A stretch of DNA of 64,000 bases, taken from contig JAFXSE010000001.1 in the NCBI GenBank assembly GCA_017525855.1, positions 7,066 through 71,065 of the forward strand, in the 5' to 3' direction. Position 1 is the first letter of the stretch; each line of letters begins with the position of its first letter. Shown here piece by piece: positions 1 through 64,000 of the stretch. This stretch comes from Bacilli bacterium. Lineage in GTDB: Bacteria > Bacillota > Bacilli > RF39 > UBA660. Both the position numbers and the translations under genes were made by a program. The notes beneath the pieces are model-generated. The model was not told the origin of the DNA. It worked only from the letters and a program-made list of their open reading frames with translations, and did no database searches.

Positions 1-1596
1 GAAGTTTATAAAAAATATGAAGATAAGTTAAAAAAGAATAATTCAGTTGATTTTGATGATTTGCTTATACTGCCAATTAAATTGTTTAAAGAAAATCCTG
101 ATGTGTTACAAAAATATCAGGAAAGATTTAAATATATTCTTATTGATGAGTATCAAGATACTAATGAGGCACAATATATTTTAACTAAGATGATTAGTGC
201 TAAATACAGGAATATTTGTGTAGTTGGTGATATTGATCAGGCAATATATGGGTGGCGTGGTGCTAATTATAAAAATATTTTAAACTTTGAAAAAGATTAT
301 AAAGAGTGTTATACGGTATTGCTTGAAGAAAACTATCGTTCTACGAAAAATATATTAGATGCTGCAAATGATGTGATTAAAAATAATCAAAATAGAAAAG
401 ATAAGGTACTTTGGTCTACTAAAGGTGAGGGGGATAAAATAGAGTATTTTAGAGCTTTTAATGAGCGGGATGAAGCTCAATATACAATAAGGAAAATTAA
501 AGAATTACATAATACTGGTGTTGGATATCAGGATATAGCTATTTTGTATAGAACTAATGCACAATCTCGTATATTAGAAGAAGAAATGCTAAAAGAAAAC
601 TTACCTTATAGGGTAGTAGGTAGTTTTTATTTCTATTCAAGAAAAGAGATAAAAGATTTAATAGCATATCTTAGACTTATTCATAATAGTCGTGATAATG
701 TTAGCTTACTTAGAGTTATTAATACTCCAAAACGTGGAATTGGTCTTAAAACTATACAAGATTTAACTGAGAAGGCTGATAGAGATAATATTAGTATATA
801 TGATGCTATTGATAGTGGAAAAGCTTTACAATTTAAAAATGTAATAGAAGATTTGAAAAAAGTTTCAGAGAATTTAACTCTAACGGAATTAATTGATAAA
901 GTATTAGATGCAAGTGGAATGAGGAGTGAACTTGAAAGTGAGCAATCATTAGAGTCAGAAGTACGACTTGAAAATTTAGATGAATTTAAATCAATTACTA
1001 AATCATTTGAGGAAAGAGAAGGACTTATTTCTTTGGATGACTTTTTACTTGAGATTAGTCTTGTTAGTGATGTTGAAGAATATAAGGATGATACAGATAA
1101 AATTAGTTTAATGACTATTCACTCTGTTAAGGGATTAGAGTATGAATATGTTTTTGTTGTAGGAATGGAAGAAGGAATTTTCCCTCATATGAATTCATTA
1201 ATGGAAAGTAGTGAATTAGAGGAAGAAAGAAGACTTTGTTATGTTGCAATAACAAGAGCAAAAAAACGACTTTATTTAGTTAATGCTAGAAAGAGAACTT
1301 TATTTGGTCGAGAGCAAGTTAATCCTGTAAGTAGATTTATATCTGAAATTAATAGTGATTTAATTCATTCTAATAAAGAACTTGAGAAAAAGCCACCAGA
1401 GAAAATTGATACTACTGAAATGTTTAGAGATGAGAATGTAGAATATCAAGTTGGTGACTATGTATATCATGAAACGTTTGGTGCTGGAAAAGTAGTAGAG
1501 GTTTCAAATACTTTAGTTAGCGTTGCTTTTAAATTGCCTTATGGTGTTAAGAAACTTATGAAGAATCATAAGAAGTTATCTAAGATAACTAATTAG
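1..1596 (+). CDS. pcrA: ATP-dependent DNA helicase PcrA/UvrD, 5' truncated
   Basis: Superfamily 1A 3'-5' DNA helicase acting in repair and replication. The reading frame is open from base 1 (the first 20 codons run straight into the first in-frame TTG), so the start and the Walker A motif lie outside the window. Visible motifs in order are DEYQDTNEAQ (Walker B), GDIDQAIYGWRGA (motif III), ENYRST (motif IV), TIHSVKGLEYEYVF (motif V) and RRLCYVAITRAKKRLYL (motif VI). The end, around GDYVYHETFGAGKV, matches the Tudor-like PcrA C-terminal domain that binds RNA polymerase. In Bacillus pcrA sits directly upstream of ligA; here two genes lie between them. The stop overlaps the ribosome site of the next gene. 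Confidence 0.96.
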   Translation, partial: EVYKKYEDKLKKNNSVDFDDLLILPIKLFKENPDVLQKYQERFKYILIDEYQDTNEAQYILTKMISAKYRNICVVGDIDQAIYGWRGANYKNILNFEKDYKECYTVLLEENYRSTKNILDAANDVIKNNQNRKDKVLWSTKGEGDKIEYFRAFNERDEAQYTIRKIKELHNTGVGYQDIAILYRTNAQSRILEEEMLKENLPYRVVGSFYFYSRKEIKDLIAYLRLIHNSRDNVSLLRVINTPKRGIGLKTIQDLTEKADRDNISIYDAIDSGKALQFKNVIEDLKKVSENLTLTELIDKVLDASGMRSELESEQSLESEVRLENLDEFKSITKSFEEREGLISLDDFLLEISLVSDVEEYKDDTDKISLMTIHSVKGLEYEYVFVVGMEEGIFPHMNSLMESSELEEERRLCYVAITRAKKRLYLVNARKRTLFGREQVNPVSRFISEINSDLIHSNKELEKKPPEKIDTTEMFRDENVEYQVGDYVYHETFGAGKVVEVSNTLVSVAFKLPYGVKKLMKNHKKLSKITN

Positions 1597-1607
1597 GAGG
1601 GATAAAA

Positions 1608-2507
1608 ATGAATTTAACTTTAGTAGTAATGGCTGCTGGAATCGGATCACGCTTTGGTGGATTAAAGCAATTAACTCCAGTTGGGCCAAGTGGTGAATTT
1701 ATTATTGATTATTCTGTTTATGATGCTATTTATGCTGGATTTAATAAAGTAGTATTTGTTATTAAAAAAGAGAATTTAGATGATTTTAAAAATACTATTG
1801 GAAATAGAATGAGTAAAAGTATAAAGGTAGAATACGTTTTTCAAAGTAATAAAGTTTTACCTAATGGATATAGTATAAATGTAGAAAGAGAGAAACCTTT
1901 AGGTACTGCTCATGCTGTATATTGTACAAAAGATGTGGTTTCTGAACCTTTTGTTGTTATTACTGCAGATGATTTTTATGGTAGAGATGCATTTGTTCAG
2001 GCTGCAAATTTTTTGAAGAATAATTATGATATAAATTCTACTAATTATGCAATGGTATCGTATTCTATAGGAAAAGTTATTAATGATAAATCAAGTGTTA
2101 AACGTGGAATATGTAGAGTAGTTAATGGGAAGCTTGATAGTATAGTTGAAAGTAGTGTTGAAAAAATTAATGGTGAAATAATAGCTACTTCTATTAATAG
2201 TTTTCAAAGTTTCAAAGTTTCAGAGGATACTCCTACTTCTATGAGTTTCTTTATATTTTATCCATCGTTATTCAAGTTTTTAGAAAGGGATTTGATTGCT
2301 TTTCTAAAAAATAGTGATTTAGAAAACAAAGAATTCTTTTTACCTGATGTTGTTGATAAAATAATTAAAAACAATGAAGGTTCTGTTTCTGTTTTAAATA
2401 CAAATGCAACTTGGTATGGTGTAACTTATAAAGAAGATTTGGAAAAAGTAAAGAGTGCAATAAATAAGTTAATTAATAATAAGGTATATAATAAGTCTTT
2501 ATGGTAA
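1608..2507 (+). CDS. Nucleotidyltransferase family protein (sugar-phosphate type)
   Basis: 299 residues. The N-terminus MAAGIGSRFGGLKQLTPVGP is the glycine-rich nucleotide-binding signature of the NTP_transferase family (glucose-1-phosphate nucleotidylyltransferase-like), followed by an ITADDFYG segment carrying the metal-binding aspartates. It probably transfers a nucleotide to a sugar phosphate; the substrate cannot be told from sequence. A strong AGGAGG overlaps the pcrA stop, so it is likely co-transcribed with pcrA. The last part is rich in Asn and Lys, as is usual in this genome. Confidence 0.8.
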   Translation: MNLTLVVMAAGIGSRFGGLKQLTPVGPSGEFIIDYSVYDAIYAGFNKVVFVIKKENLDDFKNTIGNRMSKSIKVEYVFQSNKVLPNGYSINVEREKPLGTAHAVYCTKDVVSEPFVVITADDFYGRDAFVQAANFLKNNYDINSTNYAMVSYSIGKVINDKSSVKRGICRVVNGKLDSIVESSVEKINGEIIATSINSFQSFKVSEDTPTSMSFFIFYPSLFKFLERDLIAFLKNSDLENKEFFLPDVVDKIIKNNEGSVSVLNTNATWYGVTYKEDLEKVKSAINKLINNKVYNKSLW

Positions 2508-2562
2508 AAAAATGTATTAAAAAAAATATTAAGTTGTAGTATAATGTATGTGAGGTGAAGAA

Positions 2563-3204
2563 ATGAAAAAAGGTTTTTCAAAAATGTTTGGATGGTTATT
2601 TATTGGATTATTAATAACCTTTGGAATTGGATATTTAGTATCAATGTATCCGATAGCTCTTGGTAAAGTATTTACTGGAAAAAGTTATATTATTGTAGTT
2701 GTCTTAGAGCTTGCTATTGCAATATTTTTCTCAGTAAGACTTGCTAAGATGAGTGATATTACTGCTAAGATTTGCTATATTTTATATTCTGTGATTACAG
2801 GATTTACATTTGGATTGATATTTTTAGTATATGATTTAATGAGTATTATGTCAGTCTTTTTAGCAACATCACTTGTTTTTGGAATTTTTGCACTAATTGG
2901 TTATAAAACTAAAAGAGATTTATCAAAAATGTCAATGTGGCTTTTTATGAGTTTGTTGGCAGTAATTATTGTAAGTATTGTTAATATATTCTTAAAATCT
3001 AGTGGTTTAGAATTTGCAATTTCTATTCTATTTATATTAATATTCTTAGGATATGTTGTATTTGATATGAAGAATGCAGAAATGTTAATTGATACAGTTG
3101 GAGAAGAGAAAGGTGCTGTATATGGTGCTTTCCAATTATACTTAGATTTCATTAATTTATTCATTAGATTACTTCAAATTATGGGTAAATTAAAGGATGA
3201 ATAG
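2563..3204 (+). CDS. Bax inhibitor-1/YccA-like membrane protein
   Basis: 213 residues with about seven hydrophobic segments and no large soluble domain, matching the BI-1 (UPF0005) family in length and in the acidic residue near the end of the sixth helix (GYVVFDMKNAE). BI-1 proteins are thought to be pH-sensitive ion or calcium leak channels; the role in bacteria is poorly known. A TATAAT at 2540-2545 and a GAGGTGA ribosome site precede the gene, and a strong terminator follows, so it looks monocistronic. Confidence 0.85.
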   Translation: MKKGFSKMFGWLFIGLLITFGIGYLVSMYPIALGKVFTGKSYIIVVVLELAIAIFFSVRLAKMSDITAKICYILYSVITGFTFGLIFLVYDLMSIMSVFLATSLVFGIFALIGYKTKRDLSKMSMWLFMSLLAVIIVSIVNIFLKSSGLEFAISILFILIFLGYVVFDMKNAEMLIDTVGEEKGAVYGAFQLYLDFINLFIRLLQIMGKLKDE

Positions 3205-3205
3205 G

Positions 3206-3233
3206 AAGAGTTTAGAACTCTTTTTATTTTTTT
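3206..3233 (+). terminator. Rho-independent terminator after the BI-1 gene
   Basis: Seven-bp stem AAGAGTT/AACTCTT with a three-base loop, followed by a T-rich tract. Confidence 0.85.
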
Positions 3234-3287
3234 ATAAAAGATTATTTCGGTGGAAAAATCTTTTCCTTTAATATATAATAAATATAG

Positions 3288-5283
<1,996 letters not shown>

Positions 5284-5285
<2 letters not shown>

Positions 5286-5309
5286 GAAAACTATTGTTTT
5301 CTTTTTTTT
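5284..5309 (+). terminator. Terminator after ligA
   Basis: AAGAAAAC/GTTTTCTT stem overlapping the ligA stop codon, loop TATT, then a run of T. Confidence 0.85.
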
Positions 5310-5355
5310 ACCAAAAAGTTCTAGTAAAAATTTTATTAAATTTTATCTAATTTCG

Positions 5356-5383
5356 TTGAATTATTTTTTTATTTGATTATAAT
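5356..5383 (+). promoter_or_regulatory. Probable sigma-A promoter of lon
   Basis: TTGAAT, 16-bp spacer, perfect TATAAT at 5378-5383, 34 bases before the lon start. No clear CtsR- or HrcA-type operator was seen around it. Confidence 0.65.
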
Positions 5384-5416
5384 AATAAGCAGTGCTTTTC
5401 AAGGAGGAGATACTTT

Positions 5417-7723
5417 ATGAAACAGAAAAAAATAACAGTATTTTTGTCCAACGAAATTATTTTATTTCCTAATTCAGAAGTAAGATTTGAAATAGATAGT
5501 TTTGATGACAAAGAGGTATTTTCTCTAATTGAAGATTCAGAAACTAATGAATTGTTGGTAGTTAATCCTTATAATACAACAGTGTCTTTTCCTGATATTA
5601 CAGAACTTCCACGTATAGCAACACTTGCTGAAGTTCGTATGAAGATAGATGTTCCTAATGGGAAGACACGTATTACTTTGTTTGGTGTTAGACGAGTTGA
5701 AGTAGAAGAATATTTTAATGATAATACTTTTTATTATGCAACTTATAAAGAAATAGAAAAGCAAGAGATAGATGATGATGATACTTATAAAAACTTACTT
5801 ATTAAATCTGTTGAAAGATATATAAATAAAATACCTTATGTTTCAAATTCAATCATGGGGCAACTTCATTTAATTAATGAATTAGGTGATTTAACTGATA
5901 TTGTTACTTCATTTTTACCTTTTAGTATTGATAAGAAGAAAAAATATATTTTAGAACTTAATCCTATTAATCGTGTAAAAATGATGATTGAAGATATGAA
6001 TGAAGATATTAAGTTTATTGAGCTTGAAGAAAAGATTGAGGATAAAGTTAATAAAGAGATAGATAAGAATCAAAAGGAATATTATTTGCGTGAAAAGTTA
6101 AATGTTATTCAGCAAGAATTAGGTGATACTAATAATAAAGATAATGAAATAGCTAAAATTAATAAGAAATATGCTTCTTTAAATTGTAGTAAAGAAGTTA
6201 AAAGCCGCATTAAAAGAGAGATTAAAAGATATCAATCTACTACTAGTTCTTCTCCAGAAGCTGGAGTTATTAGGGATTATTTAGATTGGATGATTAATTT
6301 ACCTTGGAATAAATTAACTAAAGATGAGTCAGATTTAAAAAAAGTTGATGCAAGTTTAAATTCTACTCATTTTGGGTTGGAAAAAGTAAAAACTAGAATA
6401 CTAGAATATTTAGCTGTAAAACAGAATACTAATAATTTACGTAGTCCTATTATATGTTTAGTAGGTCCACCAGGAGTAGGAAAAACTAGTCTTGCTTTAT
6501 CAATTGCTAAAGCATTAAATAGAAAGTCTACTAAAATAAGTGTTGGTGGTATAAATGATGAGGCTGAAATAGTAGGACACAGAAGAACTTATGTTGGGGC
6601 TCTTCCTGGTAGAATTATTCAAGGTATGAGAAAAGCAGGTAGTAGTAATCCTGTGTTTATTATTGATGAGGTTGATAAACTCAGAAAAGACATAAAGGGG
6701 GATCCTGCTAGTAGTTTACTAGAGGTTCTTGATCCTGAGCAGAATAATAAGTTTTCTGATCATTATATAGAAGAAGACTTTGATTTGAGTAAAGTGATGT
6801 TTGTTCTTACTGCTAATTATATTGAGCAAATTCCTAATGAACTTCAAGATAGATTGGAAATAATAGAGGTTCCTAGTTATACAGAAATAGAAAAACTTTA
6901 TATTGCTAGAGACTATTTACTTCCTAGAGAACTTTATGAGCATGGTCTTACAGAAATACAAGTGCAATTTACTGATGAAGCTTTGATGATGATTATTAAT
7001 AATTATACTAAGGAAGCTGGGGTTCGTGAGCTTCAAAGGGTTATACAAAGTATACTTAGAAAAATAGTTAAAAAGCTACTTACAGATAATACTATTGCTT
7101 CATATTCTGTTACTAAAGATGTTGTAGCAGAATTTCTTGGTAATAGTAAATATGAATATGAACATATTGATAATGAAGATAGAATTGGTGTTGTTAATGG
7201 AATGGCTTATACTCCTTATGGAGGAGATATTTTACCAATTGAAGCCACTAGTTATAATGGTGATGGTAAATTAGTTTTAACTGGATCCTTAGGTGAGGTA
7301 ATGAGAGAGTCAGCTCAAATTGCTTTAAGTTATGTCAAAACAAATGCAGAAAAGTTTGATATTGTAAATACTAATTTTGAAAAAAAGGATATTCATATTC
7401 ACGTTCCTGATGGAGCTATCAAAAAAGATGGACCAAGTGCAGGAGTTGCATTAGTTACAACTTTAATAAGTTTATTCTCAGCTAAAACGGTTCCAAGTAA
7501 CATAGCAATGACTGGTGAGATAACTCTTAGGGGAAAAGTTCTTCCTATTGGTGGGTTAAGAGAAAAAGTAATAGGTGCAAAAAGAGCTGGAGTAAAAAAA
7601 ATATTTGTTCCTAAGAAAAACGAAACAGATATAAAAGAGCTTGATAATGAATTGAAAGAAAGTTTAGATTTCGTATTTGTGGATGATTATAGGGAAATTT
7701 ATCGAAATATATATGAGGTGTAG
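5417..7723 (+). CDS. lon: ATP-dependent protease Lon (LonA type)
   Basis: Cytosolic hexameric AAA+ protease for damaged and regulatory proteins. At 768 residues it has LonA architecture: N-terminal substrate domain (about 1-190), coiled coil, AAA+ module with Walker A GPPGVGKT at 350-357 and Walker B FIIDEVDK near 414, and a C-terminal protease domain with the catalytic pair Ser674 (DGPSAGVAL) and Lys717 (LREKVIG). An AAGGAGGAG ribosome site precedes the ATG. The next gene starts two bases after the stop. In Bacillus lon lies in the same neighbourhood as spoVID and ysxE, as it does here. Confidence 0.98.
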   Translation: MKQKKITVFLSNEIILFPNSEVRFEIDSFDDKEVFSLIEDSETNELLVVNPYNTTVSFPDITELPRIATLAEVRMKIDVPNGKTRITLFGVRRVEVEEYFNDNTFYYATYKEIEKQEIDDDDTYKNLLIKSVERYINKIPYVSNSIMGQLHLINELGDLTDIVTSFLPFSIDKKKKYILELNPINRVKMMIEDMNEDIKFIELEEKIEDKVNKEIDKNQKEYYLREKLNVIQQELGDTNNKDNEIAKINKKYASLNCSKEVKSRIKREIKRYQSTTSSSPEAGVIRDYLDWMINLPWNKLTKDESDLKKVDASLNSTHFGLEKVKTRILEYLAVKQNTNNLRSPIICLVGPPGVGKTSLALSIAKALNRKSTKISVGGINDEAEIVGHRRTYVGALPGRIIQGMRKAGSSNPVFIIDEVDKLRKDIKGDPASSLLEVLDPEQNNKFSDHYIEEDFDLSKVMFVLTANYIEQIPNELQDRLEIIEVPSYTEIEKLYIARDYLLPRELYEHGLTEIQVQFTDEALMMIINNYTKEAGVRELQRVIQSILRKIVKKLLTDNTIASYSVTKDVVAEFLGNSKYEYEHIDNEDRIGVVNGMAYTPYGGDILPIEATSYNGDGKLVLTGSLGEVMRESAQIALSYVKTNAEKFDIVNTNFEKKDIHIHVPDGAIKKDGPSAGVALVTTLISLFSAKTVPSNIAMTGEITLRGKVLPIGGLREKVIGAKRAGVKKIFVPKKNETDIKELDNELKESLDFVFVDDYREIYRNIYEV

Positions 7724-7724
7724 T

Positions 7725-8492
7725 ATGGAAAATAATCGAATTCAACGTATTTATTTAATGCTATATTTAAGAATTATTCTAATTACTAAATCTAGTGAAG
7801 ATATCAAAACAGCTTATTCTAATGAAATTGAAGAATTAGTAGATGGTATCATCTTTCTTTTGGATTATGAACCAGATTATATTTATTTTGATACATTTAT
7901 ATCAGAAAAGATTTATGATATTTGCTCATTCGTTAGACAAAATTATAATAACAATAGACTAATAGAGAAGATTAATCAGATTATTGTTAAAACAAATAGT
8001 AAAGTTTGTGATCATTCTTATAATACTAAAAGAAGAAAATACTTTGAGAAACAACAGATGTTAAGATGTGCATATTCTTCTTCTATTAATACCAATGGAG
8101 AATGTGATGAAATACAAAATGAAATAGCGGTATGTTTTAAATATGATTATATGATACTTGATAAATTAGTACAGGGACAATCATTAATGTTAAAAGAAAA
8201 TCCTGGTTGTATATTAAGTTCTATTAATTATTATTTACATGAATGCCCTGAACTGTGTGATAATAGATATTTATTCTATGCATTTGTTGAAATTGCATCA
8301 ACTATAAAACAAGTTATTACTATTTGTTATCATGAAGGTTTAGCTGATAAAAATGCTTATATATCATGTTGTAAGGTTGATAAAGATATTACTAAAAAAA
8401 TTAATAATTTTTGTAATGACTTTGGTATTCCTAAAAGTAAAATAAAAGAAATAAGAAAAGAAGCAAAAGAAAATATTGTTTATGAAAATTAA
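7725..8492 (+). CDS. Unknown protein, 255 residues, downstream of lon
   Basis: No family recognised. The ATG at 7725 is chosen because GAGGTG lies just before it, overlapping the end of lon; a longer frame would begin inside lon at 7677. The protein is soluble-looking and helical, with about ten cysteines scattered in the second half and a basic end. It sits between lon and the spoVID-like gene, where other Bacilli have engB and hem genes. It is probably translated from the lon transcript and is closed by its own terminator. A spore-related role is possible from context only. Confidence 0.7.
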   Translation: MENNRIQRIYLMLYLRIILITKSSEDIKTAYSNEIEELVDGIIFLLDYEPDYIYFDTFISEKIYDICSFVRQNYNNNRLIEKINQIIVKTNSKVCDHSYNTKRRKYFEKQQMLRCAYSSSINTNGECDEIQNEIAVCFKYDYMILDKLVQGQSLMLKENPGCILSSINYYLHECPELCDNRYLFYAFVEIASTIKQVITICYHEGLADKNAYISCCKVDKDITKKINNFCNDFGIPKSKIKEIRKEAKENIVYEN

Positions 8493-8512
8493 TCTGGTAA
8501 CAGATTTTTTTC
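8491..8512 (+). terminator. Terminator after the lon operon
   Basis: AATCTG/CAGATT stem with a GTAA loop and a T tract. Confidence 0.75.
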
Positions 8513-8563
8513 TTTGTACTAAAAAACTATTTTTTTCATAGTATTTATAGAGAGGAGAATTAT

Positions 8564-9313
8564 ATGAAAAAAACAGTTTCTTTTACTAAGAATTTAGAAT
8601 TTCCTACTATGATAGGAGAGATAACAGAGATTACTTTAGAGGATAATTTAAAATTTGTTGATTCTAATAATATTGAAGGTAGTTTTTTTATTGGCGGGAA
8701 ATATAAGATGACTGGAGCCAGTTTATTGGAGGAAGATTTTTCTTTTAATTTACCGATTGAAGTTGCTGTTGTAGAGAATTTAGATATTAATACTTGTAAA
8801 GTATCTGTATCAGATTTTACATATGAGGTTGTTGATGATAGTGTTTTGAAAGTAAATGTAGAGATATTTATTGAGGGGATGGAAATAATAGAAGACGATA
8901 AAGATGATTTAGAAGAAGTTGATGTTGAAAGAGAATGCGATGGTGATAGTAAAGACGAAAAAGAGTTAGAAGTACCTATAAAACAAGAAGTAAAAAAAGA
9001 AGATGAAAATAATAATCAAAGAGACCATAGTGTTGTTTTTGACCAAGAGCAAAAGACAATAACTGATATAGATCTTCCAAAAAGTGATTATATAGATAAT
9101 GAGATTAACAATACTAATTCGTTGTTTTCAAATTTAGCTGATGAAGATGATAGCTTTTCAACGTATTCGATTTATATAATGAGAGATGGTGATTCAATAG
9201 AAAAAGTTATGGAAAAGTATAATGTTACTAAAGAAATGTTAGAGGAATATAATGATTTGAAATCTATTTCAATTAATTCAAAAGTCATTATTCCTGCTAG
9301 TATAGATGAATAA
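8564..9313 (+). CDS. spoVID: SpoVID-like spore coat morphogenetic protein with LysM domain
   Basis: 249 residues. The N-terminal ~110 residues resemble the SpoVID/SPOCS beta domain. A very acidic, low-complexity linker (about 112-190) follows, and the C-terminus is a LysM-type module (YIMRDGDSIEKVMEKYNVT ... VIIPAS). In Bacillus SpoVID tethers the coat to the forespore and its LysM end binds a membrane lipid precursor. It is about half the usual length, with the loss in the linker. The following gene is ysxE-like and overlaps by 8 bases, the same pair as in Bacillus, which strongly supports the call. A CATAGTAT at 8538-8545 could be a sporulation sigma -10, but the match is weak. Confidence 0.8.
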   Translation: MKKTVSFTKNLEFPTMIGEITEITLEDNLKFVDSNNIEGSFFIGGKYKMTGASLLEEDFSFNLPIEVAVVENLDINTCKVSVSDFTYEVVDDSVLKVNVEIFIEGMEIIEDDKDDLEEVDVERECDGDSKDEKELEVPIKQEVKKEDENNNQRDHSVVFDQEQKTITDIDLPKSDYIDNEINNTNSLFSNLADEDDSFSTYSIYIMRDGDSIEKVMEKYNVTKEMLEEYNDLKSISINSKVIIPASIDE

Positions 9314-10226
9314 GATTAGTTCTTTATCATCTTTGTATGATATAAAGGTTTTAAAATATGTTTATAAGAATAGTGTTTTAATACTTGATACAGATAAGGG
9401 TAAATATGTAATTAAAGAAAAGAAAAGCAATAGAAAAAAAGAAATTTATGATTATCTTTTATCTAGAGGGTTTCCTTTCTTTTTATATCCTGAAAGTTAT
9501 ATAAATGACAAATATGAGGTTTATCCATATATTAATGAGGTTTCAACTTTAAAAGAGGAAAAAGCTGTTCATTTGATTAATGTTTTATCAGAATTACAGA
9601 TTAGGACTACTACTTATAAAGAGTATACTTTAGATGAAATTAAAGAATTATATGAAGAAAAAAATAAACAAATTGATACACTTATTAATTATTATAATGA
9701 TTTAGAGGAGGCTTTTTCTACTAAAGTTTATCCTTCTTCTTATGAAAGACTATATTTAGTTAATGCATCAAAAGTTTATAATACTTTATTATATTCTAAA
9801 GAATTAGTAGAAAAATGGTATTTGAGTGTTATTCAAAATAAAAAAAAGAGACTAGTTTTGTTACATAATCATTTATCTTTAGATCATTTTTTGGATTGCA
9901 AGGATGCTAAAATAATTAATTTTGATTATGCAAATTATGGAAGCCCTGTTTATGATTTTAGTTATTTTTATAAAAAACATTATTATGAATTAGACATGTT
10001 TTCTTTATTTAAAATTTATCAACATAGATATACTTATACTTATGAAGAGATGCTTTTGTTGTTTATACAAATAATTATTCCTATTAAGGTTAAATTAACT
10101 AATAATAATTTAGAAAATACTTTAGCTTTTCATAAACTGATATCTTATATTGATATTACTAGAGATTTTATTTTAAAACAACAAGAGAAACAAAAGAAAG
10201 AAAATAATGACAAACTCAGTAAGTAG
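9306..10226 (+). CDS. ysxE: YsxE-like spore coat protein, CotS/aminoglycoside-kinase fold
   Basis: 306 residues. Kinase-like fold of the CotS/YsxE/YutH coat family: an N-lobe with KYVIKEKK, then a catalytic-loop-like LLHNHLSLDHFLD and a DFG-like KIINFDYANYG. The catalytic Asp of true phosphotransferases (HxD) is replaced by Asn in HNHLSLDH, so activity is doubtful. Translation is coupled to the spoVID-like gene by an 8-base overlap. The end has a short Lys/Gln-rich helix. Position next to spoVID is as in Bacillus. Confidence 0.8.
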   Translation: MNKISSLSSLYDIKVLKYVYKNSVLILDTDKGKYVIKEKKSNRKKEIYDYLLSRGFPFFLYPESYINDKYEVYPYINEVSTLKEEKAVHLINVLSELQIRTTTYKEYTLDEIKELYEEKNKQIDTLINYYNDLEEAFSTKVYPSSYERLYLVNASKVYNTLLYSKELVEKWYLSVIQNKKKRLVLLHNHLSLDHFLDCKDAKIINFDYANYGSPVYDFSYFYKKHYYELDMFSLFKIYQHRYTYTYEEMLLLFIQIIIPIKVKLTNNNLENTLAFHKLISYIDITRDFILKQQEKQKKENNDKLSK

Positions 10227-10391
10227 TAGTAAAGCATTAATTCTAGTTGTTATAAAAACTAATATTATTACTTGATAAAATATAATTATACTTAAACAAA
10301 AAATACTTCCTAAATAAAATAATGATGTTCTTCTTCTTTGTTTACAAGTATTGCATCTACAATAAAATGGATGCCTTCCTCTTCTATTCAT
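10173..10391 (-). CDS. Small Cys-rich membrane protein, 72 residues
   Basis: Starts with ATG behind a good AGGTGAT ribosome site, the register used by many genes here. The protein has a basic, cysteine-containing head (CRCNTCKQRRR, possibly metal-binding) followed by two hydrophobic stretches. It overlaps the end of ysxE tail-to-tail by 54 bases, which makes the hydrophobic C-terminus less certain. No family recognised. The ribosome site and the CxCxxC head argue for a real gene. Confidence 0.5.
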   Translation of the reverse strand: MNRRGRHPFYCRCNTCKQRRRTSLFYLGSIFCLSIIIFYQVIILVFITTRINALLLLTEFVIIFFLLFLLLF

Positions 10392-10462
10392 ATAATCACC
10401 TACAGTAATTTATGTTCATTTTTAAATAATTGTGATACAATAATAATATATAGGTGATTTAT

Positions 10463-10999
10463 ATGAAGAATAAAGGGTTTACACTTGTTGAATTAATGGT
10501 GACAATTGTAATTATTGGATTAGTATCTTTTCTAGGATTTCCTGCTCTTATGCGAATTGTTAGAGATAATGTTAAAAAAGAAATGGAATATTATGGTGAG
10601 TCTATGATTGGCGCGGCTAAGTTATATATGCAAAAAGAAGGTAGAGATATAATGAATAGTGGTGCGCTTAAGTATGATGGTGATACATTTGATATTTCAT
10701 TAGATTTATTGGAACAAGAAAAATATATTGAACCATTTAAATCTTCTAAAGCTTATGTTACTGCTATTAATTTATCAAAAGATGGGGAAGAGGAAAATGC
10801 TTTAGTAGTTGTTACTTTAGTAGATGCTGATACTAATACTTATTCTTATAAGTATCAATTTTTCTTACATGATAAGGTAAGGAAAAAAGTTTATATTAAA
10901 AGATATAATCAGGATGATATTTGGAAGTTGATGATACAGAGTATTTTTCTGGTGATTGATAAAGGAAATTTGTTTCCTTTTTTTTGTATAAAAATTTGA
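10463..10999 (+). CDS. Type IV pilin-like (ComGC/GspG-like) prepilin, probably frameshifted near the 3' end
   Basis: The N-terminus KNKGFTLVELMVTIVIIGL is a classic prepilin leader with cleavage after Gly and Glu5 of the mature helix. The ATG at 10463 follows AGGTGATTTAT. As read, the last ~25 residues run straight through a perfect terminator hairpin at 10961-10980. In the -1 frame from 10921 the DNA reads LEVDDTEYFSGD and stops at 10957-10959, just before the hairpin. This suggests a one-base indel near 10915-10922, by mutation or assembly error, and a natural end at 10959. It may act in competence or surface pili; no pilus-assembly genes are adjacent. Confidence 0.75.
   Translation: MKNKGFTLVELMVTIVIIGLVSFLGFPALMRIVRDNVKKEMEYYGESMIGAAKLYMQKEGRDIMNSGALKYDGDTFDISLDLLEQEKYIEPFKSSKAYVTAINLSKDGEEENALVVVTLVDADTNTYSYKYQFFLHDKVRKKVYIKRYNQDDIWKLMIQSIFLVIDKGNLFPFFCIKI
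10961..10985 (+). terminator. Terminator after the pilin-like gene
   Basis: Eight-bp perfect stem AAAGGAAA/TTTCCTTT with a TTTG loop and a T run. It lies inside the reading frame as given, which is evidence for the frameshift. Confidence 0.85.
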
Positions 11000-11034
11000 A
11001 AAGCTCATCTAAATAAATATAAGAGGTGAGTGAT

Positions 11035-11109
11035 TTGACAATAAATGTATATAATGATATCATAGTTAACTATCCAACAGAGGAGGTATTTATATATGAT
11101 ATTTTATAA
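11035..11109 (+). CDS. Possible 24-residue leader peptide (TTG start)
   Basis: A short frame starting TTG behind AAGAGGTGAG (11021-11030), reading TINVYNDIIVNYPTEEVFIY and then DIL before a TAA. It overlaps the first 14 bases of the ankyrin-like gene and covers that gene's own AGGAGG, so its translation could couple to or modulate the next gene. Nothing but the ribosome site and spacing supports it. Confidence 0.3.
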   Translation: MTINVYNDIIVNYPTEEVFIYDIL

Positions 11110-11779
11110 TGAGAAACAAGCTGTTGAAGTTTGTATCAAGAATCCAAAATTGATTTTTGAACTCATTAAAGAAGGATATATAGAGGTTGTGGATAAAGTT
11201 TTAGAAAAGGATAAGAATTTAATAAATACTATTGATGATAATGGTAATAGTGTTATGATGAAATTATTATTAAAAAAACAATATGATATAGTTTTAAAAC
11301 ATATGAAAAATGAAAAATGGGATGTTAATTTTCGAAATGATGAGGGAAATACATTTTCACATATATTAGTTGTTTCTGATTATTTAAAAGTTTCTAAAAT
11401 ATTTGATAGATTAGTTAAAAATAAAAAGTTTATACCTAATATTAGAAATAATAAAAATCAAACTATTTTAGATAGAGCTTTACTTAGCAATGAATTATTG
11501 ATGGCAACTAAGATACTTAAAAATAGGAGATTTAATAATATAGATATATTATCATTTAAATATATGTATGATAAATATATTATGAATTCTTTTTATGGTA
11601 AATATACTAAGATTAATAATTTTGATATTATAATTAGTAATTTAGAGAAGAAAGATTCTCTAAAACCAAGAATGAAAAAGTTATTATATTTAATAAAAAA
11701 TAATATTGATGATATTAAAAAAGAGATATTAAATAATCAATATAATAATATGTATTTAATAATTGAATCAGTAGTTTAA
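11096..11779 (+). CDS. Ankyrin-repeat-like protein
   Basis: 227 residues. Two or three degenerate ankyrin-type repeats are visible in the first half (IDDNGNSVMMKLLLKKQ, FRNDEGNTFSHILVVSD, IRNNKNQTILDRALLSN), each with the xGNxxxxxLL pattern. The second half is Asn/Lys/Ile-rich and unrecognised. No signal peptide, so probably a cytoplasmic protein-binding module. AGAGGAGG lies upstream, and a strong terminator closes the unit. Confidence 0.6.
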   Translation: MIFYNEKQAVEVCIKNPKLIFELIKEGYIEVVDKVLEKDKNLINTIDDNGNSVMMKLLLKKQYDIVLKHMKNEKWDVNFRNDEGNTFSHILVVSDYLKVSKIFDRLVKNKKFIPNIRNNKNQTILDRALLSNELLMATKILKNRRFNNIDILSFKYMYDKYIMNSFYGKYTKINNFDIIISNLEKKDSLKPRMKKLLYLIKNNIDDIKKEILNNQYNNMYLIIESVV

Positions 11780-11794
11780 TACTACTGATTTTTC
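11766..11794 (+). terminator. Terminator after the ankyrin-like gene
   Basis: Ten-bp stem AATCAGTAGT/ACTACTGATT with loop TTAAT and a T tract; overlaps the stop codon. Confidence 0.85.
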
Positions 11795-11866
11795 TATAAA
11801 ATCTGTGGAAAAAAATATATATTAGTGATAAAATATCTATTAGGTTTAGAAAGAGAAGTGGTATTT

Positions 11867-13276
11867 GTGAATTTACCAGATTATTTAGAGGCAAAGAGAA
11901 GAAATAAAGATTATAAAACTATTATTTATAATATGGATAATGATTTAATTGATAAATATAAGGGTAAAACTTATTTTTTAAAAACATATGGTTGTCAGAT
12001 GAATGAGCATGATAGTGAAAATATTAAAGCAATGCTTGAGGAGTTAGGTTTTGTTCTAGTAGATGATTATCTTAAAGCAGATTTAGTTATGTTAAATACA
12101 TGCTCTATAAGGGAAAATGCTCATAATAAAGCTTTTGGTATGTTGGGAAGACTTAAACATTTAAAAGAAGAGAATGAAAATTTGATAATAGGAATTTGTG
12201 GATGTATGGCACAAGAAGTTGGAGTAGTTGATCAAATACTTAACAAGTATAAATGGGTTAATTTTGTGATGGGAACTCATAATATGTATCGTCTTCCTTA
12301 TATACTTGATCAAGCGTTAGAAGAGAATAAGCAACAAATAGAAGTTTTTTCAACTGATGGTGATTTAGTTGAAGATATTCCTGTAAAAAGAGATAATGGA
12401 TTTAAAGCTTGGGTAAATATTATTTATGGATGTGATAAATTTTGCACTTATTGTATAGTTCCATATACTCGTGGTGGAGAGCGTAGTAGAAAAAAAGAAG
12501 CTATTATAAATGAAGTTAGGCAACTTAAGGAACTTGGTTATAAAGAGGTTACACTTTTAGGACAAAATGTTAATGCCTATGGTAAAGATTTATATCATGA
12601 TTATGGTCTTGGTGAATTACTTGAAGAAATTGCTAAAATAGGTCTTCCAAGAGTTACTTTTATGACTAGTCATCCATGGGATTTTACAGATAAAATGATT
12701 GATGTCATAGCTAAATATCCTAATATAATGCCTTATATTCATTTGCCACTTCAATCAGGAAGTAATAAGATATTAAAATTAATGGGAAGACGTTATACAA
12801 AGGAAAGTTATTTAGAATTATTTGATAAAATGAAGAAAAGAATTCCTAATGTTAGTATATCAACAGATATAATAGTAGGTTTTCCTGGTGAAGATGATAA
12901 TGATTTTAAAGAAACATTAGATGTTGTAAATTATTGTAAATATGATAATGCTTTTACATTTATTTATTCACCACGTGAAAATACACCAGCAGCTAAACTA
13001 AAAGATGATGTAACGCTTGAAGAAAAAGAAAAAAGACTTTATAAATTAAATGAGACTGTAAATAAATATTTCTTAGAGAATAATAAAAAACTAGAAGGAA
13101 CTGTAGTTGATGTATTAGTAGAAGGAATATCAGAAAAGAAAAAAGATAATTATTTTGGATATACTCATAATAATAAATTAATTAATTTTACTGGTGAGGC
13201 TAAAATAGGTGACATAGTTAAAGTTAAGGTAACGTCAGCAAAAACATGGAGTTTAGATGGAAAAATATCTGAGTAA
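11867..13276 (+). CDS. miaB: tRNA-2-methylthio-N6-dimethylallyladenosine synthase MiaB
   Basis: Radical SAM methylthiotransferase modifying A37 of tRNAs reading UNN codons. Domains in order: UPF0004 (TYGCQMNEHDSE with cluster cysteines), radical SAM CDKFCTYC (Cx3Cx2C) with the typical PYTRGGERSR, and a C-terminal TRAM domain. The GTG at 11867 is preferred (GAGAAGTGG upstream, typical MNLP-like start); the frame is open from GTG 11825, which has no ribosome site. Overlaps ricA by 20 bases; miaB-ricA-cotE is the Bacillus order. Confidence 0.96.
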   Translation: MNLPDYLEAKRRNKDYKTIIYNMDNDLIDKYKGKTYFLKTYGCQMNEHDSENIKAMLEELGFVLVDDYLKADLVMLNTCSIRENAHNKAFGMLGRLKHLKEENENLIIGICGCMAQEVGVVDQILNKYKWVNFVMGTHNMYRLPYILDQALEENKQQIEVFSTDGDLVEDIPVKRDNGFKAWVNIIYGCDKFCTYCIVPYTRGGERSRKKEAIINEVRQLKELGYKEVTLLGQNVNAYGKDLYHDYGLGELLEEIAKIGLPRVTFMTSHPWDFTDKMIDVIAKYPNIMPYIHLPLQSGSNKILKLMGRRYTKESYLELFDKMKKRIPNVSISTDIIVGFPGEDDNDFKETLDVVNYCKYDNAFTFIYSPRENTPAAKLKDDVTLEEKEKRLYKLNETVNKYFLENNKKLEGTVVDVLVEGISEKKKDNYFGYTHNNKLINFTGEAKIGDIVKVKVTSAKTWSLDGKISE

Positions 13277-13604
13277 TGAAACAGAAAAAAGTTTAGAAGA
13301 ATTAATTAATTATATAAAAAATAGTCATGAGTATATAGAATGTATGAAGTTAAAAGAAAAAATAAGTGAAGATAAAGATTTAATGTTACTTATTGATGAT
13401 GTTAGAAAAAGTCAAAAAAATTATATAAAAAGTAATTATGATAAAGATAAAAAGATAATACTTGATGAAAAAATAAAGTTATTAGATTTAAATAGTTTAT
13501 ATGTTATGTATTCATATTACTTGGAACAAGTTAACTATATGATTAATCTTATAAAAGACGAGTTGAATGATTATTTTTTTGAAATTACTAATATTTTAAA
13601 ATGA
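13257..13604 (+). CDS. ricA: YlbF/YmcA-family regulator RicA
   Basis: 115 residues, all-helical, of the YlbF/YmcA (Com_YlbF) family. In Bacillus RicA (YmcA) forms a complex with RicF (YlbF) and RicT (YaaT) that speeds the Spo0A phosphorelay and directs RNase Y. The name rests mainly on position: it overlaps miaB and precedes cotE as in Bacillus. GGAG sits five bases before the ATG. The C-terminal helix is less typical. Confidence 0.75.
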   Translation: MEKYLSNETEKSLEELINYIKNSHEYIECMKLKEKISEDKDLMLLIDDVRKSQKNYIKSNYDKDKKIILDEKIKLLDLNSLYVMYSYYLEQVNYMINLIKDELNDYFFEITNILK

Positions 13605-13702
13605 CTATAAGTTATGAAGATGAGAAATATGTTAATAGTAAGATGAGAGTTGAAAGTTTTCAATTTTGGTTTTGATAATTAGTCAAAAAAAATTCCTTCT
13701 TG

Positions 13703-13711
13703 CATAGACTA
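13703..13711 (+). promoter_or_regulatory. Candidate sporulation-sigma -10 element for cotE
   Basis: CATAGACTA matches the CATAnnnTA -10 of sigma-K promoters exactly and seven of eight positions of the sigma-E -10. It lies 18 bases upstream of the cotE ATG. A clear -35 was not found, so this is suggestive only. Confidence 0.4.
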
Positions 13712-13728
13712 GAATGAGGAGGAATATT

Positions 13729-14268
13729 ATGTCAAGCTATAGAGAAATAGTTACAAAGACTGTTATAGGTAAAGGTAAAAAAAGTTTTGTTGATCATGGG
13801 CGTATAAAAGCTAATAATACTCCATCAACTATTCTTGGATGTTGGATTATAAATAATGATTTTAATGGAGTTAAAAATAACGGAAGTGTTATTATTAATG
13901 GTACATATGATTTAAATGTTTGGTATTCATATGATAATAATAGTAAAACAGATGTTATAAAACAAACTATACCATATAATGAAACAGTACATATAAAAAA
14001 TACTAGTGATGTTTCAAATCAGGAAGTTATTGTTCGTAGTTTAAAACAGCCTACAATATCTAAAGTTGATATTGATGGAGATGATATTGTTTATGTTATT
14101 GATAAAGAATTAGGAATCGAGCTAGTAGGAGATGAAAAAGTAAAAATCGCAGTTGATGATGAAGAAGACCCTTGGGATGAAATAATAGATGATGTTAATG
14201 ATAAACAAATAGATAATGAAGTTAATGAAGAATTTATTAAAGAAGATCAAAACGAAGAAAGTTTATAA
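13729..14268 (+). CDS. cotE: Outer spore coat morphogenetic protein CotE
   Basis: 179 residues. The N-terminus SSYREIVTKTVIGKGKK, the central STILGCWIINNDF and the YDLNVWYSYDNNSKTDV segment correspond to conserved blocks of Bacillus CotE; the C-terminus is acidic, as in the family. CotE assembles the outer coat layer around the forespore. The ATG at 13729 follows GAGGAGG; the in-frame ATG at 13714 lies inside that ribosome site. The gene follows miaB-ricA as in Bacillus, although 124 bases separate it from ricA, consistent with its own sporulation promoter. Confidence 0.93.
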   Translation: MSSYREIVTKTVIGKGKKSFVDHGRIKANNTPSTILGCWIINNDFNGVKNNGSVIINGTYDLNVWYSYDNNSKTDVIKQTIPYNETVHIKNTSDVSNQEVIVRSLKQPTISKVDIDGDDIVYVIDKELGIELVGDEKVKIAVDDEEDPWDEIIDDVNDKQIDNEVNEEFIKEDQNEESL

Positions 14269-14288
14269 CATCTTTTTTTAATAAACTA

Positions 14289-14316
14289 GAAGACTAAATT
14301 TAGTTTTCTTTTTTTA
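14289..14316 (+). terminator. Terminator after cotE
   Basis: Stem GAAGACTA/TAGTTTTC with one G-T pair, followed by a long T run. Confidence 0.75.
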
Positions 14317-14322
14317 TATATA

Positions 14323-14331
14323 TGCTATAAT
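14323..14331 (+). promoter_or_regulatory. Extended -10 promoter of the tandem paralog pair
   Basis: TGC followed directly by TATAAT (14326-14331), 18 bases before the ATG at 14350. No good -35, as expected for an extended -10. Confidence 0.6.
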
Positions 14332-14349
14332 CAATATAGGAGGGTTCGT

Positions 14350-14847
14350 ATGATATATTTGTGTAAAGATAATAAGTCTGTTAGTAAAAATATTATGGTT
14401 TATAAGAATAGTGATAAACGTAATGAAATATTAAAAAAAATGAAAGGGTTGAAAGAAGAATTACTTGTTTCATATTCTGTTGTTGAGGAATGTTCAACTC
14501 CTAAGTTTAGAAATTTTAAAACTATTTCATTAGATTTTTTTCAATTTGATTCGCAATTTGACTTATTAAGAGAAATATTGCTTTGTGATTTAAATGATAA
14601 TAGTAAGAAACAAATTATTGAAAGTATTTCATCTTTTGATGATTTCCTATTTTTTACTAATGAATTGTTAGATGGTATTAGAATAGAAGAAATAGCTACT
14701 TTTGATATAGAAAAGATGAATGAAATAAGACAATTAAGTGAAGCCGAAGGATTAAATTGTGAAGCGGCAAATGTTTTATCTCAATTGGATAAAGCTAAAA
14801 ATAATTATAAAGTATTGTTACTTAGTGAAAAGTATAAACAACTTTAG
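14350..14847 (+). CDS. Unknown protein, first of two tandem paralogs
   Basis: 165 residues, no family recognised. The C-terminal ~90 residues align with the next gene over a shared pattern: a helix ending in SSFDDFLFFT, then IRIEEIATFDIEKM, then EAEGLNCEAANVLS, with the two most constant parts being the IRIE-I--FDIE core and the WCES/NCEA-N-L turn. No signal peptide or membrane segment, so probably cytoplasmic. AGGAGG is 4-9 bases upstream, behind an extended -10 promoter. Lies between cotE and rpsP. Confidence 0.75.
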   Translation: MIYLCKDNKSVSKNIMVYKNSDKRNEILKKMKGLKEELLVSYSVVEECSTPKFRNFKTISLDFFQFDSQFDLLREILLCDLNDNSKKQIIESISSFDDFLFFTNELLDGIRIEEIATFDIEKMNEIRQLSEAEGLNCEAANVLSQLDKAKNNYKVLLLSEKYKQL

Positions 14848-14855
14848 GAGTAATT

Positions 14856-15377
14856 ATGTTGTATTTAAAAAAAGATTCATTTATTAGTTCTAATGTTATA
14901 ATTCCTTTGGATGATTATTCTAAGATAGAATTAGAAAGATTAAAAAGAGATTATAATTATAATAAATATAATAGTTTTGTATCTAGACAATTAACATATT
15001 TTTTAAATCAAAGTTTAGAAAATATAGATAGTCAGAAAAAATTAGTTAAAACAGGTATTAATTTAGGTGAAATATGTGATGTTAATTGTTTAAATAGAAT
15101 CAGTTCTTTATTACAATCTAATATGAGTTTGGATGATAAAAAATATTTTATTAATAATATTTTAGATTTTAAAGATTTTAATATATTTGTATTTAGAATA
15201 TTTAATAAAATTAGGATAGAAAAAATAGGTGAGTTTGATATAGAACGTTTAAAACAATTGGATTTGTTTAGTAAAGAAATGGGAGTATGGTGTGAATCTA
15301 GTAATATATTAGAAAGTGTTCAAGTTGCAGAAAATAATAGTAAAGTTTTAAAATTGGCAAAAAAAATAAAGTGTTAA
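14856..15377 (+). CDS. Unknown protein, second of two tandem paralogs
   Basis: 173 residues, no family recognised. It shares with the preceding gene the pattern LLQSNMSLDDKKYFINNIL / FKDFNIFVFR / IRIEKIGEFDIERL / CESSNIL, so the two arose by tandem duplication and then diverged, mostly in the N-terminal third. Eight bases separate the genes and GGAG lies in the gap, so they form one transcript. Cytoplasmic by appearance. The region just downstream is the rpsP promoter. Confidence 0.75.
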   Translation: MLYLKKDSFISSNVIIPLDDYSKIELERLKRDYNYNKYNSFVSRQLTYFLNQSLENIDSQKKLVKTGINLGEICDVNCLNRISSLLQSNMSLDDKKYFINNILDFKDFNIFVFRIFNKIRIEKIGEFDIERLKQLDLFSKEMGVWCESSNILESVQVAENNSKVLKLAKKIKC

Positions 15378-15387
15378 ACAAAAAAGG

Positions 15388-15416
15388 TTGACACCGTATC
15401 ACTTTTAGTGTATATT
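15388..15416 (+). promoter_or_regulatory. Sigma-A promoter of rpsP
   Basis: Perfect TTGACA, 17-bp spacer, TATATT at 15411-15416, 30 bases before rpsP. The consensus -35 is unusual here and fits a highly expressed ribosomal gene. Confidence 0.8.
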
Positions 15417-15445
15417 ATATACATTGATGAAAGGAAGGAAATATT

Positions 15446-15727
15446 ATGGCAGTTAAATTACGTTTAACAAGAATGGGATCTAAAAAGAAACCTACATATA
15501 GAATTGTTGCTACTGACTCACATCGTCCAAGAAGTGGTCAATATATTGAATTAGTTGGTACTTATAATCCATTAACTGATCCAAAAACAGTTAGTATTAA
15601 AGAAGAAGTAGCTATGAAATGGTTAAAAAATGGAGCTATTCCAACTGATACAGTTCGTAACTTATTTAGTGAAGCAGGTATTATGAAAAAATACGCTCTT
15701 GAAAAGAATAAGAAAGAAGACAAATAA
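15446..15727 (+). CDS. rpsP: 30S ribosomal protein S16
   Basis: 93 residues, full length. [20 protein letters not shown] and [19 protein letters not shown] are the universal S16 signatures. It helps fold the 16S 5' domain. AAGGAAGGA upstream; the stop overlaps the ATG of khpA by one base, the usual rpsP-khpA pair in Firmicutes. Confidence 0.98.
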
Positions 15728-15975
15728 TGAATTTGGTAGAATTAACAGAGTCAATTGTAAAATCTATTGTTTTAGATAGTGAAAGTGTTATGGTTAAAGA
15801 GTTTGAAAGTGATGATGAGAAGTCTATTAATATTCAAGTATTAGTTTCTGAGGATGATTTAGGAAGAGTAATTGGAAAAAATGGTAAAACAGCTAATTCA
15901 ATTCGTACTTTAATTCAAGCTAGTAGCTCTCTTAAAGATAATAAATACGTACATATTGATATTGATAAGTTTTAG
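15727..15975 (+). CDS. khpA: KH-domain RNA-binding protein KhpA
   Basis: 82 residues, a single KH domain with the GxxG loop in GRVIGKNGKTANSIRTLI. KhpA (YlqC) pairs with KhpB/Jag and affects cell division and elongation in Gram-positives. Overlaps rpsP by one base. Its stop codon lies inside the stem of the terminator that follows. Confidence 0.92.
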   Translation: MNLVELTESIVKSIVLDSESVMVKEFESDDEKSINIQVLVSEDDLGRVIGKNGKTANSIRTLIQASSSLKDNKYVHIDIDKF

Positions 15976-15998
15976 ATTATATCTAAAACTTTTTTATT
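15967..15998 (+). terminator. Terminator after rpsP-khpA
   Basis: Eleven-bp perfect stem AAGTTTTAGAT/ATCTAAAACTT, three-base loop, T run. It also separates the convergent radical SAM gene. Confidence 0.9.
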
Positions 15999-16896
15999 TT
16001 ACTCCAGTTAAATCAAATTCAGGTATAAAACTTTCTAAACAAGTTTTACCATCTTGTACAAAGGCATTTTCGATACCAAGTGAACATGCATAATCTATTA
16101 ATTCGTTATATTCTTCTTCTGTAATTGTTTTATTTAATTCATCAATATGTTCTACTTGCTTTAGTGGTGTATATTGATTCATGATGCTTATAAAAATATT
16201 ATTTCCATATATTAGATGAAGGTATTCTAATATTTTTTTTGAATCTTTAATTTGTTTAGGTAGCATTAAATGCCTTACTATTAATCCTTTTTGCATTATA
16301 CCATTATCATCTATTGCAATTGGTCCTGTTTGTCTATACATTTCTTCAATAGCATCAATTGCTATATTAAAATAATTAGGTGCTTTTGAATACTTCATAG
16401 CAAGTAAATCATCAAAGTATTTTAAGTCTGGTAAGTATATATCTATTAGTCCTTCTAACATTTTTAAAGATTCTTTTTTTTCGTAACTACTAGTGTTATA
16501 TACTATTGGAATATTAAGACCCATTTCTTTTGCTTTTTGAATAGCTTCTTTAATTTGTGGAATAAAATGTGTTGGAGTTACTAAATTAATGTTATGAACA
16601 TTTTCATTTTGTAATTCAATCATTTTTTGTGCTAGTTTGTTAATACTAATTTCTTCTCCAAAATTATTAGTTGAAATATTATAGTTTTGACAAAAAATAC
16701 ACTTTAAATTACATCCAGAGAAGAATATTGCGCCACTTCCATATTTTCCTGATATAGGTGGTTCTTCATAGTAATGTGGAGCAATTCTTGCAACTCTTAT
16801 TTTATCATTCATACCACATAGACCAATTTCATTTTTTACTCTATTTACTTTACATTCTCTTGGACATAAAGTACAACAATTTAAGATATTTTTCAT
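15994..16896 (-). CDS. Radical SAM protein, PflA-like activating enzyme family
   Basis: 300 residues from the ATG that follows GGTGAT (a longer frame begins at 16911). The cluster motif is CNLKCIFC (Cx3Cx2C), preceded by an extra N-terminal set CCTLCPRECKVN ... GLCG, the arrangement of the group annotated as putative pyruvate formate-lyase 1-activating enzyme or AmmeMemoRadiSam-like. The substrate is unknown, and no pyruvate formate-lyase gene is nearby. It is transcribed alone against its neighbours. Confidence 0.8.
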   Translation of the reverse strand: MKNILNCCTLCPRECKVNRVKNEIGLCGMNDKIRVARIAPHYYEEPPISGKYGSGAIFFSGCNLKCIFCQNYNISTNNFGEEISINKLAQKMIELQNENVHNINLVTPTHFIPQIKEAIQKAKEMGLNIPIVYNTSSYEKKESLKMLEGLIDIYLPDLKYFDDLLAMKYSKAPNYFNIAIDAIEEMYRQTGPIAIDDNGIMQKGLIVRHLMLPKQIKDSKKILEYLHLIYGNNIFISIMNQYTPLKQVEHIDELNKTITEEEYNELIDYACSLGIENAFVQDGKTCLESFIPEFDLTGVK

Positions 16897-16927
16897 CTTT
16901 ATCACCAACAAGATTATAACATTTTTC

Positions 16928-16956
16928 TTGTAGAAAACAAAACAGTGTATTATACT
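16928..16956 (+). promoter_or_regulatory. Promoter of cdsA-rseP
   Basis: TTGTAG, 17-bp spacer, TATACT at 16951-16956; 25 bases before the cdsA ATG and divergent from the radical SAM gene. Confidence 0.6.
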
Positions 16957-16980
16957 ATTATTAGAAATAATGGAGGAATT

Positions 16981-17781
16981 ATGAAAAAAAGAATTTTAAG
17001 TGCAATAATTATGATGGCTATATTTATACCATTATTGATAGTAGGTGGCAAACCTTTTGTTTTGTTAATGTGTATTTTAGCTTTAGGAAGTTTGTATGAA
17101 TTACTAAGAATTGGATCTTCACAGAATAGTTTTCCTGCGTTTATGAAAATATGTTCATATTTAGTATTACTATTTATATGTACTAGAAATATTGATTCAT
17201 TGGATTTTAATTATAATTTAGATTATAAAATGATAACTGTAATAATATTCTTATTCTTATGTCCATTAGTATTTTATAATAACAATAAAAAATATAATAT
17301 AACAGATGGTTTATATTTAATTGGTGGAGTATTGTTTTTAGGACTAAGCTTTAATTTACTAATTATAGCTAGAAATTATGATTTATATCGAATAGTTTAT
17401 TTACTACTTATTTCTACTATTACTGATACTTTTGCATATATTACTGGAAATTTAGTAGGAAGACATAAACTTGCTCCTAAAATCTCTCCTAATAAGACAA
17501 TAGAAGGTTTTATAGGTGGAACAATTATGGGAGTAATAGTTGCGACTTCTTTCTATCATGTATTTATTAATTCTAGTGTTTCACTTACTTTACTTATTTT
17601 GATAACGATTGCACTTAGTATAGTTGGGCAAATTGGTGATTTGGTTTTTTCAATGATTAAGCGTTATTATGACAAAAAAGATTTTTCAAACTTAATTCCT
17701 GGTCATGGTGGAATACTTGATAGGTTTGATAGTATAATTTTTGTTGCGTTGGCATTTATATTAGTATCAGGTATTCTATAG
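16981..17781 (+). CDS. cdsA: Phosphatidate cytidylyltransferase CdsA
   Basis: 266 residues, multi-pass membrane enzyme making CDP-diacylglycerol for phospholipid synthesis. The C-terminal family signature is complete: MIKRYYDKKDFSNLIPGHGG then LDRFDS. ATG 16981 follows GGAGGAA. rseP follows 9 bases later. In Bacillus uppS precedes and dxr follows cdsA; neither is here. Confidence 0.95.
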   Translation: MKKRILSAIIMMAIFIPLLIVGGKPFVLLMCILALGSLYELLRIGSSQNSFPAFMKICSYLVLLFICTRNIDSLDFNYNLDYKMITVIIFLFLCPLVFYNNNKKYNITDGLYLIGGVLFLGLSFNLLIIARNYDLYRIVYLLLISTITDTFAYITGNLVGRHKLAPKISPNKTIEGFIGGTIMGVIVATSFYHVFINSSVSLTLLILITIALSIVGQIGDLVFSMIKRYYDKKDFSNLIPGHGGILDRFDSIIFVALAFILVSGIL

Positions 17782-17790
17782 GAGGAAAAA

Positions 17791-18849
17791 ATGACTGTTT
17801 TTATAAATATTTTACTTTTTATTTTAATTCTTGGAGTTATAGTAGCAATTCATGAGTTTGGACATTTTATTTTTGCTAAAATAAATGGCGTATATGTTTA
17901 TGAATATGCTATTGGGATGGGACCTAAATTATTTAGTTTTAAGCCTAAAAATAGTGAAACTGTTTATTCATTAAGGGCTATTCCTTTAGGAGGTTTTTGC
18001 TCTTTAGCTGGTGAAGATACTGAAGGTGATGACAAAGAAAATATTCCTTTAGATAGAAGACTTCAAGGTAAAAAAGCTTGGCAAAGATTTTTAATTATGT
18101 TTATGGGTCCTGGTTTTAATTTTTTACTTGCTCTTGTAGTTTTACTTAGCTCTTCTTTAATTTGGGGTAGTGCAACTTACGAACCAATTATAAGCCAAGT
18201 TACTAAAGATTCTCCAGCTTATGTTAGTGGTATTGAGGATGGCGATAAAGTTGTTAGTATATCAGGACATAAGATTAAAACTATTGATGATATTAGTCTT
18301 TATTTGACTTTGACTGATAAAACTAAAGCTACTGTTATTAAAGTGGAAAAAACATCTGGGGAAGTTGAAACTTACAAAGTAAAACCTAAAAAAACGGTTG
18401 TTAATAAAAAGACTACATATATTTATGGTATTAAATTAAAATCTGAAAAAACTACTGGTTTAGTTAATGCGGTTAAATATACTTTTGTTAAAATGGGAGC
18501 TCTTTTTAGACAGATGTTTGCAACAGTAGGAGCCCTATTTAGTGGTAAGGTTCCTGTTAAAGATTTAAGTGGACCTGTTGGAATTTACTCTATAGTAGGA
18601 CAGTATGCTAAAGGTGGAGCTGGAGATTTATTATTCTTACTTGCATATTTAAGTATAAATGTAGGATTTTTAAATTTATTACCAATTCCTGCTTTTGATG
18701 GTGGTCATATTTTGTTCATTTTAATTGAATTAATAAGAAGAAAACCGGTTAAACCAGAAGTAGAAAATATTATCCATACTGTCGGACTTGCATTATTGTT
18801 ACTTTTAATGGTTTATGTTACAATAAACGATATATTAAGACTTTTTTAA
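17791..18849 (+). CDS. rseP: Site-2 intramembrane zinc metalloprotease RseP/RasP
   Basis: 352 residues. The first helix carries the zinc motif HEFGH, a PDZ domain lies in the middle (DGDKVVSISGHKIKT), and the last helices contain NLLPIPAFDGGHIL with the third zinc ligand (LDG-type). It cuts membrane-bound anti-sigma factors and signal peptide remnants. Follows cdsA directly, with AGGAGG in the gap, and is closed by a terminator. Confidence 0.96.
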   Translation: MTVFINILLFILILGVIVAIHEFGHFIFAKINGVYVYEYAIGMGPKLFSFKPKNSETVYSLRAIPLGGFCSLAGEDTEGDDKENIPLDRRLQGKKAWQRFLIMFMGPGFNFLLALVVLLSSSLIWGSATYEPIISQVTKDSPAYVSGIEDGDKVVSISGHKIKTIDDISLYLTLTDKTKATVIKVEKTSGEVETYKVKPKKTVVNKKTTYIYGIKLKSEKTTGLVNAVKYTFVKMGALFRQMFATVGALFSGKVPVKDLSGPVGIYSIVGQYAKGGAGDLLFLLAYLSINVGFLNLLPIPAFDGGHILFILIELIRRKPVKPEVENIIHTVGLALLLLLMVYVTINDILRLF

Positions 18850-18878
18850 TCTAATTTTTTATAAATTAGATTTTTTTT
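18848..18878 (+). terminator. Terminator after cdsA-rseP
   Basis: Ten-bp stem AATCTAATTT/AAATTAGATT and eight T; overlaps the rseP stop. Confidence 0.85.
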
Positions 18879-18913
18879 GAAAATATTAGTATGATACTTA
18901 AGGAGGTGTTTAT

Positions 18914-21076
18914 ATGTATGTTGGTGTTTTAGTAGAATTATCTAATAAAAATATAGATAAAATTTTTACATACAGTGTACCTTCTTTTTTACAAGATAAA
19001 ATGAAAGTTGGAATACGAGTAGAAGTTCCTTTTGGAAGACAAATATTAGAAGGATTTGTAATTTCTTTTATAAATGATGTTAGTATTGAAACTAAAGATA
19101 TTATATCAATTACTTCAGATGATGTTATTTTAAATGAAGAGTTGTTAGCTCTTGGTAAAATAATGCAAAAAGAAACATTATCTACTTTAATTAGTTGTTA
19201 TCAAGTTATGCTTCCTAAAGCTTTAAAAGCAAAAAAAGGAAGTGTTGTGAATGTTAAATTTGATACTTTTTATAAATTAGGTGATGTTAGTGGACAATTA
19301 AATGATAAACAAAGAAAGATTATTTCCTTATTTAATAAAGAAGATTTAGTATTAAAAAATGAAATAGAAAAGATTTCTAAAAGTAGTTTAAAAACTTTAG
19401 AAAATAAGGGAGTATTAATAAAAGTAAAAAAAGAACATTATAGAAGATATATTGACGATAAAACAGAAGAAAAGAAACCTTTAACAATAGATCAAGAAAA
19501 TGTTGTTAAAGAATTTCTTGGTAGTGATAGTCAGTTTTATTTATTACATGGAGTAACTGGTAGTGGTAAAACAGAAGTCTATATGGAAATGATAGAAAAT
19601 GTTATAAAAAGTGGAAAAACAGCTATTGTTTTAGTACCTGAAATTAGTTTAACTCCTCAAACTATTAGTAGATTTAGTAGAAGATTTGGTAGGAAAATAG
19701 CTTTGTTACATAGTGCTTTATCAGATGGTGAAAGATATGATGAGTGGAGAAGAATTAATAGAGGGGAAGTTGATATAGTAATTGGTGCAAGAAGTGCTTT
19801 GTTTGCGCCAATTAAGAATCTTGGTTTAATAGTAATAGATGAGGAACATAGTAATTCATATAAACAAGATGATATGAATCCTAGATATGATACGGTTAAT
19901 ATGGCTAAGCATAGAATTATGCTTAATGATGGAGCAAAACTTGTTTTAGGAAGTGCTACTCCAACTTTAGACTCTTATGCTAGAGCGCTTAAGAATGTTT
20001 ATCATCTTTTAACTCTTCCTAATAGAGTTAATAAAAAAGGATTGCCTAGTATTAAACTTATTGATATGAATCATGAAATGAAAAAAGCAAAAGGTCATTT
20101 CTCATTACCTTTACTTGAAAAAATAAAAGAAAAAATAGATAAAGGTGAACAAGTAATATTACTTCTTAATAGAAGAGGCTATTCTAGTTTTGTTACTTGT
20201 AAAAATTGTGGTTATACAGTTAAATGCCCTAATTGTGATATTACTTTAACATATCATAAAACTAGTAATAATTTAAGATGTCATTATTGTGGATATGCAA
20301 CTAAAAAAAGTATAGTTTGTCCTCAATGTGGTGAGGAGTCATTGAGTGATTTAGGAATTGGAACTGAGAAAGTAGAAGAAGAGATTAATCTATTTTTACC
20401 ACAAGTTAAAGTACTTAGAATGGATTTTGATACTACTACTAGAAAAGGTGCTCACGAAAAAATGATTAATGAGTTTAGTGAGCATAAATATGATATTTTA
20501 CTTGGAACACAAGTTGTTGCTAAAGGACTTGATTTTGAGAATGTTACTTTAGTAGGTGTAATTAATGCAGATACATCTTTAAATATTCCTAATTTTAGAA
20601 GTAGTGAGAATACTTTTTCATTACTCAGTCAAGTGGCTGGTAGAAGTGGAAGAAGTACAAAAACAGGAGAAGTTATTATTCAAACTTATAATCCTACTCA
20701 TTATGCCATTGAATGTGTTAAGAGACATGATTATATAAACTTTTTTAAACAAGAAATGGATATTAGAAGAAAATTAAATTATCCACCATATTATTATATT
20801 GTTTATATTAGACTTAATAGTAAAGATAATGAAAAATGTTATAAAGAAGCTTTAAAAGTTAAAAATATACTTGAAAATAAACTAAAAAATATTATTATTT
20901 TAGGACCTAGTCAAAGTGGAGTTTTTAGAATAAATAATATTTATAGATATGGTATTATTTTAAAATATAAAAAAGAAGATAATTTAAAAGATGTTCTTAA
21001 TAAAATAATTGATGTATACAAGAGTAATACTCTTGTTACAATAGATATTAATTTTAATCCAGTAGTATTTGGATAA
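18914..21076 (+). CDS. priA: Primosomal replication restart helicase PriA
   Basis: 720 residues, full length. N-terminal DNA-binding domain, Walker A GVTGSGKTEVYMEM, DEEH box (VIDEEHSNSYKQ), and eight zinc cysteines in paired CxxC motifs (CKNCGYTVKCPNC ... CHYCG ... CPQCG). It restarts stalled forks by loading DnaB/DnaC. AGGAGG is close to the ATG. In Bacillus priA is followed by def and fmt; here pyrH and two further genes intervene and def is absent. Confidence 0.97.
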   Translation: MYVGVLVELSNKNIDKIFTYSVPSFLQDKMKVGIRVEVPFGRQILEGFVISFINDVSIETKDIISITSDDVILNEELLALGKIMQKETLSTLISCYQVMLPKALKAKKGSVVNVKFDTFYKLGDVSGQLNDKQRKIISLFNKEDLVLKNEIEKISKSSLKTLENKGVLIKVKKEHYRRYIDDKTEEKKPLTIDQENVVKEFLGSDSQFYLLHGVTGSGKTEVYMEMIENVIKSGKTAIVLVPEISLTPQTISRFSRRFGRKIALLHSALSDGERYDEWRRINRGEVDIVIGARSALFAPIKNLGLIVIDEEHSNSYKQDDMNPRYDTVNMAKHRIMLNDGAKLVLGSATPTLDSYARALKNVYHLLTLPNRVNKKGLPSIKLIDMNHEMKKAKGHFSLPLLEKIKEKIDKGEQVILLLNRRGYSSFVTCKNCGYTVKCPNCDITLTYHKTSNNLRCHYCGYATKKSIVCPQCGEESLSDLGIGTEKVEEEINLFLPQVKVLRMDFDTTTRKGAHEKMINEFSEHKYDILLGTQVVAKGLDFENVTLVGVINADTSLNIPNFRSSENTFSLLSQVAGRSGRSTKTGEVIIQTYNPTHYAIECVKRHDYINFFKQEMDIRRKLNYPPYYYIVYIRLNSKDNEKCYKEALKVKNILENKLKNIIILGPSQSGVFRINNIYRYGIILKYKKEDNLKDVLNKIIDVYKSNTLVTIDINFNPVVFG

Positions 21077-21091
21077 TGGGAGGAGTAGAGT

Positions 21092-21796
21092 ATGAAAAAA
21101 TACAATAGGATATTATTAAAAGTTAGTGGAGAAAGTTTAGCAGGAAGTAAAAAGACAGGAATTGATTTCGATAGAGTCTTAGAAATATGTAATGAGATAA
21201 AAGAGGTAAAAGAAAAAACTAAGGTAGAAATAGCAATAGTTGTTGGTGGAGGTAATTTTTGGAGAGGAAGATGTAATCTTCAAATGGATAGATGTACTGC
21301 TGATCATATTGGGATGCTTGCAACTACTATGAATGCTTTAGCAATGAGTGATGCATTTAGACAATTAGATGTAGAATCTCGTGTTCAAACAGGAATTGAG
21401 ATGAGACAAATTGCTGAGTTTTATATAAGAAAAAGAGCTGATAGACATCTTGATAAAGATCGTATAGTTATATTCGGATGTGGTACCGGAAATCCATTCT
21501 TTTCAACTGACACAGCAGCAGCCTTAAGGGCAGCTGAAATTAATGCAGACGTAGTTGTTAAAGCAACCAATGTTGATGGTATATATACTGCAGATCCAAA
21601 AAAAGATAAAAATGCTAAAAAGTTAGATAATTTAACTTATCTTGATGTATTAAATAAAAAACTTAATGTTATGGATTCAACAGCAACAACGCTTTGTATG
21701 GATAATAGTATTCCAATTATTGTATATGATATGAATACTCCTGGTAATCTACTTAAAGTAGTAGAAGGAAAAAATATAGGTACTCTTGTAAAATAG
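21092..21796 (+). CDS. pyrH: UMP kinase PyrH
   Basis: 234 residues, full length. N-terminal [21 protein letters not shown] and the C-terminal [16 protein letters not shown] match bacterial UMP kinase of the amino-acid-kinase fold, which makes UDP from UMP. Normally found between tsf and frr; here it is alone behind priA, sharing its transcript (15-base gap with GGGAGGAG), and is closed by a strong terminator. Confidence 0.96.
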
Positions 21797-21801
21797 AAAT
21801 T

Positions 21802-21820
21802 GCTCCCCTAGGGAGCTTTT
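21802..21820 (+). terminator. Terminator after priA-pyrH
   Basis: GC-rich stem GCTCCC/GGGAGC with a three-base loop and T tract. Confidence 0.9.
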
Positions 21821-21823
21821 TGA

Positions 21824-21853
21824 TTGACAAAAATACTTTTTGATGGGTATTAT
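21824..21853 (+). promoter_or_regulatory. Promoter of the variable-ended surface protein gene
   Basis: Perfect TTGACA, 18-bp spacer, TATTAT at 21848-21853 (TATAAT at 21855 is too far). The gene therefore has its own strong promoter, separate from pyrH. Confidence 0.65.
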
Positions 21854-21883
21854 ATATAATAGGAGAATATGGGAGTGAGTGTT

Positions 21884-23233
21884 ATGATGAGAGTTGGGAA
21901 ATTTAGATTAGTAGTACTTATTGCTTTATTATTGTTAACTGGAATAATTGTAGGTTATGCTTACTTAAATGGTAATTTAAGTATAAATGGTGATGCTGTT
22001 GTACAAAAAAATACATGGGATGTTAGATTTACAACAATAACTACTGTTAAAAATGATGGTGAAGTAACTACACAACCGACAGTAAGTGATAATACTAATT
22101 TAGTATTTGGAGTAAAGTTAAATAAACCTGGAGATTCATATATTTTAAATGTTGTAGTAGAAAATAGAGGAAGTATAGATGCTATGATAAGTGGAACACC
22201 GGTTATAAGTGGACTAGAAGATATGGCATCATATTTAGATTATAGTGTAACATATAGTGATAAAACTCCTATAACAGATAAAAACTTATTAAAAAAGAAT
22301 AGTACAGACACAATAAGAGTAGAACTACATTATAAGGAAAATATAACAGAAGCAGATATTGCAGGTTTATCAGAAAGTGATGTTACCAAAGTACTGAGAT
22401 TATCAGTAAAATATGTACAAGCTGATAGTAGTGCAGTACAAAGGCCTAAAATACCATGTAAAAAAGCACTAACACTTCATACAGAAACATGTGAAAGAAC
22501 ATCGGATGGGTGTATAGCAAAAGGATATGCAAATGGGGACACTATAACTTATGGACATACAAATGGAACTAGTCTAGTAAACGGACAGAGTGGAGGATAT
22601 GCACTAGACTGTGATGTATCAGGAAATGGAGACTATGAAAGATTCTATTATGTATCAGATTTATATACAGGAACAGAGAATGGAGTAGATCAGTTTGATA
22701 GTGATTATGCAGTACTTATATATCATAAAAATATAGGAACAGCAGTTGCATATAATAGTGCTAATGAAAACTGGCATGGACCAGTAACGTTACTGTCAAG
22801 TCTTCCAACAAGGAGTACATGGGCAAATGAAAACATAAATTTAAAGAGTACATCAAGAACAATTTATACCGAAAAAGGAACTACTTCAACAGATGGAGGA
22901 ACAATAGAAAATCCATTCAACTATACGGGAGCTGTAGCCAGACTCTTAACGGCACAAGAAATAAATAAAAGTTGTAATATAACAGTAGGAAGTCGAACAA
23001 CTGGAGAATTAGATAGTTGCGAATACCTAATGGAAGATAGTTATTATTCAAAAACATCAGGATGTTCAGGAGGACACTGTTATTATTGGTTAGAAACGCC
23101 TTACGCGTCGGGTTCGTACAGCGCGTGGCTTGTGGATGGCAGCACCCGCTTTGTCAACTATGCCCGCGTGAAATATGCCTATGGCGTTCGGCAGGCCGTT
23201 GAAATTCTAAAGTCTAATATCTTTCTAGAATAA
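21884..23233 (+). CDS. Exported surface protein with GC-rich, lectin-like variable C-terminus (possible DGR target)
   Basis: 449 residues. ATG 21884 has GGGAGTGAG at good spacing; ATG 21869 sits only two bases from AGGAGA. The N-terminus has a membrane or signal segment (VVLIALLLLTGIIVGYAYL), then a TasA/camelysin-like beta domain (INGDAVVQKNTWDVRF ...). The C-terminal half is Cys-containing and ends in WLETPYASGSYSAW ... AYGVRQAVEIL, the pattern of formylglycine-enzyme/C-type-lectin folds used by diversity-generating retroelements. Bases 23101-23200 are 59% GC by hand count, against an AT-rich remainder, with codons mostly ending in C or T. No reverse transcriptase or template repeat is in the window. 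It may display variable ligand-binding surface. Confidence 0.7.
   Translation: MMRVGKFRLVVLIALLLLTGIIVGYAYLNGNLSINGDAVVQKNTWDVRFTTITTVKNDGEVTTQPTVSDNTNLVFGVKLNKPGDSYILNVVVENRGSIDAMISGTPVISGLEDMASYLDYSVTYSDKTPITDKNLLKKNSTDTIRVELHYKENITEADIAGLSESDVTKVLRLSVKYVQADSSAVQRPKIPCKKALTLHTETCERTSDGCIAKGYANGDTITYGHTNGTSLVNGQSGGYALDCDVSGNGDYERFYYVSDLYTGTENGVDQFDSDYAVLIYHKNIGTAVAYNSANENWHGPVTLLSSLPTRSTWANENINLKSTSRTIYTEKGTTSTDGGTIENPFNYTGAVARLLTAQEINKSCNITVGSRTTGELDSCEYLMEDSYYSKTSGCSGGHCYYWLETPYASGSYSAWLVDGSTRFVNYARVKYAYGVRQAVEILKSNIFLE
23098..23205 (+). other. GC-rich candidate variable region inside the surface protein gene
   Basis: About 108 bases encoding residues 405-441. It starts at GCCTTACGCG and ends at GTTGAAATTC, with an abrupt change to AT-rich sequence on both sides. 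Of the 21 codons from the one after TGG to CGG, 17 end in C or T, as expected if AAC/AAT codons of a template had been randomised at A positions. No second copy of this segment was found elsewhere in the window by eye. Confidence 0.5.
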
Positions 23234-23319
23234 AACTTGAGTTATGACGGTAGAATAGATAAAAATTGCAAGATAAAAGAGATGTGTACAAGTCTTAATG
23301 AATAGCAAAATTTTTAAAG

Positions 23320-23341
23320 AAACTCCTTTGGGAGTTTTTTC
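23320..23341 (+). terminator. Terminator after the surface protein gene
   Basis: AAACTCC/GGAGTTT stem, TTTG-containing loop, T run. The 85 bases between the stop and this hairpin hold no gene that I can see. Confidence 0.85.
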
Positions 23342-23431
23342 TTTACATTATGCGTGTAAATATTAATAAATGTTGAATTTTTTTTCTTTTTTGATATACT
23401 ATAGTTAGGATAGTGTAAGGTGGTGATGAAG

Positions 23432-24619
23432 ATGTTATTTGAGAGTTTAAAATATGATTCTGTACGTACTTTCTTACAACAACTTCTGATCCAAGATAAG
23501 TATAAAAATATAGAAGCTCCTTATGAATTAAAAGAAGCCTATTATTTGGATGGCAAATATGCTTTCTTTTTAGGGATAGATGCTTTAAGTAAGTATGAAC
23601 AAATTGTTGGAGATATGTCTTTAATTGATGATTATGTTGAACAATTAAAAAGGGTATTTAAAAAGTTTAGTGATTATAATGATATAAAAAATGGAGTATA
23701 TACTTTAATACTTAAAGTTATATCTGTTAAGCTTTCAATTACTAATACTAATAGTTTTGAATCTAGAGAAAAAATACTTCATTATGTATATAATAAATAT
23801 ATTATTAATGGTTATTTTTACTTTGGTTTTATGTCTAATCATATTAATGAAATATCTTGTGTTGGAATTAGACATGATGGTTTTGTATTTGATTCTAAAC
23901 TTGATGAAATAAATGATATATTTAATAGGTATTCAAATAATAAATTATTTATAAAAAAAGATGTAAATCTTACTGATGATATTATGGTTGCTTTATACTA
24001 TGCTTTTTTGTCGCCTAATTATTTATCTAGTATGGTAGTTAATCCTCTTCTTAAAAATAAAAAGTATGATAGGGATTGTTTTTATACTAAAGATATACTT
24101 AAAATAAAAGAGATATTAATGTCTGTATGTAATAGTATTCATTTAAATAATGAGGATAAGTTGTTTGTTATTAATAGATTTATAGATGTATATGTTTCTA
24201 GTCATGTTAATAATGTTCATCCTTGCATAGCTAGAATTAAAAGATCTAGTATTGGTAAAGATAAATTGAAGGATATAGAAGAAATAGTACATAATAATGA
24301 TGAATCTCTTATTTCTTTAATGGAGTTAATTTTGGATAGTCGTTATATGGGTTATGATTTAAACTCTGATATTATGCCTGATGATATAGAAATAGTTGAT
24401 ATTCCAACTTATAATGATTTTATGATTGGTAAAAATGAGTTTGTTATGATTACTGATGATGTTTTGGTTGAAAAGTCTGATTTAGAAGTTAATGATTCTT
24501 TAGTTACACAGAATGTAGCTGTTAACTCATATGGCGCTGTTTCAGTTGCAATTGTTGGGCTTTTGTTTATAATAATAGGTGTTGTTATGACAATGATTTT
24601 ATATTTTATGGGCGGGTGA
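23432..24619 (+). CDS. Unknown protein with C-terminal membrane anchor
   Basis: 395 residues, no family recognised. A long helical, soluble-looking body is followed by a single C-terminal hydrophobic segment (SVAIVGLLFIIIGVVMTMIL) and a short tail, so it is likely tail-anchored facing the cytoplasm. ATG 23432 is chosen for its 8-base spacing from AAGGTGG; ATG 23426 is possible. fmt begins five bases after its stop, so the two share a transcript. Its place corresponds to where Bacilli usually keep def. Confidence 0.7.
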   Translation: MLFESLKYDSVRTFLQQLLIQDKYKNIEAPYELKEAYYLDGKYAFFLGIDALSKYEQIVGDMSLIDDYVEQLKRVFKKFSDYNDIKNGVYTLILKVISVKLSITNTNSFESREKILHYVYNKYIINGYFYFGFMSNHINEISCVGIRHDGFVFDSKLDEINDIFNRYSNNKLFIKKDVNLTDDIMVALYYAFLSPNYLSSMVVNPLLKNKKYDRDCFYTKDILKIKEILMSVCNSIHLNNEDKLFVINRFIDVYVSSHVNNVHPCIARIKRSSIGKDKLKDIEEIVHNNDESLISLMELILDSRYMGYDLNSDIMPDDIEIVDIPTYNDFMIGKNEFVMITDDVLVEKSDLEVNDSLVTQNVAVNSYGAVSVAIVGLLFIIIGVVMTMILYFMGG

Positions 24620-24623
24620 TATA

Positions 24624-25556
24624 ATGATAAGAATAGTTTTTATGGGGACTCCTGTTTTTAGTGTTCCTGTTTTAGAAGGATTATTAAATGATAGTAATTA
24701 TGAGGTTGTTGGTGTAGTTAGTCAACCTGATAAAAAGGTCGGTCGACATCAAGTTTTAACGCCTAGTCCTGTTTCACAAGTAGCAATTAGTAATGGAATA
24801 AAGTTACTTAGAATAGAAAAGGTTAGAAGTGAGTATCAAGAAATACTTGATTTGGATCCTGATATGATTGTGACGTGTGCATATGGACAAATTATTCCTA
24901 AAGAAGTTTTAGATTATCCTAAATATGGATGTATTAATGTTCATGCATCATTACTTCCAAAACTTAGAGGTGGGGCTCCAATACATAAAGCAATAATTGA
25001 TGGTTATAGTAAGACAGGTATTACTATTATGTATATGGATGAGGGTATGGATACTGGTGATATTATTTCTCAAGAAGAAATAGAAATACTTGATTCTGAT
25101 ACAGTCTCAATACTTCATGATAAACTGAGTGTCTTAGGAAGAGATTTATTATTAAAAACATTACCAAGTATTATTTCTGGTAATGTTAAAAGAATAAAAC
25201 AAAATAGTGATGAAGTAACGTTTGCTTATAATATAAAAAGAGAAGATGAACATATAGATTTTAATGATACTAAGAGGAATGTATTTAATTTAGTAAGAGG
25301 TTTAAATAGTTTTCCAGGAGCATTTGCAATACTAGATAAGAAGATAGTAAAAATATATTCTGGAAGATGTGGAGATTCTACTAAAGGTGATTGTGGACAA
25401 ATTATAAATATATATGATGATGGTATTGGTGTTAGAGTAAAAGATGGTGAATATATAATTACTGAATTAAAAGAAGAAGGAAAGAGAAAAGTAGCGGTTA
25501 AAGATTATTTAAATGGAAAGAAAAAAGAAGACTTATTAGGCAAGTTTTTTGAGTAG
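24624..25556 (+). CDS. fmt: Methionyl-tRNA formyltransferase
   Basis: 310 residues, full length. IRIVFMGTPVFSVPVLEGLL at the start and VHASLLPKLRGGAPIHKAI with the catalytic Asn-His-Asp set (CINVHASL ... MDTGDI) identify Fmt, which formylates initiator Met-tRNA using 10-formyl-THF. Part of the conserved priA-fmt-rlmN-prpC-prkC-rsgA-rpe block; rsmB is missing between fmt and rlmN. Confidence 0.97.
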   Translation: MIRIVFMGTPVFSVPVLEGLLNDSNYEVVGVVSQPDKKVGRHQVLTPSPVSQVAISNGIKLLRIEKVRSEYQEILDLDPDMIVTCAYGQIIPKEVLDYPKYGCINVHASLLPKLRGGAPIHKAIIDGYSKTGITIMYMDEGMDTGDIISQEEIEILDSDTVSILHDKLSVLGRDLLLKTLPSIISGNVKRIKQNSDEVTFAYNIKREDEHIDFNDTKRNVFNLVRGLNSFPGAFAILDKKIVKIYSGRCGDSTKGDCGQIINIYDDGIGVRVKDGEYIITELKEEGKRKVAVKDYLNGKKKEDLLGKFFE

Positions 25557-25564
25557 GTGAAGAT

Positions 25565-26302
25565 ATGTTTAATAAAAAGAATAAGAATAATTTATTAGGT
25601 GGTTTAGATCAAAATCCATTTTTAAAACAAATTATATTTTTTGGGTTTTATTTCTTGTTTTTTGTTGTGATTATTATCTTTCTTAGAATTAGTTTTAAAA
25701 GTATTTCAACAAAAGAGGTATCTATTAGAAAAACAGGATATGGTTATGATTATAAATTAGATAGAATTATGAATGAGAATTATCATTTTAAATTTAAAGA
25801 AAATTATGATGGTGTTGAAACTATATATGAAGGGGACTTACTTGGTGATGAAATATCATTATTTAAAAGTGGGACTCAGGCTATGGAATACTATATTAAA
25901 AAAGACAAAGCTTATTTAAAGGATGGTAATTTATTTACATGGAACGAGACAACTAATCCTATGATTTTTTATGACTTTGTAATTCCTTCAAATCTTAATA
26001 AAATTATAAAAAGAGCTAAGTATGTTTCTAAGACTGATTATATAGATAGTAAGAAAAAGACTTTTACATATTCAATAGCTAATGAAAAGATTATAGATAT
26101 TTTAGGTTTAGAAAAAAGAGAGAATGATGTTTTAGATAATACAATTGTTGTATCTATTTTAGATAATGGTAAAATTGATTCTATTAATTTAGATTTAACT
26201 AATTATTATAAATATAGTAATGAGACACTTAAGAATTATAATTTAACTTTTAGTTATTCTAAGTTTGATCAAATTGAGGAAATAGCTAATCCAATAAATT
26301 AG
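25565..26302 (+). CDS. Unknown single-pass membrane protein
   Basis: 245 residues, no family recognised. A short Lys/Asn-rich cytoplasmic head is followed by one hydrophobic segment at about residues 22-41 (IIFFGFYFLFFVVIIIFL) and a beta-rich extracytoplasmic domain of about 200 residues without cysteines. ATG preceded by AGGTGA overlapping the fmt end. It occupies the slot of rsmB between fmt and rlmN. Confidence 0.7.
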   Translation: MFNKKNKNNLLGGLDQNPFLKQIIFFGFYFLFFVVIIIFLRISFKSISTKEVSIRKTGYGYDYKLDRIMNENYHFKFKENYDGVETIYEGDLLGDEISLFKSGTQAMEYYIKKDKAYLKDGNLFTWNETTNPMIFYDFVIPSNLNKIIKRAKYVSKTDYIDSKKKTFTYSIANEKIIDILGLEKRENDVLDNTIVVSILDNGKIDSINLDLTNYYKYSNETLKNYNLTFSYSKFDQIEEIANPIN

Positions 26303-26356
26303 TTTATTTCTTTTTTGCTATTTGTGAGTTATAATATTGAGACGAGGTGATAGGCC

Positions 26357-27373
26357 ATGATTTATGATTTAACAAAGGAAGAGTTGGAAGAATATTTTTT
26401 AGAACATGGTGAAAAAAAGTTTAAAGCTACTCAGATCTATCAATGGCTTTATGATAAAAAAGTAAAAAGTTTTGATGATATGACAGATATAAAAAAAGAT
26501 ACTTTGGAATTACTTAAGAAAGATTTTACTATTGAAAGAGTAAAACTTGTAAAAGTAGAAAAGGATAAAGATGTTAATAAATATTTGTTTGAACTTAGTG
26601 ATTGTGAATATATTGAAGCAGTACTTATGTTACATGATTATGGAAATAGTATTTGTGTTTCTAGTCAGGTTGGTTGTAATATGGGATGTCGTTTTTGTGA
26701 AAGTGGAAGGCGTAAGAAAGTTAGAAATTTAACTGCTGGTGAAATAGTTACTCAGATTTTAGAAGTAGAAGAGGATTTTGGTGATAGAATATCTCATGTA
26801 GTATTAATGGGAATAGGTGAACCTTTTGATAATTATGATAATATAGTTAAGTTTATAAAAATAATTAATGATCCTAAAGGACTTTCTATTGGGAGTAGAC
26901 ATATAACTGTATCAACAAGTGGTATTATTCCAAAGATTGAAGAATTTTCTAAGCTTGATTTACAAGTTAATTTAGCTATAAGTCTGCATGCACCTAATGA
27001 TGATATTAGAAATAGTATTATGCCTATTAATAAGGCTTATCCAATTAAAGAATTAATTAGTGCTGTAAAAAAGTATGTTGATAAGACAAATCGCAGGGTT
27101 ACTTTTGAATATGTAATGCTTAAGGGTGTTAATGATACAGATGAATGTGCTTTAGAACTTTCTAAATTATTAAAGGGAATAAATTGTTATGTAAATTTAA
27201 TACCTTATAATGAAACTGAAAATATTATATATGAACGTAGTAATATGTTTCAAATTATGAAATTCTATGATATACTTAAAGAAGCTAATATAAATGTTAC
27301 TATAAGAAGAGAATTTGGTTCGAAGATAAGTGCTGCTTGTGGACAACTTCGAAGCAAGAAGGAGGAAAAATGA
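26357..27373 (+). CDS. rlmN: 23S rRNA (adenine(2503)-C(2))-methyltransferase RlmN
   Basis: 338 residues, full length. Radical SAM motif CNMGCRFCESG, the methylated-cysteine region near the C-terminus (FGSKISAACGQL) and ASxxGC-like N-terminal context identify RlmN, which methylates A2503 of 23S rRNA and also tRNA A37. Overlaps prpC by four bases (ATGA), as part of the conserved operon. Confidence 0.96.
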   Translation: MIYDLTKEELEEYFLEHGEKKFKATQIYQWLYDKKVKSFDDMTDIKKDTLELLKKDFTIERVKLVKVEKDKDVNKYLFELSDCEYIEAVLMLHDYGNSICVSSQVGCNMGCRFCESGRRKKVRNLTAGEIVTQILEVEEDFGDRISHVVLMGIGEPFDNYDNIVKFIKIINDPKGLSIGSRHITVSTSGIIPKIEEFSKLDLQVNLAISLHAPNDDIRNSIMPINKAYPIKELISAVKKYVDKTNRRVTFEYVMLKGVNDTDECALELSKLLKGINCYVNLIPYNETENIIYERSNMFQIMKFYDILKEANINVTIRREFGSKISAACGQLRSKKEEK

Positions 27374-28110
27374 AATCCTTTTATTTGACGGACACTGGTA
27401 AAGTTAGAGATCATAATGAAGACAGTGTGATAATTGTAAAAAATGATAATAATGAATATTTAATGGCGGTTGCTGATGGAATGGGTGGACATTCTGCTGG
27501 TGAAGTTGCGAGTAGTATAGCTATTGGATATTTGGGAAAACATTTCCAAGAGACGTTTTTAAGTCCTTCTAAGGTGGATGCTGTTGAATGGATTAGAAAT
27601 AGTGCTAATGAAATTAATTCTTTAATTTTTCATCATGAAAAAACACATCCTGAAAGTAAGGGTATGGGTACTACGTTAGTACTTGCTATTGTGACGGAAG
27701 CATATATTTTATTTGGTAATATTGGTGATTCATCGGGGTTTGTAGTTAAGGATAATAAATTGCACAAAGTAACTTATGACCATACATTAGTTAATTTACT
27801 TGTCAGTGCTGGTGAGCTTACAAAAGAAGAAGCAAAAGAACATCCTAAGAAAAATGTTTTGATGAAAGCATTAGGTGCGAATGATCCAATAGAGGTTGAT
27901 GTGTTTGATTGTGATATGGAGATTAGTGAATTGCTATTGTGTAGTGATGGTTTAACTAATATGTTAGATAATGAACAGATAGAAAAGGTTTTACTTAGTG
28001 ATAGTTCTATTTCAGAAAAAGTTGAAAAACTTATAATGAAGGCAAATAATCGTGGGGGTACTGATAATATTTCAATTGCATATTTAGTACGCGAAGAAGG
28101 TGAATTATAG
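27370..28110 (+). CDS. prpC: PP2C-type Ser/Thr protein phosphatase PrpC
   Basis: 246 residues from the ATG that follows GGAGGAAAA. Metal-binding motifs of the PPM family are present: DHNEDS, VADGMGGHSAGE, and GTDNIS near the end. It reverses phosphorylation by PrkC. Overlaps rlmN by four bases and prkC by one base, so translation is coupled and the pair is co-expressed. Confidence 0.96.
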   Translation: MKSFYLTDTGKVRDHNEDSVIIVKNDNNEYLMAVADGMGGHSAGEVASSIAIGYLGKHFQETFLSPSKVDAVEWIRNSANEINSLIFHHEKTHPESKGMGTTLVLAIVTEAYILFGNIGDSSGFVVKDNKLHKVTYDHTLVNLLVSAGELTKEEAKEHPKKNVLMKALGANDPIEVDVFDCDMEISELLLCSDGLTNMLDNEQIEKVLLSDSSISEKVEKLIMKANNRGGTDNISIAYLVREEGEL

Positions 28111-29984
28111 TGATAACAAAGGGGCAAAAAATTAATGATCGTTACGAAATAGTTCGTAGTATTGGTGAAGGTGGAATGGCGAATGTATATTTAGGATATG
28201 ATACTATTCTAGATAGAAATGTAGCTATTAAAGTTTTACGTGGTGACTTATCTAATGATGAGAAGTTTGTTAGACGTTTTCAAAGGGAGGCTTTGTCTGC
28301 TTCTAGTCTTTCACATCCAAATATTGTTGAGATGTATGATGTTGGAGAAGATAATGGTATTTATTATATTGTAATGGAGTATGTAGAAGGTCAAACTCTT
28401 AAACAATTATTAAAGAGAAGAGGTAGTCTTACTTTAAGTGAAACAATTGATATTATGCTTCAACTAACAGATGGTATGTCGCATGCTCATGATAGTTATA
28501 TTATTCATAGAGATTTGAAACCACAAAATATTATGATTCAAGATGATGGGCAAATTAAAATAACTGATTTTGGTATAGCTATGGCACTTAATTCTACACA
28601 ATTGACACAAACTAATTCGGTTATGGGTTCTGTACATTATTTACCTCCAGAACAGGCTACTGGTAAGGGATCTACAATAAAAAGTGATGTTTATTCTATG
28701 GGAATAATTTTTTATGAATTATTAACAGGATCACTTCCTTTTAAGGGTGAAAATGCTGTCGAGATAGCTTTAAAACAAATGAAGGAACCATTACCTAGTT
28801 TAAGAGATGAAAATCCTTCTATTCCGATGAGTGTTGAAAATGTTATTTTAAAAGCAACAGCTAAGAATCCTAAAAATAGATATAATGATTCTAAAGCTAT
28901 GCATGATGACTTGTTAACTGTTTTGGATGATAATAGAATTAATGAGGAAAGATATCAATATCCATATCCTGAACATGAGGAAAATACAAAAGCAATAAAG
29001 AAACTTGAAGAAGTTAAAGAAAAAGAAGATACTGTTGCTTCTAAAATTGAAGATAAGGAAGATAAGATTAGTAAAAGAATTATTCTTATTTTATCAATAG
29101 TATTTATTGGAATATTACTTATATTAATTGTTGTTGCTTTGTTAATTCCTAAATTGACTGAAGTAAAATCTATTAAGGTTCCTAATGTTACTAATATGAC
29201 TATAAGTAAAGCTGAAAAAACTCTTACTGATAGTGGGTTTATAGTTGATGCTGAGATTGTAACGGTTGCATCTGATACAGTAAAAAAGAATAGAGTTGTT
29301 AGAACTGAACCATCAGCTGGTAGAGTTATAAAGAAGGGAACTAAAATAGTCATTTATAAGTCTACTGGTATTAAAACATATACTATAGAAAACTATGTTG
29401 AACAAGATTATAAGGAGAGTATGGTTACTCTACAAAATTATGGATTAACTGTTAATTTAGAAAAAATTGATCCAGATAGTAATAATTGTAAGTTTATAGG
29501 TAAAGATGTTGTTGTTGAGCAGTCTTTACAAGAAGGATCAGTAGTAAAAAGTGGAGATTCTATAACATTTAAGATTTTGAATCCTGTTGTTTTCCCTGAT
29601 TGGAATGGTGAGACTCAAGACGTAGTATCTAAATGGTGTAATCAGAACTGTGTAACACTTAATGTTTCTTATCAAGAAACTACTGATTCAAGTCAAATAG
29701 GTAAAGTTATTAGTCAATCTAGACCTAAGGATGCTAATGTAAAAAATAATGATAGTGTTTCTATTGTTATTGGTAAGAAATCTAGTACTGTAACTGAGAC
29801 TAAGACATGTATTTCTACTACTGATAGTACTAAAACTAAAGTTGTTTCAAAGGATGAAAAGTGTCCAACTGGATATAGAGAAAAAACAGCTGCAGATGAA
29901 AAAACTGATACTAAGACTGATACTAAAACTGAGACAAAAACAGATACAAAAACAGATGCAAAAACTAGCAGCACTAATCATTAG
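28110..29984 (+). CDS. prkC: PASTA-domain Ser/Thr kinase PrkC
   Basis: 624 residues, starting GTG. Hanks-type kinase: glycine loop GEGGMANVY, Lys41, HRDLKPQN (Asp135), DFG (Asp153). One membrane helix near 323-345, then three extracellular PASTA domains which bind muropeptides; the third carries an unusual WCNQNC pair. After these come a short Cys-containing segment and a low-complexity Lys/Thr/Asp tail (about 595-624). In Bacillus PrkC triggers spore germination and affects wall metabolism. Operon with prpC, rsgA and rpe. Confidence 0.96.
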   Translation: MITKGQKINDRYEIVRSIGEGGMANVYLGYDTILDRNVAIKVLRGDLSNDEKFVRRFQREALSASSLSHPNIVEMYDVGEDNGIYYIVMEYVEGQTLKQLLKRRGSLTLSETIDIMLQLTDGMSHAHDSYIIHRDLKPQNIMIQDDGQIKITDFGIAMALNSTQLTQTNSVMGSVHYLPPEQATGKGSTIKSDVYSMGIIFYELLTGSLPFKGENAVEIALKQMKEPLPSLRDENPSIPMSVENVILKATAKNPKNRYNDSKAMHDDLLTVLDDNRINEERYQYPYPEHEENTKAIKKLEEVKEKEDTVASKIEDKEDKISKRIILILSIVFIGILLILIVVALLIPKLTEVKSIKVPNVTNMTISKAEKTLTDSGFIVDAEIVTVASDTVKKNRVVRTEPSAGRVIKKGTKIVIYKSTGIKTYTIENYVEQDYKESMVTLQNYGLTVNLEKIDPDSNNCKFIGKDVVVEQSLQEGSVVKSGDSITFKILNPVVFPDWNGETQDVVSKWCNQNCVTLNVSYQETTDSSQIGKVISQSRPKDANVKNNDSVSIVIGKKSSTVTETKTCISTTDSTKTKVVSKDEKCPTGYREKTAADEKTDTKTDTKTETKTDTKTDAKTSSTNH

Positions 29985-29992
29985 GGAGGATT

Positions 29993-30820
29993 ATGGAAGG
30001 ACAAATAGTTAAAATTATAAAAGATTTACATGTTGTAAGTTGTAATAAAGAGATATTTAATTGTAAATGTCGTGGGAAAATACGTAATATTAAAGTGGTA
30101 CCTTTAGTTGGTGATTATTGCGTATTTGATCCTTCAAAGTTGGTTATTGAAGAAATACTTCCAAGAAAAAATGAGTTTCAAAGACCACCAGTTAGTAATA
30201 TTACACAAGCTATTATTGTAACTAGTATGGTTGAACCTCTTTTTTCGTTGAATTTATTAGATAGATTTTTAGTTACTATGAAATTACATGGGATTGAAGC
30301 AATTATTTGTATTACAAAAGAGGATATTGCTTCTTCAGAAAAAAAAGAGGAAATAAATAATTATTTGTCTTATTATAAAAAAATAGGTTATAAGGTTATT
30401 TCTAATCAGGATTTAGAAAGTATTCAGAAGGTTTTATCTCATAATACGACTGTTTTTACAGGACAAACTGGTGCTGGAAAGAGTACTTTGCTTAATAAAT
30501 TAAATCCTAATTTAAAATTGGAAACTGGAGATATTTCTCAGGCTTTAGGAAGAGGTAAACATACAACTAGAGTAGTTAGTTTATTTGAAGTAAATGGGGG
30601 AAAAGTATTAGATACTCCTGGTTTTTCATCTTTAGAATTTGGTGATAGTACAAGGGAAGATATTAAGAAGTCTTTTATTGAGTTTTCTCATTATTCTTGT
30701 CCATTTAGTGATTGCTCTCATGTTAATGAGAAAGAGTGCTCTGTTAAAAAAGCTGTTAGTGATGGAAAAATCTTAATGAGTAGATATGAAAATTATATTA
30801 AATTTATAGAAAAGAGGTAA
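29993..30820 (+). CDS. rsgA: Ribosome small-subunit-dependent GTPase RsgA
   Basis: 275 residues. Circularly permuted GTPase: OB fold at the N-terminus, then G4 (CITKEDI), G1 GQTGAGKSTLLNKL, G3 DTPGF, and a C-terminal zinc finger CPFSDCSHVNEKECSVKKA. It checks maturation of the 30S decoding centre. Position after prkC is conserved. The G4 motif ITKED differs a little from TKxD but is recognisable. Confidence 0.95.
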   Translation: MEGQIVKIIKDLHVVSCNKEIFNCKCRGKIRNIKVVPLVGDYCVFDPSKLVIEEILPRKNEFQRPPVSNITQAIIVTSMVEPLFSLNLLDRFLVTMKLHGIEAIICITKEDIASSEKKEEINNYLSYYKKIGYKVISNQDLESIQKVLSHNTTVFTGQTGAGKSTLLNKLNPNLKLETGDISQALGRGKHTTRVVSLFEVNGGKVLDTPGFSSLEFGDSTREDIKKSFIEFSHYSCPFSDCSHVNEKECSVKKAVSDGKILMSRYENYIKFIEKR

Positions 30821-30825
30821 TGTTT

Positions 30826-31452
30826 ATGTTAGTTTCAACATCTTTTCTAAGTAGTCAAAATCCAGCTAAAGATTTACGATTACTTAATGAAACAGATACA
30901 GATTTTATACATGTTGATGTAATGGATGGTATATTTGTTCCTGGTAGAACTATGCCTTGGAAAGAAATGCGTAAGATTTATAAATATACATCTAAAAGAC
31001 TTGATGTTCATTTAATGGTTGAGAATCCTTCAAAATTAATCAAGAAATATGCAACTCTAAACTCAGAGTATATTACTATTCATGTAGAAACTGAGAATGT
31101 AGAGGATAATTTAAAATTAATAAAAAGTTACGCTATTAAATGTGGCCTTGCTATTAATCCGGAAACAAAAGTTAAGGATTTAGTACCATATTTACCACTT
31201 GTTGATTTAATTCTTGTTATGAGTGTTGAACCTGGAAAAGGTGGACAAGCTTTTATTCCTAAGACAAAACAAAAAATAAAAGAAATTACTAAGTTATTAA
31301 AGGAATATAATAAAGAAGAGGTAGTTATTAGTGTAGATGGTGGTATAAATGATGAGACTAAAAAGAATTGTGGGGATGCTACTATTTTAGTATCTGGAAG
31401 TTTTATATTATTAGGTGATGATTATCAAGAAAGAATAAATAAATTAAGATAG
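30826..31452 (+). CDS. rpe: Ribulose-phosphate 3-epimerase
   Basis: 208 residues, TIM barrel. HVDVMDGIFVPGRTMPW, DVHLMVENPS, VMSVEPGKGGQAF and VDGGI are the epimerase signatures with the catalytic aspartates and metal histidines. Interconverts ribulose-5-P and xylulose-5-P. ATG 30826 has AAAGAGG at 8 bases; the ATG at 30820 is too close. Follows rsgA as in Bacillus. Confidence 0.95.
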   Translation: MLVSTSFLSSQNPAKDLRLLNETDTDFIHVDVMDGIFVPGRTMPWKEMRKIYKYTSKRLDVHLMVENPSKLIKKYATLNSEYITIHVETENVEDNLKLIKSYAIKCGLAINPETKVKDLVPYLPLVDLILVMSVEPGKGGQAFIPKTKQKIKEITKLLKEYNKEEVVISVDGGINDETKKNCGDATILVSGSFILLGDDYQERINKLR

Positions 31453-31463
31453 GGAGATATATT

Positions 31464-32231
31464 ATGAATCAAGAAAATAATAATAATAGCAATATTAATA
31501 ATAATAATGCTGTTAATCAAAATAATGGTAAAAGTCAAAATACTATTAATAATGTTATTCCGCCAGTTTCATCAACACTACCTAAACCACAAGTTGTAAA
31601 TACTTCTGTAAATCAAGTAAAGGAGAATGTTGTTCCTAATCCAGTCGTTGTTGAAAAGCAAAATAATCAGGAGCCTCCAAAAAAAGAAGGAGTCTTTAAA
31701 TATATTTTAGTTTTTATTTTTCTAATAGGAATTGTTTTATTTGTTTTCTTTCTTCCTCAAATATCTGAAATAATTAAAGAAAAACAAAAGAATTCAAATA
31801 AGTCTACTAGTTCTGATTTGATTGATAATGGAACTCTTATATGTGAGAAAAAACATTCAACTGATGAAACAGATATTTATTATGATTTTAGTTTTTTATT
31901 TAATGATAGAAAGTTAGAAACTTCAACTTTAGAAACTAGAATAGAAAGTATTAATACAGATTATCTTACTAAAAGAAAAGAGGAATGTGATTTAATAAGT
32001 TCTATATCTGATAGTATATCAGGAGTAAGTGTTAGTTGTGATTTTTCAAGTGGAGTTTTAAAAATAAAAGAAGAATATACTCATAAAAGTATTTCAACAG
32101 ATAATTTAACAGCTTATACAGAAGCTGGTGGTACATATCCAGAATTTGAATATCATAAAAATATTTATGATATTAAATCCTCTTTATTAAAAGATGGTTA
32201 TGATTGTGATGTAACGTCTGTACAAGAATGA
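31464..32231 (+). CDS. Unknown membrane protein with Asn-rich N-terminus
   Basis: 255 residues, no family recognised. The first ~75 residues are disordered and Asn/Gln/Pro-rich, then one membrane helix (YILVFIFLIGIVLFVFFLP) and an extracytoplasmic domain with four cysteines, likely forming disulfides. Overlaps the next gene by four bases (ATGA), so the two are co-translated; the partner is a wall-active-type 3D protein, which hints at an envelope role. Confidence 0.7.
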   Translation: MNQENNNNSNINNNNAVNQNNGKSQNTINNVIPPVSSTLPKPQVVNTSVNQVKENVVPNPVVVEKQNNQEPPKKEGVFKYILVFIFLIGIVLFVFFLPQISEIIKEKQKNSNKSTSSDLIDNGTLICEKKHSTDETDIYYDFSFLFNDRKLETSTLETRIESINTDYLTKRKEECDLISSISDSISGVSVSCDFSSGVLKIKEEYTHKSISTDNLTAYTEAGGTYPEFEYHKNIYDIKSSLLKDGYDCDVTSVQE

Positions 32232-32950
32232 TGAAAAGAATTATTTTTGTAATTTTAATATTTTCTTTAGCTAGTATTTCAATTTATTATTCTTGTTATG
32301 TTAATACAAGTAATTTCTCTATTAATATAGGTAATAATGTTAAAGTAATTAGCACCTCTTTTTTAGAGAAAGTTGTTGATAAAGAAGAAATTCCTGAAGA
32401 AAATAAGGAATTATTAGATAAAGAAGAAAAGACAGATGTTGTTTCTTTTGATAATAATAAAGAGATTAAAACTCCTGTAGAAGAAAAAAGTACTGAACAA
32501 GGTAATCAGGAGAGTAAAGAGGTAAGTACTACAATTGTAGATGATTCAAAAAAAATGGAAAGTAGTGAATTAGATAGTGTTTATGTAGGACTAAAATTTG
32601 AAGGTAGTATGACTGCTTATGGTAAAGATTGTTGTAGCAGTGATCTTGAAAGACAGGGTATAACAGCAACTGGATTTGATTTAAAAAATAGTCTTACTTA
32701 TAATGATCCTGTTTATGGAAGTGTTAGGATAGTAGCTTCTGATAAAAACTTTAAGTATTATTCAATTATTAAAGTAAATGATCCGATAGATGGAGTGTAT
32801 AATGTTATTGTGTTAGATAGAGCTGGTAGTGTAATAGGATTAAATAAAGTGAAAAAATTCGATTTAGCTGTTGAAAGTGAAGCGTTTGCTGCTCACAATT
32901 ATGGGGTACATAGAAATGTTTCTTTTGAAGTTTTAAGAGTTGGTAAATAA
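32228..32950 (+). CDS. Exported 3D/RlpA-like beta-barrel domain protein
   Basis: 240 residues. N-terminal signal anchor (IIFVILIFSLASISIYYSC), a Glu/Lys-rich linker, then a C-terminal domain with MTAYGKDCCSS, GITATGFDL, YGSVRIVASD, NVIVLDRAGSVIG and AHNYGVHRNVSFEVLR, which fits the 3D/double-psi beta-barrel domains found in wall hydrolases. Substrate presumably peptidoglycan; unproven. Overlaps the preceding membrane protein gene and is followed by a terminator. Confidence 0.75.
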   Translation: MMKRIIFVILIFSLASISIYYSCYVNTSNFSINIGNNVKVISTSFLEKVVDKEEIPEENKELLDKEEKTDVVSFDNNKEIKTPVEEKSTEQGNQESKEVSTTIVDDSKKMESSELDSVYVGLKFEGSMTAYGKDCCSSDLERQGITATGFDLKNSLTYNDPVYGSVRIVASDKNFKYYSIIKVNDPIDGVYNVIVLDRAGSVIGLNKVKKFDLAVESEAFAAHNYGVHRNVSFEVLRVGK

Positions 32951-32951
32951 G

Positions 32952-32976
32952 GAAAAGTCAATACTTTTCTTTTTAT
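32952..32976 (+). terminator. Terminator after the 3D-domain gene
   Basis: GAAAAGT/ACTTTTC stem, CAAT loop, T-rich tract. Confidence 0.8.
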
Positions 32977-33010
32977 TTGTATATGATTATAATTATATTG
33001 GAGGTAGCGT

Positions 33011-35155
33011 ATGAATGATGCAATTATAGAACAAATCGCAAGTGAAGAAAAAATAACTAAAAAACAAGTAGAGGTTGTATTACAATTATTAAAAGAAGGA
33101 AATACAATACCCTTTATAGCTCGTTATAGAAAAGAAATGACTAATGCTTTGGATGAGGAGCAAATAAGAAAAATAAGTGATGTATATCAGTATCAGTTAA
33201 ATTTATATAATCGTAAGGAAGATGTTATTAGATTAATAGATGAAAAAGGTTTATTGACTGAAGAATTAAAAGCAGAGATTTTAAAGTGTAATAAATTGGT
33301 AGAAGTAGAAGATTTATATAGACCATATAAGGAAAAGAAAAAGACTAAAGCTACTGAGGCAATAAAGAATGGATTAGAGCCTTTAGCTAAAAAAATAATG
33401 TCTTTTCCTGTTGACGGTAATATAGAAAATCTTGTTAAACCATATATAAATGAAAATGTTAAAGATATAGAATCTGCAGTGGAGGGTGCTTCTTATATTA
33501 TTGCAGAGTGGATTAGTGATAATGCAAGTTTTAGGAAATTTATTAGATCTTATATTTATAAAAATTCTTCTCTTGTTACAAAAAAGAAGAAAAATGAACT
33601 TGATAAAGATTTAGTTTATGAAATGTATTATGATTATCAAGAAAATATTAGAAGTATTAAAGCTCATAGAGTAATGGCTGTTAATAGAGCTGAAAAAGAA
33701 GGCGTAATTTCAGTTAGTATTAATTATGATAAAGAAGGTATTATTAGTTTTTTAACTAAAAGATTAGTTAAGAATGAAAAAAGCTTTGTGGTTGAAATAG
33801 TAAAGAATTCTATTTTAGATTCTTTAAAGAGACTTATTTTACCTAGTGTTGAAAGAGAAGTTAGAACTGAATTAAAAGAAAAGGCTGAAGTTGTTTCTAT
33901 TGATAATTTTTCAAATAATGTAGAAAAATTATTACTTACTCCTCCAATGAAAGAGAAGGTTGTACTTGGTTATGATCCGGCATTTAGGACTGGTTGTAAA
34001 TTGGCTGTACTTGATCCTACTGGGAAACCATTAGAAATTGCTGTAATATATCCTACAGAACCACATTTAAAAATAGAAGAGTCTAAAAAGAAAGTGTTGG
34101 AATTAATTGATAAATATGGTATTGATATTATAGCTATTGGAAATGGTACTGCTTCTCGTGAAAGCGAAGCCTTTATTGCTAGTGTTATTAAAGAGGCTAA
34201 AAGACATGTTGATTATATAATAGTAAATGAAGCAGGAGCTTCGGTCTATTCAGCTAGTAAACTTGCAATTTCTGAGTTTCCAGATTTAACAGTAGAAAAA
34301 AGAAGTGCTATTAGTATTGGAAGAAGACTTCAAGATTCTCTTTCAGAGCTTGTTAAAATCGATCCTAAAAGTATAGGAGTTGGTCTTTATCAACATGATG
34401 TATCAGAAAAAAAACTGGATGAATCATTAACTTTTGTTGTTGAAAAAACAGTTAATTCTGTAGGAGTTAATATTAATACTGCAAGTAGAAGTCTACTTTC
34501 TTATGTGTCAGGGTTAACTAAAAAAGCAATTGATGAAATTTTGAAAGTAAGAGATCAATTTGGTAAATTTGTAAGTCGTGAACAAGTGAGAAAATTAAAA
34601 AGTATGACTCCTAAAGTATATGAACAGTCTATTGGTTTTATTAGAATACTTGATGGTGAAAACCCTTTTGATAAAACTTCAATTCATCCTGAAAGTTATG
34701 ATGCTGCAACTAAACTGTTAAATATTTTAGGTTTTAGTCCTTCAGATATTGGTTCTGTTGAATTAAAAGATGCTTTAAATCTTGATCTAGAAGAATATAG
34801 TAAAAAGTTAGATATAGATAAGTTTACATTAGAAGATATTATAAAATCTTTAATTTCGCCTGAAAGAGATCCAAGAGATGATATACCAAAACCACTTCTT
34901 AGAAGTGATATATTAAAAATAGAAGATTTACATATTGGAGATAAGTTACAAGGAACTGTTAGAAATGTTGTTGATTTTGGTTTATTTATTGATATTGGAC
35001 TTCATAATGATGGACTTGCTCATATATCAAAATTAAGTAAAGAATATATTAAACATCCAGCTGATTTGTTTAGTGTTGGAGATATAGTTGATTGTTATGT
35101 TGATAGTATTTCAATTGAAAAAGAAAAAGTTAGTTTAACATTATTAGAAAATTAG
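33011..35155 (+). CDS. tex: Tex-family RNA-binding transcription accessory protein
   Basis: 714 residues, full length. YqgF-like RNase fold (VLGYDPAFRTGCKLAVLD), helix-hairpin-helix region (VGVNINTASRSLLSYVSG) and a C-terminal S1 domain (GDKLQGTVRNVVDFGLFIDI) are in Tex order. Roles in RNA turnover and transcription are reported. It has its own GGAGG and is separated by terminators from its neighbours. Confidence 0.96.
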   Translation: MNDAIIEQIASEEKITKKQVEVVLQLLKEGNTIPFIARYRKEMTNALDEEQIRKISDVYQYQLNLYNRKEDVIRLIDEKGLLTEELKAEILKCNKLVEVEDLYRPYKEKKKTKATEAIKNGLEPLAKKIMSFPVDGNIENLVKPYINENVKDIESAVEGASYIIAEWISDNASFRKFIRSYIYKNSSLVTKKKKNELDKDLVYEMYYDYQENIRSIKAHRVMAVNRAEKEGVISVSINYDKEGIISFLTKRLVKNEKSFVVEIVKNSILDSLKRLILPSVEREVRTELKEKAEVVSIDNFSNNVEKLLLTPPMKEKVVLGYDPAFRTGCKLAVLDPTGKPLEIAVIYPTEPHLKIEESKKKVLELIDKYGIDIIAIGNGTASRESEAFIASVIKEAKRHVDYIIVNEAGASVYSASKLAISEFPDLTVEKRSAISIGRRLQDSLSELVKIDPKSIGVGLYQHDVSEKKLDESLTFVVEKTVNSVGVNINTASRSLLSYVSGLTKKAIDEILKVRDQFGKFVSREQVRKLKSMTPKVYEQSIGFIRILDGENPFDKTSIHPESYDAATKLLNILGFSPSDIGSVELKDALNLDLEEYSKKLDIDKFTLEDIIKSLISPERDPRDDIPKPLLRSDILKIEDLHIGDKLQGTVRNVVDFGLFIDIGLHNDGLAHISKLSKEYIKHPADLFSVGDIVDCYVDSISIEKEKVSLTLLEN

Positions 35156-35218
35156 TGTTTAGCATTGCTTTTTTTCTTTTTTTTTGATTAAATATAATTA
35201 ATAGTAGGAGTGTGTGTT

Positions 35219-36361
35219 ATGGAGAATACAAAAGGGTTAGGGTTAGAAAAACAAAAAGTTTTTAGATATTATAGACGTATTACAATATCTTTAATTTTCT
35301 TTATTTTATGTCTTTCTATATGGACGACTATGCTTAATAATGTTGATTGGACATTTAGTGATATTTTATTTGAATTAATATCATTAGTAGTTATAACTAT
35401 TTCTGGTATGTTTGGTAATGTAGTAAATAATTTTTCATTATTTCATTTAAGAACTATAAAGATGACACCAGAGAGATTGAAGTCAGTACTTATTGGGTTG
35501 TTTTTTCCTTTAGTTTTTATTTTATATATTATGATTACTCATGATAGTTTTATGCAATATGTTAGAAATATTTCTTTACATAATTTTATTACATTATTAG
35601 TTTATTCGTTGCCTGTAGCCATTATAATTTCACTTATTATTTATTTAAGTTATGTTTTGGTGGGCCCTAAATATAAGAGATGTAAGGTTCCAGAGTATGA
35701 GGAGAAAATAGAGGCTAGTTTGGATAATTATAAATACTTGTCTATAAATGTTGTTACTGTTGTTACATTTATATCTATGTGGATTAAAGTATCTCTTAAT
35801 AAAAATTGGAGATTAGATTCTATTACGACTGAAATTGTTGTATTATTAGTTGTTTTTGTAATGAAGGTAATAGCTAATTCTAAAAATAAATTAAAATGGT
35901 ATCATTCAGAAAAAATTAAAATTAATAAATACTTCGTTTTAGCGTTATTTATACCTTATTGTTCAGTTTTAATTTCAGCTTTATTAAGTAGTAGTTTTAG
36001 AACAAGAATTTCAGTACTTGGTGTTAATAATGTTATATCTCTTTTAGTATTCTTATTACCATTATTTATAGTTATTGATATAGCTTTATTCTATATTTTA
36101 AAATTATTAGCTCGTATTTCTGATGATAATAAAAAAGAAAAGAAAATACCTACTAAAAAACAACAAATAAGAAATGAAAATATTATTATTTCATTTTCAT
36201 TAACTGTTATTTCTATATTGTTGTTATTTATATATATTTTAACTAATATTTTAACTTTCTTAAATATGGAATTATTGTTACAGTTGTTTACAGTATTAAT
36301 ACCTCTTGGGGTTATAATTTATTTGGTGTTCTATTATTCTATTATTAATATTAATAAATAG
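35219..36361 (+). CDS. Unknown multi-pass membrane protein
   Basis: 380 residues with about ten hydrophobic segments and short loops, no recognised family. ATG 35219 follows TAGGAG at 8 bases; the GTG at 35210 lies within the ribosome site. Two halves of the protein look alike (five helices each, with a MKVI/KMTP cytosolic loop in between), so it may have arisen by internal duplication. Closed by a terminator at its stop codon. Confidence 0.7.
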   Translation: MENTKGLGLEKQKVFRYYRRITISLIFFILCLSIWTTMLNNVDWTFSDILFELISLVVITISGMFGNVVNNFSLFHLRTIKMTPERLKSVLIGLFFPLVFILYIMITHDSFMQYVRNISLHNFITLLVYSLPVAIIISLIIYLSYVLVGPKYKRCKVPEYEEKIEASLDNYKYLSINVVTVVTFISMWIKVSLNKNWRLDSITTEIVVLLVVFVMKVIANSKNKLKWYHSEKIKINKYFVLALFIPYCSVLISALLSSSFRTRISVLGVNNVISLLVFLLPLFIVIDIALFYILKLLARISDDNKKEKKIPTKKQQIRNENIIISFSLTVISILLLFIYILTNILTFLNMELLLQLFTVLIPLGVIIYLVFYYSIININK

Positions 36362-36390
36362 CTATCTATTGATAGTTATTTTCTTTTCTT
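36357..36390 (+). terminator. Terminator after the multi-pass membrane gene
   Basis: Ten-base-pair stem (one G-T) around CTATC/GATAG with loop TATT, then T-rich. Confidence 0.65.
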
Positions 36391-36437
36391 GAAAAAATAG
36401 GTGATATGATATATTATAGAATAAGCGTGGAGGAATT

Positions 36438-36776
36438 ATGAAAAAGTTTAAGATAGATTCAAAAGATATTAAACCTTTGTTAGAGTGGGATGGTCCTAGT
36501 GGTTGTATTGCTACTGATAGAATTGTTGTTGATGGTTTTAAAGTTGGATATATGTATAGGGAAGAGCCTAATAGTAAATATCCAGATAGTGGATGGAGAT
36601 TCTTTCAAGGAGAAGAATCTGATGAATATGTAAGTGATATTCATAATTCTGGTATATATGATTTAAATACTATTTGTAATTATGATCCATCTATTATTCC
36701 TTTACTTAAATCTCCGTATGGTACGTGTTATTACAGAGACAAGATGGGTACATTTAGAGGAGAAAAGCTAAAGTAA
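36438..36776 (+). CDS. DUF2185 domain protein
   Basis: 112 residues, nearly all one domain: CIATDRIVVDGFKVGYMYRE, DSGWRFFQGEESDEY, and YDLNTICNYDPSIIPLL are the conserved DUF2185 blocks (also described as an immunity-protein family, Imm33). Function unknown. Small, acidic, cytoplasmic. The stop is one base before the ATG of yqeK, so they are co-translated. No toxin gene is adjacent. Confidence 0.85.
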   Translation: MKKFKIDSKDIKPLLEWDGPSGCIATDRIVVDGFKVGYMYREEPNSKYPDSGWRFFQGEESDEYVSDIHNSGIYDLNTICNYDPSIIPLLKSPYGTCYYRDKMGTFRGEKLK

Positions 36777-36777
36777 T

Positions 36778-37359
36778 ATGAAATATAGTATTGAAGAATT
36801 AAAAAGTGTTCTTAAAAGTATTTTGAGTGAAAAAAGATACAATCATTCTATTTTAGTTATGGAAGAAGCTCAAAGATATGCGCTTAAGTATAAACCTGGT
36901 GATAAAGAGTTTTTGGAAAGAGTAAAAAGGGCAGCTTTGATGCATGATGTTTGTAAAGAAATGACTAGAGAAGAAGTTATTAAGTATGTAGAAGAAAATA
37001 ATATAGATTTGAATATAGATAAAGAAGAAAATAAACCATTGATTCATGGAATAATAGGAGCAGATTTATGTTTTAGAAAGTATGATTTTACTTCTGAGAT
37101 GGCAAATGCAATAAGATGGCATACAACTGGATCTTTAAATATGAGTTTAATGGATAAAATAGTTTTTATAGCTGATAAGATTGGTAGAGAAAATTTAGAT
37201 GATGATTTAAAGAAAATTAGGAATCTTTCATATAATAACTTAGATGATGGAATAATTTTGTTTATTGAAAAAAATATAGTTAGATTAAAGAGTAAGGGTA
37301 TACCTATTATCGATTTGTCTTATAAAGTTGTTGATGGGATAAAAGCTAAAAAAAATTAA
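36778..37359 (+). CDS. yqeK: HD-superfamily hydrolase YqeK (Ap4A hydrolase)
   Basis: 193 residues, HD domain with RAALMHDVCKEM, HGIIGAD and IRWHTTG carrying the metal ligands. YqeK is a symmetrical Ap4A hydrolase. Translationally coupled to the DUF2185 gene. In many Bacilli yqeK lies between nadD and rsfS; neither is here. Confidence 0.9.
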   Translation: MKYSIEELKSVLKSILSEKRYNHSILVMEEAQRYALKYKPGDKEFLERVKRAALMHDVCKEMTREEVIKYVEENNIDLNIDKEENKPLIHGIIGADLCFRKYDFTSEMANAIRWHTTGSLNMSLMDKIVFIADKIGRENLDDDLKKIRNLSYNNLDDGIILFIEKNIVRLKSKGIPIIDLSYKVVDGIKAKKN

Positions 37360-37366
37360 AAAAGTG

Positions 37367-37394
37367 TTGACAATATTAATTATCTTGGTATAAT
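37367..37394 (+). promoter_or_regulatory. Strong promoter of tRNA-Gly
   Basis: Perfect TTGACA, 16-bp spacer, TGG plus perfect TATAAT at 37389-37394 (extended -10). Confidence 0.85.
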
Positions 37395-37413
37395 TATTAT
37401 TGTCTACTAATTT

Positions 37414-37487
37414 GCGGATGTAGTTTAATGGTAGAACCTCAGCCTTCCAAGCTGACTACGTGGGTTCGATTCCCATCATCCGCTCCA
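37414..37487 (+). tRNA. tRNA-Gly(TCC)
   Basis: 74 bases, including encoded CCA. Acceptor GCGGATG/CATCCGC, anticodon loop CTTCCAA, T arm GGGTTCGATTCC. Reads GGA/GGG. The 3' end (GCTCCATTTGAA, 37482-37493) is repeated at 45825, and the anticodon arm resembles the 13-bp repeats of the mobile element. Confidence 0.97.
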
Positions 37488-37493
37488 TTTGAA
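37482..37493 (+). repeat. Left copy of tRNA-Gly 3'-end repeat (candidate island border)
   Basis: GCTCCATTTGAA spans the last six tRNA bases and six after. Exact second copy at 45825-45836. Twelve bases is short for a tyrosine-recombinase core, but the position at a tRNA 3' end is typical. Confidence 0.5.
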
Positions 37494-37496
37494 GAC

Positions 37497-37535
37497 AACT
37501 TACGGACTAATTAAAGTTCGTAAGTTTTTATTTTG
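37497..37535 (+). terminator. Terminator after tRNA-Gly
   Basis: Twelve-bp stem AACTTACGGACT/AGTTCGTAAGTT (one G-T), six-base loop, T tract. Confidence 0.85.
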
Positions 37536-37541
37536 CCAGTA

Positions 37542-37554
37542 GTCAGGCTTGGAA
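37542..37554 (+). repeat. Left 13-bp direct repeat of the serine-recombinase element
   Basis: GTCAGGCTTGGAA, identical to 43293-43305. It differs by one inserted base from the reverse complement of the tRNA-Gly anticodon arm; the flank GTAGTCAG ... GGCT also matches. Confidence 0.65.
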
Positions 37555-37613
37555 AGGCTTGTTTTACCAAATATAAAGATAATGTTCTCTTTCTAGAAAG
37601 GAGGACATTTTTT

Positions 37614-37898
37614 ATGCTTAAATTTAAAACTACCCAAGAACTCAAACCTAATCCTAAATTACTAGAACTTATTAAAGACTGCACTTATAAAACTAAAAAA
37701 GGAAAAGTTAAAGTTCTTGTAAATACTAATTTACAGTTTATAGAACCAACTGAATATCTAATTACATATCCCATTACTCTTACTATACTTGAATATAAAG
37801 TAAATGAAATTAGTAATAAACCATTCTACATTAAAGAGTATAAAGAAAAGTATAATTTGAAAGAAATTGAATCTTTTTTAAGAAATTTTCAAATTTAG
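37614..37898 (+). CDS. Small unknown protein of the mobile element
   Basis: 94 residues starting at the ATG that follows AAAGGAGG; an open frame extends upstream to 37533 but lacks a ribosome site. The composition is Lys/Leu/Thr-rich with no membrane segment or recognised motif. It lies between the left repeat and the recombinase gene, separated from the latter by two 62-base direct repeats, so it may be regulated with it. Its stop lies within the first repeat. Confidence 0.6.
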   Translation: MLKFKTTQELKPNPKLLELIKDCTYKTKKGKVKVLVNTNLQFIEPTEYLITYPITLTILEYKVNEISNKPFYIKEYKEKYNLKEIESFLRNFQI

Positions 37899-38009
37899 GG
37901 TATACTTTTTGCATTTAAATGAGGAAACATGTGAGAAATATTAATTTTTTTCAAATTTAGGGTTGTTTTTTTGCGCTTTTGTTAGGAAACATATGAGAAG
38001 TATTTAATA
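37886..38009 (+). repeat. Two imperfect 62-bp tandem repeats upstream of the recombinase gene
   Basis: Units begin at TTTTCAAATTTAGGG (37886 and 37948) and share GGAAACAT (37923 and 37985), an offset of exactly 62 bases. The second unit leads into a 23-base palindrome. A likely regulatory or recombinase-binding region. Confidence 0.65.
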
Positions 38010-38016
38010 TTTCTCA
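37994..38016 (+). promoter_or_regulatory. 23-bp palindrome before the recombinase gene
   Basis: TGAGAAGTATT, centre T, AATATTTCTCA with one G-T mismatch, 24 bases before the ATG. It could be an operator or a hairpin affecting translation. Confidence 0.45.
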
Positions 38017-38040
38017 AAATTTAAGGAAAGGAGGAAAATT

Positions 38041-39822
38041 ATGAGATGTGGAGTTTATGTAAGAGTATCTACTGATGACCAGAGAGATAATGGTTATTCT
38101 ATTGATTCACAACTTAGAATGATTAAAGAATATTGTGAAAAGAATGATTATGATATTGTAGATGTTTATAATGATGCAGGACATTCTGGAAAAGATTTAA
38201 TGAGACCAGAAATGCAAAGACTACTTAAAGATATCAAATCAAAGAAAATTGATAAGCTAATTGCTATTAAAGTAGATAGATTAACTAGAAATAATTACGA
38301 TGGATTTTGGCTACTTAATTATTGTGAAGAACACGATGTTAAGATTGAATTAATACTTGAACCTTATGATGTATCTACTGCTAATGGTGAAATGATATTT
38401 GGTATGAATTTAGTGTTTGGTCAACGTGAAAGAAAAGAAATTGGTGCAAGAACTAAACGTGCTATGGAAGAAATGGCACTAGAAAAAATTCATCCTAGTA
38501 AAGCACCTTATGGTTATATTAGAAACAAGAAAACTGGTCATTTAGAAGTAGAACCTATCGAAGCACAAGTAGTTAAAGAGATATTTGAACTATGTAAAAA
38601 AGGACATTCTACTAGAAATATTGCAACCATTATGAAAGATAATAACGCTTATTTAAAACAAGGCAAATGGAAAGCAGACAGAGTTTATAAGATACTAACA
38701 AATTCTATTTATATTGGTGTATTTGAGTATGGAAAGTATAAAAGAAAGCCACAAGATGTTTTAAGAGTTGAAGATTATTGTGAGCCAATTATTGATATAA
38801 ATACTTGGAATACTACAAGAGCAAATCTAGAAAAGAATAAACATCCAAACTATGGAGAGCATATTCATTTATTTGCAGGATTAGTAAAATGTCCATTATG
38901 TAATGAGATACTTGCTGCTAGTGAATCATTTAAAAAGTATAAAAATGAAACTAAAATTTATTATCATTTGAGATGTAAAAACTCTAATTGTAAAGGTTAT
39001 GGTTATCATTACAATTCAGATAAAATTGAAGACAAATTAAAAAGAATTTTAAATGAGTTAACTAGGTTTATGTATGATAATTCTAATGAAATAATTACTT
39101 GTAGTTCTACTAAAAGTAAAGAAGTAAAAGAGATAGAAAAAGCAATTGAAAAACTAAAAGTTCAAGAAAAAAGATTAGTTGATTTATATTTAAGTTCTAC
39201 CCTAGATGTAGAAACTATCAATCATAAAAACGACGTTATTAAAAAAGAAATTGATAAACTAACTAAAAAGAAAAATAATCTTGATCCAGATAATGATTTT
39301 AAAGAATACACAGTAGAACTTCTAAAAAAGTTAGATTATGAAGAAGATAATGGAGAGTTTATTTTTAAAAATAATTTAAGTTTTGCTTATTTATTCGATA
39401 GTTTAAATAGAAAAGCACAAAAAGAATTAATTAATAGATTAATATCTTCAATAGAAATAACTAGAGATAATAACTACAATATTGAGATTAAAAATATCAA
39501 ATTTACAGAAGAATTTATCTCAAAAAGCACAAAAGATTATATTGATTATTTAAATGAACTACTAACTGATAATAATATTGGTATAACTTATAAAGAACAA
39601 ATTAATAAAGAAGAATTATTAGAATTAGAAAAAGATTATACCATTATGTCATTAACAAAAATGGAAAATAATCAATATTCAGAAGAAGAATTAAATAATT
39701 ATATGAATTTAATGAAAGAACATTTCTATGTAGATGGAATAATAAATTGTCCTTATATTGAAGGCAATAATATAGTTGATACTTTAATTCTTATACCAAA
39801 AACTGAACTAATAAATGTTTAA
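38041..39822 (+). CDS. Large serine recombinase (TnpX-like)
   Basis: 593 residues. The resolvase domain has catalytic Ser10 in GVYVRVSTDDQ, Arg-rich active site and GQRERKEIGARTKRAME at the E helix; the recombinase domain (about 160-260) includes APYGYIRNKKTGHLEVEP; a zinc ribbon follows with CPLCNEIL ... CKNSNCKG; then a long coiled coil. This order is that of TnpX and other transposon serine recombinases, which excise and insert by staggered 2-bp cuts. A strong AAAGGAGG lies before the ATG. tnpV follows. Confidence 0.95.
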   Translation: MRCGVYVRVSTDDQRDNGYSIDSQLRMIKEYCEKNDYDIVDVYNDAGHSGKDLMRPEMQRLLKDIKSKKIDKLIAIKVDRLTRNNYDGFWLLNYCEEHDVKIELILEPYDVSTANGEMIFGMNLVFGQRERKEIGARTKRAMEEMALEKIHPSKAPYGYIRNKKTGHLEVEPIEAQVVKEIFELCKKGHSTRNIATIMKDNNAYLKQGKWKADRVYKILTNSIYIGVFEYGKYKRKPQDVLRVEDYCEPIIDINTWNTTRANLEKNKHPNYGEHIHLFAGLVKCPLCNEILAASESFKKYKNETKIYYHLRCKNSNCKGYGYHYNSDKIEDKLKRILNELTRFMYDNSNEIITCSSTKSKEVKEIEKAIEKLKVQEKRLVDLYLSSTLDVETINHKNDVIKKEIDKLTKKKNNLDPDNDFKEYTVELLKKLDYEEDNGEFIFKNNLSFAYLFDSLNRKAQKELINRLISSIEITRDNNYNIEIKNIKFTEEFISKSTKDYIDYLNELLTDNNIGITYKEQINKEELLELEKDYTIMSLTKMENNQYSEEELNNYMNLMKEHFYVDGIINCPYIEGNNIVDTLILIPKTELINV

Positions 39823-39846
39823 AATTAAGAAAGGATTGATAAAATT

Positions 39847-40203
39847 ATGGAAATAAAATATACAAGACAAGGAGATTATTTAATACCAAATTTATATTTA
39901 GAAAATGATGAAGAATGCGGAAGAATTGGTAAATACGGAATACTAAGATTACACTTTATTGCACAAAATAAACAGGCACTTTATGAAACACTTTTAATGA
40001 CAAATAAACTGACTCATCATCTTCTTTTAGTCAGTGATTCTTGTGAAAGTTTATACAAAATACTAATGGAAGATTATATTAAAAACGATGAAAGACTATC
40101 TGAAAAAAGTAAAGATTTAAATTCATTAGAATGGACAAAGTTAATGAATAATTACAAGAATAAGGCAGAAGAAATTGTCTTAAATGAATATGTTTTTGTA
40201 TAA
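39847..40203 (+). CDS. tnpV: TnpV-family transposon protein
   Basis: 118 residues. YTRQGDYLIPNLYL, IGKYGILRLHF and WTKLMNNYKNKAEEIVLNE match the conserved blocks of TnpV from Tn4451-type transposons. Its function is unknown; the gene marks the element type. Follows the recombinase gene by 24 bases with AAAGGA between, and is closed by a hairpin. Confidence 0.88.
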   Translation: MEIKYTRQGDYLIPNLYLENDEECGRIGKYGILRLHFIAQNKQALYETLLMTNKLTHHLLLVSDSCESLYKILMEDYIKNDERLSEKSKDLNSLEWTKLMNNYKNKAEEIVLNEYVFV

Positions 40204-40214
40204 ATAATCTTAAA

Positions 40215-40260
40215 AAAAAGAGGAAAAAATTATCAAAGTAAGTTAATCCTCTTTTTATAT
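40215..40260 (+). terminator. Terminator after tnpV
   Basis: Ten-bp stem AAAAAGAGGA/TCCTCTTTTT with a 22-base loop and T tract. Confidence 0.7.
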
Positions 40261-40328
40261 TTTTTAGAGTGTGGGGGTAAAAGTCGTGTCTAGCCAGCAC
40301 TGAATTTATACTCCCGCATAAATTCTAC

Positions 40329-40344
40329 TATGGGAATTCCCATA
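40329..40344 (+). promoter_or_regulatory. 16-bp perfect palindrome
   Basis: TATGGGAATTCCCATA, between tnpV and the first dehydrogenase gene (just past the latter's 3' end). Too little T follows for a typical terminator; it could be a protein-binding site. Confidence 0.35.
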
Positions 40345-40351
40345 CCCTTTA

Positions 40352-41044
40352 TTAAGAATTACGTTCAATTATAATATCTGCTACAGTCAAATTAGCAGTA
40401 CTTAAAATATTATTTAAAATTGTATCTGCAACATCTTTTGGATTCATAAAAGAATTTTGTTTTTCTTCACTAACATAATCTCTACTATTTTTATAGAAAT
40501 CTGTATTTATTCCACCTGGGTATACACCAATTATTTTTACACTCGTTCCTTTATATGCAACTTTTAAACTTTCTGTATATCCTTTTTCTCCCCACTTAGT
40601 GGCACAATATACAGCTTCTTGTTTGTTACCTCTTAAAGCAGCAGATGACATCACATTAACAATTTTTAAATCTTTTTCTTCTTTTACATTTAACGCCTCT
40701 GTTGATACAATTATCATTCCTTGTAATCCCTTAAAGCATTTATCTATATCTTCTTTAGAATAGTCACAAGGTAATTTAAAAGATGGTTCACCTGCGTTAT
40801 TTACTAAATATTTTATATTTCCAATTTTTGATATTTCAGTTATTGTATTTTTAATAAAACTTTCATCCGAAATATCTCCAACAAATCCCTTATAATTTTC
40901 TTCATAATTTTTTTCTAATTCTTTCATTTTAGATTGATTCCAATCAATATTGCATACAAATAATCCTCTTGCTATTGATTGTTTAACTAATTCTAATCCG
41001 AGTCCTGATGCACCACCTGTAATAATTATAATTTCTTTATTCAT
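40352..41044 (-). CDS. Short-chain dehydrogenase/reductase
   Basis: 230 residues, Rossmann fold with ITGGASGLGLE, NNAG (VNNAGEPS), the active-site YCATKWG and a PGGINTDF loop. NAD(P)-dependent oxidoreductase; substrate unknown. It follows a second dehydrogenase on the same strand with 17 bases between, and the two are diverged paralogs. Both are cargo of the mobile element; on their own they do not identify a pathway. Confidence 0.9.
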   Translation of the reverse strand: MNKEIIIITGGASGLGLELVKQSIARGLFVCNIDWNQSKMKELEKNYEENYKGFVGDISDESFIKNTITEISKIGNIKYLVNNAGEPSFKLPCDYSKEDIDKCFKGLQGMIIVSTEALNVKEEKDLKIVNVMSSAALRGNKQEAVYCATKWGEKGYTESLKVAYKGTSVKIIGVYPGGINTDFYKNSRDYVSEEKQNSFMNPKDVADTILNNILSTANLTVADIIIERNS

Positions 41045-41061
41045 ATGTAAACCTCCTAAAA

Positions 41062-41793
41062 TTATTTTAAAGTAAATCCACCATCTACCGCTAAAACTTG
41101 GCCAGTTATGTAAGATGCTTTATCGGATAGTAAAAATATTATACTATCAGCAATTTCTTCTGGTTTACCTATTCTTTTTATAATAGAGAAATCAGTTGTC
41201 CAACTAGGATCTTCTCCTGTACTATCAGTTAAAGGAGTATCTATAAGTCCAGGAGCTACACAATTAACTCTAATATCTCCTTTGAAATATCTTGCAAATG
41301 ATTTTGTTAAAGATATAATACCAGCCTTTGTTGTAGAATAAATAACTCCATAAGGTTCACCTATTAGACCATCAACAGAAGATATATTTACTATGCTTCC
41401 AATACCTGATGTTTCCTTTATAAGATTACCTAATATATTTAAACATTTGAAAGTACCTTTCAAATTAACATCAATAGTTCTATCTACATTTTCATCGGTT
41501 ATAGAATCAATACCGCAAGGTAGCGGAAGTATTCCTGCATCACATACTAAACAATCCAATTTCTTAAATTTTTCTAAAACATACTCTTTGAGATTTAAGA
41601 TATCTTCTTTTTTTGAAATATCACATTTAAAAAAATGAACATTTTTATAATTATCAAAATTCTTTTTTATAAAGTCCTCTTCGACATCTTTGTAATCAGC
41701 AATAATAACTATATTATCTCTTGATAATTTCTTTGAAGTGGCTAATCCTATTCCACTTGCACCACCTGTTATAATAATTATTTTATCTTTCAT
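41062..41793 (-). CDS. Short-chain dehydrogenase/reductase
   Basis: 243 residues. ITGGASGIGLA coenzyme site, CDAGILPLP, active-site YSTTKAG, CVAPGLIDTP and the C-terminal SYITGQVLAVDGGFTLK typical of FabG-like classical SDRs. Likely NAD(P)-dependent; substrate unknown. AAAGGAG lies before the ATG. Upstream on the same strand is the zinc-ribbon/unknown pair, 29 bases away, so the four may form one transcript. Confidence 0.9.
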   Translation of the reverse strand: MKDKIIIITGGASGIGLATSKKLSRDNIVIIADYKDVEEDFIKKNFDNYKNVHFFKCDISKKEDILNLKEYVLEKFKKLDCLVCDAGILPLPCGIDSITDENVDRTIDVNLKGTFKCLNILGNLIKETSGIGSIVNISSVDGLIGEPYGVIYSTTKAGIISLTKSFARYFKGDIRVNCVAPGLIDTPLTDSTGEDPSWTTDFSIIKRIGKPEEIADSIIFLLSDKASYITGQVLAVDGGFTLK

Positions 41794-41822
41794 ATTTTTT
41801 CTCCTTTATATTTTTTTATATT

Positions 41823-42623
41823 TTATTGTAATGTTGAAATAAATGTAATTATTTCTGTAATAGCTGCGGTAAGTTCAATAGCTGTTGGAATCTTTGGTAA
41901 TATATTTTTTAATGAATCCGTAACAGCATTTATTACTCCCTTTTTAGGTTTTTCTTTCTTTATTTCCTCTTGTAACCACTCAACATTATCTATTATTTCA
42001 CCTTTTAAACTTGTGTCATCAATGCTATCAATATTATCTTTAATCTCACTTACCAATTTATCAAAATGTGAATAATTATTTTGAGTTGCGTTTATTGTTG
42101 ATTCATCTCTTGCTATATTTACCTGTCCACCATTATTAGTTATAAAAAAGTTAGTATTTTCGTCTAAACCCATTTCTATACAAATCCTTTCATAATTTCC
42201 TTCTATTTCATTTATAAATGGTAAGATAAATTTATCATTAAATCCCTTTACTTTATCATTATATTGCTTTGAAGTTGAATATCCGAAAGTGTATCCTCTA
42301 AATGAAATATCATTATCTACAATATATTTTAATACTTGATACGTGTAAGATACTTCTTGATTTTCGTCAATAAAGCTTTCAAAAACATATTGACCATATC
42401 CATTTGAAACTTGCTTTACATCTTCTTCTATATTAAATTTATCATTTTCAGTCACACAAGATTCTATGTATTTTTTTATATTTTCAGTGTTTTCAATATA
42501 CTTTATTAGTCTTTTTAGATTACAATCAAATGTATCATATTCACTAGTTAAAACTCGACTTGCAAGTGTTTTAAAATTTCTACATTCTTTTTTTATTTCT
42601 TTCTTATTATAACTATTATTCAT
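41823..42623 (-). CDS. Unknown protein, partner of a zinc-ribbon protein
   Basis: 266 residues, no family firmly recognised. A helical N-terminal region is followed by a distinctive short stretch NNGGQVNIARDESTINATQN (about 165-184), then an acidic helix and a C-terminal hydrophobic segment (IPTAIELTAAITEIITFIS). The same NIA-D-STINATQN type of linker occurs, as I recall, in several proteins suspected of phage defence; unverified. Its start overlaps the end of the zinc-ribbon gene by 8 bases, so the two work together or at least are made together. Confidence 0.7.
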   Translation of the reverse strand: MNNSYNKKEIKKECRNFKTLASRVLTSEYDTFDCNLKRLIKYIENTENIKKYIESCVTENDKFNIEEDVKQVSNGYGQYVFESFIDENQEVSYTYQVLKYIVDNDISFRGYTFGYSTSKQYNDKVKGFNDKFILPFINEIEGNYERICIEMGLDENTNFFITNNGGQVNIARDESTINATQNNYSHFDKLVSEIKDNIDSIDDTSLKGEIIDNVEWLQEEIKKEKPKKGVINAVTDSLKNILPKIPTAIELTAAITEIITFISTLQ

Positions 42624-43059
42624 AATCTATACCTCCACATATTGGACAATAACTACCACACATCTTCGACAAAGGAGTTATTTTTGCTGTTGAATTACAG
42701 CAATTATATTGTTTTAATTCAAGTTTATCTGTTTTTACTTTTATGGAAGGGATAACATTTTTATTAGGCTCACTAGTGCATTTAAATTTCAGCATACTAT
42801 TTTTAGTTTGTTTTTCCATATCCTTGAAGAAATCATAAAGAATATCATTTATTTCATTTTCAGCTATTTTTAATCCTATTTCTATAGCCTCATTAGGAAC
42901 ATATTTTTTTCCATTCAAACCACAATAAGGACACCATATATTTATAACAGATTCATCATTAACATCACTTGCCAACATTTTAAAATATTCTCCACAAAGA
43001 TGACATTGTAATAATACAAAACCATCCTCATCACTTGGTATTGATATACTCGTAGTCAT
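42616..43059 (-). CDS. Double zinc-ribbon protein
   Basis: 147 residues. Two zinc-ribbon-like pairs at the N-terminus (CHLCGEYF ... CPYCGLNG) and a cysteine-rich end (NCCNSTAKITPLSKMCGSYCPICG). The opening SIPSDEDGFVLLQC is conserved-looking in a family of small TFIIB-type zinc-ribbon proteins seen in mobile DNA of gut Firmicutes; function not established. GGAGGTTTA precedes the ATG. Overlaps the downstream unknown gene by 8 bases. Confidence 0.8.
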   Translation of the reverse strand: MTTSISIPSDEDGFVLLQCHLCGEYFKMLASDVNDESVINIWCPYCGLNGKKYVPNEAIEIGLKIAENEINDILYDFFKDMEKQTKNSMLKFKCTSEPNKNVIPSIKVKTDKLELKQYNCCNSTAKITPLSKMCGSYCPICGGIDYE

Positions 43060-43128
43060 TTAAACCTCCATAAAAGATATTAACCATTAATATTATACTA
43101 TAAAATAACAAATTTCTCCATACTCCCA

Positions 43129-43157
43129 TTGAAATTTAATAGGATTTCATATATAAT
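43129..43157 (+). promoter_or_regulatory. Promoter of a candidate small RNA
   Basis: TTGAAA, 17-bp spacer, perfect TATAAT at 43152-43157. It points right; no gene starts within 185 bases downstream, but a structured segment and two terminators follow. Confidence 0.65.
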
Positions 43158-43163
43158 ATTTTT

Positions 43164-43242
43164 AGAAAGAGAGCGTTATGGTTCGTAAGCTGTTGCTTAA
43201 TCGCTCCATAAGGAAATACGCTCGAACTTTTCGAGCTTTTTT
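43164..43242 (+). ncRNA. Candidate small structured RNA or attenuator leader
   Basis: About 79 bases from the predicted start to the first terminator. Stem GAGCG (43171-43175)/CGCTC (43202-43206) enclosing TAAGC-TGTT-GCTTA (43186-43199), then terminator GCTCGAA/TTCGAGC (43220-43236). CGCTC occurs again at 43219-43223, so GAGCG could instead pair there and break the terminator. No known RNA family recognised. Confidence 0.45.
43220..43242 (+). terminator. First terminator of the candidate RNA
   Basis: GCTCGAA/TTCGAGC stem, CTT loop, six T. Confidence 0.85.
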
Positions 43243-43247
43243 AATAC

Positions 43248-43276
43248 AACTAACTCAGTTTGGGTTAGTTTTTTTT
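43248..43276 (+). terminator. Second, tandem terminator
   Basis: AACTAACTC/GGGTTAGTT stem (one G-T) with a T run of about eight. Confidence 0.8.
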
Positions 43277-43292
43277 GTATTGAACTCCACGT

Positions 43293-43305
43293 GTCAGGCT
43301 TGGAA
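43293..43305 (+). repeat. Right 13-bp direct repeat of the serine-recombinase element
   Basis: GTCAGGCTTGGAA, identical to the left copy. The flank GAACTCCACGT before it also resembles the complement of the tRNA-Gly T-arm side (GAACCCACGT). Confidence 0.65.
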
Positions 43306-43344
43306 GTCATACAAAGACTATCCTACAAAGTAAGGATGGTATTT

Positions 43345-43502
43345 ATGGTAAATATTATTAAGCAAGACGTTGTTATTGAAGAATCATTAAAAAAGAAATT
43401 GAAAAAGCAACTAGGCATATTAAAGATGAGATGGATGAATATTCTGAAGAATTTTATAACAATAAAAAAGATAAAGAAAAAGATGATGGTTTGTCCCTAT
43501 AA
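43345..43502 (+). pseudogene. Frameshifted remnant of a small gene
   Basis: ATG at 43345 reads VNIIKQDVVIEE in one frame; a shift near 43380-43385 gives IEKATRHIKDEMDEYSEEF and a Lys/Asp-rich end to TAA at 43500-43502, which looks like natural protein. The unshifted frame gives only Lys-rich noise to 43518. A good terminator follows. Parent gene unknown. Confidence 0.45.
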
Positions 43503-43516
43503 ATCATCATCTTTTT
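43477..43516. terminator. Bidirectional terminator
   Basis: Twelve-bp perfect stem AAAAAGATGATG/CATCATCTTTTT; serves the remnant on the + strand and the small ORF on the - strand. Confidence 0.8.
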
Positions 43517-43599
43517 AGCACTTTAATTCTCTTTAATAATTCATTAATTAATTTACTAATTTTAAAGTTTTCTTCTTTAATATCTTTTTGCGTTTTCAT
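43507..43599 (-). CDS. 30-residue ORF coupled to the large unknown gene
   Basis: Reads MKTQKDIKEENFKISKLINE then LLKRIKVLKR, a basic amphipathic helix. Its ATG overlaps the stop of the 696-codon gene (ATGA), with GGGAG at proper spacing, and a terminator follows its stop. The arrangement favours a real small gene. Confidence 0.45.
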   Translation of the reverse strand: MKTQKDIKEENFKISKLINELLKRIKVLKR

Positions 43600-45665
43600 T
43601 TTTTTCTCCCTACCATTGAATAATCAATATTATTATTTGTTAGTATTTGTTCTATTTCTCTCAGTTCTTTTGTAAAATCAATACCAGGCGTTTGCTGTTT
43701 ATTTCTCTTATGCTTGCACACATCTACTTTTCTTTGTTCTTCAATAATGGCTTTATATAACATAAAATATAAAGTATTTCTTTCTGATTCATTATCAATA
43801 ATGTTAATTGAATTCTTTATTTCATCAAGAATAATAGTAATTTTATTTGACGAAAAATACTCTTCTCTAATTAGGGCGTGTAATCCAGCGTTTCCAACTC
43901 TAGAACTTTCAAAAGAAGTAATAATTAGACTTAATAAATCTGGATTCTTTGTTTCATTAAAATCTTTTACTAACTTTTGAATTTTTTCATATTCAGATTT
44001 TGCAACTTTCTCTCTATTAATTTTTACAATTGGAATACCAAAATCTTTTGCTGCCTTTAAAGATTCTTGCCAAAATTTATCTTCTAATTCTTTTTGTTGT
44101 CTCAAATATTCAAGCTGTTTTGGTTTATCTTTATATTTTTCAAACATTTCATCATAACTTTCGTACTCTTCAAAGAAAACTATATAATCAGGATTTTTTT
44201 TATAAAACTTTGGGTTACTACTTAAATCTCTTCGTTCATATACCAATTCATTATAATCACTTCTAGTATTATTAAGCATTGAATTTGCATCCATATATTC
44301 TTGTGAGCGATTTCCAGTAGTATTAAATTCTCTACTATCTGGGGTGGAATTAATATCTGAACTTCCACTAAGAAGAAGCATATTATCATTCATAGTTGAA
44401 AAGCCAAATATTACATTTTTAACATTTGCCATTGAAAGATTTGCATTACCAATTAAACTACAACAGTTACCATGAGATCTAATTTTTGGCGAATTCCAAT
44501 ATTCACTATAATTTTCTTTATTTCCAAAATTTCCTTGATATGCTCCAATAGCAGTAACAATCATTTTAAAATCAACACCAGCATCGTATATTTTAATTCC
44601 ATCAATTTCATCATATGGTAAGTTATCTGTTTTGAATACTTGATTATTTAAGTCATGTGCAAAAGCTTTTCTCAAGTCATTTTCAAAAACAATAATTCGT
44701 CTAAAATCTTTTTCTGGTTTCATTATTTTAGTAAATTCATCATATAATTGTATCAAAACATCGGGATCATTTTCATTTATTATTTGATAAATTGCCATAT
44801 ACATTTCAAAAACATCTCGATTTTCATTTGTAATTGCTATATTAGAAATATTATATTTTTTGCAGATGTTTTTTGCAGACTGTAAGCCAATTCCATATGC
44901 CTGAACTAAAATTGCAAATTTTAGATAATCTGTATCTTTTTCTTCTTTAGCTTTTAATATACCATCTTTTAATTCTATATTATCTATAGTATTATCATCA
45001 CCAAATTTTTGTAATTCACTAAAATTCGGTACGGTATGATGAACAGATGAAGTACATAAATATAATAACTTTTCAATTTCGTCATTTGATAATATGTATC
45101 CACTTGCCATTAAATCATCAACATTTGCTAGTAAATCATCATATAAATGAAATTCATTTTTCCAACTTGTATCAAGTGAAACATAACCAATCCTTTGCAA
45201 TATTGTTGTAACATAAGGATTATAGTAATCTGTTAAAGTTTGTAATTTTGAATACATTAATTCAAACAATTTTAATCTAGAATCAGACAAAGAAAGTATT
45301 TGGTCTTGTATATCAGGATCTGTAGTTATCATATCCATTATATTATCTAAAAAACTATACTTTTCAGACAAAATTTTAAAATTAATTGTTTCATCAATTT
45401 CAATATTTTTTTCTCTTAACTTTAGATATTTATTCTTTTCATATTCAGATAATGATAAAGTTGAAATTAATTCTTTTACTTTATCATAATTATTACACCA
45501 TTGTGCAAGATATATTTTATCTCTAATATCATCTAATTGAATTAAATATTTGTCAATGTCTCTATATACATTTACTACAACGCCATAGTATTCTTCAACA
45601 TCTTCTTCTTCATTATAAATAATATCATGCAGTATATTACTCATTTTAAGCTGAGATTCATTCAT
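43596..45665 (-). CDS. Large unknown protein of the accessory region
   Basis: 689 residues from the ATG behind AGGACGTGATTTA (a longer frame starts at 45686). Mostly helical N-terminal two thirds. The C-terminal third has a recognisable, conserved-looking block: HGNCCSLIGNANLSMANVKN, then SGSSDINSTPDSREFN, then NELVYERRDL, NPDYIVFFEEY and AAKDFGIPIVKINREKVAKS. Similar blocks occur in unannotated proteins of gut Firmicutes and some effector-like proteins, from memory. No signal peptide. Possible intracellular effector, toxin or defence protein; function not known. Confidence 0.7.
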   Translation of the reverse strand: MNESQLKMSNILHDIIYNEEEDVEEYYGVVVNVYRDIDKYLIQLDDIRDKIYLAQWCNNYDKVKELISTLSLSEYEKNKYLKLREKNIEIDETINFKILSEKYSFLDNIMDMITTDPDIQDQILSLSDSRLKLFELMYSKLQTLTDYYNPYVTTILQRIGYVSLDTSWKNEFHLYDDLLANVDDLMASGYILSNDEIEKLLYLCTSSVHHTVPNFSELQKFGDDNTIDNIELKDGILKAKEEKDTDYLKFAILVQAYGIGLQSAKNICKKYNISNIAITNENRDVFEMYMAIYQIINENDPDVLIQLYDEFTKIMKPEKDFRRIIVFENDLRKAFAHDLNNQVFKTDNLPYDEIDGIKIYDAGVDFKMIVTAIGAYQGNFGNKENYSEYWNSPKIRSHGNCCSLIGNANLSMANVKNVIFGFSTMNDNMLLLSGSSDINSTPDSREFNTTGNRSQEYMDANSMLNNTRSDYNELVYERRDLSSNPKFYKKNPDYIVFFEEYESYDEMFEKYKDKPKQLEYLRQQKELEDKFWQESLKAAKDFGIPIVKINREKVAKSEYEKIQKLVKDFNETKNPDLLSLIITSFESSRVGNAGLHALIREEYFSSNKITIILDEIKNSINIIDNESERNTLYFMLYKAIIEEQRKVDVCKHKRNKQQTPGIDFTKELREIEQILTNNNIDYSMVGRKK

Positions 45666-45824
45666 TAAATCACGTCCTATTCTCAATTAATATTTTATCA
45701 TAAAAATTTAAAAAAATTTATTAATTGACAAATTTATTGCATATATTAATAATTTTATGGTAATATTGTTATAGAAGTTAGTTGTATTCTTATATAGTGA
45801 TAGTTTCAAATTATCTTATCTATT

Positions 45825-45836
45825 GCTCCATTTGAA
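45825..45836 (+). repeat. Right copy of tRNA-Gly 3'-end repeat
   Basis: GCTCCATTTGAA, identical to 37482-37493, followed by a terminator (45840-45872) as a tRNA gene would be. The bases before it (GTTTCAAATTATC at 45803) faintly resemble a decayed T arm. Confidence 0.5.
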
Positions 45837-45839
45837 TTC

Positions 45840-45872
45840 AAAGTACGTCGAAATGATGTACTTTTTATTTTT
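45840..45872 (+). terminator. Terminator downstream of the displaced tRNA end
   Basis: AAAGTAC/GTACTTT stem, 11-base loop, T-rich tract; no + strand gene is upstream. It may be the original tRNA-Gly terminator. Confidence 0.65.
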
Positions 45873-45890
45873 TATTGTAACAAACAAAAA

Positions 45891-45923
45891 AAAGTAAACA
45901 GTTCTTTTTTATCTGTCTACTTT
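45891..45923 (-). terminator. Terminator of the 45955-47151 gene
   Basis: On the - strand AAAGTAGACAG/CTGTTTACTTT with one G-T pair, then a T run. Confidence 0.7.
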
Positions 45924-45954
45924 TATTGTATCACTTCAAAATAGTTCGCTTTTT

Positions 45955-47151
45955 TTATAGTTTTATTCCTTTTTGTTGATTATATTCATCTCTAATTTCT
46001 TTATCACTTTTTTCTTCAAAGATGTTTCTATTTGGTGGTTCTTGCCACATTCCACTTGATACTAAAATTTGATAAAATGCTGTATCACTGCTATATTGTT
46101 TTATACTATCAATTATAGAGTTGATTTGTTCTTCTTTTAATCTGCTATTACGTTTTTCACGTTCTAGTTGATTTTTTGCTTCTTCAAGCGCTCTACATGA
46201 AATATCGAATTCATATTTAAGCTTTGCTTCTTCTTTTGTGTATTTTGGTGAGTTTTCATAATTAAGATTAATGTCTAGCTTATTTAGTAAGTCAGATGGT
46301 TTCTTAGTCTCATCTGAATACGTTTTTAGTATATTAAAGATTTCTTCTTTATTTGATTTAATTATATTTTTAGTTTTTTCGTTTTGTAATGATTGAGTGA
46401 TATAAAGAGAGGTAATACTACATATTGCTGGTTTTACTATATTTTCATCTTTGAAATATTCTTTTAAATCATGTATTCCATTTCCTTCATATATATATAG
46501 AATACTGTTATTTAAGGTACCATAAATACTTTTTCTGTTATTTTCTGTTAATATTTTCTTATATTCTAGTGTTTCTTCAGTAGAAATCTCTGTATCATTA
46601 ACATCGATAAAGTTTATGTTTTGTGATTTTAAATTGCTTGTATCTGTCATGCTTCCTATTGATATTAAAGACATATTAGATATTACATCATTAATATCTT
46701 CTTCTTGAAAAGACATTCCTTTTAGTTTTTCTTCAAGTCTTTTTTCTATTAATTCATATGTTGTTGTACCATTGCAATAAGTCATAAAATTCATTTTAGT
46801 GGCTTGCTTTTTTATATCACTAATATTGTTGTTTCTTATTAAAAAGGGTAATATAAATCTATCTACAATTTCTTCTGAACTATTATTATAATTATTATCT
46901 TTTATAAATCTAAAACCTAAAAAGTCGATAGGGAATTGATCGATTTTAAATCCTGCAGCTTTCTCTTGTGTAGTGTATACTCTTGCAGCTTGAGCTCCTT
47001 GTCTTATAATTCCATAAATAGATTTATCATAGTTTTCTTGAGCTGAAATACATAATAGAAATGGTCTTTCTAATTCATTTATATTTTGTATTTCAATAAT
47101 TCCACTAGTATTGTTTAAGCTTTTTTCAGTTTTCTTATATATATTTATCAT
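45955..47151 (-). CDS. Unknown protein, 398 residues
   Basis: No family recognised. The first ~100 residues look like an alpha/beta domain (PFLLCISAQENYDKSIYGII, then a RVYTTQEKAAGFKIDQFPID stretch); the remainder is helical, with a coiled coil near 320-355 rich in Glu/Lys/Arg. No membrane segment. The start is ATG with a weak GGTGA ribosome site. It is transcribed towards the island border and closed by a terminator. It may belong to the core or to the older accessory layer; I cannot tell which. Confidence 0.7.
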   Translation of the reverse strand: MINIYKKTEKSLNNTSGIIEIQNINELERPFLLCISAQENYDKSIYGIIRQGAQAARVYTTQEKAAGFKIDQFPIDFLGFRFIKDNNYNNSSEEIVDRFILPFLIRNNNISDIKKQATKMNFMTYCNGTTTYELIEKRLEEKLKGMSFQEEDINDVISNMSLISIGSMTDTSNLKSQNINFIDVNDTEISTEETLEYKKILTENNRKSIYGTLNNSILYIYEGNGIHDLKEYFKDENIVKPAICSITSLYITQSLQNEKTKNIIKSNKEEIFNILKTYSDETKKPSDLLNKLDINLNYENSPKYTKEEAKLKYEFDISCRALEEAKNQLEREKRNSRLKEEQINSIIDSIKQYSSDTAFYQILVSSGMWQEPPNRNIFEEKSDKEIRDEYNQQKGIKL

Positions 47152-47220
47152 ATTTTCACCTTAATTTGATTATAACATAGAACTATATAATAAAAAAGAA
47201 TTGTTATTTTATAATTCTTC

Positions 47221-48090
47221 TTATCTGTTTAGTTTAAATGTATTTATAATGTTAATATGTTCTGTTGGATTTGTAGTACCGTTTAAAGCTATATAGTGAA
47301 TAGTACCTATTTCATCTATAAAACACCAAGTTGTCATGTATGATGTTAGTTTTTTTAGATACGCTTGTTGTTTTATAGCTTGATATTTACCAATATTAAC
47401 ATATTCTATACTTATATTATCTGTTTCATAATTTTGCATTCTTGAATTAATACTACTAGCGTAATCAGTTAGTGTATAAGTGGGATTTTTAATAGCATAT
47501 ATAGATATAATAGCTGTAGTGTTAAGATATCTATATTGTAATACATCTGTATTTGTTGTTGTTTCATATAAAGTCCAATCTTTAGAGGCTATTAAATATC
47601 CAAAATTGTCGTTTCCTAATAATTGATAATTAGTGGAATCATTATCTACATAACTATCTTCAATTATTTTAGGTGGCTCTTTGTTTATGGTAATGTTTTC
47701 GTATGGTTTAAAAATAATAACGCATATAATTAATATGATTTGTAGTATTAAACTTGTAATGCTTATTACTAGACCAACTGTGTTGTCGTTGTATTTCTTT
47801 TTATAACTATTGGATAGAATAATACCTATAATTGAAAAAGGAATTAAAAATGGTATTAAGCTTAGTAATCCAAATAGTATTGGTATAACATCTCTTTTTT
47901 TGTTTGTATTTATTTCTTTATTATTATCATTTGACATTAAGACTACTTTGTTTGGTTCAACTGTATTTAATAATTCAACTTTTTCATCTGATAATGTATT
48001 ATTTTTGTTTATTGTTTTAACCTTGTTACCACAATAAGTACAAAAACTATCATTTGGTTCTAGTTTACTTCCACATTTACTACAATTCAT
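47221..48090 (-). CDS. Zinc-ribbon membrane protein (DUF4190-like)
   Basis: 289 residues from the ATG behind GGAGG. The N-terminus has a zinc ribbon CSKCGSKLEPNDSFCTYCG. Two membrane segments follow (IPILFGLLSLIPFLIPFSIIG and VGLVISITSLILQIILIICVI), as in DUF4190 proteins, then an extracytoplasmic domain of about 150 residues ending in INTFKLNR. Probably a sensor or envelope-maintenance protein; no specific role known. Divergent from typA. Confidence 0.8.
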   Translation of the reverse strand: MNCSKCGSKLEPNDSFCTYCGNKVKTINKNNTLSDEKVELLNTVEPNKVVLMSNDNNKEINTNKKRDVIPILFGLLSLIPFLIPFSIIGIILSNSYKKKYNDNTVGLVISITSLILQIILIICVIIFKPYENITINKEPPKIIEDSYVDNDSTNYQLLGNDNFGYLIASKDWTLYETTTNTDVLQYRYLNTTAIISIYAIKNPTYTLTDYASSINSRMQNYETDNISIEYVNIGKYQAIKQQAYLKKLTSYMTTWCFIDEIGTIHYIALNGTTNPTEHINIINTFKLNR

Positions 48091-48148
48091 AAAATCCTCC
48101 ATATTATGTAAATTATATCATAACTTGTAAAAATAAAGAAAAAAATAG

Positions 48149-48177
48149 TGGATAAAGTTTTAAAAATGTGCTATAAT
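48149..48177 (+). promoter_or_regulatory. Promoter of typA
   Basis: TGGATA, 17-bp spacer, TGC plus perfect TATAAT at 48172-48177 (extended -10), 29 bases before typA. Confidence 0.75.
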
Positions 48178-48206
48178 CTAATAGCTTATGTAAAAGAGGT
48201 GTACTT

Positions 48207-50021
48207 ATGAAAAAAAGAAATGTAGCAATTATTGCCCATGTAGACCATGGTAAAACGACTTTAGTAGATGAAATTTTAAAATCATCTGGTATGTTTCGTG
48301 ATAATGAGGATATGTCAAATGTGTCTATGGATTCTAATCAATTAGAAAAAGAAAGAGGAATTACAATTTTGGCTAAAACCACAGCATTAGATTATAATGG
48401 CTATAGAATTAATATTCTTGATACTCCAGGTCATGCTGATTTTGGTGGAGAAGTTGAACGTATTATGAATATGGTTGATGGCGCTATACTTGTAGTTGAT
48501 GCGTATGAAGGTCCAATGCCACAAACTAGATTTGTATTAAAAAAGGCTTTTGAAGCTGGAGTTAAACCTATTGTTGTTATTAATAAGGTTGATAAACCTA
48601 GTGCTAGATGCGGAAAAGTATTAGATGAAATATTGGATTTGTTTATAGAACTTGGTGCAGATCTTGAACAACTTGATTTTAAAGTTGTTTACGCAAGTGC
48701 TTTAAATGGAACTTGTTCTTTATCTGATGATTTATCGACTCAAACGCCAGGATTTCATCAATTATTAGATTTAATAATTGATGAGGTTCCACAACCTAGT
48801 GGTAGTGTTGATTCTGATTTACAACTACAACCTGCATTACTTGATTATAATGAGTTTGTTGGAAGAATTGGTATTGGTAGAATTGCAAATGGTAAGATTA
48901 AGGTTGGGCAAATGGTTTCTTGTCTTAGACTTGATGGAACTATTAAACAGTTTAGAATTCAAAAACTATTTGGGTATTATGGTTATAAAAGAATTGAAAT
49001 AGAAGAGGCTGAGGCAGGAGATATTGTGGCTGTTGCTGGTCTTAGTGATATATCTGTTGGTGAAACTTTATGTAATGTAGGAAAAGAAATTGCTCTTCCA
49101 GCTCTTCATATTGATGAACCAACATTACAAATGACTTTTGGAACTAATACATCTCCGCTTGTTGGAAAAGATGGTAAAATTGTTACTGCTAGAAAAATAG
49201 AAGAAAGATTAAATAAAGAAACACAGAAGGATGTAAGTTTAAAAGTAGAACCATATACAAATGAATCTTTCTTAGTTTCTGGGCGTGGAGAACTTCATTT
49301 AGGAATTTTAATTGAAAATATGAGAAGAGAAGGATTTGAACTTGAAGTTAGTAAACCACAAGTAATTATAAAAGAAGAGAATGGGATTAAAATGGAACCA
49401 TTTGAGGAATTACAAATCGATTGCCCTGAAGATGTTGTCGGTAGCGTTATTGAACAACTAGGACTTCGTGGTGCAAATATGGAAAGCATGACTAATTTTG
49501 AGAATCAGGTAAGACTTATTTATACAATACCGTCACGTGGATTAATTGGTTTTTCAACTGACTTTATGACATTAACTCGTGGTTATGGTATTATGAGCCA
49601 TACATTTAAAGAATATAGACCTATGGCTAGTTTAAATGTTGGAGAAAGAAAATTAGGCGTTCTTGTTTCTATGGAAAATGGTGCGGCTACTGCTTATTCT
49701 ATAGGAGCACTTGAGGATCGTGGTGTTATGTTTATTGCTCCTGGTACTGAAGTTTATGAAGGTATGATAGTTGGAGAATGTAATAGAGATAATGATTTAG
49801 CAATAAATGTTGTTAAAGGTAAAAACTTGAGTAATGTTCGTGCTTCTGGAAGTGATCATACAGTAGTTTTAAAAAGACCTAGACCAATTACTTTAGAGTA
49901 TGCTCTTGATTATATAAATTCAGATGAACTAGTAGAGGTGACACCTAATTTTATTAGATTAAGAAAAAGAATTTTGAATACTGAGGAAAGAAAGAAATTT
50001 GATGCTAGAAAAAATAACTAA
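48207..50021 (+). CDS. typA: Translational GTPase TypA/BipA
   Basis: 604 residues, full length. G1 AHVDHGKTTLVDEIL, RGITILAKT (switch I), DTPGHADFGGEVER, NKVDKP, followed by EF-G-like domains and the BipA C-terminal domain. Ribosome-associated GTPase active under stress and in 50S assembly. GAGGTG precedes the ATG; monocistronic between an extended -10 promoter and a hairpin. Confidence 0.98.
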   Translation: MKKRNVAIIAHVDHGKTTLVDEILKSSGMFRDNEDMSNVSMDSNQLEKERGITILAKTTALDYNGYRINILDTPGHADFGGEVERIMNMVDGAILVVDAYEGPMPQTRFVLKKAFEAGVKPIVVINKVDKPSARCGKVLDEILDLFIELGADLEQLDFKVVYASALNGTCSLSDDLSTQTPGFHQLLDLIIDEVPQPSGSVDSDLQLQPALLDYNEFVGRIGIGRIANGKIKVGQMVSCLRLDGTIKQFRIQKLFGYYGYKRIEIEEAEAGDIVAVAGLSDISVGETLCNVGKEIALPALHIDEPTLQMTFGTNTSPLVGKDGKIVTARKIEERLNKETQKDVSLKVEPYTNESFLVSGRGELHLGILIENMRREGFELEVSKPQVIIKEENGIKMEPFEELQIDCPEDVVGSVIEQLGLRGANMESMTNFENQVRLIYTIPSRGLIGFSTDFMTLTRGYGIMSHTFKEYRPMASLNVGERKLGVLVSMENGAATAYSIGALEDRGVMFIAPGTEVYEGMIVGECNRDNDLAINVVKGKNLSNVRASGSDHTVVLKRPRPITLEYALDYINSDELVEVTPNFIRLRKRILNTEERKKFDARKNN

Positions 50022-50038
50022 TTTAGTTGTTTTTTTTT
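50016..50038 (+). terminator. Weak terminator after typA
   Basis: Five-bp stem AACTA/TAGTT overlapping the stop, then nine or more T. Confidence 0.5.
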
Positions 50039-50082
50039 GAATAATTATTTATAATGTTTTTAAGGATAGAGGGTGATTATAT

Positions 50083-50712
50083 ATGTCCAAGAAGAAAAAA
50101 GCACAAGAAGAATTAATGAAAACCCATGTACTTAATTTAAAAGAAATAAGAGAAGCAGAGGCTAATGATAAAAGGGAACGTAGAAAAAAAATCCCTACTG
50201 TATTTTTTATCATTGGTTTTATTTTGATTATATCAGGTGTTGCTATTTCATCGTTTGTAGCATATAAAAATGCTCATAAAAAAGAACCGATTAAAGTTAC
50301 TAAAAATAAAAATAAATTAACTTGTATATCTAATTTAAAAGATGATTATTATTTAATGGATATACATACTGAAACAGTATATACTTTTAATAATTCTAAA
50401 TTATATTCTTCTAAGTCAGTTTCAACTAGCAAGCCATATAGTGAAGTTAATTATATATTAGTATTACAGAATGATATACATATTAATTCTTATGAAATTG
50501 ACGTGTATAATGATTTAAATGTTAACTATAATCTTAATATAGTAAAACCTAATGAGTTATCAATTAATTATGTGATTAAATATAATAATTTTGTTATTAG
50601 TCAAAAGCAAAATGTTATAAATTCCTATACAAGGGTGCCAGTTTTAAATAATAAGTATACATATGAACAAGTTAAAATTGAAAGTGAAAAATTAGGGGCT
50701 TTATGTAATTAA
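50083..50712 (+). CDS. Unknown single-pass membrane protein
   Basis: 209 residues, no family recognised. A charged, helical cytoplasmic head of about 40 residues, one membrane helix (VFFIIGFILIISGVAISSFVA) and an extracytoplasmic beta-rich domain with two cysteines. Overall shape like the products at 25565 and 31464. GGTGAT ribosome site. Shares a bidirectional terminator with rpmB. Confidence 0.7.
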   Translation: MSKKKKAQEELMKTHVLNLKEIREAEANDKRERRKKIPTVFFIIGFILIISGVAISSFVAYKNAHKKEPIKVTKNKNKLTCISNLKDDYYLMDIHTETVYTFNNSKLYSSKSVSTSKPYSEVNYILVLQNDIHINSYEIDVYNDLNVNYNLNIVKPNELSINYVIKYNNFVISQKQNVINSYTRVPVLNNKYTYEQVKIESEKLGALCN

Positions 50713-50713
50713 A

Positions 50714-50742
50714 AAAACAGCTGCAAGTTATGCTGCTGTTTT
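50714..50742. terminator. Bidirectional terminator between the 50083 gene and rpmB
   Basis: AAAACAGC/GCTGTTTT outer stem with inner GCA/TGC, flanked by A and T runs. Confidence 0.8.
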
Positions 50743-50910
50743 GTTTTGTTTATTTAATGATCTCTTTTCTCTTGTTGTCATTCTTACTTTAGTACCGTCT
50801 TCAAGTCTTACAACTTGTAAATTTAATTTTCTTGCTCTTTTAGAAGTGTTTAAAGCGTGTGAACGATCGTTTCCTTTTAAAGGCTTTCTATTAGTAACTT
50901 TAATTGCCAT
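50728..50910 (-). CDS. rpmB: 50S ribosomal protein L28
   Basis: 60 residues, full length. KVTNRKPLKGNDRSHALNTSK is the bL28 N-terminal signature; no cysteines, so the zinc-free form. GGAGGAGATAT lies before the ATG. It is transcribed alone from a promoter at 50947-50974, away from other ribosomal genes, as is usual for rpmB. Confidence 0.92.
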   Translation of the reverse strand: MAIKVTNRKPLKGNDRSHALNTSKRARKLNLQVVRLEDGTKVRMTTREKRSLNKQNKTAA

Positions 50911-50946
50911 AATATCTCCTCCTTGTTAATTACATCTGCTTAATAA

Positions 50947-50974
50947 CTTTAACATAAAAATGTTGTAAAGTCAA
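50947..50974 (-). promoter_or_regulatory. Probable promoter of rpmB
   Basis: On the - strand TTGACT, 16-bp spacer, TTAAAG. The -10 is poor, so this is moderate evidence. Confidence 0.45.
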
Positions 50975-51073
50975 ACAAAATAGCACTTTTAGATAATTAT
51001 TTTGCTTTATATGTTTTAAAAAACATAAATTTACGTAAAAATGCTGATTATACTTTCTGAACTTTGTTATTAA

Positions 51074-51082
51074 TGGTATAAT
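51074..51082 (+). promoter_or_regulatory. Extended -10 promoter of rbfA
   Basis: TGG plus perfect TATAAT, 16 bases before the ATG; no good -35. Confidence 0.65.
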
Positions 51083-51098
51083 TATTAAGGAGGTAATT

Positions 51099-51437
51099 AT
51101 GGCTAATAATATTAGAATTAAAAGACTTAATCATGCATTTATGGAAGAAATTAGTGTAATACTAATGCAAGAAGTAAAAAATGAAGATTTAAAGTTTGTT
51201 ACAATTACTGATTGTGATATAACTAGTGATTTAAGTTTTGCAAAAGTTTATTTCACTATTTTGAATAAAGAGAATAAAGAACAAATTACTAAAGAATTAA
51301 ATAATGCTTCTTCTTTTATTCGTGGAAAATTAAGTGAAAGAATAGAAATAAGACATACTCCTGAATTAAAGTTTATTTATGATGAGACTATAGAATATGG
51401 GGAGAAAATGGAGAGTATTTTAAATAACTTAAAATAA
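51099..51437 (+). CDS. rbfA: Ribosome-binding factor A
   Basis: 112 residues, KH-like fold. IRIKRLNHAFMEEISVIL, FVTITDCDITSDLSFAKVYF and IRHTPELKFIYDETIEYGEK are the RbfA blocks. Needed for 16S 5'-end processing and cold growth. AAGGAGG upstream. Separated from the usual infB/truB cluster; followed by a hydrolase gene 18 bases on. Confidence 0.96.
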   Translation: MANNIRIKRLNHAFMEEISVILMQEVKNEDLKFVTITDCDITSDLSFAKVYFTILNKENKEQITKELNNASSFIRGKLSERIEIRHTPELKFIYDETIEYGEKMESILNNLK

Positions 51438-51455
51438 ATATAAGTAGGTGATTAT

Positions 51456-52175
51456 ATGATAATAAAAGCTAACAATACTTCTGTTAATTACATACAATAT
51501 GGTGAAGGTAAAGATATTTTATTATTACATGGTTGGGGACAAAATATAGAAATGATGAAGCCTCTCGGTAATAATTTGTGTAGTAAATTTAGAATTACTA
51601 TAATTGATTTACCTGGTTTTGGGGAAAGCCCAGAACCTCCTTTTTCATGGGGACTAGATGATTATATGCATATGTTAGAAGAAGTCGTTGAAATATTGAA
51701 AATAAAAAAACCAATAGTTATTGGTCATTCATTTGGAGGAAGGTTAGCAATCAGATATAGTAGTGAGAATACTGTGGAAAAAGTGGTTTTGTTTGGTAGC
51801 CCAGTAGTTCCAGAAAAAAGTCCTAATGATTTAAAAGTAAGATTCTTGAAAAAAGTAAAAAGCTTACCTGGTATGAATAAAATAGGGGAGTATATGAAAA
51901 AATATATAGGATCTAGAGACTATAAAAATGCAACACCAACAATGAGACAAATTCTTGTTAATGTTGTAAATAAAGATTTAACGAGTTATGTAAAAAAAAT
52001 AAAGGTTCCAACTTTAATTATTTGGGGAGATAACGATACTGAAGCATCAATAGAAGATGCTAAGATGATGGAAAATGTAATGTTAGATGCCGGGCTTGTT
52101 GTGTTACATGGAACTCACTATGCTTATTTAGAAAATTTACAACAGGTTACTAATATACTATATAAATTTTTATAG
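51456..52175 (+). CDS. Alpha/beta hydrolase
   Basis: 239 residues. LLHGWGQN (oxyanion loop), nucleophile elbow GHSFGGR, Asp in IIWGDNDTE and His in LHGTHYAYLEN complete the catalytic triad. General hydrolase or esterase; substrate unknown. AGGTGAT before the ATG. It forms an operon with murF-like and ddl, which suggests a wall- or membrane-related role. Confidence 0.92.
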   Translation: MIIKANNTSVNYIQYGEGKDILLLHGWGQNIEMMKPLGNNLCSKFRITIIDLPGFGESPEPPFSWGLDDYMHMLEEVVEILKIKKPIVIGHSFGGRLAIRYSSENTVEKVVLFGSPVVPEKSPNDLKVRFLKKVKSLPGMNKIGEYMKKYIGSRDYKNATPTMRQILVNVVNKDLTSYVKKIKVPTLIIWGDNDTEASIEDAKMMENVMLDAGLVVLHGTHYAYLENLQQVTNILYKFL

Positions 52176-52183
52176 GAGGAAGT

Positions 52184-53797
52184 ATGTTTTTTATAATAGT
52201 TTTTTTAATAATAGTTTTATTAAGATATAAGACTAAAAAAAGTCTTCATATGCTACAACAGAATTTATATAATGAAAATAATAGATATATAAAATGGATA
52301 TTTAGAAATATTTCACATTTTTTGAATTTAGAAATAATAACTATTGTATTATCATTTTTAGGTTTGTTTGTCGTTTATGATTTGAGATTATATAGTTTAA
52401 TAGTTAAAATTATTATGTCGCTTATTTATTTTGTTTTAATAGTATTATGGATAAAGAAATTAAAAAAGGAACAAACTAAAAAGCCTTTAGTTTATACTAA
52501 AAGAATTAAAAGATTAATTACTACGATAGTTATGTTATATGCTGTTATTATTGGGTTTATTATTTACTTTAAATTAGATGTTACTAAATCATGGTTAATG
52601 ATTTCTATATTAGTAATTGCAACTTATTTAAATCCATTTGTTATATTTATTGCTAATATAATTAATTATCCTATTGAAAAATTGGTCTATATTTATTATA
52701 AGAGTAAAGCCCAAAATAAAATTAAAAATATGCCTAATTTAAAGATAGTTGGTATTACCGGTAGCTATGGTAAAACTAGTAGTAAAAATATTTTAGCTGA
52801 TATATTGAATATTAAATATAATGCTTTACCTACACCAAGAAATTTGAATACTTATAATGGTTTAATAATGACTATTAATAATAATATGGATAAGTTTACT
52901 GAAATATTTATTGCAGAAATGGGTGCATATGTTAAAGGTGAAATTAAGGGATTATGTAAATTAGTTAAACCACAATATGGTATTTTAACGAGAATTGGAA
53001 CTGCTCATTTGGAGAGTTTTGGAAGTGAAGAAAATATTGTTGAAGGTAAATTTGAATTAATTGAATCTTTGCCAGCTGATGGAGTAGGTGTTCTTAATAA
53101 GGATGATCCGAAACAAGTTTCATATAATTTGAAAAATAATTGTAAAATACTTTGGATTGGTATTGAAGAAGAAGATGTAGATGTTAGGGCACTTAATATT
53201 AAATGTTCTTCAAAGGGTACTATTTTTGATATAAAAGTTAAAGGTGATGATGAGATATATAGTTTTGAGACTAGATTATTAGGAAATCATAATGTTTATA
53301 ATATATTATCAGCTGTTGCTTTAGGATTAGAGTTTGGTATCGGTATGTCAGATTTACAAATTGCAGTTAAAGGTGTTAGACCAGTTGAACATAGATTAGA
53401 GATTAAAAGATTAGGTAACTTTTATATGATTGATGATGCTTATAATTCTAATCCTACTGGTGCTAAAGGGGCTCTTGATGTTTTATCCATGATGCCTGGT
53501 GTGAAAATTGTTGTTACCCCTGGTATGATTGAACTTGGTAAGAAAGAGGATGAATATAATGAGATATTTGGGGAGCAAATTTCTGATGTTAGTGATTATG
53601 TTGTGTTAATAGGTGAGGAAAAAACAAAACCAATATTACATGGTTTAAAAACTAAAAACTTTGATTTAGATAAAGTAGTGGTATATAATGATGTTAGGGA
53701 AGCTTATAAATTTATAAATTCAATTAGTAATAATACAGATAAAGATGTTTATGCTTTATTTGAAAATGACTTGCCTGATATATATAATGAAAAATAG
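52184..53797 (+). CDS. murF: MurF-type ligase with membrane N-terminus
   Basis: 537 residues. The first ~180 residues contain several hydrophobic helices (IIVFLIIVLLR; IITIVLSFLGLFVVYD; IVMLYAVIIGFIIYF) not present in ordinary MurF. Then the Mur-ligase core: VGITGSYGKTSSKNIL (P-loop), EMGAYVKGEIKGL, and DDAYNSNPTGAKGALDVL. It should add D-Ala-D-Ala to UDP-MurNAc-tripeptide. Directly upstream of ddl, which makes that dipeptide, so MurF is the best call over other Mur ligases; membrane anchoring would put the step next to MraY. Confidence 0.85.
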   Translation: MFFIIVFLIIVLLRYKTKKSLHMLQQNLYNENNRYIKWIFRNISHFLNLEIITIVLSFLGLFVVYDLRLYSLIVKIIMSLIYFVLIVLWIKKLKKEQTKKPLVYTKRIKRLITTIVMLYAVIIGFIIYFKLDVTKSWLMISILVIATYLNPFVIFIANIINYPIEKLVYIYYKSKAQNKIKNMPNLKIVGITGSYGKTSSKNILADILNIKYNALPTPRNLNTYNGLIMTINNNMDKFTEIFIAEMGAYVKGEIKGLCKLVKPQYGILTRIGTAHLESFGSEENIVEGKFELIESLPADGVGVLNKDDPKQVSYNLKNNCKILWIGIEEEDVDVRALNIKCSSKGTIFDIKVKGDDEIYSFETRLLGNHNVYNILSAVALGLEFGIGMSDLQIAVKGVRPVEHRLEIKRLGNFYMIDDAYNSNPTGAKGALDVLSMMPGVKIVVTPGMIELGKKEDEYNEIFGEQISDVSDYVVLIGEEKTKPILHGLKTKNFDLDKVVVYNDVREAYKFINSISNNTDKDVYALFENDLPDIYNEK

Positions 53798-53807
53798 GAG
53801 GATGTTC

Positions 53808-55028
53808 ATGAAAATTAGAGTAGGAGTTGTTTTTGGTGGTGAATCAGCAGAGCATGAAGTAAGTATAATTTCTGCTATTCAAGCCATGAATAAAATGAAT
53901 CAAGAAAAATATGATATTATTCCAATATATATAACTAAAGATAGACAGTGGTATACTGGTGAATTATTAAAAGATATTGATTCATATCAGGATTTAGATT
54001 TAATTAGAAAATATGCTACCAATGTAGTATTAGTAGAGAAAGATAATAGGTTTATTTTAGAGAAGAAAAAAGGATTCTTGAAAAAAGAAGTAAATGAAAT
54101 TGATATCGTATTTCCTATAGTACATGGTACTAATGTTGAAGATGGAGTTTTACAAGGTTATTTACAAACTCTTGGTATTCCTTATGTTGGTTCAAATACA
54201 TATGCTAGTGCTGTTGGACAGGATAAAGTATATATGAAAGCTATATTTGAAAAAGAGGGAATACCTATAACTAAATATGTTTGGTTCTATGATACTGATT
54301 ATAGAAATGATCCAGAATCTGTATTAAAGAGAGTTTCAAAACTAAAATATCCATTGATTGTTAAACCGGCTACTACTGGTAGTAGTATTGGAATAAGTTT
54401 TGCTGAGGATGTTGATAAGTTAAAAGAAGCAATTGATGATGCTTCTAATTATGATACTAAAATAATAGTTGAAGAAGTTGTTGATAACTTAAAAGAGGTA
54501 AATATTAGTGTTTTAGGAAACTATGAACATCAAAAATTAAGTGTTATAGAAGAGGTTGTTGGAAATAATAAGTTCTTAACATATGAGGATAAATATATTG
54601 GTGGATCTAAAACTAAAGGTAAGATAGGTATCAAGAGTTTTGCTTCTAATAAAGGTTCTAAAGGAATGTTATCAGCGTCTAGAAAAATTCCAGCAGATTT
54701 ATCTGATAAAGTAAGAGAAGAAGTTGAGCATATTGCATCTCGTGCTTTTAAAGCTTTGGGAAGTGCAGGGTGTGCTAGAATAGATTTCTTAATTGATGAT
54801 AAAAATAATAAAGTTTATATTAACGAAATAAACTCTATTCCTGGTTCACTTGCTTTCTATTTGTGGGAACCTATTGGCAAAGATTATACAGAGTTATTAG
54901 ATGATATGATTAATATAGGTGTAAAAGAGTATAAGAGAAGATCTAGTAAGATTTATACTTTTGATACTAATATATTACAGGGTTTTGCTAATAACAGTTT
55001 AAAAGGTGGAAAGACAAAATTAAGATAG
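53808..55028 (+). CDS. ddl: D-alanine--D-alanine ligase
   Basis: 406 residues from the ATG behind AGGAGG. VGVVFGGESAEHEVSII, ATP-grasp KYPLIVKPATTGSSIG, and INEINSIPGSL are the Ddl signatures. Makes D-Ala-D-Ala for peptidoglycan. A C-terminal tail of about 25 residues after the catalytic core (RRSSKIYTFDTN onward) is extra. Coupled with murF-like; followed by a terminator. Confidence 0.96.
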   Translation: MKIRVGVVFGGESAEHEVSIISAIQAMNKMNQEKYDIIPIYITKDRQWYTGELLKDIDSYQDLDLIRKYATNVVLVEKDNRFILEKKKGFLKKEVNEIDIVFPIVHGTNVEDGVLQGYLQTLGIPYVGSNTYASAVGQDKVYMKAIFEKEGIPITKYVWFYDTDYRNDPESVLKRVSKLKYPLIVKPATTGSSIGISFAEDVDKLKEAIDDASNYDTKIIVEEVVDNLKEVNISVLGNYEHQKLSVIEEVVGNNKFLTYEDKYIGGSKTKGKIGIKSFASNKGSKGMLSASRKIPADLSDKVREEVEHIASRAFKALGSAGCARIDFLIDDKNNKVYINEINSIPGSLAFYLWEPIGKDYTELLDDMINIGVKEYKRRSSKIYTFDTNILQGFANNSLKGGKTKLR

Positions 55029-55047
55029 GTTATACTATCTTTTTTTG
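55022..55047 (+). terminator. Terminator after ddl
   Basis: AAGATAG/CTATCTT stem, six-base loop, T run; overlaps the stop codon. Confidence 0.8.
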
Positions 55048-55067
55048 AATTATAGGAGTAGATAATT

Positions 55068-55622
55068 ATGAAGAGAATTAGTTTTGATAGTTTAAAAAGA
55101 TATTATTTAATCTTTATGATGTATGCTGTCATAGGATGGATATATGAAGTTTTTTTAGAAGTTGTTGTTTATAGGTGGGGATTTAGTAATAGAGGAGTGC
55201 TTTTTGGCCCTTATTGTCCTGTATATGGTGTTGGTGCATTGTTGTTTATTTTCTTGATTTATCCAATCATTAAGAATAAATCAATCAAAACAAAAGTACT
55301 TATGATACCTATAATATTTGTTTTGTGTGCCTTATTGGCTACAGCTTTGGAACTTATTACATCTTATTTGTGTGAATTCTTTTTAGGAAGTTGGCCTTGG
55401 CAAACATATGCTGATTATAAATATAATTTTCAGGCAAGAGTTGCTTTGTCACCTTCAATAAGATTTGGTATTGGAGGAGTTGTTTTCTTATATTTATTAG
55501 AACCAGTATTTGAGAGAGTGGTTAATAAGATTAATAGTAAGAAGTTAAATATATTATTTTGGTCAATATTAATAATTTTCATTATTGATTTAGTTGCGTT
55601 AATATTGAAGAGTATTTTTTAA
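55068..55622 (+). CDS. Putative ABC transporter permease (CmpB family)
   Basis: 184 residues with five membrane segments. YAVIGWIYEVFLEV, NRGVLFGPYCPVYGVGALL and FLGSWPWQTYADYKYNFQAR with RFGIGGVVFLYLLEP match the PF06541 putative ABC-transporter permease family. No ATPase partner is near. Starts soon after ddl but behind the terminator. Confidence 0.82.
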   Translation: MKRISFDSLKRYYLIFMMYAVIGWIYEVFLEVVVYRWGFSNRGVLFGPYCPVYGVGALLFIFLIYPIIKNKSIKTKVLMIPIIFVLCALLATALELITSYLCEFFLGSWPWQTYADYKYNFQARVALSPSIRFGIGGVVFLYLLEPVFERVVNKINSKKLNILFWSILIIFIIDLVALILKSIF

Positions 55623-55635
55623 GGGTATAATAAAA

Positions 55636-55660
55636 AGTCAGGTTTTCCTGACTCTTTTTA
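55636..55660. terminator. Bidirectional terminator
   Basis: AGTCAGG/CCTGACT stem with TTTT loop and flanking A and T runs, between convergent genes. Confidence 0.85.
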
Positions 55661-56329
55661 TTTAGAAGTTTTAGTTACAAATCTGTAAAATAGTCCAGCT
55701 AGTATGCATCCTATTATAGGTGCTAGTATGAATAACCATACTTGACTAAGAGCAGTACCACCTTGTATTATAGCTGGTGCTAGACTTCTTGCTGGATTTA
55801 CAGAAGTTCCAGTGAATGGAATTCCAAATAAGTGAACTAATGTTAATGTTAATCCTATTACTATACCAGTAGCGTGTCCATTTTCTTTTTTATCTGTTAC
55901 TCCTAAGATAGTTGTAACAAAGATAAATGTTAGAATTATTTCTGTTATTAGGGCTATTAACCATGTTACTTCAGTACCATTAGGTAATGATCCTCCATAT
56001 GAATTAGCACCTAGACTGTTGAAGTTTCCTAGTAATAATCCTAATACTAGTGAACCAGCAAGAGCTCCTAAAACTTGCGAAATGATATATTTTACACATT
56101 CTGCAACACTCATTTTTCCAGCTACTGTCATGCCAATGGATACAGCTGGATTGATATGACAACCTGATACATTACCAATTGAATATGCCATAGCTACAAT
56201 AACCAATCCAAAGGCTAGTGAAACGGCTACAATACCAGCTGGTGTTGTGCATCCTACAATAACAGCAACACCACATGCGATTAGAACTAATGTAAAAGTT
56301 CCAACAAACTCTGAAATATATTTTTTCAT
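55658..56329 (-). CDS. aqpZ: Aquaporin (MIP family)
   Basis: 223 residues from the ATG behind AAAGGAGGAAATA. Six membrane segments with both NPA boxes (CHINPAVSIG and SVNPARSLAPA) in the expected halves. Residues near the second box (PARSL) and the overall size fit AqpZ-type water channels better than glycerol facilitators, which have longer loops. No glycerol genes are adjacent. Substrate assigned from these features only. Confidence 0.88.
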   Translation of the reverse strand: MKKYISEFVGTFTLVLIACGVAVIVGCTTPAGIVAVSLAFGLVIVAMAYSIGNVSGCHINPAVSIGMTVAGKMSVAECVKYIISQVLGALAGSLVLGLLLGNFNSLGANSYGGSLPNGTEVTWLIALITEIILTFIFVTTILGVTDKKENGHATGIVIGLTLTLVHLFGIPFTGTSVNPARSLAPAIIQGGTALSQVWLFILAPIIGCILAGLFYRFVTKTSK

Positions 56330-56432
56330 TATTTCCTCCTTTGATTTCATTATATAAATATATGCTTTTAAATGCAATATATTATGTTGCTTTTTGTTTT
56401 TTGCATTTATCAAGTTTCTTTCAATAAAATAA

Positions 56433-56458
56433 AAAACGACTTTTTAACAAGTCGTTTT
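56433..56458. terminator. Bidirectional terminator beside tRNA-Lys
   Basis: AAAACGACTT/AAGTCGTTTT stem, six-base loop. Confidence 0.8.
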
Positions 56459-56468
56459 ATTTTTAAAA

Positions 56469-56544
56469 TGGTGTCCCCTTGCGGGCTCGAACCGCAGACC
56501 CACTGATTAAGAGTCAGTTGCTCTACCAACTGAGCTAAGGAGAC
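56469..56544 (-). tRNA. tRNA-Lys(CTT)
   Basis: 76 bases with encoded CCA. Acceptor GTCTCCT/AGGGGAC, anticodon loop around CTT, TAGCTCAG D-arm. Reads AAG. Confidence 0.96.
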
Positions 56545-56683
56545 ATGAAATATTACGTTTTTAATTATAACACAAAATATTTTTTTTGCATAGTTTTTTT
56601 ATTAAAAACATTCAAAAAAGCTTGATTTATATATTTTTTTGTTATAATATAATCTTGTCATTTGAAAAAATGATAAAAACTTC

Positions 56684-56712
56684 TTGATTTTATTTCCATA
56701 TTGCGATATACT
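56684..56712 (+). promoter_or_regulatory. Promoter of the Ile-Asn-Glu tRNA group
   Basis: TTGATT, 17-bp spacer, TATACT at 56707-56712, 22 bases before the first tRNA. Confidence 0.7.
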
Positions 56713-56733
56713 TTAGAAGTATCTTATTTATGT

Positions 56734-56810
<77 letters not shown>

Positions 56811-56813
56811 TTT

Positions 56814-56890
56814 GCCTCAATAGCTCAGTTGGTTAGAGCACTTGACTGTTAATCAAGGGGTCCTAGGTTCAAGTCCTAGTTGAGGCGCCA
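56814..56890 (+). tRNA. tRNA-Asn(GTT)
   Basis: Acceptor GCCTCAA/TTGAGGC, anticodon GTT, CCA encoded; three bases after tRNA-Ile. Confidence 0.97.
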
Positions 56891-56893
56891 TAT

Positions 56894-56970
56894 GGCGAGT
56901 TGGTGAAGCGGCTTAACACACTGCCCTTTCACGGCAGCATTCACGGATTCGAATTCCGTACTCGTCACCA
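56894..56970 (+). tRNA. tRNA-Glu(TTC)
   Basis: Acceptor GGCGAGT/ACTCGTC, anticodon TTC, CCA encoded; last of the group. Confidence 0.96.
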
Positions 56971-56982
56971 ATATGTTTAATT

Positions 56983-57014
56983 CCGTTGTATTTTATAACA
57001 ACGGTTTTTATTTT
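56983..57014 (+). terminator. Terminator of the Ile-Asn-Glu tRNA group
   Basis: CCGTTGT/ACAACGG stem, eight-base loop, T run. Confidence 0.85.
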
Positions 57015-57021
57015 TTAAGTG

Positions 57022-57050
57022 TTGACATTACTTAATATTTAAGGTAATAT
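57022..57050 (+). promoter_or_regulatory. Promoter of tRNA-Ser
   Basis: Perfect TTGACA, 17-bp spacer, TAATAT at 57045-57050. Confidence 0.75.
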
Positions 57051-57083
57051 TATAAGTGCGAAAGAAAGCATTTATATATTTAT

Positions 57084-57174
57084 GGAGCAGTACTCAAGAG
57101 GCTGAAGAGGCGCCCCTGCTAAGGGTGTAGGTCGGGCAACTGGCGCGAGGGTTCAAATCCCTCCTGCTCCGCCA
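57084..57174 (+). tRNA. tRNA-Ser(GCT)
   Basis: 91 bases with a long variable arm, acceptor GGAGCAG/CTGCTCC, anticodon GCT, CCA encoded. Reads AGC/AGU. Confidence 0.96.
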
Positions 57175-57183
57175 TATGATTTT

Positions 57184-57210
57184 AACCATTGTTAACAATG
57201 GTTTTTATTT
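57184..57210 (+). terminator. Terminator after tRNA-Ser
   Basis: Twenty-base perfect palindrome AACCATTGTTAACAATGGTT and T tract. Confidence 0.8.
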
Positions 57211-57232
57211 TATGTATTATAGTGAGGAATTT

Positions 57233-58075
57233 ATGAAACTAATAGTTAAAGATAAAAGTTTATTATTAGAATATTTGGAAAATAATTTGGATATGTCACG
57301 TAAAAATCTTAAAAACTATCTTAAGAATGGTTCAATATATGTTGATGGAGTAAGAACTACTAAATTTGATTATCCACTTAATAAAAATTCAATAATTCAA
57401 ATTAATACTAATAGTAAAAATTCAAAACAATTACCATTTGATATTTTATATGAAGATGAAAATATTATTGTTGTAGATAAACCAAGTGGTATATTGTCTA
57501 TTGCTACAAATAAAGAAAAAGAGTTAACTGTGTATCATTTGTTAAGAGAATATTTAAAGAGTAAAAACAAGAATGCTAAAGTGTTTGTGATACATCGTCT
57601 AGATAAAGATACTAGTGGAGTGTTAATGTTTGCTAAAAATGAATATAGTAAAAACTTATTTCAAAAAGATTGGGATAAATTAGTTAGTGAAAGAAGTTAT
57701 ATTGCTATTGTTCATGGAATTATGATTGAGAAAGAGAAAACACTAGTTAATTATTTAAAAGAAACTACTACTAATTTAGTATATATCTCCCGTAATAATG
57801 ATGGAAAAAAAGCAATTACTTCTTATAAGGTATTAAAAGAAAAAAATGATTTATCAAAATTAAGAATTTATATTCAAACAGGTAGAAAAAATCAGATACG
57901 TGTACAGCTTTCTCATATAGAACATCCTATTTTAGGTGATAAAAAGTATGGTGCTGACTCAGAAAAAAGATTGTTTTTGCATGCAGATAGATTAACTGTT
58001 TATAATCCAATATTAAAAACGAAGATGAGTTTTGTTAGTAAAGTTCCATATATATTTGATACAAAACTAAAATAA
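57233..58075 (+). CDS. RluA/RluD-family pseudouridine synthase
   Basis: 280 residues. The N-terminal S4 domain (MSRKNLKNYLKNGSIYVDG) is followed by the synthase domain with catalytic Asp in VIHRLDKDTSGVLMFAK and the RKNQIRVQLSHIEHPILGDKKYG block. Isomerises uridines in rRNA; the exact site is not clear. ATG 57233 follows GTGAGGAA; a longer frame begins at 57176. Its terminator contains the sigG ribosome site. Confidence 0.93.
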   Translation: MKLIVKDKSLLLEYLENNLDMSRKNLKNYLKNGSIYVDGVRTTKFDYPLNKNSIIQINTNSKNSKQLPFDILYEDENIIVVDKPSGILSIATNKEKELTVYHLLREYLKSKNKNAKVFVIHRLDKDTSGVLMFAKNEYSKNLFQKDWDKLVSERSYIAIVHGIMIEKEKTLVNYLKETTTNLVYISRNNDGKKAITSYKVLKEKNDLSKLRIYIQTGRKNQIRVQLSHIEHPILGDKKYGADSEKRLFLHADRLTVYNPILKTKMSFVSKVPYIFDTKLK

Positions 58076-58093
58076 AATGTATAAATGATAGAG

Positions 58094-58125
58094 AAATCTC
58101 CTTAATATATTTGAGGAGATTTTTT
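58094..58125 (+). terminator. Terminator whose 3' arm holds the sigG ribosome site
   Basis: Stem AAATCTCC/GGAGATTT (58094-58101 and 58115-58122) then T run, ending just before the sigG ATG. It can terminate read-through from the upstream gene and, if transcribed whole, hide the GGAG of sigG. Confidence 0.75.
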
Positions 58126-58902
58126 ATGGCAAAAAATAAAGTTGAAATTACAGGTATTAATACAAAAGATATTATAGTTCTTAAAAAGGATGAAATGCAT
58201 GAATTATTTAAAAAAACAAGAAATGGTGATAGTAAGGCTCGAGAATTACTGGTTGAAGGGAATTTAAAACTTGTTTTATCTATTTTAAAAAAATTTACAT
58301 CTAGAATAGATAATATGGATGATTTATTTCAAATAGGGTGTGTAGGATTGGTGAAAGCTATAGATAATTTTGATTTAAGTTATGATGTAAAATTTTCAAC
58401 ATATGCTGTACCTATGATTGAAGGTGAAATAAGGAGATATTTAAGGGATAATACTAGTTTAAGAATTAGTCGATCATTAAAAGATATTGCATATAAAAGT
58501 TTAAAATTTCAAGACGAATATTTGAAGGAATATGGAAAAATGCCTGACTATGAACAAATAGCTTTAAAACTTGGTGTTAGTAATTATGATGTTATGTTGG
58601 CTCTTGAATCTTTAAAAGATCCTGTTAGTATGTATGAGGCTATATATAATGATGGTGGAGATACAATATATGTTTGTGATCAAATTGAAGATAAAAAAAC
58701 AAATAGTAAAGATATTGAATTAAGAATATCGGTTAATGATGCTATTAGTAAATTGAATGAAAGAGAACAATTTATTTTAGATGAAAGATTTGTAGTTGGG
58801 AAAACACAAATGGAAGTGGCAGATGAATTAATGATTAGTCAAGCTCAAGTTTCAAGACTTGAACATAATGCAATTAAACAGCTTAAGAAAGTATTACATT
58901 AG
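58126..58902 (+). CDS. sigG: Sporulation sigma factor SigG
   Basis: 258 residues, full length, sigma-70 regions 2-4. KNKVEITGINTKD at the start, NFDLSYDVKFSTYAVPMIEG, IRRYLRDNTSLRISRSLKDI, and GKTQMEVADELMISQAQVSR closely follow Bacillus sigma-G, the late forespore factor. The ATG lies right after a hairpin that can cover the ribosome site; a GTATA at 58079-58083 resembles the sigma-F -35, but no convincing -10 was seen. A ylmC-type gene follows, as in Bacillus. sigE is not adjacent here. Confidence 0.96.
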   Translation: MAKNKVEITGINTKDIIVLKKDEMHELFKKTRNGDSKARELLVEGNLKLVLSILKKFTSRIDNMDDLFQIGCVGLVKAIDNFDLSYDVKFSTYAVPMIEGEIRRYLRDNTSLRISRSLKDIAYKSLKFQDEYLKEYGKMPDYEQIALKLGVSNYDVMLALESLKDPVSMYEAIYNDGGDTIYVCDQIEDKKTNSKDIELRISVNDAISKLNEREQFILDERFVVGKTQMEVADELMISQAQVSRLEHNAIKQLKKVLH

Positions 58903-58945
58903 TAATAGTGCACTCTTTATTTCATATAATACTATAGGTGATAAT

Positions 58946-59176
58946 ATGCGTTTATCGGATTTACAAAATAAGAATTTAGTAAATATTAATAATGGAAAAA
59001 ATATAGGTAATATAATAGATGTAAATATAGATTATGAAAATGGAAGTATTAAATCATTTATAATAGAGTCTAAAGGTAATGTGTTTACCTTTTTAAATAG
59101 AGATACTGATTTAGAGGTAAAATGGAATGATATTGAAAAAATAGGTGAGGATGTTATATTAGTTAATGTCAAATAG
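58946..59176 (+). CDS. YlmC/YmxH-family PRC-barrel protein
   Basis: 76 residues, one PRC-barrel: MRLSDLQNKNLVNINNGKNI and FIIESKGNVFTFL. YlmC/YmxH proteins are found next to sporulation genes and sigG in many spore formers; their molecular role is unknown. ATG 58946 follows AGGTGATAAT. A CATATAAT at 58923-58930 could be a sigma-A -10 or a sporulation -10; in this AT-rich DNA that cannot be decided. Overlaps yunB by 11 bases. Confidence 0.85.
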   Translation: MRLSDLQNKNLVNINNGKNIGNIIDVNIDYENGSIKSFIIESKGNVFTFLNRDTDLEVKWNDIEKIGEDVILVNVK

Positions 59177-59894
59177 AAAAAAAATCTTTCTTTTTTTTAT
59201 AATAATCATAGTGTCTTTAACATTTGGTTTCCTTTTATCAATTGAGTTTAAACATAAATATAAGAAAAAGTTAGAAAAATATGCAATTAATGAAACAAAA
59301 CATTTTATTGTTAATCTGGTAAAAGAAATAGTTAATAATTCTTATGAAGATAAGTATGATGAAAAAATATTTGCAATAACTAGAAATAATTACGATGAAA
59401 TAGAAATAATTGATTTTAATACTAAAGAAGTAAATAAAATATTGGAAAAGATTACAATTAATATTGAAAAGAATCTAAACTTTTTAGAAAAGTCTCAAAT
59501 AGAAAATATTCTTTATTTAGATAATGAGTTTAAAGGTAGAAACTATAAGTTTTTAAAAAAAGGTGTTTTATTTGATCTTGGCGATGATTTTTTTAATGAA
59601 AAGTTTATTTTTAGTAGTGATACTAAGATTCCTGTTAAGTTATCTTTTATAGGGAATGTATATACTTCAATATCTACTAATATTAAAAATTATGGTTATA
59701 ATAGTGCTTATTTAGAGGTTAATATTTTGGTTGAAATAAAAGAAAAAGTTAAACTTCCTACTTCTTCTTTTGAGTATACTATAAAACAAAGGTATCCTAT
59801 TGCTGTTAAAATAATACAAGGAAATGTTCCAAATTATTATAATAATCAGTTTAGTAGTAGTTCTAATTCTTATTCTTTACCAATAAAAAAATAA
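59166..59894 (+). CDS. yunB: Sporulation protein YunB
   Basis: 242 residues. N-terminal membrane anchor (IFLFFIIIIVSLTFGFLLS), then the YunB pattern: NYDEIEIIDFNTKEVNKIL, KIPVKLSFIGNVYTSIST, AYLEVNILVEI and PIAVKIIQGNVPNYY. YunB is a sigma-E-controlled membrane protein of the mother cell of unknown molecular function. Translation couples to the preceding YlmC-type gene. The end is Ser/Asn-rich. yutD follows, which is near yunB in Bacillus too. Confidence 0.88.
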   Translation: MSNRKKIFLFFIIIIVSLTFGFLLSIEFKHKYKKKLEKYAINETKHFIVNLVKEIVNNSYEDKYDEKIFAITRNNYDEIEIIDFNTKEVNKILEKITINIEKNLNFLEKSQIENILYLDNEFKGRNYKFLKKGVLFDLGDDFFNEKFIFSSDTKIPVKLSFIGNVYTSISTNIKNYGYNSAYLEVNILVEIKEKVKLPTSSFEYTIKQRYPIAVKIIQGNVPNYYNNQFSSSSNSYSLPIKK

Positions 59895-59919
59895 TTGTTA
59901 TAATTATGATGGTGAGAGT

Positions 59920-60201
59920 ATGAAAAAAATTAAAATATGTGATAGGGAATATGAAATAATTGAGGACTATGGGGATTGCATAAATATAGATGAAATAGAA
60001 TATTTATTTACTTCTTATTTTGAGACATATGATTATATTTGTGGTGATTATTCATATGATAAGCTTAGATTAAAAGGGTTTAATGATAAGGGAAATAAAA
60101 TGTTTAATAAAATTAATGATATTTCAAATTATGAAAGTTATATTGAAGAATTATGTAGCTATAAAGCTAAACATTTTTTGCTAAAAAAAGTCAATAAATA
60201 G
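59920..60201 (+). CDS. yutD: YutD-like domain protein
   Basis: 93 residues. YEIIEDYGDCINIDEIEYLF, TYDYICGDYSYDKLRLKGF are the YutD (DUF1027) signature. Small cytoplasmic protein of unknown function, linked to the lytH/yunB area in Bacillus. GGTGAGAG ribosome site; likely in one transcript with yunB. Confidence 0.85.
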   Translation: MKKIKICDREYEIIEDYGDCINIDEIEYLFTSYFETYDYICGDYSYDKLRLKGFNDKGNKMFNKINDISNYESYIEELCSYKAKHFLLKKVNK

Positions 60202-60264
60202 TTGAAATAATTGTAATTTATGTTAAAATGATTATATATGATAATAAAGGGAGGACATTAAACT

Positions 60265-60540
60265 ATGGATGATAAAAAGATTATGTCAATTGTGAATGAG
60301 GATGGACAATCAGAAGATGTAGAAGTAATTTTAGCTTTTGAATTTAAAGATAACAAAAAGGAATATGTTGTATATACTAAAAACGAAAAAGATGAAAATG
60401 GTAATGTTACTGTTTATGTTTCAAATGTTGATCGTTCTGATGGTGAACCTAAATTATTAGGTGTTGATAGTGAAAGTGAATGGGAACGTATAAAAGATGT
60501 ATTACGTGAATTATCAAAACCTGAAGAAGAGACAGAGTAA
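60265..60540 (+). CDS. DUF1292 protein (YrzB-like)
   Basis: 91 residues, acidic. VILAFEFKDNKKEYVVYTKN and ESEWERIKDVLRELSK fit DUF1292 (YrzB), which in Bacilli lies by the yrrK/yrzL ruvX-like group. Function unknown. GGGAGG upstream; the coiled-coil gene follows 17 bases after with AGGAGG. Confidence 0.88.
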   Translation: MDDKKIMSIVNEDGQSEDVEVILAFEFKDNKKEYVVYTKNEKDENGNVTVYVSNVDRSDGEPKLLGVDSESEWERIKDVLRELSKPEEETE

Positions 60541-60557
60541 GAACAGGAGGTTTTACT

Positions 60558-61862
60558 ATGGAACAACAAATTAATGCGGTAGATTATGATAGAGGGTCTA
60601 TTAGTATTGACAATAAAAAGGTTAAAATTAGTAGATATGAACAATTGCGAAAGAGAGCTTCTGAATTTATATTGAAACAGAAAGAAAAATTCAAACAAAA
60701 TTTAAAAAAAATTATGAAAAAATTAGATAAATCAACTAGAATAGTTGATACAAGTTTAGGTGTAGTAACTAAAAAAGTCCCTATTAAAAAAACTAGACCA
60801 ATTAGAATAGAAGGACAAGGTGTTGACTTAATTAATAGGCGTGTATCAGAAATTAATAAAGAAAACAGAAAAATAATGTGGGGATATGTTTCTAATAAAT
60901 TAAAAGAGTATGGCTATTCTGATAATTTTGCTAAAGTAGCTGATAAAGTAGTAGTAGCTCATAATAAAAATGATATTTCGTTTGCTGAGAATGCTGATAG
61001 TTTATCAAAACATAATGATAAAATAGAAAAAGAAAGAGAAAAGATTAGGGAGGCTGATCAAGCTATTAGTGAAGCATTTGGAATGACTTTTTCAAAAAAG
61101 GAACCATCTGTTGATAAGATTCAAGGAGATTTAGATGCAACTGGTAGATTTAAAGAACCATTAAAATTCTCAGATAAAAAGTTGGAACCAGCTGAAATCA
61201 GTTTTAGTAATAAACCAGTATTTGAAACAGAGCCGTTAAGAATAACAGATAAGTCAAAGGAAGATAAAGAAGAGAAAAAAGAAACTAAGTTTAGTAATGA
61301 ACCAGTATTTGAAACTGGGCCATTAAGATTAACAGATGATTTGATGGCAAAACAAAGTGAAAAAGTGGCTGAAAAAAGTGGTAAAGTAGCTGAAACTAAA
61401 CAGGCAACTAATGCAACTATATCATCAGATTATAGCAATCCTGTACTTGAAGGTTTATTATCAGAATTAAAAGAACTTGAAAATGCTACTAAACAGCAAC
61501 TTATGATGAATGAACAAATAGCAGAAGCTAAAGCAGAACAAGAAAGTGCTAATAGTGATACTAAAGAAGAAGCTGCGCAATTAGCACGAAAAGCAGAAGA
61601 ATGTGATAGACAAACAATGGAAATTGTTAAAAAGAAGATTGAAGAACAAAAAAGAAAAAGAGATGCAGCTCAAGAAGAAGGAAATGTGCTTAAAGATCAA
61701 TTGTCTGAAGCAAAAAAGGCTAGTGAAGAATTACGAGATGAATTATTTAAGAAACAAGCTGCACTTGATGAGATGATAGCTAAACGTGATCAAATTGTTC
61801 AGATGATAGGTGAACCTGAAGACACATCAACTTTAGAAAAGCCAAATACTTTGAGAAAATAA
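60558..61862 (+). CDS. Unknown coiled-coil protein with repeated motif
   Basis: 434 residues, highly charged, no membrane segment. Two copies of FSNxPVFETxPLRxTD lie near 215-260 in a disordered linker, with a related KEPLKFSD just before. The C-terminal third is an extended coiled coil (LLSELKELENATKQ ... DEMIAKRDQIVQMIG). Possibly a scaffold or a cytoskeletal or division-associated protein. No homologue recognised. Operon with the DUF1292 gene; closed by a terminator. Confidence 0.7.
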   Translation: MEQQINAVDYDRGSISIDNKKVKISRYEQLRKRASEFILKQKEKFKQNLKKIMKKLDKSTRIVDTSLGVVTKKVPIKKTRPIRIEGQGVDLINRRVSEINKENRKIMWGYVSNKLKEYGYSDNFAKVADKVVVAHNKNDISFAENADSLSKHNDKIEKEREKIREADQAISEAFGMTFSKKEPSVDKIQGDLDATGRFKEPLKFSDKKLEPAEISFSNKPVFETEPLRITDKSKEDKEEKKETKFSNEPVFETGPLRLTDDLMAKQSEKVAEKSGKVAETKQATNATISSDYSNPVLEGLLSELKELENATKQQLMMNEQIAEAKAEQESANSDTKEEAAQLARKAEECDRQTMEIVKKKIEEQKRKRDAAQEEGNVLKDQLSEAKKASEELRDELFKKQAALDEMIAKRDQIVQMIGEPEDTSTLEKPNTLRK

Positions 61863-61884
61863 GGATTATATTAATCCTTTTTTT
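61861..61884 (+). terminator. Terminator after the coiled-coil gene
   Basis: AAGGATTA/TAATCCTT stem, TAT loop, T run. Confidence 0.85.
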
Positions 61885-61933
61885 GTGGTAAAAATATTTA
61901 ACTATTCATAAAATATTTTGAGGAATAATATAT

Positions 61934-62833
61934 ATGAAAAATAAAATAGAGTACTATTATAAACTTATTAATATTAGTTTATATGAAAAAAATCATAAGT
62001 ATATGTTTTATTATAATGGTAATAGATATATGTTTTTTATATGTAATAGAAATATTAATGAATTAAATGAGATTTATATGCTTTTATCTGGTAATAATAA
62101 ATATCATAAAATAGTATTAAATATTAATAAAGAAGTATTAACTTTTATTGATAATAAGCCATATATATTAGTACAACTTCATAATTATCATGATAAGGAA
62201 CTTATAAATATTAAAGATTTTTGTTTTTTTCAAAAAATTGATGTTAATAAGTATTCATTTCTTAATAGGGGAGATTGGTATAATTTATGGTGTAAAAAGA
62301 TTGATTATATAATATATCAAAGAAAACATATTAATCAAAAATATTTAATATTAGATCAATACTTAGATTATTATATTGGACTTTCAGAGAATGCAATTAG
62401 TTATTTTAAAGATACAATTACTAAATTAAAACCTAGTAATAATGATCAATATGTTTTAACTCATAGAAGAATATCTTCTATGTATAAGCTTGATTTTTAT
62501 AATGTTGATAATTTAATAATTGATCATCCTTCAAGAAATATAAGTGAATACTTTAAATATATATTTTTTTATGATGAAGTAGATTATAGTTTAGTATCGT
62601 TAATAATTAAAAATCTTAATTTTAGTAGTTATGGATATAGGTTGTTGTTTTGTAGAATGTTATTCCCATCTTATTTTTTTGATATATATGAGAGTATAGT
62701 TAATGATAAGATTGATGAGAAAAAAATTGATCGTCTTGTATTAAAAGTTAATGATTATGAAAGGTTTTTAAGTTTTATTTATCAAGAAATTAATAAAAAA
62801 ACTAAGATTCCAAGTATTGATTGGATATCTTAG
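61934..62833 (+). CDS. yutH: Probable YutH-like spore coat protein (CotS kinase-like family)
   Basis: 299 residues. The sequence is diverged, but DHPSRNISEYFKYIF and YRLLFCRMLFPSYFFDIYE resemble the C-lobe of YutH, a coat-associated protein of the CotS/YsxE kinase-like family, and the next gene is yutI-like as in that Bacillus neighbourhood. Catalytic residues of kinases are not evident. The name is therefore likely rather than certain; no other family fits better. GAGGAATA upstream; overlaps the convergent nifU-like gene by four bases. Confidence 0.55.
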   Translation: MKNKIEYYYKLINISLYEKNHKYMFYYNGNRYMFFICNRNINELNEIYMLLSGNNKYHKIVLNINKEVLTFIDNKPYILVQLHNYHDKELINIKDFCFFQKIDVNKYSFLNRGDWYNLWCKKIDYIIYQRKHINQKYLILDQYLDYYIGLSENAISYFKDTITKLKPSNNDQYVLTHRRISSMYKLDFYNVDNLIIDHPSRNISEYFKYIFFYDEVDYSLVSLIIKNLNFSSYGYRLLFCRMLFPSYFFDIYESIVNDKIDEKKIDRLVLKVNDYERFLSFIYQEINKKTKIPSIDWIS

Positions 62834-63066
62834 TCTATTTTTCTTACTTCTTTTATTTCAGGTATTTCATTTATTAAAAGCTCTTCTATTCCATCTTTTA
62901 ATGTTACATCAATCATTCCACAATCTATACATGCTCCTGAAAATTTTACATATACTATATTATCTTCATATTTTACAAATTCTATTCCACCGCCTTCACT
63001 CATTAGGAATGGTTGAATTTTGTCTAGTTCATTTTTAATTTTTTCTATTGTTCCGTTTTCATTCAC
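62830..63066 (-). CDS. yutI: NifU-like Fe-S scaffold (YutI)
   Basis: 78 residues, the NifU C-terminal domain: LDKIQPFLMSEGGGIEFVKY and FSGACIDCGMIDVTLKDGIE with the cluster-binding CxxC. GTG 63066 behind GGTGAT is chosen; an in-frame TTG at 63078 lies within the ribosome site. Transfers Fe-S clusters to target enzymes, of which several radical SAM proteins are encoded in this window. Confidence 0.9.
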   Translation of the reverse strand: MNENGTIEKIKNELDKIQPFLMSEGGGIEFVKYEDNIVYVKFSGACIDCGMIDVTLKDGIEELLINEIPEIKEVRKID

Positions 63067-63132
63067 TTTTATCACCAATAATATTATATCTTTTAAAAAG
63101 CGTGTAGTAAAGGTTTAATTTTGTGATTTTTG

Positions 63133-63141
63133 TGGTATAAT
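63133..63141 (+). promoter_or_regulatory. Extended -10 promoter of the S1 protein gene
   Basis: TGG plus perfect TATAAT, 21 bases before the ATG. Confidence 0.6.
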
Positions 63142-63162
63142 ATGTAAATGTGAGGTGATTTA

Positions 63163-63534
63163 ATGACGGATTTTAATGTTGATGATATCGTAGTTGGTAC
63201 TGTTACTGGTATTCAAAAATATGGAATATTTGTTAGTTTAGATAATGATTATTCTGGACTTATTCATATATCTGAAGTAAGTGATGGTTTTGTATCAAAT
63301 CTAAATGACTATGTTGAAGAAGGCGAAAAGATAAAGGTTAAAATTATTGAAAAAAGTAACTCTAGTCATCATTTAAAACTTAGCATTAAAGGTATTGATT
63401 ATAGAATTAGTAAACACAAAAATAGAAAAATTAAGGAGACAGAAAAGGGATTTAATACACTTCATGAAAAATTGCCTTTATGGATAGATAAAAAATTAAA
63501 TGAAATTAGTGAAAAAAGGGTAATAAATGGGTAA
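63163..63534 (+). CDS. S1-domain RNA-binding protein (YugI/CvfD-like)
   Basis: 123 residues. One S1 domain at the N-terminus (GTVTGIQKYGIFVSLDNDYSGLIHISEVS) and a basic tail. Family members (YugI, GSP13, CvfD) bind ribosomes or act on mRNA after stress. GAGGTGATTTA before the ATG. Followed by the tRNA cluster promoter without a clear terminator. Confidence 0.88.
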   Translation: MTDFNVDDIVVGTVTGIQKYGIFVSLDNDYSGLIHISEVSDGFVSNLNDYVEEGEKIKVKIIEKSNSSHHLKLSIKGIDYRISKHKNRKIKETEKGFNTLHEKLPLWIDKKLNEISEKRVING

Positions 63535-63561
63535 AATAATAAAAAAATACTTTGCAAACTA

Positions 63562-63590
63562 TTGACAAACAATAAATTAACTGATATATT
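63562..63590 (+). promoter_or_regulatory. Promoter of the Val-Thr-Tyr-Gln-Lys tRNA cluster
   Basis: Perfect TTGACA, 17-bp spacer, TGA plus TATATT (63585-63590). Confidence 0.8.
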
Positions 63591-63611
63591 TGATACTGTC
63601 AATTGGTTTAT

Positions 63612-63688
63612 GGGCGATTAGCTCAGTTGGTTAGAGCACCTGCCTTACAAGCAGGGGGTCATAGGTTCGAGTCCTATATCGCCCACCA
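63612..63688 (+). tRNA. tRNA-Val(TAC)
   Basis: Acceptor GGGCGAT/ATCGCCC, anticodon TAC, CCA encoded. Confidence 0.97.
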
Positions 63689-63692
63689 TAAT

Positions 63693-63768
63693 GCCGAAAT
63701 AGCTCAATTGGTAGAGCAACTGATTTGTAATCAGTAGGTTACGGGTTCAAGTCCTGTTTTCGGCACCA
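63693..63768 (+). tRNA. tRNA-Thr(TGT)
   Basis: Acceptor GCCGAAA/TTTCGGC, anticodon TGT, CCA encoded. Confidence 0.97.
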
Positions 63769-63776
63769 TTTTTTTT

Positions 63777-63860
63777 GGAGAGGTAGCGAAGTGGCTAAAC
63801 GCGACAGACTGTAAATCTGTTCCTTCGGGTTCGATGGTTCGAATCCATCCCTCTCCACCA
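63777..63860 (+). tRNA. tRNA-Tyr(GTA)
   Basis: 84 bases with a long variable arm, acceptor GGAGAGG/CCTCTCC, anticodon GTA, CCA encoded. Confidence 0.96.
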
Positions 63861-63865
63861 CTGAT

Positions 63866-63940
63866 TGCCTCGTAGCCAAGTGGTAAGGCACGAGACTTTG
63901 ACTCTCGCATGCGCTAGTTCGAATCTAGCCGAGGCAACCA
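63866..63940 (+). tRNA. tRNA-Gln(TTG)
   Basis: Acceptor TGCCTCG/CGAGGCA, anticodon TTG, CCA encoded. Confidence 0.96.
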
Positions 63941-63948
63941 ATAGATAT

Positions 63949-64000
63949 GTCCCGTTAGCTCAGTAGGTAGAGCATTTGACTTTTAATCAAAGGGTCGTGA
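63949..64000 (+). tRNA. tRNA-Lys(TTT), cut by the window end
   Basis: Starts GTCCCGT then TAGCTCAG; anticodon loop CTTTTAA (TTT). The T arm and 3' end are beyond the window. Confidence 0.92.

Follow-up and report, generated by a model that had tools for sequence, protein, structure and literature searches.

We analysed a 64-kb stretch of DNA (the window) with a G+C content of 26.8%. Going by protein comparisons, it lies on the chromosome of an uncultured bacterium that is AT-rich and related to two genomes. By a PriA-like protein, for which 30 loci were found, the nearest relatives are Bacillales bacterium UBA7476 (G001, 76%), whose order in the current taxonomy is Caryophanales, and a MAG of Bacilli from the omasum of water deer (G002, 75%). 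The gene studied here resembles targets of diversity-generating retroelements (DGRs). It occupies 21884..23233 on the forward strand, has 34% G+C and encodes 449 residues. The frame is also open from an ATG at 21869 (454 aa), and we took 21884 as the start because the database protein P0001 matches in length (449 aa) and differs from the window protein at 2 of 449 residues. A promoter-like site precedes the gene (TTGACA-18-TATTAT, 21824..21853, forward strand, 11 of 12 matches) and a terminator-like hairpin follows it (23317..23340, forward strand). The earlier note had called the protein exported and strongly promoted. The promoter-like site is present, whereas its strength remains an impression gained from the sequence: around the gene we counted 10 promoter-like sites compared to 9.0 in shuffles, which is no excess. 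A search of 20000-26000 against Rfam gave no match. Elsewhere in the window we noticed an 84-base repeat in two head-to-tail copies (61194-61364, 74% identical) and a 62-base repeat in two adjacent copies (37886-38009, 76% identical, spacing 62 bases).

Both neighbours of the target gene are conserved and lie on the forward strand. The upstream gene (21092..21796) is 87% identical in G001 and its product is presumably the uridylate kinase PyrH. The downstream gene (23420..24619) is 50% identical in G001 and 51% identical in G002 and had no Pfam match at E ≤ 0.01. The target fills the gap between these two genes in the window, and no template is found there. In G001 the PyrH-like gene and the next conserved gene are separated by ∼130 bases without a target. 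For G002 we observed a different target with a template, and no reverse transcriptase (RT) beside them, preceding the counterpart of the downstream gene (G002:C5), with the upstream side broken by a contig end. Across these genomes, targets seem to have been gained and lost in this gap. The G002 contig that runs past the PyrH-like gene (L002:5974-7913) holds no target; by eye, one of its reverse-strand frames is transposase-like.

The predicted protein starts with a helix (residues 5-29, 21896..21970), seen in the model and hydrophobic by eye. It is followed by a beta-sandwich stalk that is loosely TasA-like (residues 41-188, 22004..22447) and by a C-type-lectin-like, DUF6273-like domain (residues 189-449, 22448..23230), all encoded on the forward strand. 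The AlphaFold2 models reached pLDDT values of 90.6 and 91.9. When the lectin-like end was compared with known structures using VIA-align, the matches listed were mostly C-type lectins. Foldseek alone gave no match at E ≤ 0.001, and a sequence search of the PDB with the family profile gave no match. Solved DGR variable proteins were absent among the structure matches listed, which is uninformative either way. According to the models the end of the protein has a C-type-lectin-type fold, with the variable residues located near its C-terminus. This agrees with the lectin-like end proposed in the earlier note, whose quoted translation (SGSYSAW ... YGVRQAVEI) is correct. The Pfam family DUF6273 (PF19789) matched residues 327-444 with 23.4 bits (E 6e-5), just missing the curated cut-off of 23.5 bits, and the close homologs P0005 and P0017 scored 16.4 and 18.2 bits. 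We thus use the term DUF6273-like for the modelled structure of the domain, which is no formal member of the family. Against PHROGs we detected a weak match to 'Hoc-like head decoration' (E 5e-5). The window protein has neither the prepilin methylation motif PF07963 nor an NCBIfam match and is thus not classed as a type IV pilin, whereas homologs such as P0072 do have PF07963 and some homologs are pilin-like. The N-terminal helix probably serves as a membrane anchor or signal, and the protein would be membrane-anchored and probably surface-exposed, with a lectin-like end that may bind a ligand.

Towards the 3' end of the gene we observed a G+C island (23099..23200, forward strand), which we propose as the variable region (VR). 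No other 100-mer of the window is as rich as 23099-23198, which has 61 G/C. The next-best 100-mers (58 G/C at 57079 and 55 at 63840) both lie inside tRNA genes, and the island tops all ten tRNA genes of the window in G/C. An earlier hand count of 59 G/C in 23101-23200 proved exact. The sharp edges described with it were found as well: the G+C content is 60% inside the island (23096-23200) compared to 36% directly before it (23001-23100) and 27% directly behind it (23201-23300). The part of the gene before the island has 32%. When the gene was dinucleotide-shuffled 500 times, the richest 100-mer had 45 G/C on average and 55 at most, so that 0 of 500 reached 61.

To describe the variability of this segment we searched ∼5.8 billion proteins, which yielded 379 homologs, and used the best 120 of them. 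Together with the window protein these 121 proteins show 100 distinct end strings. The column analysis was based on the window and the 48 nearest of the listed homologs, reduced to 45 distinct ends. The mean entropy across these ends was 2.15 bits in the VR compared to 1.10 bits in residues 231-408 before it, and 17 columns of the VR were hypervariable (at least 2.2 bits). In the window the codons of these columns start at 23102, 23111, 23117, 23120, 23129, 23135, 23141, 23144, 23150, 23156, 23159, 23162, 23165, 23171, 23174, 23177 and 23180 (forward strand). NNY codons occupy 16 of the 17 columns, 9 of them NNC, and the exception is AAA at 23171. Codons ending in C account for 19 of 410 codons before the VR and for 9 of 17 in the VR columns (Fisher 1e-7). 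As the columns were picked on protein entropy, this codon test is independent of the column choice. A previously reported figure of 17 out of 21 codons ending in C or T was reproduced for the 21 codons from 23135, while three other starts gave 15 or 16. NNY codons cannot encode K, E, Q, M or W. These residues are rare in the VR columns with 28 of 763 compared to 308 of 2247 in 52 variable columns outside, where the associated p of 5e-17 is optimistic because related sequences are non-independent events. The NNY codons and the rarity of these five residues are what A-mutagenesis of AAY template codons leaves behind.

The mechanism we propose is as follows. A DGR reverse transcriptase would copy a template RNA in which AAY codons mark the residues of the binding site, the As of the template would be misread so that AAC and AAT become NNC and NNT, and the mutated cDNA would replace segment 23099-23200 of the target gene. 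The G+C island follows from the same process, because an AAC codon randomised at both As becomes NNC, which is about two thirds G+C. For the base composition there is thus no need for the acquired cassette that had been offered as an alternative to a DGR target. For the gene as a whole, acquisition does fit the gap, which is empty in G001 and holds another target and template in G002. Some ends in the family are low in G+C and not island-like (e.g. L146, L158, L167).

Foreign DNA can show up as a G+C island, and variation is common in surface lectins. The segment could on these general grounds have arisen without any DGR, as a horizontally acquired G+C-rich cassette or by ordinary diversifying selection on a lectin loop, and the missing cognate template in all sequences searched (the window and sets of 292 and 391 genomes) points the same way. 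However, the framework within the island is that of the homologs, for which reason we rejected a foreign G+C-rich insert as the sole cause. The variable columns are also NNY and short of K, E, Q, M and W, and the related ends in relatives are template-derived. We regard an origin without a DGR as very improbable and are highly confident that a DGR has at some point written segment 23099-23200.

The window itself contains neither a recognisable DGR reverse transcriptase (best profile match E 0.098) nor a template. On either strand there were at most 7 AAC per 30 codons, compared to 8 to 16 in the templates of relatives, and an A-tolerant scan revealed no second copy of the segment. This confirms the statement of the earlier note that neither an RT nor a template repeat lies in the window. 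We also looked for a second target in the window and found none beyond a match with E 0.015. Two candidate templates were rejected: the AAY-richest stretch of the window (31467, 16 of 30 codons, all AAT) is a plain AAT run, and for a decayed template directly after the target gene six comparisons were made in which 25 to 308 of 500 shuffles scored as high. With no template or RT in the window, writing in trans from another place in the genome is most likely for this segment. Our full reading is that it is a variable region on which a DGR located elsewhere in the genome has acted remotely, in trans, and we consider this reading probable. For the window's own genome we infer such a DGR together with its template and its activity.

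DGRs are present in the relatives. We detected RVT_1 matches in 5 of 13 relatives including both closest ones, G001 and G002. All five have at least one frame with (I/L)GxxxSQ and YxDD, which we take to be the marks of DGR reverse transcriptases; in G011 this is a fragment only. Three TAG codons interrupt the DGR-type RT frame of G011 (L039 / L106), next to which lies an AAC-rich, template-like tract; the frame is either decayed or read with another code. In G002:C52 the order is target end, template, a MutS_I-domain protein (E 1.5e-9), a bAvd protein (E 4.5e-10; 'Avd protein of DGR' in PHROGs) and the reverse transcriptase (E 4.8e-16), and the cassette G001:C21 looks alike. Stand-alone MutS domain I proteins were seen between template and Avd at L105:785-1201, L104:8677-9111 and L191 (reverse strand), identified by Pfam for L105 (E 1.5e-9) and by eye for L104 and L191. 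Editing in these cassettes is specific to A. Between the G001:C21 template and its adjacent target 21 of 40 As but 0 of 67 other bases are changed, and for G002:C52 the numbers are 18 of 36 and 1 of 65 (both trimmed and gap-free). Two further template-target pairs of G001, compared untrimmed, show changes at 22 of 47 As and 4 of 80 other bases (C67) and at 22 of 51 As and 5 of 89 other bases (C62). Our alignment scoring favours changes at A, a freedom that it does not have in the gap-free pairs.

In a wider survey 100 of 292 relatives of G001 matched the RT alignment at E ≤ 1e-20, an upper bound because the weak matches include multi-copy ones that by eye resemble group II introns. An AAC-rich tract was found at 17 of the 30 RT loci fetched, one of which (L141) was then dropped by eye. 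A homologous protein was found in 13 of the 292 genomes (best five candidates scored per genome). RT matches occurred in 5 of these 13 genomes and in 95 of the 279 others and thus show no association in these incomplete drafts; neither do the genomes whose homolog match covers the lectin end (3 of 8 with an RT match).

Action in trans is suggested by G001:C27. Here a target is followed by a template and a gene that is MutS_I-like by eye, and the contig has no reverse transcriptase at E ≤ 1e-20. When compared with the C21 template, which lies on another contig, the C27 VR is changed at 27 of 40 As and 2 of 67 other bases without gaps. Its own neighbouring template fits worse, with 6 of 64 other bases changed and 13 bases gapped. 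The simplest reading of these alignments is that C27 was written in trans by the C21 template; alternatively it may once have carried a copy of that template. Remote targets that match a distant template are reported for Thiohalocapsa PB-PSB1 (PMC10907252) and for a genome with Tery_ tags (PMC8867640). The proposal that the window gene is an in-trans DGR target is supported in part: the lectin fold, the AAY-fitting columns, the A-specific editing in relatives and the remote C27 case all speak for a DGR-type target end, whereas a DGR in its own genome, the template and continuing action on this gene are putative, and the near-identical P0001 has the same VR.

We also searched for the cognate template among the relatives. 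In a DNA search with the window segment (E ≤ 0.001) 1 of 292 relatives matched, namely G001 with a different target. In the same genome G001:C8 (L112:9933-14426, reverse strand) encodes a protein of 1497 aa whose repeats are of the Listeria-Bacteroides and InlB types. It has a DUF6273 domain in its interior and a second lectin-like end whose G+C-rich segment is like that of the window. This end shares 79% DNA identity with that of the window over 72 bases, and the differences occur at all three codon positions. A template-like pattern with up to three mismatches was encountered at five places in 3 of 391 genomes, none of which is the template of the window VR. The best candidate is the G090 template, which by eye encodes the window's first framework residues and has Asn at the first six variable positions, yet 13 of the 52 non-A bases that align are different in the window. 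In G167 the templates read PRSSNTNNVWSVFGNNRNV at three places, and its pilin-like targets share the lectin module; no reverse transcriptase was found in this genome at E ≤ 1e-20. The pilin-like genes with the same module are on L185, L183 and L184, and, by eye, a shortened MutS_I-like gene begins behind one G167 template. A viral origin was considered and dropped: a scan with the family alignment gave 13 pattern matches in viral contigs, none of them a relative, and two template-like patterns had no match in viral contigs. We likewise dropped the idea that active targets are marked by a hairpin behind the VR. Such a hairpin follows the ends of C21, C52, C5 and C27, but was found neither after the cis targets C62 and C67, nor after G167:C23 and G169:C4, nor close behind the window VR, and hence is uninformative.

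The missing template and RT in the window would also be expected if the VR is frozen, that is, if a DGR wrote it in this genome, in an ancestor or in a donor, the machinery has since been lost or is out of reach, and the segment is now inherited normally. In line with this, the differences between P0001, the sole near-identical protein among the best 120 of 379 homologs, and the window protein lie outside the VR. Some ends in the family hardly change: the 13 entries within P0052-P0068 share two end strings that are one residue apart. The RT-less template-target pairs in relatives fit badly, with 20 of 77 (G002:C5) and 15 of 75 (G167:C23) non-A bases changed. On the other hand, the frame of the window gene is open and all variable codons but one keep NNY, the ends differ in nearly every nearby homolog (the 100 distinct among 121 given above), and the remote target of the closest relative fits a distant template. 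A frozen VR is thus a serious alternative, if in our judgement rather unlikely.

Part of the family may have exchanged this end as a unit. P0010 (319 aa, with a short N-terminus) has the same VR as the window and is identical to it from residue 252 to the end but different before. P0008 and P0023 show the same pattern as P0001 and P0010, with a break near residue 250. In two species we thus noticed long (449-450 aa) and short (319-320 aa) proteins that share nearly the whole of the C-terminal 200 residues including the VR, and in G015 a long and a short paralog lie side by side. The sharing reflects either module exchange between paralogs or assembly chimeras, as both pairs come from metagenome contigs. 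The breaks near residue 250 and the adjacent paralogs would fit a history in which recombination with a paralog (swapping or gene conversion) gave the gene a ready-made lectin module, its diversity coming from such exchange and not from retrohoming into the gene. Such exchange accounts for the spread of the A-to-N signature but not for its origin, and the two pairs may be chimeric. As the whole explanation we find it improbable.

Within the preferred reading of remote writing by a DGR, exchange could still play a part. We tentatively suggest, as a possibility that we would not yet call likely, that in this lineage of Bacilli with small, AT-rich members many dispersed surface proteins with lectin tips depend on a small number of DGR reverse transcriptases, with scattered templates, exchangeable gaps and modules that move between long and short paralogs, and that the window gene is a member of this antibody-like repertoire. 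One lectin module would then sit on beta-sandwich stalks, pilin-like stems and short membrane anchors, and the templates would be cassettes not bound to write the adjacent target, as the fit of G001:C27 to the C21 template illustrates.

Surveys that need target and reverse transcriptase side by side overlook remote targets; a large DGR survey says that its own design misses targets remote from the RT (PMC8144416). The present case shows that one gene can suffice to recognise a remote DGR target, through its G+C island, NNY codons and lectin-like fold. The results point to uncultured, animal-associated Bacilli as carriers of hypervariable lectin-like proteins that are chromosomal and anchored. 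Should remote templates be the rule in these bacteria, more gut proteins undergo targeted hypermutation than current estimates suggest.

Finally we compared the window gene with known systems. Faecalibacterium prophages have DGR targets with DUF6273 and the VR at the C-terminus of the domain (PMC11792537), and the 'tentaclins' of crAss-like phages are DUF6273 DGR targets with a lectin fold (PMC10743442). The window protein shares with both the DUF6273-type, lectin-like domain and with the prophage targets the C-terminal VR. Those are phage proteins with the DGR in the phage genome, whereas the window gene is chromosomal, its product has an N-terminal helix and a stalk, and no DGR lies within the window. 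The IgA peptidase of Thomasclavelia ramosa (PDB 9qa6, PMC12402451) is a secreted enzyme with a DUF6273 domain that has 15-16% identity to the window domain. In Bacteroides, hypervariable pilus tips are reported to be diversified by DGRs (PMC12632263); they are bacterial surface appendages, and some window homologs are pilin-like, but they belong to another phylum and another pilus type, and the window protein itself is not pilin-like. The TasA fibre subunit (PDB 8aur) matched the stalk weakly and was tied with unrelated beta-sandwiches. In the open literature we found no paper combining diversity-generating retroelement and TasA. The window gene resembles the remote targets of Thiohalocapsa PB-PSB1 and of the Tery_-tagged genome, presumably Trichodesmium, in that no RT was found near its VR within the 64 kb; there, in contrast to the window, the template was identified and variation was seen. 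Further counterparts are the G002:C52 and G001:C21 targets, which share the GVRP-type end and have an AAC-rich template and A-specific change of their own. Their framework (YWLGSA... or FWLGSA...) belongs to another subclass than that of the window (YWLETP...), and their template is not that of the window. The window gene is thus a probable further DUF6273-type DGR target, whose chromosomal, stalked and remote setting is unusual.
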